Part shown: piece by piece, positions 1 through 39,149 of the stretch
Numbering within the stretch: the stretch's first letter is position 1
How the letters are laid out: each line of letters opens with the position of its first letter
DNA from: an uncultured Bacilli bacterium
Lineage (GTDB): Bacteria; Bacillota_I; Bacilli_A; RF39; UBA660
DNA: 39,149 nucleotides
Direction of reading: 5' to 3'
Assembly (NCBI GenBank): GCA_944363935.1
Contig: CALVVT010000027.1
Span: 1 to 39,149 of the forward strand
Made by a program: the position numbers and the translations under genes
The notes under the pieces: generated by a model
Database searches by the model: none
What the model was told of the DNA's origin: nothing
What the model saw: only the letters and a program-made list of their open reading frames with translations

Positions 1-63
1 TATCACTAAAGGATTTTTTGATACTATTTTTTTCTATTATTTTAACATTTATACATATATAAA

Positions 64-150
64 TTATCTAGCAATTTCATTACTTATTTCTTTATTAAAA
101 AGATACCTGATAGGTATCTTTTTGCTGCCATCTGGGCGAACTTTTACCAT
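64..150 (-). CDS. possible 28-aa ORF, function unknown
   Basis: An ATG at 150-148 follows a good Shine-Dalgarno (AAGGGG, 162-157) by six bases and opens a 28-residue frame beginning MVKVRPDGSKKIPIRYLF. I do not recognise the peptide. The frame runs straight through the perfect hairpin at 97-123, so it may be a leader peptide, the remnant of a longer gene, or chance. The only support is the ribosome binding site. Confidence 0.25.
   Translation of the reverse strand: MVKVRPDGSKKIPIRYLFNKEISNEIAR
97..123. terminator. bidirectional hairpin terminator
   Basis: A perfect 11-bp stem, AAAAAGATACC (97-107) with GGTATCTTTTT (113-123), encloses a 5-base loop. The A and T runs on the two sides let it act as an intrinsic terminator in either direction. 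It probably ends a gene lying left of the window. A hairpin of closely similar sequence follows khpB at 22661-22688. Confidence 0.6.
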
Positions 151-232
151 TTATATCCCCTTATTTTTCAAGGAATTACTCAAAACTGTCCACTAATAAG
201 ATTAGGTTTATCTAAAGAAAAAAATATAACTA

Positions 233-262
233 AAAAATTCTAGATTAATTTCTAGAATTTTT
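233..262 (-). terminator. rsmI terminator
   Basis: Inverted repeat AAAAATTCTAGA (233-244) and TCTAGAATTTTT (251-262), 12 bp with a 6-base loop. On the minus strand it ends in a T run. The rsmI stop codon (245-247) lies in the loop, so the terminator is folded into the end of the gene. Confidence 0.75.
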
Positions 263-1087
263 ATGATAAGCACTATAAACAATATTTTTAGGAACATTTC
301 TTTCTTTAGCAACCATTTTAATAGCTTCTTTACTATCATAACCTAAATCTACATACATTTTTACATGATCTTCATATGAAAGATTTATTTCCTCTTTAGG
401 TAAGTTTTCCACAATAATAACCATTTCTCCTTTTAATTCATTAGTTAAAGGAATAACATTAGTTATTTTATCTCTAATTATTTCTTCAAACTTTTTACTT
501 ATTTCTCGAGCAATAACTATATTAACATTTCCAAGTATTTCTTTAATATTATTTAAAGTTTCTGCTAATCTATGTGGAGCTTCATAAAAAATAATAGGAA
601 CGGTTATATTTTTTAAATATTCTAATTCTTTTTTTTGTTTACTATTTTTACTATTTAAAAATCCATAAAAGAAAAATCTATCAGGACTAAAACCACTCAT
701 GATTAAAGCCGGTACAAAAGCAGTTGCTCCAGGTAAACAAACAACATTAAAGCCTTCTTTTATTACTTCCTTTATTAAAGCATAACCAGGGTCACTTATT
801 CCTGGAGTTCCTCTATCACTAACTAATGAAACTTTTTTAGCTTCTTTTAAATAATCAATAACTTTAGTTTGATTATTATTTTCATTAAATTTATGACTAG
901 ATATTAATTTAGGTTTTTCTATTTCAAAATATTTAAGTAATTTTGAAGTTTCTCTGGTATCTTCGGCGAATATGACATCAGAATTTTTTAATATATTTAA
1001 AGCTCTAATGGTAATATCTTCCATATTGCCAATAGGCGTTGGTACAATATAAAGTGTTTCTTTATTATCATAACTTTTTTGCCGCAT
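245..1087 (-). CDS. rsmI: 16S rRNA (cytidine(1402)-2'-O)-methyltransferase
   Basis: The 280-aa protein is the normal length for RsmI, the SAM-dependent enzyme that 2'-O-methylates C1402 in the 30S decoding centre. The tetrapyrrole-methylase fold is clear: VPTPIGNMEDIT near residue 15, AEDTRETSKLL near 41, SDRGTPGISDPG near 90 and the LPGATAFVPAL loop near 117. The start follows an AGGTGAT ribosome binding site. It is the last gene of a leftward set (holB, ricT, trmN6, rsmI) matching the Bacillus order holB-ricT-yabA-yabB-yazA-rsmI without yabA and yazA. The usual SDAG is SDRG here. Its end carries its own terminator. Confidence 0.95.
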   Translation of the reverse strand: MRQKSYDNKETLYIVPTPIGNMEDITIRALNILKNSDVIFAEDTRETSKLLKYFEIEKPKLISSHKFNENNNQTKVIDYLKEAKKVSLVSDRGTPGISDPGYALIKEVIKEGFNVVCLPGATAFVPALIMSGFSPDRFFFYGFLNSKNSKQKKELEYLKNITVPIIFYEAPHRLAETLNNIKEILGNVNIVIAREISKKFEEIIRDKITNVIPLTNELKGEMVIIVENLPKEEINLSYEDHVKMYVDLGYDSKEAIKMVAKERNVPKNIVYSAYHKNSRN

Positions 1088-1095
1088 TATATCAC

Positions 1096-1815
1096 CTACT
1101 CAAAATATTTTTTTATTTCATTAGTATAACTTCCATCACTATTATGAGTATAAAGTGGTGGGAGAATTTTTAAGCCTTTCTTACCATTTTTAACGCCTTC
1201 TATTAACAAGATATTAGCTTCTTTTTCTTTTTTCGGATAAACTAACCTTAATTTTTTAGGTTCAATATTATTACTCCGCATTAAAGTTAAAATATCAACT
1301 AATCTTTCAGGGCGGTGAACAAGGCCAATTACTCCATCATTTTTTAAAAGTTTACGAGCAATTACTAAAACTTGCTCCAAATTTAATTTAATTTCATGTC
1401 GGGCAATAGTTTTATAATCACTATCGTTTAATTTTGAAGTATCTTTTAAAGGAAAAAATGGTGGATTACAAGTTATTACATCAAAACTATCACTTTCTAA
1501 TTCATTTTTTAACTGATTAATATCAGCATTAATTATTTTTATTTGGTCTTCTTTATGATTAATAAGAACTGATTTTTGAGCTAAAACACTAACATCTTTT
1601 TGTAATTCAACCCCCATTATTTTAGCTTTAGTTTTAGTCGATAAAATTAAAGGAATAGGTCCATTACCTGTACCTATATCTAATATGTTTTTGATATTTT
1701 TATTTAAGGTAATGAAATTAGGAAGCAAGACAGAATCTAATGAAAAATTAAACATGGTATTATCTTGGATTATTTTTAAATTTTTATAACCAAGTAAATA
1801 ATTAGTGACTTCCAC
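1096..1815 (-). CDS. tRNA1(Val) A37 N6-methyltransferase-like (YabB family)
   Basis: Class I SAM methyltransferase of the TrmN6/YabB family, predicted to N6-methylate an adenine in tRNA. Visible motifs are the SAM loop DIGTGNGPIPLIL, an acidic GVELQ after strand 2, and the N6-adenine signature NPPFFP. No ATG is available. GTG at 1815 lies eight bases after GAGGT and gives a protein beginning MEVTNYLLGYKNLKIIQ, which lines up with the family's N-terminus. A TTG at 1830 is the alternative. The start overlaps the end of ricT, implying translational coupling, and rsmI follows within 10 bases. The family is confident; the exact target base is inferred. Confidence 0.88.
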   Translation of the reverse strand: MEVTNYLLGYKNLKIIQDNTMFNFSLDSVLLPNFITLNKNIKNILDIGTGNGPIPLILSTKTKAKIMGVELQKDVSVLAQKSVLINHKEDQIKIINADINQLKNELESDSFDVITCNPPFFPLKDTSKLNDSDYKTIARHEIKLNLEQVLVIARKLLKNDGVIGLVHRPERLVDILTLMRSNNIEPKKLRLVYPKKEKEANILLIEGVKNGKKGLKILPPLYTHNSDGSYTNEIKKYFE

Positions 1816-2590
1816 TTTTTTCAACCTCAATTATATTATTATTAACTTCAACTTTATATTTCTGATTTAGGATATCTAAACCAACTACTTTTCCAATTCC
1901 TTCACTGGTTTCTATTTCGTCACCTATTTTTAACATTTTACTCCGGCATTCTTGATAACATTCATTTTCATATTTAAGACAACAAAGTAATCTACCACAT
2001 AAGCCATTTATTTTATTAGGATTTAGAGCGATATTTTGATTTTTAGCCATATTAATTGAAACTGTATCTAGTTCTTTTAAAAATCTAGTACAACAAAGTT
2101 TTTGGCCACAAAGACCATAGCCACCGATTTCTTTAGCTTTATCACGTGCGCCTATTTGCCGAAGTTCGATTCTAACTTTATATATAGCCGCTAAATCTTT
2201 AGCTAGCTTTCGAAAATCTATCCGACTATCAGCGGTAAATTGAAAGATTAATTTATCTCTATCAAAGGTATATTCAGCTGAAATAATGTTCATTTTTAAG
2301 TTTTCTTTTAAAACAAGTTCACGGCATTTTTTTAACGCTAAAGTGGAATCTTTAAGATTTTTTAAATGTTTATTATAATCTGTTTTACTAGCTATTTTTA
2401 ATATTTTATTTAAATTTTTTTTATCGTTATTTTCTTTTAATTTTACATTTGTATTAACAACTTTTCCAAACTTTAAACCTTGAGAAGTTGATACTATTAC
2501 TGTAACATTTTTCTTTAATTTATAACCATTAGCCAAATAATAATAAACACGGCCATGTTTTTTAAAAGATATTCCAACAATATCTGACAT
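1802..2590 (-). CDS. ricT: PSP1-domain regulatory protein RicT (YaaT)
   Basis: A 262-aa PSP1 protein. In Bacillus subtilis RicT joins RicA and RicF in the Y-complex, which carries Fe-S clusters and works with RNase Y in mRNA processing, and it also affects competence and sporulation. The ligand-rich segments are present: GGYGLCGQKLCCTRFL, then NGLCGRLLCCLKYENECYQEC, with many closely spaced cysteines. The ribosome binding site GAGGAGG is strong. The position between holB and the yabB-like gene matches Bacillus. With the comK-like gene in the same window, its competence link is of interest, although RicA and RicF are not visible here. Confidence 0.92.
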   Translation of the reverse strand: MSDIVGISFKKHGRVYYYLANGYKLKKNVTVIVSTSQGLKFGKVVNTNVKLKENNDKKNLNKILKIASKTDYNKHLKNLKDSTLALKKCRELVLKENLKMNIISAEYTFDRDKLIFQFTADSRIDFRKLAKDLAAIYKVRIELRQIGARDKAKEIGGYGLCGQKLCCTRFLKELDTVSINMAKNQNIALNPNKINGLCGRLLCCLKYENECYQECRSKMLKIGDEIETSEGIGKVVGLDILNQKYKVEVNNNIIEVEKSGSH

Positions 2591-2609
2591 TTTTTCCCTC
2601 CTCTCATTT

Positions 2610-3542
2610 TTATCTTTGTTCTAGCGCGATAACAAGCCTGTCCATAAGTAAAGCTGTATTAACATTAAATTTTATTTTTTCTTTATATTCTAACAGTATT
2701 TTTAATTTATGGCAAATGCTATCTAATGTATTTTTTTCAGCTATTTCGTTTATATCTTTTTCATATGTTTGAAAATAATCTAATTTTATGTTTAATAATT
2801 TATTTAAAACATCTTTATAGTACATTATTAATATTTCAAAAGATGTTAGTAATTCGTCTTTGGTTTTTATATAATCGTGCCATAACGGGGTCATATATAC
2901 TATAGTTTCTAAATGATGTTTTTCATAATATTTAGGAAAATTAATTACTTTTTTTATTTTTTCTAGTTCTTCTGATTCTAGCTCTTTTTTATTAAATAAG
3001 ATAAGTCCTAGTTTTGTTTCGGTATTTTCTTCTTTTAAAATATTTTTTGTATTTTTTAGACTTATTTTTTGACATCTAGAAATAATTGTACTTAACATTT
3101 GAAAAATATTATTAGTAACAAGTATTGCTATAATATTTTCTTCAGGTTCTTCTAAAAATTTTAAAATTGAATTAGCTGAAGCTCCATTTAATTTTTCGGC
3201 TTCTAAAATTATATAAACTTTTTTACTACCAACAAGGGCTTTTTGATTAAATTCTTCTTTTAAATTAATTAGTTGTTCTTTTTTTATCCAAAGGCCATCT
3301 GGTTTTATTATCTGAAGTTCTGGATAATTATGACTATCAATCATCTGACATATTGGGCATGGCTCTTGATGGTCGCCATGGACAGGACACAATATTGTTT
3401 TAACAAAAGAAAATACTAAAGGAATACTATTATAATAACCATTAGTTTCAAACAAATAGGCATGTGAATACTTATTATTAATGGTAGTATTTTTTAGTAT
3501 TTTATAAGCGATTGGTTGTTCTTGTTTAAAATCTTCTAACAT
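2610..3542 (-). CDS. holB: DNA polymerase III subunit delta'
   Basis: A 310-aa clamp-loader subunit of the AAA+ fold, which with DnaX and delta loads the DnaN sliding clamp. N-terminal SHAYLFE aligns with DnaX, but the Walker A position reads ETNGYYNS, so ATP binding is lost as expected for delta'. The zinc-type cysteines (CPVHG, CPIC), LEEPEENIIAILVT and the SRC motif (STIISRCQ) are present. It follows the bofA-like gene and precedes ricT. There is no convincing Shine-Dalgarno before the ATG, and a possible promoter lies so close (3550-3577) that the message could be nearly leaderless. Confidence 0.92.
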   Translation of the reverse strand: MLEDFKQEQPIAYKILKNTTINNKYSHAYLFETNGYYNSIPLVFSFVKTILCPVHGDHQEPCPICQMIDSHNYPELQIIKPDGLWIKKEQLINLKEEFNQKALVGSKKVYIILEAEKLNGASANSILKFLEEPEENIIAILVTNNIFQMLSTIISRCQKISLKNTKNILKEENTETKLGLILFNKKELESEELEKIKKVINFPKYYEKHHLETIVYMTPLWHDYIKTKDELLTSFEILIMYYKDVLNKLLNIKLDYFQTYEKDINEIAEKNTLDSICHKLKILLEYKEKIKFNVNTALLMDRLVIALEQR

Positions 3543-3549
3543 ATTACTA

Positions 3550-3577
3550 ATACTATGATTTATTTCACTAGTTGTAA
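3550..3577 (-). promoter_or_regulatory. possible holB promoter
   Basis: On the minus strand TTACAA (3577-3572) and TAGTAT (3555-3550) are 16 bases apart. The predicted start of transcription falls within a base or two of the holB ATG. Both hexamers are imperfect, so this is tentative. Confidence 0.35.
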
Positions 3578-3629
3578 GAGAGATATTACAATTATCTAGT
3601 TTAAATAATCACGTCCTTTTATATTTCTC

Positions 3630-3815
3630 TCAAAAAACGAATAAGCGAATTACTATTAAAAATAACAAACCGGGAATTTCAAATACGGTCAATGTTAAAA
3701 CGGTAAAAAGATTAATTGGAATTAAAGCAACGGACGGAGTTAAAAGGTTATAGCCATATAACATGAAAAAACTAAAGACTATACGTTTAAATATTTTAAA
3801 TATTTTTGAAAACAT
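3630..3815 (-). CDS. bofA: BofA-like membrane protein
   Basis: A 61-aa hydrophobic protein with two or three membrane segments. Its second half (LLTPSVALIPINLFTV, then FEIPGLLFLIVIRLFVF) resembles the C-terminal half of Bacillus BofA, including the PINL and IPG-(x)n-VI-K/R features. BofA inhibits the SpoIVFB protease in pro-sigma-K processing in spore formers. Position supports the call: Bacillus has dnaX-ebfC-recR-yaaL-bofA, and here the gene directly follows recR. An AGAGGTG ribosome binding site precedes the ATG. The N-terminal membrane segment of longer BofA proteins is shortened. The function outside sporulation is unknown. Confidence 0.72.
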   Translation of the reverse strand: MFSKIFKIFKRIVFSFFMLYGYNLLTPSVALIPINLFTVLTLTVFEIPGLLFLIVIRLFVF

Positions 3816-3853
3816 ATTTCACCTCTATTAAAGTATATAGAGATTTTGTTTAG

Positions 3854-4453
3854 TTATGAAATTTTCATTCGACCTTCCATTGCAATACTTAAGGTCATTG
3901 GGTCAATATAGTCTATATCGGCACCAAGCGGGATACCATATGCGATTTTAGTTATTACAACATCAGTATCCTCTAACATTTTCTTTATATAAAGAGCTGT
4001 AGTTTCGCCTTCAACACTAGGTTTTATAGCGAGAATTATTTCTTTAATATTTTCTTCTTTTATTCTTTTTGGTAAAGTGGCTAGATTTAAGTCTTCGGGA
4101 TTAATTCCATCAAGTGGAGAAATTAAGCCACCTAATACATGATATAGTCCTTTAAAAGTACCTATTTTTTCAAACAAAATTATATTTTGACTTTCTTCGA
4201 CGATACAAAGTACACTATGATCGCGAGTTTGATTTTGACAAATAATACATGGCTGTGTTTCGGTTAAATTGCCACATTTTTCACATTTAGTTATTTTGGT
4301 TTGACTATCTTTTAAAGAATTTACAAACAAGTTGATAGTTTCCTCATTTAAATCTAAAACTGAAAGAGCTAATCTTTCAGCGGTTTTTTCACCAATTCCT
4401 GGTAATTTTTTAAAACATTCTATTAAGTTATTAATAGTTGGTGGGTATTTCAT
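3854..4453 (-). CDS. recR: recombination mediator RecR
   Basis: A 199-aa RecR, which acts with RecF (also in this window) and RecO to load RecA on gapped DNA. The layout is typical: a helix-hairpin-helix (LPGIGEKTAERLAL), a C4 zinc finger (CEKCGN, CIIC), then a Toprim domain (LCIVEESQNII, with IKPSVEGETTALYI) and a C-terminal GADIDYIDPMTLSIAMEGR. The start ATG overlaps the stop of ebfC, the conserved coupling of these genes in Bacilli. Confidence 0.96.
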   Translation of the reverse strand: MKYPPTINNLIECFKKLPGIGEKTAERLALSVLDLNEETINLFVNSLKDSQTKITKCEKCGNLTETQPCIICQNQTRDHSVLCIVEESQNIILFEKIGTFKGLYHVLGGLISPLDGINPEDLNLATLPKRIKEENIKEIILAIKPSVEGETTALYIKKMLEDTDVVITKIAYGIPLGADIDYIDPMTLSIAMEGRMKIS

Positions 4454-4749
4454 TAAAATAACCCTGGCATTCCATTAGTATATTTGCCCATTTTATTTTC
4501 TGTTTCTCTATCAACTTTTTTACTAGCTTCATTAATTGCTACTAAAATCATATCTTCCAACATTTCGATTTCGTCTTTATCTATACTATCAGCATCTATT
4601 TTAACTTTAGTTACTTCTTTTGTGCCTTTCATTTCAACACTAACAAAAGAAGATGCTCCAGTAAAGGTCATATTATCTATTTCTTCTTTTTCTTTCAACA
4701 TATTTTTTTGTAATTTTTGAGCTTGTTTCATCATTGCTTGAATATTCAT
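4453..4749 (-). CDS. ebfC: nucleoid-associated protein, YbaB/EbfC family
   Basis: A small DNA-binding protein of about 98 aa with MMKQAQKLQKNM at the N-terminus and MILVAINEASKKVDRETE near the C-terminus, diagnostic of YbaB/EbfC (YaaK). It probably forms dimers that bind DNA. ATG 4749 was chosen because the AAAGGA ribosome binding site sits about nine bases before it; a TTG three codons upstream touches the site. It lies between dnaX and recR, the usual order. Confidence 0.93.
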   Translation of the reverse strand: MNIQAMMKQAQKLQKNMLKEKEEIDNMTFTGASSFVSVEMKGTKEVTKVKIDADSIDKDEIEMLEDMILVAINEASKKVDRETENKMGKYTNGMPGLF

Positions 4750-4801
4750 TTTTATCAATTCCTTTCTCTATTTCTTTTTGTATTTTTATATTTTTATTTT
4801 T

Positions 4802-6661
4802 TTAATCATATTCTATTATATCACCAAATAATTCTTTAATTTCATTTTTTTTACTTTGAAATATTTCTTTTAAATCTAGTTTTTCTGGTTGATAAGTGAA
4901 TTGGCGCTGTTTACCATTAAATTCAGTCTTTATTTGCTCCCACTCGTCCTGATTAACAGCTATTACTTTATAATGTTTTTCACAAACTATTTCAATTATT
5001 TTTTCCACTTCAATTAAATTTTCATTAAACATATTAGCGAGAGCAGAAGTTTTATACATAAATATGATGTTTTCGTCACTAGCGGCTTTTAAAAGACCAT
5101 CTAATACAATTGAAGCACTTTTACTATATATTGGAGTAAGCAGGTAATCATTTAGTTTATCTAGTTGGGTTTTTATGGGCATCATGCTTCTTTTATTAAA
5201 TTTAGCAAGGGTATTATCTATTCTTATTTGTTTTAACTGATTTAGGTTTTGTTGTAGTTCTAACTGGTCTGGTGCTGGGGTTGGTTTTTCTGTTATGTTG
5301 TTTACTTTTTCCACAGTTTTAGAAGAGTTTTCCACATTTTCTCCTATCTGATTATTATTATTTTTTATTAAACCATCTTGTTTTTGTGGAAAACTATTGA
5401 TTTTCAAGGGTGCTTGCATGGCTGGGGAAACTATTTCACTTTGTTTATCTGGTTTTACTGGTTCCTCATTAACTGGGTTTTCCACAGATGACAATGGTTT
5501 TTGATTATTAATTTTTTGGGAGTTATTAGGTGCAGCTGATAAATTATTTCCTATTTCCCTAGTTGTTTCAGCTGATGCATTTAATTTAGAATTAGTTTTA
5601 TCAGTTTCTGACAACATTTTTATTATTACTAATTCAAACATTAATTTAGGGTTATTAGTATTTTTTGTATCAATCAAGCACTCATTTAATAGTTCAATAT
5701 ACTTTATTAATGTTGGAACTGAAAAATCTACATCTTTATAATTATCTAGATTATAATTTAATGTGGAAAAATAGTTAGGTGCTTTTTTATATATTAACAA
5801 GTTACGCATATACAAAATAATTTCTTCAATCAATTTAACAAAGTTTTTCCCCTTTTCATTATATTGGTCTAACAACTTAAAAAGGTTTTCTATATCATTA
5901 TTTAACAAAAAGGTCGTAAAGGTTTTTAAATCTTTTGTTGTCAAGGTTCCATTTATATCGTGAATATCTTGTTCAGATATTTTTCCACAGGTATAAGCGG
6001 CGGCCTCGTCTAACATACCAAGAGAATCACGCATTCCACCATCGGCTAAAACAGCAATTTCCATAAGTGCTTCGTCAGTTATTTCAATATTTTCAGTTTG
6101 CGCTATAACTTTTAGACGATTAACTATAGCTTCTAGACTAATTTTTTTAAAATCTAATCTTTGACAACGGGAAATTATTGTTTCAGGAATTTTATGGGGA
6201 TCAGTAGTTGCTAAAATAAAGATTATATGAGCAGGCGGCTCTTCTAATGTTTTTAACAAGGCATTAAAGGCGCCTGTGGTTAGCATATGAACTTCGTCTA
6301 TTATATAAACTTTATATTTTCCATAAGCAGGAACTAAATTTACTTTAGAACGAAGTTCTCTAATTTCGTCAACTCCGTTATTACTAGCTGCATCTATTTC
6401 AATTATATCAGTATTATTAGTTTGTGTACAATTTACACAAACTCCACAAGGCGTGCAATCATGCGGGTTTTCACAATTAATAATTTTAGAAAACACTTTA
6501 GCTAGACTTGTTTTGCCCGTTCCTCTAGGGCCAGCAAACAAATAAGCATGACTAATTTTATTATTTATGATAGAGTTTTTTATAATCTTTACAATTGCTT
6601 CTTGTCCACATATATCTTCTAATGTTTGGGGACGATATTTTCTATATAATGCTTGATACAT
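4802..6661 (-). CDS. dnaX: DNA polymerase III subunits gamma/tau
   Basis: A 619-aa clamp-loader ATPase. It has the N-terminal MYQALYRKYRPQ, Walker A GPRGTGKTS near residue 45, a four-Cys zinc module (about 64-82), the DEVHML Walker B, LEEPPAHIIFILATT and the SRCQ sensor. After domain III a low-complexity Asn/Pro/Glu-rich linker (about residues 365-475) leads to a tau-type C-terminal domain. I see no clear frameshift site producing a short gamma form. The linker DNA holds four DnaA-box-like 9-mers in 180 bases. The gene lies downstream of tadA and the SRP RNA gene, as in Bacillus. Confidence 0.96.
   Translation of the reverse strand: MYQALYRKYRPQTLEDICGQEAIVKIIKNSIINNKISHAYLFAGPRGTGKTSLAKVFSKIINCENPHDCTPCGVCVNCTQTNNTDIIEIDAASNNGVDEIRELRSKVNLVPAYGKYKVYIIDEVHMLTTGAFNALLKTLEEPPAHIIFILATTDPHKIPETIISRCQRLDFKKISLEAIVNRLKVIAQTENIEITDEALMEIAVLADGGMRDSLGMLDEAAAYTCGKISEQDIHDINGTLTTKDLKTFTTFLLNNDIENLFKLLDQYNEKGKNFVKLIEEIILYMRNLLIYKKAPNYFSTLNYNLDNYKDVDFSVPTLIKYIELLNECLIDTKNTNNPKLMFELVIIKMLSETDKTNSKLNASAETTREIGNNLSAAPNNSQKINNQKPLSSVENPVNEEPVKPDKQSEIVSPAMQAPLKINSFPQKQDGLIKNNNNQIGENVENSSKTVEKVNNITEKPTPAPDQLELQQNLNQLKQIRIDNTLAKFNKRSMMPIKTQLDKLNDYLLTPIYSKSASIVLDGLLKAASDENIIFMYKTSALANMFNENLIEVEKIIEIVCEKHYKVIAVNQDEWEQIKTEFNGKQRQFTYQPEKLDLKEIFQSKKNEIKELFGDIIEYD
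5307..5486. other. cluster of DnaA-box-like 9-mers inside dnaX
   Basis: TTTTCCACA, one mismatch from the DnaA box TTATCCACA, occurs at 5307-5315, 5328-5336 and 5478-5486, and on the other strand at 5385-5393. The first two are exactly 21 bases apart, two helical turns on the same face. They fall in the codons of the unstructured linker, where protein constraint is weak. A DnaA-binding or titration role is inferred. Confidence 0.4.
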
Positions 6662-6686
6662 ATTTCACCTTCTAACTACTACTCTA

Positions 6687-6715
6687 ATTATAACATTTAT
6701 TAAAAATAAAAGGAA
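6687..6715 (-). promoter_or_regulatory. probable dnaX promoter
   Basis: A perfect minus-strand TATAAT (6692-6687) has a weak -35, TTCCTT (6715-6710), at 17 bases. The -35 overlaps the tadA terminator. The start of transcription would be about 20 bases before the dnaX ATG. Confidence 0.5.
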
Positions 6716-6735
6716 ATAACTTTAAATTTATTTCC
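6712..6735 (-). terminator. tadA terminator
   Basis: GGAAATAA (6712-6719) pairs with TTATTTCC (6728-6735) around an 8-base loop, followed on the minus strand by a T-rich run. The tadA stop codon is inside the stem. Confidence 0.6.
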
Positions 6736-7144
6736 TACTTTTTATTCTTTTTGCTTTAAAAAAATTACTCAATAACTGTTGGGCTTCTTTTGTTCCGGCA
6801 CACTGCTCTTTTATTGGTTCTTTTACGTGTTCTATTTTATCACGTGCCGTCAAATAATATATTTTACTAATTCGAGCTTGCGCTAAAGCGTTTAAGCACA
6901 TTGGGCAAGGTTCTAAAGTAACATATATTTCACAATCATTTAAGTACCAATCTTTCTTTTTTTTACAAGCTTGTTCTAAAGCATTTATTTCGGCATGCCT
7001 CGTTACGAGTTTTTCTTTTTCTCGAGTATTATGCCCCCTACCAATTATTTTGCCATTTTGAACTATAACGGCACCTATTGGCACATCATCTGTTTTTAAT
7101 GATTTTTTTGCTTCTTTTAAACATTCTTCAATATATTTATCCAC
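6728..7144 (-). CDS. tadA: tRNA-specific adenosine deaminase
   Basis: Converts the wobble adenosine of tRNA-Arg(ACG) to inosine. The zinc and catalytic motifs are complete: TRHAEINAL (His ligand and Glu proton shuttle) and PCPMCLNA (two Cys ligands), with DVPIGAVIV near the start. GTG at 7144 gives MDKYIEECLKEAKK, the normal 138-aa length, after AGGTGAT. The longer reading frame extending to 7228 is not protein: its extra codons are the SRP RNA gene. A perfect DnaA box (7137-7145) covers the start codon. The tadA-SRP RNA-dnaX order is that of Bacillus. Confidence 0.93.
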   Translation of the reverse strand: MDKYIEECLKEAKKSLKTDDVPIGAVIVQNGKIIGRGHNTREKEKLVTRHAEINALEQACKKKKDWYLNDCEIYVTLEPCPMCLNALAQARISKIYYLTARDKIEHVKEPIKEQCAGTKEAQQLLSNFFKAKRIKSRK

Positions 7145-7162
7145 AGTATCACCTACACATAA

Positions 7163-7242
7163 TAAAAGGTACACACATTTAGTGGCTTTTAAGGCTGCTG
7201 TTTTCCAACTCTGACCTGGTTCAAGCATAAATGTTGTACCGC
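7163..7242 (-). ncRNA. ffs: signal recognition particle RNA, small bacterial type
   Basis: About 80 nt folding as one hairpin. The apex has the conserved SRP helix 8: CCAGGTCAG on the 5' side, a GGAA tetraloop closed by GTT/AAC, then AGCAGCC on the 3' side, close to the E. coli 4.5S pattern. The outer stem pairs GGTAC with GTACC and ACATTTA with TAAATGT. A T run follows (ACCTTTTATT). It binds Ffh to target membrane proteins. Its place between tadA and dnaX matches Bacillus scr, but it has no Alu domain. A strong promoter lies just upstream. Confidence 0.9.
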
Positions 7243-7246
7243 TATA

Positions 7247-7275
7247 AATATATACTAAAAAGCAGTTAAAAGCAA
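7247..7275 (-). promoter_or_regulatory. SRP RNA promoter
   Basis: Minus-strand TTGCTT (7275-7270) and TATATT (7252-7247) are separated by 17 bases. Transcription is predicted to begin at 7240-7242, exactly where the SRP RNA stem starts. Confidence 0.75.
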
Positions 7276-7432
7276 GGTTTTTCTCATTATATTCATTTTT
7301 TTATTATATTTAGTCTTGGGCATTACTTGGTTTATTCTCTTTTATTTAAATTATATACGGGGTTTTTACTTTTCACTTTCTATTTGGTCTTTGACTTGTA
7401 CTTCGGCGATGCACTTGGTACTTCTGGATATA

Positions 7433-7448
7433 TGTTTCACGTGGAACA
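7433..7448. promoter_or_regulatory. parS site 1 (ParB binding)
   Basis: TGTTTCACGTGGAACA is the exact reverse complement of the Bacillus parS sequence TGTTCCACGTGAAACA. Flanking A and T extend the symmetry to 18 bp. ParB (Spo0J) loads here and spreads to form the partition complex. Confidence 0.92.
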
Positions 7449-7651
7449 TAGTTCTTCGTGCCTATTTTGTTCTTCGCTACAACCTATTTTTTGCCTATTA
7501 AACAAGGGATTAAGGGAATTTGCTATATTTGGCCTTGGGCTTTACTTGGCTTATTCCCTTTTATTTAAACTATATACCAGGTTTTTGCTTTTCACTTTCT
7601 ATTTTGTCTTTGACTTGTACTCTGGTGACGCACTCGGTACTTATGGATATA

Positions 7652-7667
7652 TGTTTCACGTGGAACA
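7652..7667. promoter_or_regulatory. parS site 2 (ParB binding)
   Basis: A second exact TGTTTCACGTGGAACA, at the same place in repeat copy 2 as site 1 in copy 1, 219 bp further on. Confidence 0.92.
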
Positions 7668-7673
7668 TTGGAA

Positions 7674-7689
7674 TGTTCCAGGTGAAACA
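7674..7689. promoter_or_regulatory. parS-like site 3
   Basis: TGTTCCAGGTGAAACA matches parS at 15 of 16 positions; the central C is G. It starts 22 bp after site 2, in opposite orientation and about two helical turns away. This is the extra 20 bp that makes copy 2 longer. Confidence 0.75.
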
Positions 7690-7883
7690 TAGTTCTTCGT
7701 GCCTATTTTGTTCTTCGCTACAACTCGTTTTTTACCTATTAAACAAGGAATTAAGGGAATTTGTCATATTTGTCTTTGGCGTTACTTGGTTTATTCCTTT
7801 TTATTTAAACTATATACCAGGTTTTTGCTTTTCACTTTCTATTCTGTCTTTGACTTGTACTTTGGTGATATCTTCATACAAGT

Positions 7884-7986
7884 CCAAGTCCGAGTGGGAC
7901 TCATAATAGGAAAAATTATATATTAAGATTGTTTTAAATATCACGAAAAAATTGTATAAAAAAAGAATGTCCCACGTAGGACTTGG
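7884..7986. repeat. inverted repeat pair at the edge of the TnpB element
   Basis: CCAAGTCCGAGTGGGACTCAT (7884-7904) is an imperfect inverted copy of ATGTCCCACGTAGGACTTGG (7967-7986). Each copy can also form its own small hairpin. About 60 AT-rich bases lie between. The repeat block ends just to the left, so this pair may mark the end of the TnpB element or an older insertion. Confidence 0.5.
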
Positions 7987-8165
7987 AATACCAGTTTATT
8001 AAAGTAAAATACTAAAATCAATAAACTTGGTACCTGCTTTATCTTACAATAAAGCTTTTCTACTTCGTTGAAACTAAAAAGTTTCTCCATAGACCATTAT
8101 AGGATGGTCGTCACCCTAAATGTAGTAATATTATATAAAAAATATAATAAATATACAAGTTATTT
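7967..8165 (-). ncRNA. candidate omega RNA (reRNA) of the TnpB element
   Basis: TnpB guide RNAs come from the 3' end of tnpB and the element's right end. Here about 190 bases just past the tnpB stop are unusually rich in stems: GACCAT/ATGGTC (8092-8097, 8104-8109), GAAAC/GTTTC (8070-8074, 8081-8085), TACCAGTTTATT with AATAAACTTGGTA (7989-8000, 8020-8032, one bulge) and GTCC/GGAC near 7969-7982. The conserved-looking GGGTGACGACC start is at about 8118-8108. The guide would be read past 7967, but the exact right end is not fixed. Assignment rests on position and structure. Confidence 0.55.
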
Positions 8166-9317
8166 TAATTGTTTTATATATTTTTTTACCCCTTCAAACA
8201 TAATATTAATAGCTGCATTTATATCCCTATCATGCTCATTATGACACGCTGGGCATGTCCAATTACGAATGTGCATATCTTTTAAAAGAGGATTCTGATA
8301 ACCACAAACACTACATATTTGGCTACTTGGGTAATATCTTCCTATCTGCATTAATTGTTTCCCTTGCCATTCACATTTATATTTTAAAACTCTAACAACT
8401 TCATACATTGATGTTTCGTTAAAAGATGCAGAAACTTCTTTATTACTTTTCATACTATCAATATCTAAATTTTCCACAACTATTATATCATTATCAGCAA
8501 GAATTTCATTTGTTATTTTATCCACCATATATTTTCTTTTATTTCGTTCTTTTTGATATAGTTTTTGGATTTTTAATTTAATTTTTTGACTATTCTTACT
8601 ATTCTTCTGACATCGTGATAATCCTTTTAGCAATCCTTTTAACCTTTTTTTGTTTAAAAAGCTTTCGTTTTTATATTTTTGACCTTGAGAAGTAGTTATA
8701 AAATCTTTTAATCCTAAATCTATACCAATAATACTAGAAACAGGAGTTACTACTGGTGTAATATCTTCGGCAACGTTTATACTAACGTAATATTTACCAG
8801 CATCTTTTTTTATTACTGCTCTTTTTATTTCCCCGGAAATAGATTGTTTATTTTTATATCCACTTATTTTTACCTTATTTAATTTAGGCAAGATAATATT
8901 CTGATTTTTAATATCTATTTTTATCGTATCATATGCTTTTCCACCATAAACACGATGAAAATTATTAATCGAATATCTTTCATTTATACCTTTTCTTTTA
9001 AATTTAGGTAATTCTTGTTTATTTCTTCTTTGGTTTTTCCGTTTATTAGCATCAGCTAGGTTAAAAATACTTACTCTTAAAGCACATTTATCTACCTCTC
9101 TTAACCAAGGATACTTATTTATTAAATTGCCCATAGCGAACAATTGTTCTTTTATCGTCTTTTGCTTTTTATTTTCATTAATTAACTGAAGTTGTTCGGT
9201 TAAAAAATAATTATAAATAAATCTTGTTGCGGCAAATGTTTTGTTTATAAGTGCTTCTTGCTCTTCTGTTGGATATAACCTAAAGACATAGCCTCTTAAT
9301 ATTTTTATACATCTCAC
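8160..9317 (-). CDS. tnpB: TnpB RNA-guided nuclease of an IS605/IS1341-type element
   Basis: A 385-aa OrfB/TnpB. The RuvC triad appears intact: D200 in IGIDLGLKDF, E282 in VVENLDIDSM and the final Asp in HDRDINAA (363/365). The zinc finger is CSVCGYQN...CPAC (Cys 335, 338, 355, 358). The N-terminus has the family YVFRLYPTEEQ. TnpB cuts DNA specified by its omega RNA. No TnpA transposase is nearby, so the element is not autonomous as seen. The start is odd: GTG 9317 touches the end of AAGGAG, whereas the best-spaced ATG is in another frame. It lies between the parS block and gyrA. Confidence 0.9.
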   Translation of the reverse strand: MRCIKILRGYVFRLYPTEEQEALINKTFAATRFIYNYFLTEQLQLINENKKQKTIKEQLFAMGNLINKYPWLREVDKCALRVSIFNLADANKRKNQRRNKQELPKFKRKGINERYSINNFHRVYGGKAYDTIKIDIKNQNIILPKLNKVKISGYKNKQSISGEIKRAVIKKDAGKYYVSINVAEDITPVVTPVSSIIGIDLGLKDFITTSQGQKYKNESFLNKKRLKGLLKGLSRCQKNSKNSQKIKLKIQKLYQKERNKRKYMVDKITNEILADNDIIVVENLDIDSMKSNKEVSASFNETSMYEVVRVLKYKCEWQGKQLMQIGRYYPSSQICSVCGYQNPLLKDMHIRNWTCPACHNEHDRDINAAINIMFEGVKKYIKQLK

Positions 9318-9420
9318 CTCCTTCGCTTTTATTTATATTTCAGCCCCTTTATTATATAATATACGACAAAAATTTAAAAAATCCTTCTTTTTTTTGGAAA
9401 AAAGATTAATTTTTAAAAAA

Positions 9421-9449
9421 AAGATATACCTATTTCGATAGATATACCT
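9421..9449 (-). terminator. probable gyrA terminator
   Basis: CTAT-TTCG-ATAG with AT-rich extension (around 9425-9446) forms a hairpin followed on the minus strand by a run of Ts (9426-9412). It sits about 40 bases past the gyrA stop. GATATACC is also repeated directly at 9423 and 9441. Confidence 0.55.
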
Positions 9450-9487
9450 TTATTTTGCATTTTTATATAACATTTTGTTATCTGAAG

Positions 9488-12064
9488 CTATTCTTTATCA
9501 CTGTCTAAATTACTGTCTACAATGTTTTCATTATCAACACTACTAGTAATTTCTTCGTTAGTGTCGTCGGCTGATAAGTTTTCCACAGCATTATCTATTT
9601 TTGTGGTGTTTTCACCAGTTTGAACTTCAGATTCAGCTTCAGTTTCTAAATCCTCTTCTTTATCAAGTAAAGCTACACTACTAACATGTTGATTATCTTT
9701 TAAATTAATTAACCTTACACCTTGTGCGATTCGACCATTAACAGGAACCTGGCTTACTGATAATCTAATAATCATACCACTATCAGTAATTATCATTAAA
9801 TCTTCGTCTCCATTTACTATCTTAAATGATACCATATTACCATTTTTTTCAGTAACACTTAATGATCTAACACCTTTACTACCACGATGTGTCATCCGAT
9901 ATTCGCTAACAGGAGTTCTTTTACCATAACCATTAGCAGTTACAACTAATACTTGATCATTTTCAGTAGCAACTTCAAGACCTACACAAATACTACCATT
10001 TAAATTAATACCTCTAACACCACTAGCAGTTCGGCCCATTACTCTAATTTCGTTTTCATTTACTCTTATCATTTGACCATTAGTAGCGGCTATCATAATT
10101 TCATTATTACCATTAGTTTTTTTAACAGAAATAAGTTGATCATCTTCACGTAAATTAATAGCTAATTTACCATTGGCTCTTATTTGCTCAAACTCTTTTA
10201 TGGCTGTTCTTTTTACTAAACCATTTTGCGTACAGAATACAATATTTTGACAATCGTCATCTTGAGCGATTTTAAGCATTGATTTAACGTTTTCGTCTTT
10301 ATCTAATGGTAATAAATTTACAATAGGAATTCCTTTAGATTGACGACTAAACTGCGGTATTTCATAACCTTTTAACCGATATACTTTACCTTTATTAGTA
10401 AAGAATAATAAATAATCATGAGTTGTCATAGCAGTTAATTTTTCCACAAAATCGTCTTCATTAGTACTCATTCCTTTTATACCAACTCCACCACGATTTT
10501 GCGTCCGATAAGTTTCACTAGTCATACGTTTAATATATCCTTTATCAGTTAAAGTAATAACAACGTTTTCCACAGGAATTAATGACTCGTCTTCAATATA
10601 ATCAATTGCTGTCATATCAATATTAGTCATTCTTGGTGTTGCATATTTATCTTTTATTTCTAACAATTCTGTTTTAATAACATTTAATATTTTATCTTCA
10701 CTACTTAAAATATCTTTTAACTGTTCAATTAATTCTAATAAATTATCAAGTTCTTCTAAAACTTTAGCTTTTTCTAAACCAGTTAACTTACGAAGTCTCA
10801 TTTCTAATATTGCTTCAGTTTGAACATCGTCTAAAGCAAATCTTGAAGTTAATTGTTCTTTGGCTTCGGCATCAGTTTTAGATTCTCTAATAATTTTTAT
10901 TACTTCGTCAATATTATCTAAAGCTATTTTTAATCCTTCTAAAATATGCGCGCGTTTTTCCGCTTTATCTAAATCAAATTTAGTTCTCCTATAAATAACT
11001 TCTTTTTGGAAATCAATATAATTACTTATAATTTCTTTTAAACCCATTATTTGTGGTTTGCCTTGATATAACATAAGCATATTAATACCATAAGACGACT
11101 GAAGCTGGGTATGTTTATAAAGATTATTTAATACAACATTAGGATTAGCATCTTTTTTTAATTCGATTACTATTTTTAAACCATCTTTATAAGAAGTTTC
11201 TTCTCTTAAATCAGCAATTCCTTCAATTACTTTATCTCGAACAAGTTCGGCAATTTTAGTAATAAGCGCGGAAGTGTTTACTTGATAAGGGACTTCCTTA
11301 ATTACAAGCTCATAACGGTTTTTATTTTCTATAACATCAACTTTACCACGAATTGAAATACTTCCTTTACCTGTTTCATAAGCTTTTTTTATTCCACTAT
11401 TTCCTAAAATGCTCCCACCAGTTGGGAAGTCTGGACCTTTAATATACTGCATTAAGTCAATTACATCAATATCTCTATTATCAATATAAGCGACGCAACC
11501 ATCAATTACTTCACCTAAATTATGCGGTGGAATATTAGTGGCCATCCCAACAGCGATTCCCATTGTTCCATTAACTAAAATATTAGGAAATCTTGAAGGT
11601 AAAACTTCTGGTTCTTTTCGCGAAGCATCAAAATTATCGACAAAATCAACGGTATTTTTATTGATATCTCGCAAAAGTTCCATAGCAATCTTACTGATTC
11701 TAGATTCAGTATAACGATATGCGGCGGCGGTACTACCATCGATAGCTCCAAAGTTACCATGACCATCTATTAATGGATGCCGATAACTAAAATCTTGAGC
11801 CATTCTAACCATTGCATCATAAACAGCAGTATCACCATGTGGGTGATAGTTACCAATAACCGCTCCAACTGTTTTAGCACATTTTACATAGCCTTTATCG
11901 GGAGTAAATCCTGATTCTAGCATTGTATATAAAATCCTTCGGTGAACCGGTTTTAGCCCATCTCTTAAATCAGGTATAGCTCTAGCGATTATAACACTCA
12001 TCGAGTATTCAAGAAAAGATTTTTGCATTTCGCTGACTATATTACTATTTTCTAATCTATCCAT
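9488..12064 (-). CDS. gyrA: DNA gyrase subunit A
   Basis: An 858-aa gyrase A, which cuts and reseals DNA to add negative supercoils. The breakage-reunion domain has PHGDTAVYD in the quinolone region (Thr79 at the E. coli Ser83 position, Asp83 at the Asp87 position) and the active tyrosine in AAAYRYTE (Tyr118). The C-terminal beta-pinwheel carries a GyrA box variant, QNRGGVG. The protein ends in an acidic, low-complexity tail ([13 protein letters not shown] onward). It lies 16 bases after gyrB with a GGGAGGT ribosome binding site. The GyrA box and gyrB pairing argue against ParC. Confidence 0.96.
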
Positions 12065-12080
12065 TTTTTATACCTCCCTC

Positions 12081-15114
<3,034 letters not shown>

Positions 15115-15190
15115 TACCTAGCCTCTTTTCGCTTAAATTACCATTTTTTAGAAAAAAACATATTTAGCAGTACTCCTATACCTATGTATA

Positions 15191-15199
15191 ATTATACCA
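15191..15199 (-). promoter_or_regulatory. recF-gyrB-gyrA promoter (extended -10)
   Basis: The minus strand reads TGGTATAAT (15199-15191), an extended -10 element, with no strong -35. The leader to recF is about 70 bases. It lies just after the comK-like terminator, so recF-gyrB-gyrA form a separate unit. Confidence 0.6.
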
Positions 15200-15221
15200 T
15201 AAAATTAGGAAAAATAATAAC

Positions 15222-15258
15222 AAAAAAAGACTAAAATAAACAAATTTAGTCCTTTTTT
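15222..15258 (-). terminator. terminator of the comK-like gene
   Basis: On the minus strand GACTAAA and TTTAGTC (15251-15245, 15235-15229) form a stem flanked by A and T runs. The gene's TAA stop (15248-15246) is inside the stem. Confidence 0.7.
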
Positions 15259-15695
15259 CGCATTTTTAAAGTTAACAATAATTTTGAAGCACGAAGAAAT
15301 TGATTTTCAAAAGAGAAAATTGATATTGGTAATTCTCTTTTTAATCCACCATAAAAGGTTACAATTACATTATTATCTTTAGCTTCATATTCTTTAACGT
15401 TAGCGATATTAACCCAGGCACAATTTTTATGTTCAAAAGATGTTGTTGGCATAAAGATAATTTCTTTACTTTCTTCAACTATTATAGGTAATTTATAGCC
15501 CATTTTCAGCATATTTTTACTTCCAACTAATCTTCCTAGTAATGAACTACCATAATATTCACAACTATAACTAATAATATTAGTTGGATTAGCTAAAATA
15601 TAATAGGTTTTATCGCCTTCAATTATTTCAGACTTACTTCCATCATAGGAAATAAGACAAGTATTAACGTTAACTTCATAATCATTTAATATAAT
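15246..15695 (-). CDS. comK: ComK-like competence transcription factor, apparent AUU/AUA start
   Basis: The C-terminal part resembles Bacillus ComK strongly: KLPIIVEESKEIIFMPT, CAWVNIANVKEYEA, VTFYGGLKRELPISIFSF and ENQFLRASKL match ComK's KPPIMV, FLFPT, CGWISHVHVKEFKA, ELPISYNSFENQVYRTAWL. The same frame continues upstream without a stop and gives NDYEVNVNTCLISYDGSK and SCEYYGSSLLGRLVGSK, matching ComK's YEVNGATIAVLPEEIDGK and CRFFGSSYAGRKAG. So the gene is about 149 aa, not the 88 aa from the first ATG (15512). No ATG, GTG or TTG is in frame; ATT 15695 or ATA 15692 follows AAGGGGGGG. The tail is about 35 aa shorter than Bacillus ComK. Confidence 0.75.
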   Translation of the reverse strand: MILNDYEVNVNTCLISYDGSKSEIIEGDKTYYILANPTNIISYSCEYYGSSLLGRLVGSKNMLKMGYKLPIIVEESKEIIFMPTTSFEHKNCAWVNIANVKEYEAKDNNVIVTFYGGLKRELPISIFSFENQFLRASKLLLTLKMRKKD

Positions 15696-15719
15696 ACTTC
15701 CCCCCCTTAAGGGAATTTT

Positions 15720-15757
15720 AGCATACCTATTTTGTCAACAATTGTCATATTATGTCG
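15720..15757 (-). promoter_or_regulatory. comK-like promoter region with three 10-bp-phased repeats
   Basis: On the plus strand TGTCA, TGTCA and TGTCG start at 15733, 15743 and 15753, exactly one helical turn apart. On the minus strand they include TTGACA, and further on TGCTAAAAT (about 15725-15717), an extended -10. ATGACA and TATGCT at 17 bases are another pairing. The phasing suggests a regulator binding site, unidentified. Confidence 0.4.
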
Positions 15758-15776
15758 ATTAAGGTAATTTTTTTGC

Positions 15777-16898
15777 TTAATAAGTTCTAATTGGTAAAAT
15801 TAACTGAATTAAATCGTCACTCTCTGGATTTTTAATAATAATTGGTTTTAATTCACCATTGAAAAATAATTTCATATCTGTAGATTCTAAAACCCGAAGG
15901 GCATCAAGCATAAATTTAGAAGAAAAAGCAATTTTAATTTCAGTTTCGTTATCTTTTTCCACCATAATTGTTTCTTCAACATTACCTATTTCTGGAATAT
16001 TTGACGAAATAACAATTATATTTTCTTTACTTTCTAATTTTATGGTATTTTTATCACTTTCATTAGTAAGTAATGAAGCTCTATCTATAGCATTATAAAA
16101 ATCAGTTAAATTTACTTTAATACCAAGTTCAAAAGTTTCTGGAATTAATTTAGAAGTATCAGGATAAGTTCCATTTATTAATCTAGTTAACATTGTTATT
16201 TGATTAAATTTGAAGATTACTTTATTAGTAAATATATGAATTTCCATATCTTCTTCGTCTTCAGTTAGTAATTTTACTAATTCATTTAAATGTTTGGTTG
16301 GAATAATTATATTGATGTTTTCATTGACTGACTCATTTAAAGTTATTTTTTTAATAGCTAGTCTATAAGAATCAGTAGCTGTACACTGCATAATATTTTC
16401 ACTTATTTTAAAGTTTATACCAGTTAATACTGGTCTTGATTCACCAGTACTAGTAGCAAAAGCTGTTTGATTTATCATTGTTTTAAATAATTTTTGATTT
16501 AAAATTATTGGATTTTTATTATATTCAAGTTCTAAATCAGGAAATTCTAAAGGATTACTACAATTAAGGGTAAAAGCTGTATTAGGAGTGGTAATATAAA
16601 GTTTAGAGCCTATTACTTCTTCTAAAGAAATAATTTCATGAGGAAGTTTTTTAATAATATCGTATATATATTTACCAGCTACAACTATTTCCCCAGTATT
16701 TTCTATTTTTTCAATATCTTTTTTATCGATAAATGTTTTTATCGCTATTTCATTATCCGTACTCATTAAATATAAACCATTATCGTCTAATACGAATTTA
16801 ATACAGTTTAAAATTGGTCTTAAGTTTTTATTGGATATTCCTTTTATTACGTAATTTAAATGTTCGATTAAAGTTTCTTGTTTTATTTCTAATTTCAT
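15777..16898 (-). CDS. dnaN: DNA polymerase III beta sliding clamp
   Basis: A 373-aa three-domain clamp that encircles DNA and tethers polymerase. It shows MKLEIKQETLIEHLNYVIKG at the start, GESRPVLTGINF in the middle and the C-terminal LILPIRTY that closes the protein-binding pocket. The ribosome binding site is AGGAGGT. It lies downstream of dnaA as in nearly all Firmicutes, with DnaA boxes in the gap between them. Confidence 0.97.
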   Translation of the reverse strand: MKLEIKQETLIEHLNYVIKGISNKNLRPILNCIKFVLDDNGLYLMSTDNEIAIKTFIDKKDIEKIENTGEIVVAGKYIYDIIKKLPHEIISLEEVIGSKLYITTPNTAFTLNCSNPLEFPDLELEYNKNPIILNQKLFKTMINQTAFATSTGESRPVLTGINFKISENIMQCTATDSYRLAIKKITLNESVNENINIIIPTKHLNELVKLLTEDEEDMEIHIFTNKVIFKFNQITMLTRLINGTYPDTSKLIPETFELGIKVNLTDFYNAIDRASLLTNESDKNTIKLESKENIIVISSNIPEIGNVEETIMVEKDNETEIKIAFSSKFMLDALRVLESTDMKLFFNGELKPIIIKNPESDDLIQLILPIRTY

Positions 16899-16945
16899 GT
16901 TTTTACCTCCTATTTTTATTAATTTAAATATATTTTTATTATTGA

Positions 16946-17028
16946 TGTGGAAAAAGTGGAAAACTAGGAAAATTGTTTATTTTAAAGGCTAAAATGGTTA
17001 AAAGTTTTCCTTTTTTTCTTGTGGATAA
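16946..17028. promoter_or_regulatory. DnaA boxes in the dnaA-dnaN gap
   Basis: A perfect box, TGTGGATAA (17020-17028), and a one-mismatch box, TGTGGAAAA (16946-16954), lie in a very AT-rich gap. With the cluster at 20.2-20.4 kb they would make a two-part origin like Bacillus oriC, where boxes lie on both sides of dnaA. I find no clear DnaA-trio run. Confidence 0.6.
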
Positions 17029-17042
17029 TTATAAGTTTTCCC

Positions 17043-18377
17043 CTACTTTATTTGATTGATTATTTTTGAAATTTCGATTTCTAAATTTTTATCTTTTTTA
17101 AGTTCGTCTTTTATTTTATTAACCGAATGCATTACAGTAGTATGGTCTTTGCCTCCAAAAGCACTACCAATTTTGGGTAATGATTCTTTTAAATGATAGC
17201 GGCAAATGTACATAGCTATTTGTCTTGGTACGGCAATTTTTTTTAATCTTTTTTTACTTATTATATCTTCAGGGGTTATATTATAGTTATTAGCTACTAA
17301 AGCAATGACTTGTTCGATTTTATTTTTAGTTAATACGGCTTTACCAATATAATCTTTTAAAGCTTCAATAGCGAGTTCAATAGTTATTTCCGAACCATTC
17401 ATGATGGTGGCATAAGCAAAAACTCTAGTTAAGGCCCCTTCTAGCTTTCTTATATCGGTTGTACAATTACTAGCGATATATTCTTTAACTTCATTTGGAA
17501 CCATATTACTAATTCCTTGAGCTTCGACTTTTTTATCTAATATCGCCATTCGAAGGTTAAAATCAGGGGGTAAAATATCGATAGTTAAACCCCAATTAAA
17601 TCTAGTCCGCAGTCTTTCTTCTAGTTTTTTTAAATCGTCAGGCGATCTATCTGAAGAAATAATAATTTGTTTATTATTAGTATGTAGTTCATTAAAGGTG
17701 TTGAAAAATTCTTGTTGGGTTTTACTAGCAATTTCTAAATACTGGATATCGTCAATCATTAAGACATCGATATTTCGATATTTATTTTTAAAGTTTTCCA
17801 CAGCTTTAAAATTACTATTCTCCCCTTTGCGGTAAATATTTAGAAAATCGTCGACAAACTTTTCACTAGTAACGTATAGGACTTTTTTATTGGATGTTGA
17901 AGTAATATAATTCCCTATCGCATGCATTAAATGGGTTTTCCCCAGTCCACTATTACCATAGATAAATAAAGGATTATACATACTACCTGGTTTTTCGGCC
18001 ACAGCTACCCCTATTGCTTTAGCGAATTTATTACTTTCACCAGATATAAAATTTTCAAAAGTATATTTTGTATCAAGTCCGCTTTCAAATATAGCTTCGT
18101 TATTTTCTGTATTAATTACCGGTTCTCTATTTTCTTCTTCAGTTACATATTCGAAGTTAAATATTGAACCACTAACTTCCATAAAAGTTTCTTTGATTAA
18201 ATCGTTATAGTTTTCTTTTAAATGTTTTTTATGCACATCAAGTGGTACTTCGACAACGGCATAATCGTCAGTTAGTTTAATTAATTTTGTGTCTTGAAAC
18301 CAAGTTTGAAACAAAACGGGTTTGACTTTTAATTTTACCTTTTCGAGAAAGGCTTTCCAAATATTATTATATTCCAT
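17043..18377 (-). CDS. dnaA: chromosomal replication initiator DnaA
   Basis: A 444-aa initiator. Domain I begins MEYNNIWKAFLEKV. The AAA+ domain has Walker A GNSGLGKTHLMHA, Walker B VLMIDDIQYLE and ERLRTRFNWGL. Domain IV has the DNA-binding signature FGGKDHTTVMHSVNKI. ATG 18377 is preferred because GGGGG lies five bases before it; ATG 18383 is too close. The native upstream region is interrupted: an insertion sequence begins only 23 bases before the start, so the gene's promoter now lies 1.8 kb away. A one-mismatch DnaA box occurs inside at 17794-17802. Confidence 0.97.
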   Translation of the reverse strand: MEYNNIWKAFLEKVKLKVKPVLFQTWFQDTKLIKLTDDYAVVEVPLDVHKKHLKENYNDLIKETFMEVSGSIFNFEYVTEEENREPVINTENNEAIFESGLDTKYTFENFISGESNKFAKAIGVAVAEKPGSMYNPLFIYGNSGLGKTHLMHAIGNYITSTSNKKVLYVTSEKFVDDFLNIYRKGENSNFKAVENFKNKYRNIDVLMIDDIQYLEIASKTQQEFFNTFNELHTNNKQIIISSDRSPDDLKKLEERLRTRFNWGLTIDILPPDFNLRMAILDKKVEAQGISNMVPNEVKEYIASNCTTDIRKLEGALTRVFAYATIMNGSEITIELAIEALKDYIGKAVLTKNKIEQVIALVANNYNITPEDIISKKRLKKIAVPRQIAMYICRYHLKESLPKIGSAFGGKDHTTVMHSVNKIKDELKKDKNLEIEISKIINQIK

Positions 18378-18391
18378 AAACATCCCCCATT

Positions 18392-18399
18392 AATATAGA
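18392..18399. repeat. target site duplication, left copy (AATATAGA)
   Basis: AATATAGA directly abuts the left end of the insertion sequence and is repeated at 20186-20193 directly after the right end. It lies between the dnaA ribosome binding site and the IS. Confidence 0.8.
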
Positions 18400-18586
18400 G
18401 GTAGTGTGAATAGTTTATTACACTACCCATGCTTTTCTCTTTATATTTAAAGGCTTTTTCTAACATTTTACTAATGACTCCCTTTTTGAAGTGATTTTTT
18501 TTTTTTTAAATTTTCTTTTTACTCTATCAAAAAATGACAAATATCTCTATAATAATTTTAGAACATATAGAAACGAGGTATCTGTC

Positions 18587-20017
18587 ATGTCTAAAATTAT
18601 ATCAGTTTTTATTGGATTTTTAAATAGAATTAATAAAATTATTTGGAAATTTATCATTTTCTTATCTAAATTTATCAAAGTCGACGATGTTGTTATTAAT
18701 AATAAGCCTACTAATGAACGTTATAAACAATTTAAAGTTGACGAATCCCCTTTAATTGAACCTTTTATTAAAATAGAACATAAAGATTATAAAAAACTTA
18801 TTAAAGAAAATAATATCCAGCCTATTAAGCGCCGTGGTAAATCTAAAATTCCAGATAACGTCAAATGTCCTTGTTGCGATGCGCCTAAAGATTATCTCTA
18901 TGATAATACTGGTAAACAAACTCAATTTGAATGTAAAGTTTGTCGCCATATATTTTCAAATAATCCTCATAAACAGAAAGATGTTCTTTTAAAATGTCCT
19001 CACTGTGAACATCAGCTTACTTTAAGAAAGCAAAGAGCTGATTATGATGTTTATGTCTGTAAAAATAATAAATGTAGATACTATTTAAATAATTTGGCTA
19101 CTTTAACTTTATCTAATAAGAAAAAGTTTGAAGAAAATCCTACATTATTTAAACTTCATTACATATACCGTAAATTTCATATCTCCTTACCTGCCATAAC
19201 TAAAGACTATCGTGATTTTATCAAACAACCTGTTGACCTTTCTAAAATTCATTCTTCTGATTATGTTTTAGGTCTATGCCTAACTTATCATGTTAATTAT
19301 GGCCTTTCTTATAGACAAACTGCTTCCATTTTAAAAGATATTCATGAAGTCTATATTTCTTATAAAACTGTTGAAAATTACTGTAAATCTGTTTCTCCTA
19401 CTATTCAGGCCTTACTTGAGTTTTATCCTTATGAACTTTCTGACACTATTGCTGCCGATGAAACTTATATCAAGATATTAGGTAAAACAGCTTATATTTT
19501 TTTCTACTTTGATGCCATTAAGAAAATTGTTACTTCATATAGAGTTTTTGATAAAAGAGATTCCTTATCTTCTATCAAAGCTGCTTATTCTACTTTATCT
19601 AAATATGATAAACTTCCTGATAGTTTAAAAGTAATTTCTGATGGTAATCCTATTTATAATGTTGCCGTTCAGTATTGGTGCCAAAATGGGTTACCATTTA
19701 AATTACATCAGGTTATTGGGCTTACAAATCTTGACGAAACTTCCAAAGAATACCGCTCTCAAAAGCAAATTATTGAAAGATTTAATAGAACCTTAAAGTA
19801 TTATTACAAACCAAAAGGTGGTTTTTCGTCTTTAGATAATGCCAATAATTATATGGTTTTATTTGCTACTTACAACAATTTTTTAAGGCCTAATAAAGCT
19901 TTAAATTATAAAACTCCAGTAGAACTTGAAAAACTAGAAAATATTTCTAATATGCCAAATAAGTGGATTGAACTAATTAGGCTTGCTTGTAAGTTCGCTG
20001 CACCATATTCTGAATAA
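18587..20017 (+). CDS. DDE transposase with N-terminal zinc ribbons
   Basis: A 476-aa transposase. ATG 18587 is chosen for GAGG eight bases upstream; the frame stays open further upstream but reads poly-T. The N-terminal third has a basic, hydrophobic start, then paired zinc ribbons (CPCC...CKVC and CPHC...CKNNKC). The catalytic core resembles the IS6/IS240-type DDE domain: D291 in AADETYIKILGK, D352 in VISDGNPIYN and E397 in IIERFNRTLKYYYKPKGGF, spacing 60 and 44. IS6 enzymes are about half this length, so the family placement is tentative. All catalytic residues are intact, so it may be active. Confidence 0.88.
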   Translation: MSKIISVFIGFLNRINKIIWKFIIFLSKFIKVDDVVINNKPTNERYKQFKVDESPLIEPFIKIEHKDYKKLIKENNIQPIKRRGKSKIPDNVKCPCCDAPKDYLYDNTGKQTQFECKVCRHIFSNNPHKQKDVLLKCPHCEHQLTLRKQRADYDVYVCKNNKCRYYLNNLATLTLSNKKKFEENPTLFKLHYIYRKFHISLPAITKDYRDFIKQPVDLSKIHSSDYVLGLCLTYHVNYGLSYRQTASILKDIHEVYISYKTVENYCKSVSPTIQALLEFYPYELSDTIAADETYIKILGKTAYIFFYFDAIKKIVTSYRVFDKRDSLSSIKAAYSTLSKYDKLPDSLKVISDGNPIYNVAVQYWCQNGLPFKLHQVIGLTNLDETSKEYRSQKQIIERFNRTLKYYYKPKGGFSSLDNANNYMVLFATYNNFLRPNKALNYKTPVELEKLENISNMPNKWIELIRLACKFAAPYSE

Positions 20018-20100
20018 TTTTTAAAAAATTACCTTAAATACTTGTTTTCAGCATGCCTTTTTTTATTAATTCTATTGTCATAGATCATTTTTTTATATTT

Positions 20101-20122
20101 TCTTGATAGATTTATATCAAGA
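20101..20122 (+). terminator. probable transposase terminator
   Basis: TCTTGATA (20101-20108) pairs perfectly with TATCAAGA (20115-20122) around a 6-base loop and is followed by TTTT. It lies within the right part of the IS. Confidence 0.5.
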
Positions 20123-20185
20123 TTTTCGTCTTAATATCTTTTTCTTTTTGTATGTCTAGTTTTCCATAAAACTTTTCACACTATC

Positions 20186-20193
20186 AATATAGA
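20186..20193. repeat. target site duplication, right copy (AATATAGA)
   Basis: Directly follows the right inverted repeat of the insertion sequence and equals 18392-18399. Confidence 0.8.
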
Positions 20194-20206
20194 AATCTCT
20201 GATAAC

Positions 20207-20235
20207 ATTGTACCCTATTTTTTGGGTTTTGGCTA
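20207..20235 (-). promoter_or_regulatory. probable native dnaA promoter, displaced by the IS
   Basis: Minus-strand TAGCCA (20235-20230) and TACAAT (20212-20207), spacing 17. Removing the IS and one target copy puts this promoter about 35 bases upstream of the dnaA ATG, a normal leader. As the sequence stands the whole IS lies between promoter and gene. Confidence 0.5.
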
Positions 20236-20545
20236 GAAAAAACTGTGGAAAAGTAAAAAAAAAATTATCCACAGGCAAAAAATGTCGATTTTTGGTACTT
20301 TTTTAGAGTTTTCCACGATATTTGTGGATAAATAATTTATCCACTTTTGTTATTTAAAGTAAGTTATACACATATGTTTAAAAGTAGTTTTTTGATTATA
20401 AAATAAACGTTTTTTGGTGGTGGATAAGTATGTGTAAATAAGTGTTAGAACATAATTTCGTGTTGAAAAATAAGGGAAAATTTAAATGTAAAAAATACAG
20501 AAATTTATTTTTTAGAAATAATATTTGACAAAATGGCTTTTTATC
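20215..20545. promoter_or_regulatory. oriC: oriC, DnaA-box cluster and AT-rich region
   Basis: The region between the IS and rpmH holds seven boxes at zero or one mismatch: TGTGGAAAA (20244), TTATCCACA (20265, perfect), TTTTCCACG (20309, two mismatches), TGTGGATAA (20323, perfect), TTATCCACT (20337), TTATACACA (20364, fits TTATNCACA) and GGTGGATAA (20419). Very AT-rich sequence follows (20440-20545), a possible unwinding site. It lies where gene direction flips and next to rpmH, the usual place of oriC in Bacilli. Confidence 0.85.
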
Positions 20546-20553
20546 TATATAAT
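20525..20553 (+). promoter_or_regulatory. rpmH promoter
   Basis: TTGACA (20525-20530) and TATAAT (20548-20553), both perfect, 17 bases apart. It drives rpmH-rnpA-yidC-khpB. Confidence 0.9.
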
Positions 20554-20592
20554 TAATTAAGCAAGAAAAAAAAACGGAAGGAGTGAATATAA

Positions 20593-20715
20593 ATGAAAAG
20601 AACTTTTCAACCAAATAATCGTCGTAGAAGTAAGAAAATGGGCTTTTTTGCTAGAATGCAAACTAACGTAATAAAAAGAAGAAGAAAAAAAGGACGCAAA
20701 GTCTTAGCTCATTAA
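20593..20715 (+). CDS. rpmH: 50S ribosomal protein bL34
   Basis: A 40-residue basic protein starting [20 protein letters not shown] and ending [12 protein letters not shown]. This is bL34, a late-assembling protein of the large subunit. GGAAGGAG lies nine bases before the ATG. bL34 is usually 44-45 residues; the ARMKTKNGRKVLA middle is shortened here to ARMQTNVIK, so about four residues are missing. It is first in the rpmH-rnpA-yidC-khpB operon next to oriC. Confidence 0.97.
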
Positions 20716-20721
20716 AATAGT

Positions 20722-20745
20722 CACTGCGCGTGCAGTGGCTTTTAC
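20722..20745 (+). terminator. hairpin between rpmH and rnpA, partial terminator
   Basis: CACTGC (20722-20727) pairs with GCAGTG (20732-20737) with a 4-base loop, followed by GCTTTTACTTT. It could reduce rnpA transcription relative to the abundant ribosomal protein message, or mark processing. Confidence 0.5.
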
Positions 20746-20758
20746 TTTAGGTGATAGT

Positions 20759-21103
20759 ATGAAAAAAATAAACATTCTTAAAAACAGTCGTGATTTTACG
20801 CGAATTATTAAAAGTTTTAAATCTGTTAAATATAAAGATTATATTATTTATGTGGAAAAAAAAGAGCCTGATGTTTATAAGTTTGGATTTTCAGTAGGTA
20901 AAAAGATAGGTAATGCTGTTACTCGTAATAAAATAAAAAGACAATTAAAGAATATACTTGATAAAAAAAGGTTTAAAAATAACTTTAATTGTGTTATTAT
21001 TGTTGGTAGAGGAATATTAGAGCGTTCCTTTGCTGAAAGAGAAGAGAATTTAATAAAAATTTTAACAAAATTAGATTTAATAAAGGAGCATGATGATGAA
21101 TAA
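20759..21103 (+). CDS. rnpA: ribonuclease P protein component
   Basis: A 114-aa basic protein that assists RNase P RNA in maturing tRNA 5' ends. Family features are MKKINILKNSRDFTRIIKS at the start and the FSVGKKIGNAVTRNKIKRQLKN signature (RNR region). ATG 20759 is used because AGGTGAT lies four bases upstream and it matches the family start; a GTG at 20735 lies in the hairpin and adds eight residues. Its end overlaps yidC. Confidence 0.95.
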   Translation: MKKINILKNSRDFTRIIKSFKSVKYKDYIIYVEKKEPDVYKFGFSVGKKIGNAVTRNKIKRQLKNILDKKRFKNNFNCVIIVGRGILERSFAEREENLIKILTKLDLIKEHDDE

Positions 21104-22088
21104 GAAAATATTACTTATATTAGTTTTATTAATTACTTCTTTGACTTTAACTGGTTGTACAACTTGGTTAAAAGACGATAAAGGAGCAATTGTTCAGGAA
21201 CCTTCAACTGGGCAAAATTTAGCGGAAAACATTTTATGTCAGCCGCAAGATAAAAATGTTATCAAAACATATGAAAAAAATGATGTTAAAGTAGAGGATT
21301 TACCTAGTTGTTCTGAATTTACTCCAGCTGATGGTGGCTATGAAGGCATTTGGAGTACTGTTTTTATTAAACCTTTAAGCTGGCTGATAATTCAAATAGG
21401 GGAGATTCTTAAAAATTATGGCCTTGCGATTATTGTTGTTACTTTAATTATTCGGTTAATTATTTTTCCAATCAGTAAAAAATCAGCAATGCAATCTGAA
21501 AATATGCAGGCTGCCCAGAAAGATTTACAAAAATTAGAAAGTAAATATCGAAACAAACAATCTCAAGAAGAACAGATGTTAAAAGCTCAAGAAATGTTAG
21601 CTATTTATAAAAAATACAATATAAATCCAATGTCAGGTTGTTTATTTGCCTTTATTCAAATGCCATTATTCTTTGCCTTTTTAGAGAGTTTAAACAGAAT
21701 TCCTGCGGTATTTGAAGGTACTTTATTAGGCTTTAATTTAGGAACAAGTCCATTTAATGCGATATTTGGCGATGGTTTTAGTTTTAGTAATTTTACAGCT
21801 TCATTTAGTAGTGGTGATATTTTATACTTATTATTACCAATTATGGTTGGGGCTGCGACATTTTTCTCATTTAAGCTTAATTCGGGTTTAAATCAAACAG
21901 TTCCAGATCAAGCTAAACAAATGAAAATGATGATGAATATTCTTTTAGTATTTATTATTATCGCATCATTTACGATGTCAACAAGTATTATTATATACTG
22001 GATAACTGGTAGTTTATTTACAATTATCCAAAGTGCGTTGTTAAGGAGGCATAAACATGCAGGTAGTAACAAAGGAAGCAAAAAATAA
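21096..22088 (+). CDS. yidC: membrane protein insertase YidC/OxaA
   Basis: About 330 aa. A lipoprotein signal peptide, MNKKILLILVLLITSLTLTGC, gives a lipidated Cys21; Lgt is encoded in this window. The OxaA core follows, beginning near the GLAIIVVTLIIRLIIFPISK helix with its conserved Arg in the groove, then MSGCLFAFIQMPLFFAFLESL, and ends in a basic tail. Three ATGs lie in a row; the third (21096) has the best distance to AAAGGAG. It overlaps rnpA before and khpB after. It inserts membrane proteins with or without SecYEG. Confidence 0.94.
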   Translation: MNKKILLILVLLITSLTLTGCTTWLKDDKGAIVQEPSTGQNLAENILCQPQDKNVIKTYEKNDVKVEDLPSCSEFTPADGGYEGIWSTVFIKPLSWLIIQIGEILKNYGLAIIVVTLIIRLIIFPISKKSAMQSENMQAAQKDLQKLESKYRNKQSQEEQMLKAQEMLAIYKKYNINPMSGCLFAFIQMPLFFAFLESLNRIPAVFEGTLLGFNLGTSPFNAIFGDGFSFSNFTASFSSGDILYLLLPIMVGAATFFSFKLNSGLNQTVPDQAKQMKMMMNILLVFIIIASFTMSTSIIIYWITGSLFTIIQSALLRRHKHAGSNKGSKK

Positions 22089-22662
22089 GGAGGAAGCTTT
22101 AAATAAAGCTTTAGCAGAATTAAATGCTCGAGAACAAGAAGTATTTTATACTTTTTTAGAGCCAGAAGGACATTTATTTAAAAAAGAAAAAGTAACTGCG
22201 ATAACTAAATACGGGGTTAAAGAGTTTATAAAAGATTATTTAACAAATCTTGCTCATTTAATGAGTACGAAGTTTGAAATTGAGTTTAAAGAAAATGATT
22301 ATGGTTTTAATGTTATGATTATGACGGACGATAATGGTATATTTATTGGAAAAAATGGTAAAAATTTAGAATGTTTACAACTTTTATTAAGACAAACTGT
22401 TAATAATATCGGACCTTTTAATCTGAAAGTAAATTTAGATATATCTGATTATAAAGCGCATAAAGAACGGCAGTTCGAAGGTGAAATAAAACATATTGCT
22501 AGTGTAGTTAACCGAACTAAAGTAGATGCGAAATTAGATCCTATGAATTCTTATAAACGAAGACTTGTACATAATGTTGTTTCTAAATTTCCTAATTTAA
22601 TTACTCAAAGTGAAGGGGAAGAACCTAATCGTTATGTAGTTATCCAATATCACAAAAATTAA
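22057..22662 (+). CDS. khpB: RNA-binding protein KhpB (Jag/EloR)
   Basis: A 201-aa protein with Jag-N (EALNKALAELNAREQEV), KH (GIFIGKNGKNLECLQLLLRQ) and R3H (RRLVH, then SEGEEPNRYVVI) domains. In streptococci and lactobacilli KhpB with KhpA binds RNA and controls cell elongation. AAGGAGG precedes the ATG, inside the end of yidC (32-base overlap). It ends the rpmH operon. Confidence 0.94.
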   Translation: MQVVTKEAKNKEEALNKALAELNAREQEVFYTFLEPEGHLFKKEKVTAITKYGVKEFIKDYLTNLAHLMSTKFEIEFKENDYGFNVMIMTDDNGIFIGKNGKNLECLQLLLRQTVNNIGPFNLKVNLDISDYKAHKERQFEGEIKHIASVVNRTKVDAKLDPMNSYKRRLVHNVVSKFPNLITQSEGEEPNRYVVIQYHKN

Positions 22663-22688
22663 AAAAGATACCCAAACGTATCTTTTTT
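22661..22688 (+). terminator. khpB/rpmH operon terminator
   Basis: AAAAAAGATAC (22661-22671) with GTATCTTTTTT (22678-22688), 11 bp, loop of six. It overlaps the khpB stop codon. Confidence 0.85.
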
Positions 22689-22961
22689 AGTATTTAAATT
22701 AGAGGAAAAATATGTTATGAGAAATAAGTATAGTATATAGTATTTATTATAATAATAGATAAAGGAGTAATGAACTTGAAGTTCAATGATATATATATGA
22801 TATAATTTATGTGGAAAAAAATTCGTACACATAGTTAACATATCTTTCCTCGTAATTAAAATATCATATTTTTTATTTTTTTTCAAGGACATTTAAATTG
22901 GAATTTATTAGTTAAAAACATTTTAATAATAGGGTATTTACGCTATCATTTATATTTTTTC
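22689..22961 (+). other. intergenic region with a promoter and possible short transcript
   Basis: An extended -10, TGATATAAT (22798-22806), with a TTGAAG 19 bases upstream would start transcription near 22813. An AAAATA-TCA-TATTTT stem and T run at 22858-22880 could end it, giving a transcript of about 60-70 nt. A DnaA-box-like TGTGGAAAA (22810) touches the start. An 11-codon frame with AAAGGAG (22770-22805) overlaps the promoter. I see no conserved RNA family. Confidence 0.3.
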
Positions 22962-22990
22962 TTGACTAATTTATCTTCATTTATTAAAAT
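22962..22990 (+). promoter_or_regulatory. promoter of HD protein-mnmE
   Basis: TTGACT (22962-22967) and TAAAAT (22985-22990) 17 bases apart. The predicted transcription start (about 22997) is downstream of ATG 22991, which supports ATG 23012 as the start of the next gene. Confidence 0.75.
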
Positions 22991-23011
22991 ATGTTTAGAA
23001 ATGAGGCGTTT

Positions 23012-23551
23012 ATGAAAAAAGATATAACTAAAGAGGTAATAAATGATAAGGAATATATGGATATTGTATTAGATATTCTTTATAGTCCAGAATTTAAAGC
23101 CAGAAAAAAATGGCAACATCATGAAAATTGTTCTTTATATGAAAATTGTTTAGCGGTTTCTTATTTAGCTTACAAAACAGCCAAAAAAAGAGGATGGCGC
23201 TATAAAGATGCCGCAATTGGTGGACTTCTCCATGATTTTTATTATCAGCCTTGGCAAGATAATTTAGATAAGAAAGTTCCTTTTTTTAAACAACATGGTT
23301 TTGTTCATGCGAAAGAAGCATTAGAAAATTCGCGGAAACATTTTCCCCAGTATCTTAATCCAGTAGTGGAAAACATAATTTTAAGACATATGTTTCCGTT
23401 AAATATAGTTCCGCCTAAATATAAAGAAGGCTGGCTTATAACTTATATTGATAAAAAAGTATCAATGGATGTTGTCGTTAATATAAAAGCTTTACCTAAA
23501 TATTTAGGACTCGCAAGATTTTTTAATAAATTTAAAAAGAAGGTGAAATAA
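23012..23551 (+). CDS. HD-domain family hydrolase
   Basis: A 179-aa protein with a compact HD metal-binding fold: WQHHENCSLYENCLAVSYLAY provides the first His, GGLLHDFYYQPWQ the HD pair, VHAKEALEN and VENIILRHMFPLN later His residues, and ITYIDKKVSMD the final Asp. HD proteins of this size are often nucleotide or phosphate-ester hydrolases; the substrate is unknown. GAGG precedes ATG 23012. Its TAA overlaps the mnmE ATG (TAATG), so the two are coupled, suggesting a housekeeping rather than mobile role. Confidence 0.82.
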   Translation: MKKDITKEVINDKEYMDIVLDILYSPEFKARKKWQHHENCSLYENCLAVSYLAYKTAKKRGWRYKDAAIGGLLHDFYYQPWQDNLDKKVPFFKQHGFVHAKEALENSRKHFPQYLNPVVENIILRHMFPLNIVPPKYKEGWLITYIDKKVSMDVVVNIKALPKYLGLARFFNKFKKKVK

Positions 23552-24900
23552 TGGATACAACTATAGCGGCAATTTCAACTGCCCAAGGAATAGGGGCGAT
23601 ATCAATAATTAGAGTAAGTGGTAAAGATGCTTTTAAAATTGTTTCAAAAATATTTAGTAATAAAAATTTTAAAGATGCTCCCAGTCATACTATTCATTAT
23701 GGATATATTGTGGATAATGGCGAAAAAATAGACGAAGTTTTAGTGACAAAAATGTGTAGTCCTAAAACCTTTACTACCGAAGATATTGCGGAAATAAATG
23801 CTCATGGTGGGATAACAACAACTAATAAAATATTAGAATTATTATTAACTAATGGCTGTGAACTTGCTACTCCTGGTGAATTTACTAAAAGAGCTTTTTT
23901 AAACGGGAGAATTGATTTAACAGAAGCCGAGGGAATAATGGATTTAATTAACTCTAAAACGCCTGAAGCAAGAGAGATGGCTTTAAATCAAGTTCAAGGT
24001 AAAGTATCTAATTTAATTACTGATTTAAGAGACGATTTAGCTAGTATAATTGCCAATATTGAAGTTAATATTGATTATCCTGAATATGAAGATATTGAAG
24101 AAATGACAACGTTAAAAATCAAAGAAAAATTAGGTTTATTAAAGACTAAAATAAATAAAATATTAAAACAAAGTAATACTGGAGAAATATTAAAAACAGG
24201 AATTAAAACGGCAATAATTGGCCGGCCAAATGTTGGGAAGAGTAGTATTTTAAATTGTTTAGTAGGGGAAGAAAAAGCTATTGTAACTTCTATTCAGGGA
24301 ACAACTAGAGATAGTATTGAAGCTAGTGTAGTTATTGATAATATTATTTTAAATTTAATTGATACTGCGGGTATTAGAGAAACTGAAGATTTAGTTGAAA
24401 GTATTGGGGCTAAAAAAAGTTTAAAAATAATAGACGAAGTTGATTTAGTTTTATTTGTTGTCAATTATAATGAAAAATTAACTTTAGAAGATAAAAAAAT
24501 ATTAGCTAAATTACAAGATAAAAACTATATTACTATTGTCAATAAAGCTGATTTAGAAAAACATATCGACGATGAGAATTTAAAAAACAAAGTATATGTT
24601 AGTGCCTTAAAAGACGAAAATATTGAAGGAATAGGAGAAAAGGTTAAAGAATTATTTAATCTAGAACAAATAGAAACAAGTGATTTAACTTATTTAACCG
24701 GGGCGAGAAATAAAGCTATATTAAATAAAGTTCTTAAAAGTATTAGTGATGTTGAAACAGGAGTTAAAAATAATTATCCAATCGATATGATTGAAATAGA
24801 TTTAAGAAATATTTGGAATTTACTTGGTGAAATTACCGGTGAAACTTATGACGAAGAATTACTAGATCAATTATTTTCAAGATTTTGTGTTGGTAAATAA
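23551..24900 (+). CDS. mnmE: tRNA modification GTPase MnmE
   Basis: A 449-aa GTPase that with MnmG installs the cmnm5 group on wobble uridine 34. The N-terminal formyl-THF-binding domain starts DTTIAAISTAQGIGAISIIR. The G domain has G1 GRPNVGKSS, G2 TTRD, G3 DTAGI and G4 NKAD. The C-terminal motif is FCVGK, where FCIGK with its essential Cys is usual. MnmG lies two genes downstream. Confidence 0.97.
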   Translation: MDTTIAAISTAQGIGAISIIRVSGKDAFKIVSKIFSNKNFKDAPSHTIHYGYIVDNGEKIDEVLVTKMCSPKTFTTEDIAEINAHGGITTTNKILELLLTNGCELATPGEFTKRAFLNGRIDLTEAEGIMDLINSKTPEAREMALNQVQGKVSNLITDLRDDLASIIANIEVNIDYPEYEDIEEMTTLKIKEKLGLLKTKINKILKQSNTGEILKTGIKTAIIGRPNVGKSSILNCLVGEEKAIVTSIQGTTRDSIEASVVIDNIILNLIDTAGIRETEDLVESIGAKKSLKIIDEVDLVLFVVNYNEKLTLEDKKILAKLQDKNYITIVNKADLEKHIDDENLKNKVYVSALKDENIEGIGEKVKELFNLEQIETSDLTYLTGARNKAILNKVLKSISDVETGVKNNYPIDMIEIDLRNIWNLLGEITGETYDEELLDQLFSRFCVGK

Positions 24901-24943
24901 AAACTTCTAAAATCTTTATAAAACAAGATTAAGGAGTTTTTTT
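24901..24943 (+). terminator. mnmE terminator
   Basis: AAACTTCT and AATCTT pair with AAGATT and AGGAGTTT (one G-T pair) followed by a run of seven Ts. Confidence 0.7.
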
Positions 24944-24973
24944 GTCTTTAAAACTAAATTCCTAGAATTTTAC

Positions 24974-25002
24974 TTGCTGATAGCGAGTAGGTATGATATA
25001 AT
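24974..25002 (+). promoter_or_regulatory. promoter of the DUF4234-mnmG-rsmG group
   Basis: TTGCTG (24974-24979), 17 bases, then TATAAT (24997-25002) with an extended TGA just before it. Confidence 0.8.
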
Positions 25003-25020
25003 TTAATCAAGGAGGTTAGT

Positions 25021-25374
25021 ATGGTTAAGGAGAGAAATATTGTTTTATGCATTATCTTCAGTATTATTACTTGCGGAATATATTATATATATTGGTTTGT
25101 AAGTTTAACTGACGATGTACGAGTTATTAATAAAAATTCTACTCTTTCCGGTGTTAAGTCATTTTTATTTTCATTAATTACTTGTGGTATTTATGGATTT
25201 TATTGGGCTTATAAAATGGGGAAAAACGTTTCAGAAATTCAAGTTAGCCGTGGTAGAGTAGCATCAGATAATTCAGTTTTATATGTTGTTCTAGCAATAT
25301 TTGGATTACAAATTGTTAATGTGTGCATTATTCAGTCTGAAGTAAATGAAGCCACTAAAATAGAAAGTGTATAA
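25021..25374 (+). CDS. DUF4234-like small membrane protein
   Basis: A 117-aa protein with three membrane segments. Two copies of a short motif, CIIFSIITCGIYYIYWF and LFSLITCGIYGFYWAYKMG, form an internal duplication typical of DUF4234, and a third segment lies near residue 90. AAGGAGG precedes the ATG. The function is unknown. It is first in a unit with a DUF2752-like gene and mnmG. Confidence 0.75.
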   Translation: MVKERNIVLCIIFSIITCGIYYIYWFVSLTDDVRVINKNSTLSGVKSFLFSLITCGIYGFYWAYKMGKNVSEIQVSRGRVASDNSVLYVVLAIFGLQIVNVCIIQSEVNEATKIESV

Positions 25375-25398
25375 TTTTTAATTATATTCTTTTTTTCT

Positions 25399-25773
25399 AT
25401 GGCTTATAAATTAATTATTGTTATTCTTTTTATTTTATATTTGATATTTTATAAAATAACAGGCTTCGCGGTATTTTGTCCTTTTCATGAACTAACTTCT
25501 TTATATTGTCCGGGATGTGGGATAACAAGAATGTTTACTTCTATTCTAGGACTAGATTTTTATAGTGCTTTTCGGTATAATAGTTTAGTCTTTATTTTAC
25601 TTATTTTAACTATTTTATTTAATATTATTAAATTTATAAGTTTAAAATTAAATAAAGAAAATTTTTTTACCAAAAAAATCGATAATAAAATATGGATATT
25701 TATTTTAATAATAGTTTTAATATATGGCGTTTTAAGAAATATTTTTCCTATTTTAGGTCCATATATTGTTTAG
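25399..25773 (+). CDS. DUF2752-like membrane protein
   Basis: A 124-aa protein with three or four hydrophobic helices and the DUF2752 signature CPFHELTSLYCPGCGITRM followed by AFRYNSLVF. The family is membrane-bound and of unknown role, with a paired-Cys motif that could bind metal or be redox active. There is no evident ribosome binding site before ATG 25399, so the start is uncertain. mnmG starts 12 bases after its stop. Confidence 0.78.
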   Translation: MAYKLIIVILFILYLIFYKITGFAVFCPFHELTSLYCPGCGITRMFTSILGLDFYSAFRYNSLVFILLILTILFNIIKFISLKLNKENFFTKKIDNKIWIFILIIVLIYGVLRNIFPILGPYIV

Positions 25774-25784
25774 GAAGTGATAAA

Positions 25785-27635
25785 GTGGATTATGAAATTA
25801 TTGTTGTTGGAGCTGGTCATGCTGGTTGTGAAGCGGCTTTAGGAGCCTCTCGAAAAGGGCATAAAACATTATTAATAACAGGTAACATTAATAATGTTGC
25901 GGATATGCCTTGTAATCCTTCAATCGGTGGTAGTGCGAAAGGAATTGTTGTTCGGGAAATAGATGCTTTAGGTGGTGAAATGGGCCGTAATGCGGATAAA
26001 AGTTTATTACAGATAAAGATGCTTAATGGTTCTAAAGGACCGGCTGTAAGGGCTCTTCGGGCACAAGCGGATAAAATAACTTATCCTAAAAACATGCTTA
26101 AAACTTTAAAAGAAACGGTTAATTTAACTTTATACGAAGGATTAGTTGCTGATATTCTTACCGAAAATAATAAAGTAAAAGGTGTTTCTTTAGAAGATGG
26201 AACGATGTTTACTAGTGAAATAGTTATTTTAACGACAGGAACTTATTTAAATAGTGATATTTTAGTTGGTAGTACTAGAAGAAGAGAAGGACCACATGAG
26301 GAAAGACCTTCTAATAAGTTAAGTGATAATTTAGCTAAAAAAGGATTTCCAATTATAAGATTAAAAACAGGAACTCCGCCAAGAATTGCTAAAGACAGTA
26401 TTAATTACAGTGAAACTAAACTCGAGCCTGGTGACGATAAATATTATACTTTTAGTTTTGACAATAAAATATATTATGATATTGATAAGCAAGAACCTTG
26501 TTATTTAATTTATACAACTAAAGAAACTCATAAAATTATTTTAGATAATTTAAATAAATCAAGTATGTATGGTGGCCTTAATGATATTAAAGGTATTGGT
26601 CCAAGATACTGTCCTTCAATTGAGGATAAGGTTACAAGATTTAGAGATAAAGAGCGCCATCAATTATTTTTAGAACCTGAAAGTTTATATTATGACGACA
26701 TTTATATTCAAGGTTTTTCTTCTAGTATGCCTTATGATGTTCAAGAAAAAATGGTTCATAGTTTGCCAGGTTTAAAAAATGCGAAAATTCTTAAATATGC
26801 TTATGCGATTGAGTACGATGCGATTTATCCAACTTGTATGAAAGCTTCTTTAGAAAGTAAGATTTTAGAAAATTTATATACGGCTGGGCAAATAAATGGA
26901 ACTAGTGGTTATGAGGAAGCAGCTGGTCAAGGATTAATTGCGGGAATAAATGCTTCTTTAAAGTTAGAAGGAAAAGAGCCTTTAATTTTAAAGAGAAATG
27001 AAAGTTATATTGGTGTTTTAATTGACGATTTAATTACTAAAGGCATAAAAGATCCTTATAGACTTCTTACTTCAAGAGCTGAATATAGACTACTTTTAAG
27101 AAGTGATAATGCAGATTTAAGACTTCGCGAATATGGTTATAAAGTTGGATTAGTTAGTGAAGAAGATTATCAAAAATTACTTCGAAAAAAAGAAGAAATA
27201 AACAAATTAATTAGGGAACTTAAAACAGTTAAACTAACGCCTAAAGATAATGCTTATTTAGAAAAAGTAACGGTTCCTTTAAAAGATGGTATTAGTTTAT
27301 ACAATTTACTTAAAAGACCAGAAATTGATATTAATTATTTAAAAAAATATTTTAGTAATTATGAGGAAGAAATTTTAAGTATTGTTAATACCGAAATAAA
27401 ATATGAAGGTTATATTAAAAAAGCAACTTTAGAAGCTGAAAAAATGTTAGAGATGGAAAGTAAAAAAATACCGGAAGATATTGATTACGATAAAATTCAT
27501 AATCTGGCCAGTGAAGCTAAAGAAAAATTAAAAGAAGTAAGACCAACTTCTCTAGGACAAGCTCTTCGAATAAGTGGGGTAAATCCGGCTGATGTTTCTA
27601 TTTTAATGATTTATTTAAAGAAGGAGCACAAATAA
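25785..27635 (+). CDS. mnmG: tRNA uridine-5-carboxymethylaminomethyl modification enzyme MnmG (GidA)
   Basis: A 616-aa FAD protein, partner of MnmE. The N-terminal dinucleotide fold is IIVVGAGHAGCEAALGASRKG. The GidA signatures GGSAKGIVVREIDALGGEMG, ILTTGTYL, NGTSGYEEAAGQG and TSRAEYRLLLRSDNAD are all present. GTG 25785 (after AGGAAG) is the start; the frame is open upstream within the DUF2752 gene but those codons are in the wrong phase for that protein. rsmG follows with no gap. Confidence 0.97.
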   Translation: MDYEIIVVGAGHAGCEAALGASRKGHKTLLITGNINNVADMPCNPSIGGSAKGIVVREIDALGGEMGRNADKSLLQIKMLNGSKGPAVRALRAQADKITYPKNMLKTLKETVNLTLYEGLVADILTENNKVKGVSLEDGTMFTSEIVILTTGTYLNSDILVGSTRRREGPHEERPSNKLSDNLAKKGFPIIRLKTGTPPRIAKDSINYSETKLEPGDDKYYTFSFDNKIYYDIDKQEPCYLIYTTKETHKIILDNLNKSSMYGGLNDIKGIGPRYCPSIEDKVTRFRDKERHQLFLEPESLYYDDIYIQGFSSSMPYDVQEKMVHSLPGLKNAKILKYAYAIEYDAIYPTCMKASLESKILENLYTAGQINGTSGYEEAAGQGLIAGINASLKLEGKEPLILKRNESYIGVLIDDLITKGIKDPYRLLTSRAEYRLLLRSDNADLRLREYGYKVGLVSEEDYQKLLRKKEEINKLIRELKTVKLTPKDNAYLEKVTVPLKDGISLYNLLKRPEIDINYLKKYFSNYEEEILSIVNTEIKYEGYIKKATLEAEKMLEMESKKIPEDIDYDKIHNLASEAKEKLKEVRPTSLGQALRISGVNPADVSILMIYLKKEHK

Positions 27636-28331
27636 ATGGATAAAAATGATTTTATTTTAAAAGCTAAAGAATTAGGTCTTGAATTAGACGAAGATAAACT
27701 TAATAAATTAGAAATTTACTATAATTTATTAGTTACTTGGAATGAAAAAATGAATTTAACCGCTATTACTGATAAGAAAGATGTTTATTTAAAACATTTT
27801 TACGATAGTCTAACAATATTAAAAGTTATTGATTTAAATAACATTGATACTTTATGTGATATTGGAACTGGTGCGGGTTTTCCTGGATTAGTGCTTAAAA
27901 TATGTTATCCACATTTAAAAGTTACTTTACTTGATTCTTTAAATAAAAGATTATTATTTTTAAAAGAAGTTATCGATGTATTAAAGTTAAAAGATGTTAC
28001 TTTAGTTCATGAAAGGGCTGAAGAATATGCTTTAAAAAATAGGGAAGTTTTTGATTTAGTAACCGCTAGAGCGGTAGCACCTTTAAATATTTTACTTGAG
28101 TATAGTCTTCCGTTAGTTAAAAAGAATAAGTATTTTATTGCTTTAAAAGGTAAAAATGAAGATAATTATTTTAATGCTTTAAATATTTTAAAAGGTAAGG
28201 AAATAGATAAAAAGATTTTTACTTTACCTTATGAAGAAAGTATGAGAACTATTATTAAAATTGAAAAAGAAGATATTACGCCTTTAAAATATCCGCGGAA
28301 GTATTCTGATATAAAGAAGAAATCTTTGTAA
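27636..28331 (+). CDS. rsmG: 16S rRNA (guanine(527)-N7)-methyltransferase
   Basis: A 231-aa class I methyltransferase that modifies G527 of 16S rRNA. It has NEKMNLTAIT near residue 37, the SAM loop CDIGTGAGFPGLVLK, LLDSLNKRLLFLKEV and TARAVAPLNILLEY. Its ATG follows the mnmG stop directly, with AAGGAG inside mnmG. A perfect TTATCCACA (27905-27913) lies inside. noc follows, as in Bacillus. Confidence 0.96.
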   Translation: MDKNDFILKAKELGLELDEDKLNKLEIYYNLLVTWNEKMNLTAITDKKDVYLKHFYDSLTILKVIDLNNIDTLCDIGTGAGFPGLVLKICYPHLKVTLLDSLNKRLLFLKEVIDVLKLKDVTLVHERAEEYALKNREVFDLVTARAVAPLNILLEYSLPLVKKNKYFIALKGKNEDNYFNALNILKGKEIDKKIFTLPYEESMRTIIKIEKEDITPLKYPRKYSDIKKKSL

Positions 28332-28335
28332 AAAG

Positions 28336-28369
28336 AACTAGTAATTTTATAATTTATTAGTTTTTTTTT
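28336..28369 (+). terminator. rsmG terminator
   Basis: AACTA and nearby A/T bases pair with TAGTT across an AT-rich loop, followed by nine Ts. Confidence 0.6.
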
Positions 28370-28377
28370 AATTTATG

Positions 28378-28406
28378 TTGAAATATTTTCCGAAAAATAG
28401 TATGAT
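28378..28406 (+). promoter_or_regulatory. noc promoter
   Basis: TTGAAA (28378-28383) and TATGAT (28401-28406), spacing 17. Confidence 0.7.
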
Positions 28407-28438
28407 AATATTGGAAGAGTAGAAGGGAGGGGCGCCCT

Positions 28439-29944
28439 GTGTTTGAAAGTGGTAAGTTAGTAGAGTTAAATATTAACGATATTTTACCTAATAGGTTTCA
28501 ACCACGTATTTATTTTAATGAAAATAAACTTAATCAACTAGCGGAATCCATTCATAAATATGGAGTAATTCAGCCAATAGTTGTTAGAGAGGTTAATAAT
28601 AAATATGAAATAATCGCGGGAGAAAGAAGATACAAAGCTAGTAAACTTGCGAATAGACAAAGTATTCCTGCGATAATAGTTAATTTAACGGATCGTGAAA
28701 GTGAAGAAATTGCTTTACTTGAAAATATTCAAAGGCAAGAACTAACGCCAATTGAAGAAGCAGTTTCTTATAAAAGAATATTAGATATGGGCTATATCAC
28801 GGAAGAAGGTTTAGCTAAAAAAATTGGTAAATCACAGATGGCGATATCTAATAAAGTTAAATTATTAAATTTAGACGACGAGGTTCAAGAAGCTTTATTA
28901 TATGGAAAAATATCCGAAAGACATGCTCGTAGTTTACTTAAAATTAATAATCGTAGTTTGCAAAAAGAAATGCTTAAACGAATAATTAATGAAAGATTAA
29001 CAGTTAAAAGAACTGACGAAGAAATTGCGAAATTACTTAATAATGCCCCAGTAATTTCTAATGCTAGTAGTAATGTAGTTACACCTGCAACTAATGTTGA
29101 AAATTTATTTGATAATAATGAAATTTCTGTTAATAATAATATTAGAAAGGAAGATAACATGGATATTGATAGAATAATGAGGGAAGCTAAAGATATAAAT
29201 GTTCCTGAAGCGCAAAATGATGTAAGTAAATTAATGCAAAATCCTAATGCTCCTGTTTATAATACTCCGGCCCCATCCCCAGTTCCAACTCCAGAGCCAA
29301 CTGATGCTTTAAGTGGTAATAAGTTTGTTCATTATGCTCCAGAAGAACCAACTCCAGCGCCGGTGCAAACAGTAGATCATACTAATTTTAACAATATGTT
29401 TCATCCGACAGCAAGTTCATTACAAAATAGCGCTCCCGCGCCTAGTGTTACTGAAATGCCTACGGTTATGCCAACCCCTTCTCCGGCACCCGTAGCTACC
29501 TCACCAATCGCAACAGCTGTTAATGAAGCATTTAATGCTCGTGACAATATTGGGTCAGTTAATAGTGCCTCTAATTATCAAGAGCAACCTTATCAAACTA
29601 ATCCAGTAAATAGTATTCCGGAAGTAAGTCCTTATCCAGAAGCTAGTATTTATCAAGCTAAACCAGTAAATAATATACCAGAAGCAAATCCTTATCAAAA
29701 TGTTAATAATTATAATGCAGTTAATCAAAACCCTGTTCCTTCAGCTGATATTTACGAAGAACCAGTGACGCAGGCTAGTATGGTAAGTGAGCCGGTAAAA
29801 ACAGTAAGTACTCCTAATTTAATGGAAGCTATTCATTTAATTAGAAATTGTGCTTCGCAAATAGAGGCTTTAGGAATTAAAATAAATGTTGACGAAATGG
29901 ATTTAGAAGGTAATTATAAAGTTACTTTTGATATTACAAAATAA
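28439..29944 (+). CDS. noc: Noc-type ParB-family protein with a long Pro-rich linker
   Basis: 501 aa from GTG 28439 after GGGAGGGG. Residues 1-200 are a ParB/Noc core: RFQPR, GVIQPIVVR, IIAGERRYKA (CTP-binding region), ENIQRQELTPIEEA, then helix-turn-helix GKSQMAISNKVKLL and ISERHARSLL. Q133, K139 and R161 are Noc-like, where Spo0J has GKSRPHIANHL and MGHGR. The C-terminal 45 residues (IRNCASQIEALGIKINVDE) resemble the Noc dimerisation end. Between them about 255 residues (203-457) are Pro/Ala/Thr/Asn-rich with repeats around PVNSIPE and PVNNIPEA. Noc blocks division over the chromosome; the N-terminal membrane helix of Bacillus Noc is missing. Confidence 0.85.
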   Translation: MFESGKLVELNINDILPNRFQPRIYFNENKLNQLAESIHKYGVIQPIVVREVNNKYEIIAGERRYKASKLANRQSIPAIIVNLTDRESEEIALLENIQRQELTPIEEAVSYKRILDMGYITEEGLAKKIGKSQMAISNKVKLLNLDDEVQEALLYGKISERHARSLLKINNRSLQKEMLKRIINERLTVKRTDEEIAKLLNNAPVISNASSNVVTPATNVENLFDNNEISVNNNIRKEDNMDIDRIMREAKDINVPEAQNDVSKLMQNPNAPVYNTPAPSPVPTPEPTDALSGNKFVHYAPEEPTPAPVQTVDHTNFNNMFHPTASSLQNSAPAPSVTEMPTVMPTPSPAPVATSPIATAVNEAFNARDNIGSVNSASNYQEQPYQTNPVNSIPEVSPYPEASIYQAKPVNNIPEANPYQNVNNYNAVNQNPVPSADIYEEPVTQASMVSEPVKTVSTPNLMEAIHLIRNCASQIEALGIKINVDEMDLEGNYKVTFDITK

Positions 29945-29965
29945 ACTGCTTTGGGCAGTTTTTTC
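29943..29965 (+). terminator. noc terminator
   Basis: AAACTGC (29943-29949) with GCAGTTT (29955-29961), then more Ts. It overlaps the noc stop codon. Confidence 0.75.
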
Positions 29966-29981
29966 TTAAAAGGAGTTTTCT

Positions 29982-30704
29982 ATGGATAAAGTATTAAATG
30001 AGTTTCAAGTTATTTTAGTAAAGATAAGTCCTAGTTTAGAAAATTATCAAAGAAATGTTAAAACTTTGAAAATAGAAACTAGTGATTTTAAAGGAGCTAG
30101 AATTAATAATGCTGCTAGTTATAATGAGCGCGAAAATAAAATATATTTAAGAGATTTATTTGCTAGTGAAAGCCTTTATCATGAATTATTTCATGTAGCG
30201 AGTACTAAAGTAGAAGATAATAATGTTTATAGTAGTATTAGTTTAAACAATTATAATGTTGGTTTAAATGAAGGAATTACGCAGTTTTTAACGGAAAAAT
30301 ATTTTAAAAAAAATGAGGGAATTATAACTTATCCTTATGAAACTATAATCGCCCATTTATTATATAAAATTATGGATAAAGAATTAATTACTAGTTATTT
30401 TAAGGCTGATATAAAAAGTTTTTTTATTAATTTAAGTAAATATTTAAAAATAGAAGAAATTGAAGATTTAATTAACAGTTTAGATTTTATCCACCATAAT
30501 AATTATCAAAATGAACGTGAAGTTAAACAAGAAATAGAAGTTATTTCTTTAATATTAGCTAAAGCTTATAAGGCTAAAGGTTTACTATTAACTGACTTTA
30601 TAAGTGATTTAGATTGTACTTTTAAAATAAATGAAGTAGAGTATGATTTTTTACCAAATATTGAGGAGGTTAAAAATGAGTATCGAAAAAGTAATTGTCG
30701 GTAA
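29982..30704 (+). CDS. putative zinc metallopeptidase (HExxH)
   Basis: A 240-aa protein not matched to a named family. It has HELFH (residues 67-71) inside SESLYHELFHVAST and, 26 residues later, LNEGITQFLTEKYF with Glu97, a gluzincin-like third ligand. No signal peptide or membrane helix is visible, so it is probably cytoplasmic. AAAGGAG precedes the ATG. It overlaps the next gene (MBL hydrolase) by 29 bases, and together they occupy the place where soj and spo0J usually follow noc. The substrate is unknown. Confidence 0.65.
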   Translation: MDKVLNEFQVILVKISPSLENYQRNVKTLKIETSDFKGARINNAASYNERENKIYLRDLFASESLYHELFHVASTKVEDNNVYSSISLNNYNVGLNEGITQFLTEKYFKKNEGIITYPYETIIAHLLYKIMDKELITSYFKADIKSFFINLSKYLKIEEIEDLINSLDFIHHNNYQNEREVKQEIEVISLILAKAYKAKGLLLTDFISDLDCTFKINEVEYDFLPNIEEVKNEYRKSNCR

Positions 30705-31185
30705 ATTAGAAACAAACTGTTATATTTTAGAAAAAGATGGAAAAGTTTTAGTAATTGATCCTGGAGACGAATTTGAAAAAATTATGAATCAAATAAATAA
30801 TAGAGAAGTAATAGGTGTTATAATAACGCATTATCATTTTGATCATATAGGAGCTTTACCTTATTTTAAAGCAGCAGTATATGATTATAGTAATTTAAAC
30901 GAAGGAATTAATACTATCGGACCTTTTACTTTTGAAATGCTTAAAACTCCTGGTCATAAAGAAGATTTAATAAGTATATATTTTAAAGAAGAAAACATTA
31001 TGTTTGTTGGTGACTTTATTTTTAAAGGTAGTATAGGCCGGACTGATTTAGAAGGTGGTAGTAAGGAAGAAATGGTTAAGTCTTTAGAAAAGTTAAAAAA
31101 ATATTCAGATAATATGATTATATATCCTGGACATGGGCCAGAAACTACTTTAAAAGCTGAAAAAGAAAATAATATATTATTATAA
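30676..31185 (+). CDS. MBL-fold hydrolase, glyoxalase II-like (YqgX type)
   Basis: A 169-aa metallo-beta-lactamase-fold protein. The metal sites are complete: THYHFDH, PGHKED, FVGDFIF and YPGHGPET, with GRTDLEGG between. This short type resembles Bacillus YqgX and hydroxyacylglutathione hydrolase-like enzymes that hydrolyse thioesters. ATG 30676 has GAGGAGG nine bases before it; the frame open from 30643 lies in the previous gene. Confidence 0.9.
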   Translation: MSIEKVIVGKLETNCYILEKDGKVLVIDPGDEFEKIMNQINNREVIGVIITHYHFDHIGALPYFKAAVYDYSNLNEGINTIGPFTFEMLKTPGHKEDLISIYFKEENIMFVGDFIFKGSIGRTDLEGGSKEEMVKSLEKLKKYSDNMIIYPGHGPETTLKAEKENNILL

Positions 31186-31211
31186 AATAGGTTTATATTG
31201 ACCTATTTTTT
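31184..31211 (+). terminator. terminator after the MBL hydrolase
   Basis: AAAATAGGT (31184-31192) with ACCTATTTT (31201-31209), then Ts. It overlaps the stop codon. Confidence 0.8.
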
Positions 31212-31214
31212 CTA

Positions 31215-31243
31215 TTGTTTTCTCTTTTAATTAATGATAAAAT
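31215..31243 (+). promoter_or_regulatory. uvrB promoter
   Basis: TTGTTT (31215-31220), 17 bases, then TAAAAT (31238-31243) with extended TGA. I see no LexA/DinR-type palindrome (GAACN4GTTC) nearby. Confidence 0.7.
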
Positions 31244-31271
31244 ATTTTTAAATTAAAAAAGGGAGGAATTT

Positions 31272-33221
31272 ATGTTTAAAATTCATTCAAAATATAAACC
31301 TAGTGGTGATCAACCTGAAGCTATAAAGGAATTAGTAGATGGAATTAAAGAAGGTAAAAAAAATCAAGTATTATTAGGAGCTACTGGAACGGGTAAAACT
31401 TTTACGATTGCTAATGTTATTGAAAAAATAAATAAACCAACTTTAGTCCTCGCGCATAATAAAACTTTAGCTGGACAATTATATGGAGAACTTAAAGAAT
31501 TATTTCCAGATAATCATGTATGCTATTTCGTTAGTTATTATGATTATTATCAACCTGAAGCTTATGTTGCAAAAACAGATACTTACATTGAAAAAGATGC
31601 TTCAATAAATGACGAAATCGACGAGCTTCGGCATTATGCAACAGCTAGTTTAATTAATAATAAAGATGTTATTGTTGTTGCTTCTGTTTCTTGTATTTAT
31701 GGAATTGGAGAAATTGAAGAATATGAGAAAAAAATGCTTGTTTTAAGTCAAGGTGAAGAAATAGATAGAGATAAAGTTATTGAAAAATTAATTGATATGC
31801 TTTATGAAAGAAATGATATTGATTTAAAAAGAGGAACTTTTAGAGTAAGAGGTGATACTTTAGAAATAATTCCAATTGCTTTTCATAATAAAGGTTACCG
31901 AATTGAATTTTTTGGCGACGAAGTAGATAGAATAAGTGAGTTTGATTTAGTAACTGGAGCGATTTTAACTGATAAAAAAAGTATTACTATTTTTCCAGCT
32001 AGTCACTTTGTTACTAGTGAAGATAAATTAAAAATAGCTATTAAAAATATTAGAGAAGAATTAGAAGAAAGACTCGAATATTTTAAAAAGGAAAATAAAT
32101 TACTCGAATATCAAAGATTAAAAGAAAGAACTAATTATGATTTAGAAATGCTTTCAGAAACAGGTTTTTGCAGGGGTGTTGAAAATTATTCAAGACATAT
32201 TGCTTTAAGAAAAGAAGGAGAAACCCCGACAACTTTAATTGATTTTTTTAAAAAGGATTTTTTATTAGTTATTGACGAATCTCATGTTACTTTACCGCAA
32301 GTAAGAGCTATGTATAATGGTGATAGAGCTAGAAAACAAATGCTTGTTGACTATGGTTTTCGTCTTCCTAGTGCTTTAGATAACAGACCACTTAAGTTTG
32401 AGGAGTTTGAAAATAAACTTGATAATGTTATTTATGTATCAGCGACTCCTGGTGATTATGAACTTGAAAAATGTAATCATAAGGTTGTTGAACAGATTAT
32501 TAGACCAACTGGTTTATTAGATCCTAATATTACGGTTAAACCAACTAAAAATCAGATTGACGATTTAGTATCAGAAATTAACAAGCAAATAGCTAAAAAC
32601 GAAAGAACTTTAATTACTACTTTAACAATTAGAATGGCGGAAGAACTTACTAACTATTTAAAGAATTTAGATATTAAAGTAGCTTACTTGCACAATGAAA
32701 TAAAAACTTTAGAAAGAATGCAAATAATTCATGATTTAAGATGTGGTAAATATGATGTTGTTGTCGGCATAAATTTACTTCGTGAAGGAATAGATGTTCC
32801 GGAAGTTAGTTTAATAGCTATTATGGATGCTGACAAACAAGGTTTCTTAAGAAGTGAAAGAAGTCTTATTCAAACAATTGGCCGGGCGGCTCGTAATGCT
32901 GAAGGACGAGTTATTATGTATGCTGATAAAGTAAGTGATGCTATGAAATATGCTATTAATGAGACTAAAAGAAGAAGAACAATTCAAGAGGCTTATAATC
33001 AAAAACATGGAATTGTTCCGAAAACAATTGTAAAAGAAATTAGAGAAGTTATTACTAATAATAAAGAGGTATTAGATAGTAAACCACAAAAATTAAGTAA
33101 AAGTGAAAAACAAAAATTAATGGTTAATTTAGAAAATGAAATGAAATTAGCGGCGAAAAACCTTGATTTTGAAAGAGCTATGGAACTTCGTGATGCTTTA
33201 TTTGAATTACAAAGTGAGTAA
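31272..33221 (+). CDS. uvrB: excinuclease ABC subunit B
   Basis: A 649-aa helicase-like damage verifier in nucleotide excision repair. It has Walker [13 protein letters not shown] near residue 36, the beta-hairpin [11 protein letters not shown] that wedges at damage, [43 protein letters not shown] and a C-terminal UVR domain, [24 protein letters not shown] precedes the ATG. uvrA, often next to it, is not in the window. Confidence 0.97.
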
Positions 33222-33234
33222 AAATGTTAAAATG

Positions 33235-33270
33235 AAAAGTCATAACTTTAATAAAAATTTATGACTTTTT
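33235..33270 (+). terminator. uvrB terminator
   Basis: AAAAGTCATAA (33235-33245) with TTATGACTTTT (33259-33269), perfect 11-bp stem, then Ts. Confidence 0.85.
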
Positions 33271-33299
33271 TAATATATTTAATAAAAAAATGTAAAATT

Positions 33300-33322
33300 A
33301 TATTACGCGAATCGCGTAATAT
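33300..33322. repeat. 23-bp near-perfect palindrome with CGCG cores
   Basis: ATATTACGCGA, A, TCGCGTAATAT: 11-bp arms around one central base. It has too small a loop for a normal terminator and no T run, so a protein-binding site is more likely. CGCG is rare in this AT-rich DNA. The binding protein is unknown. Confidence 0.5.
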
Positions 33323-33377
33323 CGACCTTTTTTATTTTAACATTTATAAAAATAAAATTAAAAATTGTGACATTTTT

Positions 33378-33513
33378 GTGATATTTGATGTTGATATTTA
33401 CAAAAATGTGAAACTTTAACTGATTTCAACGCAAAAAAATGTGAAATAGTAGCTGTATTTTATCTATAAAACGTGAAATGCAGTTGTTTTTTTTTATAAA
33501 AAACGTGAAATAA
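33378..33513 (+). repeat. array of degenerate GTGAAA repeats at 30-33 bp spacing
   Basis: GTGATA (33378) and GTGAAA (33408, 33441, 33473, 33504) are spaced 30, 33, 32 and 31 bases apart, about three helical turns. Most are preceded by a run of A (AAAAATGTGAAA, AAAACGTGAAAT). The last touches the -35 of the next promoter. This looks like an operator array upstream of the ATPase gene. No gene is seen in 33271-33566. Confidence 0.5.
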
Positions 33514-33514
33514 C

Positions 33515-33543
33515 TTGTAATTTAAATAAAAATTTTATATAAT
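33515..33543 (+). promoter_or_regulatory. promoter of the AAA/DUF4143 ATPase
   Basis: TTGTAA (33515-33520), 17 bases, then perfect TATAAT (33538-33543), directly after the GTGAAA array. Confidence 0.75.
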
Positions 33544-33566
33544 TAATTAAGAAAGGAATTTATTAT

Positions 33567-34877
33567 ATGGAAAGAAAATTTATAAAAGAATTAAAATGGT
33601 GGAAAGATAATGACATTTTAAAACCCTTAATGATTGTTGGTGCTAGACAAATAGGAAAAACATATTTGATAAACAATTTTTGTTTAAATAATTTTTCCGA
33701 TTATATTTATATTAATTTAATGGAAAGAGAAGATATTATTAAAATTTTTGAAGAACCAATAAATATTAGTGAAAAAGTTGAAAAATTAAAATATGCACTC
33801 AATAGAGAAATCTATGAAAATACAGTAATTTTTATTGACGAAATTCAGGAATCTGAAAGTTTAATTTCTTCTTTAAAATATTTTTGTGAAGATAAGTTTC
33901 CTTATAAAATAATATGTGCTGGTTCTTTATTAGGCGTAAAGTTAAAAAGATTTTCTAAATCTTTTCCCGTTGGCAAAGTTACGATTTTAAAAATGTATCC
34001 TATGGATTTTGAAGAATTTTTAATAGCTACAGATAATAAAATGATTATTAAAGAAATAAAAAGTTGTTTTCAAACTAATAATAAAATTAATGAACAAATG
34101 CATCAAAAATTATTGAAATTTTATCGGTATTATTTAATTACTGGTGGTATGCCAGAAGTAGTTCAAAAATTTATAACTAATGATTTATCTATTTTATCTT
34201 TAGATACTAAACTTTTAGATTCTATTATTGATAGTTATATTGTTGATATGAAAAAATATACTTACAATAATTTTGAGACTGTTAAAATAGAAAAAGTATA
34301 TAAAAATATTCCTAGTCAACTTGCTAAAGAAAACAAGAAATTTCAATATGGAAAACTTGAAAAAAATGCTCGTAAAAGAGATTATGAAACAAGTGTTGAT
34401 TGGCTTATTAGTAGTAATTTAATTTTACCTTGTTATTATGTTAATAAATTTGAAACACCACTTAAAGGTTTTGCTAATGAAGATAATTTTAAGTTATATT
34501 TAAATGATGTAGGAATTCTTACTAGGATATTAGAAATTCCTTATAATAAAATAATGCTTGACGATAATTTTATGTATAAAGGTGTACTTGCCGAAAATTA
34601 TGTAGCTGAAAATTTAATAGCTAATGGTTATAGTATTTATTATTGGTCTGTGCCTAGTCAAACTGAAATAGATTTTTTAATTGATACTCATATGGGTATA
34701 ATTCCAATAGAAGTAAAAGCAAGTAGTAATGTTAGTTCTAAAAGTTTAAACAAGTATGTAGATAAATATAAACCTAATTATGCAATTAGAATTTCAACTA
34801 AAAATTTTGGCTTTGAAAATAATATAAAATCAGTACCTTTATATGCAGTATTTTGTATTAACGAAAACTATCTATGA
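33567..34877 (+). CDS. AAA_14/DUF4143 ATP-binding protein
   Basis: A 436-aa ATPase: Walker A VGARQIGKTYL near residue 25, Walker B VIFIDEIQES and sensor CAGSLLG. The C-terminal DUF4143 region contains YLNDVGILTR, LAENYVAENL and a PD-(D/E)xK-like EIDFLIDTHMGIIPIEVKAS, a possible nuclease core. The family is common, patchily distributed and functionally obscure. It has its own promoter and terminator and no operon partners, and stands out as accessory among housekeeping genes. Confidence 0.85.
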   Translation: MERKFIKELKWWKDNDILKPLMIVGARQIGKTYLINNFCLNNFSDYIYINLMEREDIIKIFEEPINISEKVEKLKYALNREIYENTVIFIDEIQESESLISSLKYFCEDKFPYKIICAGSLLGVKLKRFSKSFPVGKVTILKMYPMDFEEFLIATDNKMIIKEIKSCFQTNNKINEQMHQKLLKFYRYYLITGGMPEVVQKFITNDLSILSLDTKLLDSIIDSYIVDMKKYTYNNFETVKIEKVYKNIPSQLAKENKKFQYGKLEKNARKRDYETSVDWLISSNLILPCYYVNKFETPLKGFANEDNFKLYLNDVGILTRILEIPYNKIMLDDNFMYKGVLAENYVAENLIANGYSIYYWSVPSQTEIDFLIDTHMGIIPIEVKASSNVSSKSLNKYVDKYKPNYAIRISTKNFGFENNIKSVPLYAVFCINENYL

Positions 34878-34888
34878 TAGTTTTTATT
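34864..34888 (+). terminator. terminator of the AAA/DUF4143 gene
   Basis: AAAACTATC (34864-34872), loop TAT, GATAGTTTT (34876-34884), then T-rich. The stop codon is within it. Confidence 0.8.
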
Positions 34889-34912
34889 GTGAAGAATAAA
34901 AGAGTAGAAATT

Positions 34913-34947
34913 TTTTCTGCAGAGATTTGGATATTTTCTGCAGAGAT
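34913..34947. repeat. two 14-bp direct repeats 21 bp apart
   Basis: TTTTCTGCAGAGAT occurs at 34913-34926 and 34934-34947, start to start exactly two helical turns. Each contains the palindrome CTGCAG. A regulator site is possible. Confidence 0.55.
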
Positions 34948-35057
34948 GTATATAATATGTTTTTAAAATTTATAAAAATTAAGAAGAAAAAGTAAAAAAG
35001 CCTAAACTGTGTATAAACAATTTCAATTTTTTCTTTCTATGAAAAATAGGTTAATTG

Positions 35058-35066
35058 TGGTATAAT
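35058..35066 (+). promoter_or_regulatory. promoter of holin-like/lgt/trxB/yvcK/whiA operon
   Basis: TGGTATAAT, an extended -10 (35058-35066) with no good -35. The following five genes are overlapping or nearly contiguous. Confidence 0.6.
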
Positions 35067-35114
35067 TTGTATAAAGTTTATTAAAGAAAAATATAATTAA
35101 AAGAAAGGAATACT

Positions 35115-35537
35115 ATGAAAAAAATATTAACAAAAGAAAATTTTTATCGATTTTTAGATTGGCTAATTAAAATGATTGGTTATTCGTTAATTTTAATTAT
35201 AACTTCATTATTATTTAAACATACTTTATACATTGATAAAGATTGGTTTGGTTTATGGAGTTTTTTAGCAGCTATAATTATTTATTTACTTAATAAAACA
35301 GTAAAACCAATTTTATTTAAATTAACTATTCCAATTACTGGAATTACGCTTGGTTTATTTTATCCATTTATAAATTTAATTATTTTAAAACTTGTTAGTA
35401 TTATTTTAGGTGATCATTTTGAAATATATGGAATTATTTATGCTGTATGTGCTTCTATTTTAATTTCAATATTAAATATTATTATGGATAATTTTTTAGA
35501 TAAACTATTAAGGAAGGAGCATAAACATGAATCCTAA
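35115..35537 (+). CDS. phage holin family 4 / YvlD-like membrane protein
   Basis: A 140-aa protein with four membrane helices. NKTVKPILFKLTIPITGITLGLF followed by a long hydrophobic stretch fits the YvlD/Phage_holin_4_2 family (KPIL-x-LTLP-x-T-x-LTLGLF). The family is found in bacterial envelopes and is not evidence of a prophage. Its end overlaps lgt by 11 bases, so it is translated together with the lipoprotein enzyme. Confidence 0.8.
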   Translation: MKKILTKENFYRFLDWLIKMIGYSLILIITSLLFKHTLYIDKDWFGLWSFLAAIIIYLLNKTVKPILFKLTIPITGITLGLFYPFINLIILKLVSIILGDHFEIYGIIYAVCASILISILNIIMDNFLDKLLRKEHKHES

Positions 35538-36282
35538 TCTTGATTTAGGTTTTATATCGGTTCATTTATATTCTATATGTATCTTTATAGGAATGCTTAT
35601 TGGCTCTTTTTTAGTATTAAGAGAAGCTAAAAAACAAAATATAAATGAAGACGATATTGTTAATTTACTATTTTATGCGATTATTATTGGGATAATAGGC
35701 GCAAGAGTATATTTTGTATTATTCCACCTTGATTACTATTTAAATAATCCTTTAAGTATTTTAAAAATATGGGAAGGCGGACTCGCGATTCATGGAGGAA
35801 TAATCTTTGCTTTAATTTTTATTTATTTTTATACTAAAAAAAAGAATTTAAAATTATTAAAAATTTTAGATATATTAGTTCCAGCACTAATTCTTGCGCA
35901 AGCAATAGGACGTTGGGGAAATTTCTTTAATGGAGAAGCTTATGGACCTGTTGTTAGTTTAAATGAATTAAATAATTTATTTATTCCACCATTTATAATA
36001 GATGGTATGTATATAGATGGAAATTATCATTTACCGATGTTTTATTTTGAAAGTATATTATGTTTAATTGGTTTTATTATAATGATGTTTATTAAAAATA
36101 AAAGTAAAACAGGTTATTTAACAGCATTTTATTTATTATGGTATGGAATAGTTAGATTTTTTATCGAAAGTTTTAGAACTGATAGTTTAATGCTTTTTGA
36201 TTTTAAAATCGCGCAAATAGTATCAATTATTATGATTGTTATTAGTATAATTATATTTGTGAAGGAGAAGAAAAATGTATAA
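35527..36282 (+). CDS. lgt: phosphatidylglycerol-prolipoprotein diacylglyceryl transferase
   Basis: A 251-aa integral membrane enzyme that attaches diacylglycerol to the lipobox Cys, for example of YidC here. Signatures are GARVYFVLFH, GGLAIHGGI, the diagnostic GRWGNFFNGEAYG and RFFIESFRTDSL with the conserved Arg. About seven helices. AAGGAGC precedes the ATG. It overlaps trxB by eight bases. Confidence 0.95.
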   Translation: MNPNLDLGFISVHLYSICIFIGMLIGSFLVLREAKKQNINEDDIVNLLFYAIIIGIIGARVYFVLFHLDYYLNNPLSILKIWEGGLAIHGGIIFALIFIYFYTKKKNLKLLKILDILVPALILAQAIGRWGNFFNGEAYGPVVSLNELNNLFIPPFIIDGMYIDGNYHLPMFYFESILCLIGFIIMMFIKNKSKTGYLTAFYLLWYGIVRFFIESFRTDSLMLFDFKIAQIVSIIMIVISIIIFVKEKKNV

Positions 36283-37138
36283 TACAATTATTATAGGTAG
36301 TGGACCAGCAGGAATGGCAGCTGCTTTATATTTACAAAGAAGTGGTTTAAAAACTTTAATTATTGATAAAGATGCTCCTGGTGGTCAGATGTTAAAAACT
36401 GATAAAATAGAAAATTATTTAGGGTTTAAAAGTATAAGTGGTTTTGAACTAGCGGCAAAAATGAATAATCAATTAGAAGTTGATAAAGCTTTTGGCGAAG
36501 TTACCGAAATAACTAAAGATAATTATTTTACGGTAAAAACTAATAATGATACTTTTACTAGTAAAAATGTTGTTATCGCGACAGGTAAAGTTAACAATAA
36601 ACTAAATCTTCCTTTAGAAGATAAAATAAAAGGTATTAGTTATTGTGCTGTATGTGATGGAGCTTTTTATAAAGATAAAACTGTCGCAATTGTAGGGGCG
36701 GGTAATAGTGCTTTTACTGAAGCTTTATATTTATCTAATATATGTCTTAACGTATATATTATTAACCGAAGTGAAAATATTAAAGCTGATAATGAATTAC
36801 AAACAAGAGTAAAAAATAAAGAAAATATTATTTATATTAGTAATAGTGTTGTTACTTCTTTAAAAGAAGAAGATAATATTTTAACAGGTATTGTTTTAAA
36901 TAATAAAGAAGAACTTCCCATTAATGGATTATTTTTAGCTATTGGTGGAAAACCTAAATTAGATTTTATTAAAAACGTTAAAAATGATAATGGTTATTTA
37001 ATTGTTAATGAAAAAAAAGAAACAAATATACCTGGTTTATATGGAGCTGGTGATGTTATTAAAAAAGATTATTATCAAATAATAACGGCTTTAAACGATG
37101 GCGTTTGTGCAGCTTTAAGTATAAAGGAGCGTGAATAA
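36275..37138 (+). CDS. trxB: thioredoxin reductase
   Basis: A 287-aa flavoprotein that passes electrons from NADPH to thioredoxin. It has the FAD fold IIGSGPAGMAAALYLQRSG, the redox pair CAVC near residue 126, the NADPH fold AIVGAGNSAFTEAL and GLYGAGDV at the C-terminus. It is slightly short (usual 300-315). The order lgt-trxB-yvcK-whiA is typical of Bacilli, minus rapZ. Confidence 0.94.
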   Translation: MYNTIIIGSGPAGMAAALYLQRSGLKTLIIDKDAPGGQMLKTDKIENYLGFKSISGFELAAKMNNQLEVDKAFGEVTEITKDNYFTVKTNNDTFTSKNVVIATGKVNNKLNLPLEDKIKGISYCAVCDGAFYKDKTVAIVGAGNSAFTEALYLSNICLNVYIINRSENIKADNELQTRVKNKENIIYISNSVVTSLKEEDNILTGIVLNNKEELPINGLFLAIGGKPKLDFIKNVKNDNGYLIVNEKKETNIPGLYGAGDVIKKDYYQIITALNDGVCAALSIKERE

Positions 37139-37139
37139 T

Positions 37140-38081
37140 ATGAGACTTGCGGTTTTAGGTGGCGGTACGGGTATGAGTACTTTATTAAATGGGCTTAAAA
37201 AAATGCCTTTTGATATTTCTGCTATTGTAACTGTTGCTGATAATGGTAGTAGTACTGGTAAACTTCGAAGAGAATTTAATACAATTGCTGTTGGAGATTT
37301 AAGAAGAATATTAGCTAGTCTTTCTCATGACTCAAAAACTGTTAGAAAATTATTTGATTACCGGTTTGAAAGTTCTAGTAGTTTAGATGGTCATGCATTA
37401 GGTAATTTACTATTAATAGGGGCTAGTAAAATAACTGGTAATATGTCTGATGCCATTGAATTGTTAAATTCCTTATTAAATTTAGAAGGAGAAGTTATTC
37501 CTTTAACTGAAGATAATGTTACTTTAGTTGGAAAAATGGAAGATGGAACTTTAATAAAAGGGGAAGAGCAAATAACTAAAGATAGTAGATTAATAACTGA
37601 TGTTTTTTATGAAAATAAACCTGTAGTAACTCCTAATGTTTTAAAAGCTATTAAAAAAGCTGATGCGATTATATTAAGTATGGGAAGTGTTTTTACTAGT
37701 ATTATTCCTAATTTAATTTGTAAAGAAGTTATTAATGAAATAGATAAGAGTAATGCGAAAATAATTTATGTTTGTAATTTAATGACTCAACCTGGAGAAA
37801 CTGACGATTTTTCTGTTAGTCACCATATTAAATTATTAAATAATTATTTAGGTAAAAGAAAAATAGATGCGGTAGTTGTTAATACTGGAGTTATTGAAAG
37901 TGAAATAATTAAAAAATATGAAAGTAAAGAAGATAAAGATTTAGTAAAAGTTGATTACGATAATTTAAAAAAATTAAAAGTTGATATAATTAAAGGTGAT
38001 TATGTTTTATTAGATAAAAATAGAATTAGACATAATTCTTTAAGAGTAGCTATTGATATTTTATCTTATTTATTGGAGTGA
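37140..38081 (+). CDS. yvcK: YvcK/GlmR family protein (CofD-like)
   Basis: A 313-aa protein starting MRLAVLGGGTGMSTLLNGLK, with VTVADNGSSTGKLRREF, AVGDLRRILASLS, GHALGNLLLIG, LSMGSVFTSIIPNL and YVCNLMTQPGETDDFSVSHH. YvcK binds UDP-GlcNAc and directs carbon to cell-wall precursors during gluconeogenic growth. ATG 37140 is preferred to GTG 37131, which touches AAAGGAG. rapZ (yvcJ) is missing between trxB and this gene. Confidence 0.94.
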   Translation: MRLAVLGGGTGMSTLLNGLKKMPFDISAIVTVADNGSSTGKLRREFNTIAVGDLRRILASLSHDSKTVRKLFDYRFESSSSLDGHALGNLLLIGASKITGNMSDAIELLNSLLNLEGEVIPLTEDNVTLVGKMEDGTLIKGEEQITKDSRLITDVFYENKPVVTPNVLKAIKKADAIILSMGSVFTSIIPNLICKEVINEIDKSNAKIIYVCNLMTQPGETDDFSVSHHIKLLNNYLGKRKIDAVVVNTGVIESEIIKKYESKEDKDLVKVDYDNLKKLKVDIIKGDYVLLDKNRIRHNSLRVAIDILSYLLE

Positions 38082-38085
38082 TTAT

Positions 38086-38979
38086 ATGTCGTTTACAAGT
38101 GAAGCTAAAAATGAAGTTTGTCATATAGAGTTACCAGAAATAGAAGAAATTTCTTTATTATCAGCTATTATCAGTAGTAATGCTTTAATAACTGATAAAA
38201 TTACTTTAGTAACAGAAAATAGTAATGTAGCTAGAAAAATATATACTTTATTAAAAAAAATATTTAATATAAATCCTAAAATAACTATTAGAAAAGGTTA
38301 TAATTATAATAAAAAAATGCATTATATTTTAGAAGTAAAAGATAAATCTATTTTAAAAACTTTAGGAATTAATAAATTGCCAGAAGAGTTTATTATCGGT
38401 GACGAAGCGTTAATAAGAGCTTATCTAGCGGGAATATTTTTAATGACTGGTAGTATTAATGATCCTAAAACTTCGAGATATCATTTAGAGTTTAATTTAA
38501 ATGATAAAGATTATGCTTTATTTATTTCTAATTTACTTAATAAATTTAATTTAAATAGTAAAGTATTAACTAGAGAAAATAGATATATGGTTTATATTAA
38601 AGAAGCTGAAAAAATAAGTGATTTTTTAAGGTTAATTAATGCTTATAATGCAGTTTTATATTATGAGGATATAAGAATATATAGGGATCATAAAAATATG
38701 ACTAATAGGCTTAATAACTGTGAACAAGCTAATGTTGATAAGATTATTGATACAGCTAGTAAACAGTTAAAGGATATCGCAGTTATTAGAAGTAAAAATA
38801 TTATTTTAAGTGATAAAGAAGAAGAAGCTGCTTTGTATAGGGAAAAGTATCCTGAAGCTTCTTTAAGTGAATTAAGTGAAATTATTTCTTTAGAAACAAA
38901 TAGTAAAATAAGTAAATCTGGTTTATATCATAGATTTAGAAAAATAAGTAGTATTGCTGATAAATTTAAAGATATATAA
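38086..38979 (+). CDS. whiA: sporulation/cell division regulator WhiA
   Basis: A 297-aa protein beginning MSFTSEAKNEVCHIELPE. The N-terminal part is the degenerate LAGLIDADG-like fold (YLAGIFLMTGSINDPKTSRYHLEF) without nuclease residues; the C-terminus is a helix-turn-helix, YPEASLSELSEII and ISKSGLYHRFRKI. It binds DNA and affects division and segregation in Bacillus. ATG 38086 has GGAGTG before it; the frame open from 38053 lies in yvcK. Confidence 0.95.
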   Translation: MSFTSEAKNEVCHIELPEIEEISLLSAIISSNALITDKITLVTENSNVARKIYTLLKKIFNINPKITIRKGYNYNKKMHYILEVKDKSILKTLGINKLPEEFIIGDEALIRAYLAGIFLMTGSINDPKTSRYHLEFNLNDKDYALFISNLLNKFNLNSKVLTRENRYMVYIKEAEKISDFLRLINAYNAVLYYEDIRIYRDHKNMTNRLNNCEQANVDKIIDTASKQLKDIAVIRSKNIILSDKEEEAALYREKYPEASLSELSEIISLETNSKISKSGLYHRFRKISSIADKFKDI

Positions 38980-38981
38980 TT

Positions 38982-39015
38982 AGTATATAGTATATACTAG
39001 TAAATACTATATACT
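38982..39015. repeat. inverted repeat after whiA
   Basis: AGTATATAGTAT (38982-38993) and ATACTATATACT (39004-39015), 12-bp perfect arms, 10-base loop, in a longer run of TATA-type repeats to about 39030. It may be a processing or binding site; it has no T run. Confidence 0.5.
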
Positions 39016-39062
39016 TATATATACTATATAAATAAAAAAAATAAAATTTCATAAAAAAAACA

Positions 39063-39087
39063 AAAACTACGCGATACGCGTAGTTTT
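39063..39087. terminator. CGCG hairpin terminator after whiA
   Basis: AAAACTACGCG (39063-39073), loop ATA, CGCGTAGTTTT (39077-39087). The 11-bp stem with A and T ends can act in both directions. Confidence 0.75.
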
Positions 39088-39149
39088 CCTAATAAAATCA
39101 AGGGTTTATAAAAAAATAAGCATTGAATTAAAAAGAAAGTTCCCATAAA

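Follow-up and report, generated by a model that had tools for sequence, protein, structure and literature searches.

The window analyzed here, i.e. the whole 39,149-nucleotide stretch of DNA from an uncultured Bacilli bacterium, has the gene order dnaN-dnaA-[IS]-DnaA boxes-rpmH-rnpA, with an insertion sequence (IS) immediately in front of dnaA. This raises the question of why an IS is found at this position, and from where dnaA would then be transcribed. According to the original prediction, a clean insertion had parted dnaA from its promoter and from oriC, leaving the gene to be expressed from within the IS or from an unseen promoter.

The insertion before dnaA and its empty site

The features relevant to the locus are the following, those on the minus strand reading in the direction of dnaA.

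16946-17028, minus strand: DnaA boxes downstream of dnaA, between dnaA and dnaN
17043-18377, minus strand: dnaA coding sequence (TIGR00362, 505 bits), likely start ATG 18377-18375 by comparison with the starts of relatives
18384-18388, minus strand: dnaA Shine-Dalgarno (SD) sequence GGGGG, between the IS and the gene, conserved in relatives
18392-18399: left target-site duplication AATATAGA, 8 bp, from the sequence
18400-20185, plus strand: IS, 1786 bp, boundaries backed by homologs
18400-18427: left terminal repeat and an inverted copy of it, together a hairpin, of a kind also seen in many homologs
18535-18587, plus strand: inverted repeat (18535-18547 and 18575-18587) overlapping the transposase promoter and SD, conserved in close homologs
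18587-20017, plus strand: transposase, 476 aa, with an N-terminal helix, two CxxC zinc ribbons and a DDE domain of the IS6/IS240 type
18596-18624, minus strand: predicted outward promoter P_out, TTTAAA-17-TGaTATAAT, reading toward dnaA
20169-20185, plus strand: right terminal inverted repeat, from the sequence and homologs
20186-20193: right target-site duplication AATATAGA, 8 bp, from the sequence
20207-20235, minus strand: native dnaA promoter as judged from conservation, TAGCCA-17-TACAAT, now 1.8 kb upstream of dnaA
20244-20427: upstream DnaA-box cluster, with boxes at 20244, 20265, 20323, 20337, 20364 and 20419

The dnaA gene itself is normal and full-length by the TIGR00362 profile. Its start is probably the ATG at 18377-18375, 6 nt 3' of the GGGGG, since relatives start at the equivalent position; the insertion does lie just upstream of the dnaA start, as had been proposed, only that start is probably not the in-frame upstream ATG at 18383. 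The left tip of the IS is found exactly 22 nt from the ATG, with the SD in between, and as the transposase is encoded on the plus strand and dnaA on the minus strand, it is this left tip that faces the gene.

DNA from genomes of the same genus, covering dnaA and its upstream region, was collected and aligned (28 relatives and the window with its flanks joined). Joining the flanks in silico gives ...GGGTACAATGTTATCAGAGATT-TCTATATT-AATGGGGG..., and the closest relative (G020, DnaA 95% identical), which lacks the IS and reads ...GGGTACAATGTTATCAGAGATTTCTTATATTAGCGGGGG..., can be aligned across the joined flanks, differing only slightly. The comparison with IS-free relatives that had been suggested as a check therefore shows the flanks joining as foreseen, and a clean insertion is borne out by the terminal repeats, by AATATAGA on both sides and by the empty site in the same-genus genomes. 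The restored leader also has the anticipated promoter: a -10 element of the form TA[ACT]AAT occurs at the same place in 29 of 29 aligned sequences, as TACAAT at 20207-20212 in the window and as TAAAAT in most relatives. Because the -10 is kept across these relatives, 20207-20235 is identified from the alignment as the native dnaA promoter, in front of an uninterrupted leader in G020. Just upstream of the -10, a TTCCACAG motif within a DnaA-box-like TTTTCCACA is present in 22 of the 29 sequences. Judged by these elements, the IS has landed between the native promoter and the SD, not far downstream (a few bases) of where transcription is expected to begin.

The claimed separation of dnaA from its promoter and from the upstream box cluster thus stands, but with regard to oriC it needs qualification. 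As DnaA boxes are also found downstream of dnaA (16946-17028), the IS lies between two clusters, whose interval grows from about 1.4 kb to 3.2 kb, and does not simply split the gene from oriC.

The host assembly is a draft of 1.27 Mb in 95 contigs. At full length the IS is single-copy in this genome, which makes a misassembly driven by repeats at dnaA unlikely; one other copy, internally deleted and 94% identical, is found on a separate contig (L041). Truncated IS copies are also present in relatives.

The element and its relatives

The transposase matches the DDE domain profile PF13610 with 31.4 bits (cut-off 27), while its match to NF033587 (E=1.7e-20) stays under the curated cut-off. Eight cysteines (94, 97, 116, 119, 137, 140, 158 and 163) are invariant in 18 homologs, in which the DDE residues are conserved as well. 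The ends of the IS are G[GA]TAGTGTGAA terminal repeats with GG at the left tip. By its architecture, length and duplication, the IS is a long zinc-finger IS6-like element matching clade VIII of Harmer & Hall (2019, PMC6807381), which in the available text of Varani (2021, PMC7986276) is clade i. The clade VIII elements, with ISHahy6, ISHco2 and ISTet2 among the members named in the available text of PMC6807381, share with the window IS a transposase of about 450-480 aa with an extra N-terminal part, a zinc finger and a DDE domain, a length of 1.7-1.8 kb and 8-bp duplications; the window IS likewise has 1786 bp, an 8-bp duplication and a GG left tip. It differs in its host, a Bacilli bacterium, whereas the members given in the available text of the two papers come from Clostridia-type hosts. 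The authors of PMC6807381 state there that they found no experimental data on clade VIII elements, and the clade VIII passages of the two papers describe neither a target preference nor an outward promoter.

The IS26 group, i.e. the IS6 family proper, is distinct: IS26, IS257 and IS1216 have a related DDE domain, an 8-bp duplication and GG tips in common with the window IS, but their transposases are only about 230 aa and without a zinc finger, as against 476 aa with zinc ribbons. In these elements, promoter parts near the ends can drive neighboring genes. ISBst12 was considered as a family and rejected, as it is listed as a subgroup of IS66 (PMC8024623), whereas the window transposase is IS6-like. 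AlphaFold, supplied with the alignment of 18 sequences, modeled the transposase poorly (pLDDT 47). Nothing useful came of comparing its profile with solved structures, and no phage homologs of the element were found.

Distance to the start codon in related elements

In the relatives of the element, a host ATG is found at a near-constant distance from the left tip, in front of different genes, with the element always facing the gene the same way and with an SD between tip and ATG. The window's own group (transposases about 65-100% identical) comprises 26 distinct tips, 17 of which have the ATG at 22 nt, three at 23 and two at 24 or 25; of the remaining four, one has a TTG at 24, another an ATG at 20, and two have no start codon. 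L041, the other copy from the genome of the window, has its ATG at 22 too. Among distant relatives (transposases about 36-46% identical), 60 of the 63 distinct sites have an ATG at 22-25. Individual genomes are more uniform still: 21 out of 22 copies in G1063 have an ATG at exactly 23, as do 7 out of 7 in G096, and the main subtype in G984 has it at 24 in 5 out of 5. These start codons were mostly called from open reading frames in the analysis and not from annotation, and the rule was formed on Bacilli and afterwards tested on Clostridia. It also holds for plasmid copies from Geobacillus stearothermophilus, Pediococcus damnosus and Levilactobacillus brevis; where the facing start is annotated, three out of four plasmid copies do so (at 23, 24 and 23), the exception being pHTA426 with a TTG annotated at 18. 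Perfect 8-bp duplications were seen at 40 sites of relatives. A second empty site was obtained as well, the G1063 insertion before rapZ being missing in the sister genome G1200, with continuous joined flanks and the ATG and SD in place. The rule is broken at sites L053, L066, L193, L253 and L266.

The most trivial reading of the locus would be chance, i.e. a random insertion into AT-rich intergenic DNA that was tolerated before dnaA, the pattern at other genes reflecting the usual intergenic excess of IS elements. Such elements do survive better between genes, and the duplication is AT-rich. Selection against insertions within genes would enrich intergenic sites, but it cannot explain an exact, lineage-specific distance and a single orientation, which are found in about 90% of the sites, in many genomes and at different genes. 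For random positions in G1063, the rate of finding an ATG at exactly 23 that opens 30 or more codons is 0.0045; of the 22 IS sites in that genome, 19 have one (binomial p near 1e-41). Chance is accordingly an extremely improbable explanation. On the evidence of these sequences, the insertion at dnaA is instead typical of a widespread IS family that targets start codons, with nothing about it peculiar to dnaA or oriC.

The distance could also follow from short 5' leaders if the IS were to target promoters or transcription start sites, e.g. open complexes, as the position a few bases after the expected dnaA transcription start might suggest. This we hold to be very unlikely, since upstream coding sequence reaches the duplication at several sites: at L238, L251 (after an upstream gene), L254 and L258 in G1063 an upstream reading frame runs up to it, and L253 lies within coding sequence. 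Furthermore, leader lengths vary while the position of the ATG does not. Site L253 had also been taken as an antisense site within a gene, and thereby as an argument for DNA recognition; this argument was rejected, as the site is in the sense orientation within a coding sequence for a permease-like protein.

What is found at the sites is more than a start codon. The target consensus is RGGRGG-N7-ATGRAA, and the 22 G1063 sites are purine-rich at positions 10-15 with G dominant at 11-15, followed by the ATG at 23-25 in 21 of them and RAAA at 26-29. The SD-to-ATG register is tight (sd 0.65 at the G1063 IS sites vs 3.1 in host genes, where the modal class makes up 24%), and the second codon is biased: it begins with two purines in 21 of 21 sites vs 63% of host genes, and is AAA in 12 of 21 vs 18%. 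As the register is tight, the ATG fixed and the second codon biased, SD and ATGRAA both appear to be read. If the SD alone were recognized, the ATG would be fixed merely through SD spacing, and the exceptions L053, L066 and L253, where the purine tract is in place but the ATG expected from the ruler is missing, fit such a reading. Nevertheless, it is quite unlikely given that the spacing in host genes is so variable while the ATG is invariant in 21 of 22 sites, and given the second-codon bias.

Matches to the composite motif fall at the starts of open reading frames in 80-100% of cases. The motif being mostly at gene starts anyway, reading of the sequence by the transposase would suffice, and the target would most simply be such a composite of purine-rich SD and ATGRAA read on DNA. 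The same motif, including the AAA second codon, is that of a strong translation-initiation region, which could speak for targeting through the translation machinery, i.e. through the mRNA, or through a 30S subunit engaged in initiation close to the gene. We find this unlikely, for DNA reading is enough, L253 sits inside coding sequence with no start codon at the ruler position, and we know of no route from a position in mRNA to one in DNA. A ribosome-guided transposon, whose transposase would locate ribosomes at initiation, or their mRNA, at genes under active expression and insert a fixed distance behind the start codon, is correspondingly doubtful.

The rule also holds outside clade VIII. 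In relatives from the sister clade VII (about 340-370 aa, with the zinc finger and without the further N-terminal extension), 10 out of 12 distinct elements keep it, at 23-25 nt, while none of five ordinary IS6 elements without zinc finger does, a small control. As clade VII obeys and these five do not, the specificity goes with the zinc-finger branch, and not with the additional N-terminal domain found in clade VIII, which is a correlation only. Clade VII includes the ISCbo1/ISCpe7-type elements, which resemble the window IS in being zinc-finger IS6-like but lack the extra N-terminal domain. In the available text of Skarin et al. (2011, PMC3098183), ISCbo1 is described as mostly "directly upstream a gene", a position in common with the window IS, with 8-9-bp non-conserved repeats; a distance, orientation, SD or start-codon rule is not reported in that text. 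A literature search among freely available journal papers returned no report of a fixed distance, orientation, start-codon or SD anchor, or outward promoter.

We would hence describe the zinc-finger IS6-like elements as inserting in one orientation, 22-25 bp upstream of start codons, at a distance fixed per lineage. Such an insertion spares the SD and coding sequence and severs the gene from its promoter or riboswitch. This would be an IS class that in effect targets start codons, with precision and in a set orientation, the promoter being swapped while the protein and ribosome-binding site are spared, and it would explain why an IS is present before dnaA, proS or guaB. Targeted transposons whose site choice spares coding sequence are known in Tn7 (attTn7) and yeast Ty1/Tf1. 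The present family is like them in this respect, but differs in that it is anchored, with base-pair precision, to translation starts, and this at many different genes. The ruler would point at the true start, and could consequently aid in correcting start-codon annotation.

Expression of dnaA and other target genes

The original prediction had found no strong outward promoter, which the present analysis does not support. P_out (18624-18596, TTTAAA-17-TGATATAAT) is a sigma-A-like predicted promoter directed toward dnaA, located within the initial codons of the transposase reading frame. Any one promoter prediction in A+T-rich DNA is weak. Divergent clade VIII relatives have equivalents in the corresponding position, as TTTAAA-17-TGATATAAT or TTGAT/AT-18-TATAAT, and in 19 of 20 divergent representatives the score is the best in its own gene. 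Shuffling the codons while keeping the amino acids lowers the score, so that the sequence is kept beyond what codon choice leads one to expect; the combined p (Fisher) of about 1e-15 assumes independence although the sequences are related, and is to be read as indicative. The left end of clade VIII elements carries a conserved promoter-like sequence pointing outward from the tip. Part of the TATAAT conservation may be explained by an inverted repeat that links this segment to the transposase's own promoter. The inverted repeat at 18535-18587 could hide the transposase SD in read-through transcripts.

A similar arrangement is known from IS10/Tn10, where the outward promoter pOUT lies near the transposase start, antisense RNA-OUT is complementary to the transposase leader, and read-through transcripts can form a stem that conceals the region of the transposase start. 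The window IS is alike in having an outward-pointing promoter near the transposase start, whose RNA would likewise be complementary to the transposase leader, and an SD-hiding stem, both predicted here from sequence, but IS10/Tn10 has an unrelated transposase and a different target choice.

Most likely, dnaA is transcribed from the predicted P_out with a leader of about 210 nt. The hairpin of the IS left end (18400-18427) would then be in the new leader just 5' of the dnaA SD, as foreseen. As a terminator for dnaA this hairpin was rejected, there being no T's after it in the dnaA direction. Of the two sources first envisaged for dnaA expression, a promoter within the IS now has a candidate in P_out; in place of an unseen promoter there is the native one, which is intact and allows for read-through. 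In 44 genomes from the genus of the window no Rho exceeded the curated cut-off, the matches being weak, partial and far below it, and no intrinsic terminator was detected inside the IS on the dnaA strand, so that dnaA mRNA might in addition arise by read-through from the native promoter. Expression solely by read-through across the 1.8-kb IS is conceivable on these grounds, though set against a conserved, better-scoring predicted outward promoter about 210 nt from dnaA we judge it somewhat unlikely. Altogether, we consider it likely that the zinc-finger IS6-like branch (clades VIII and VII) inserts in an oriented manner at a fixed distance before start codons and that dnaA is run most likely by P_out, possibly supplemented by transcripts reading through from the native promoter.

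Further target genes are proS, guaB, rapZ and rpiB, and an IS in front of them would be easiest to understand if P_out drives them. A purine riboswitch (Rfam RF00167, L239 3224-3321) is found ahead of guaB in G984, with the IS between riboswitch and gene. In G1063, a T-box-like leader (GGTGGTACCGCG, not called by Rfam; L256) precedes proS, again with the IS in between. Since the IS sits between regulatory leader and gene, it should uncouple guaB and proS in these two genomes from their riboswitches. Insertions of this kind would be a natural route to genome-wide rewiring of promoters and riboswitches and predict IS-driven expression changes in many Bacillota, and the transposase might serve to place promoters before genes.

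Lastly, two minor observations were made. A bacterial small SRP RNA (Rfam RF00169, 60.5 bits) is encoded on the minus strand of the window at 7154-7250. One homologous transposase (L045 794-2218), from an uncultured Bacilli metagenome-assembled genome, contains TGA twice in frame, once in place of the invariant Trp20 and once where the family consensus has Trp, and its host may read TGA as tryptophan.
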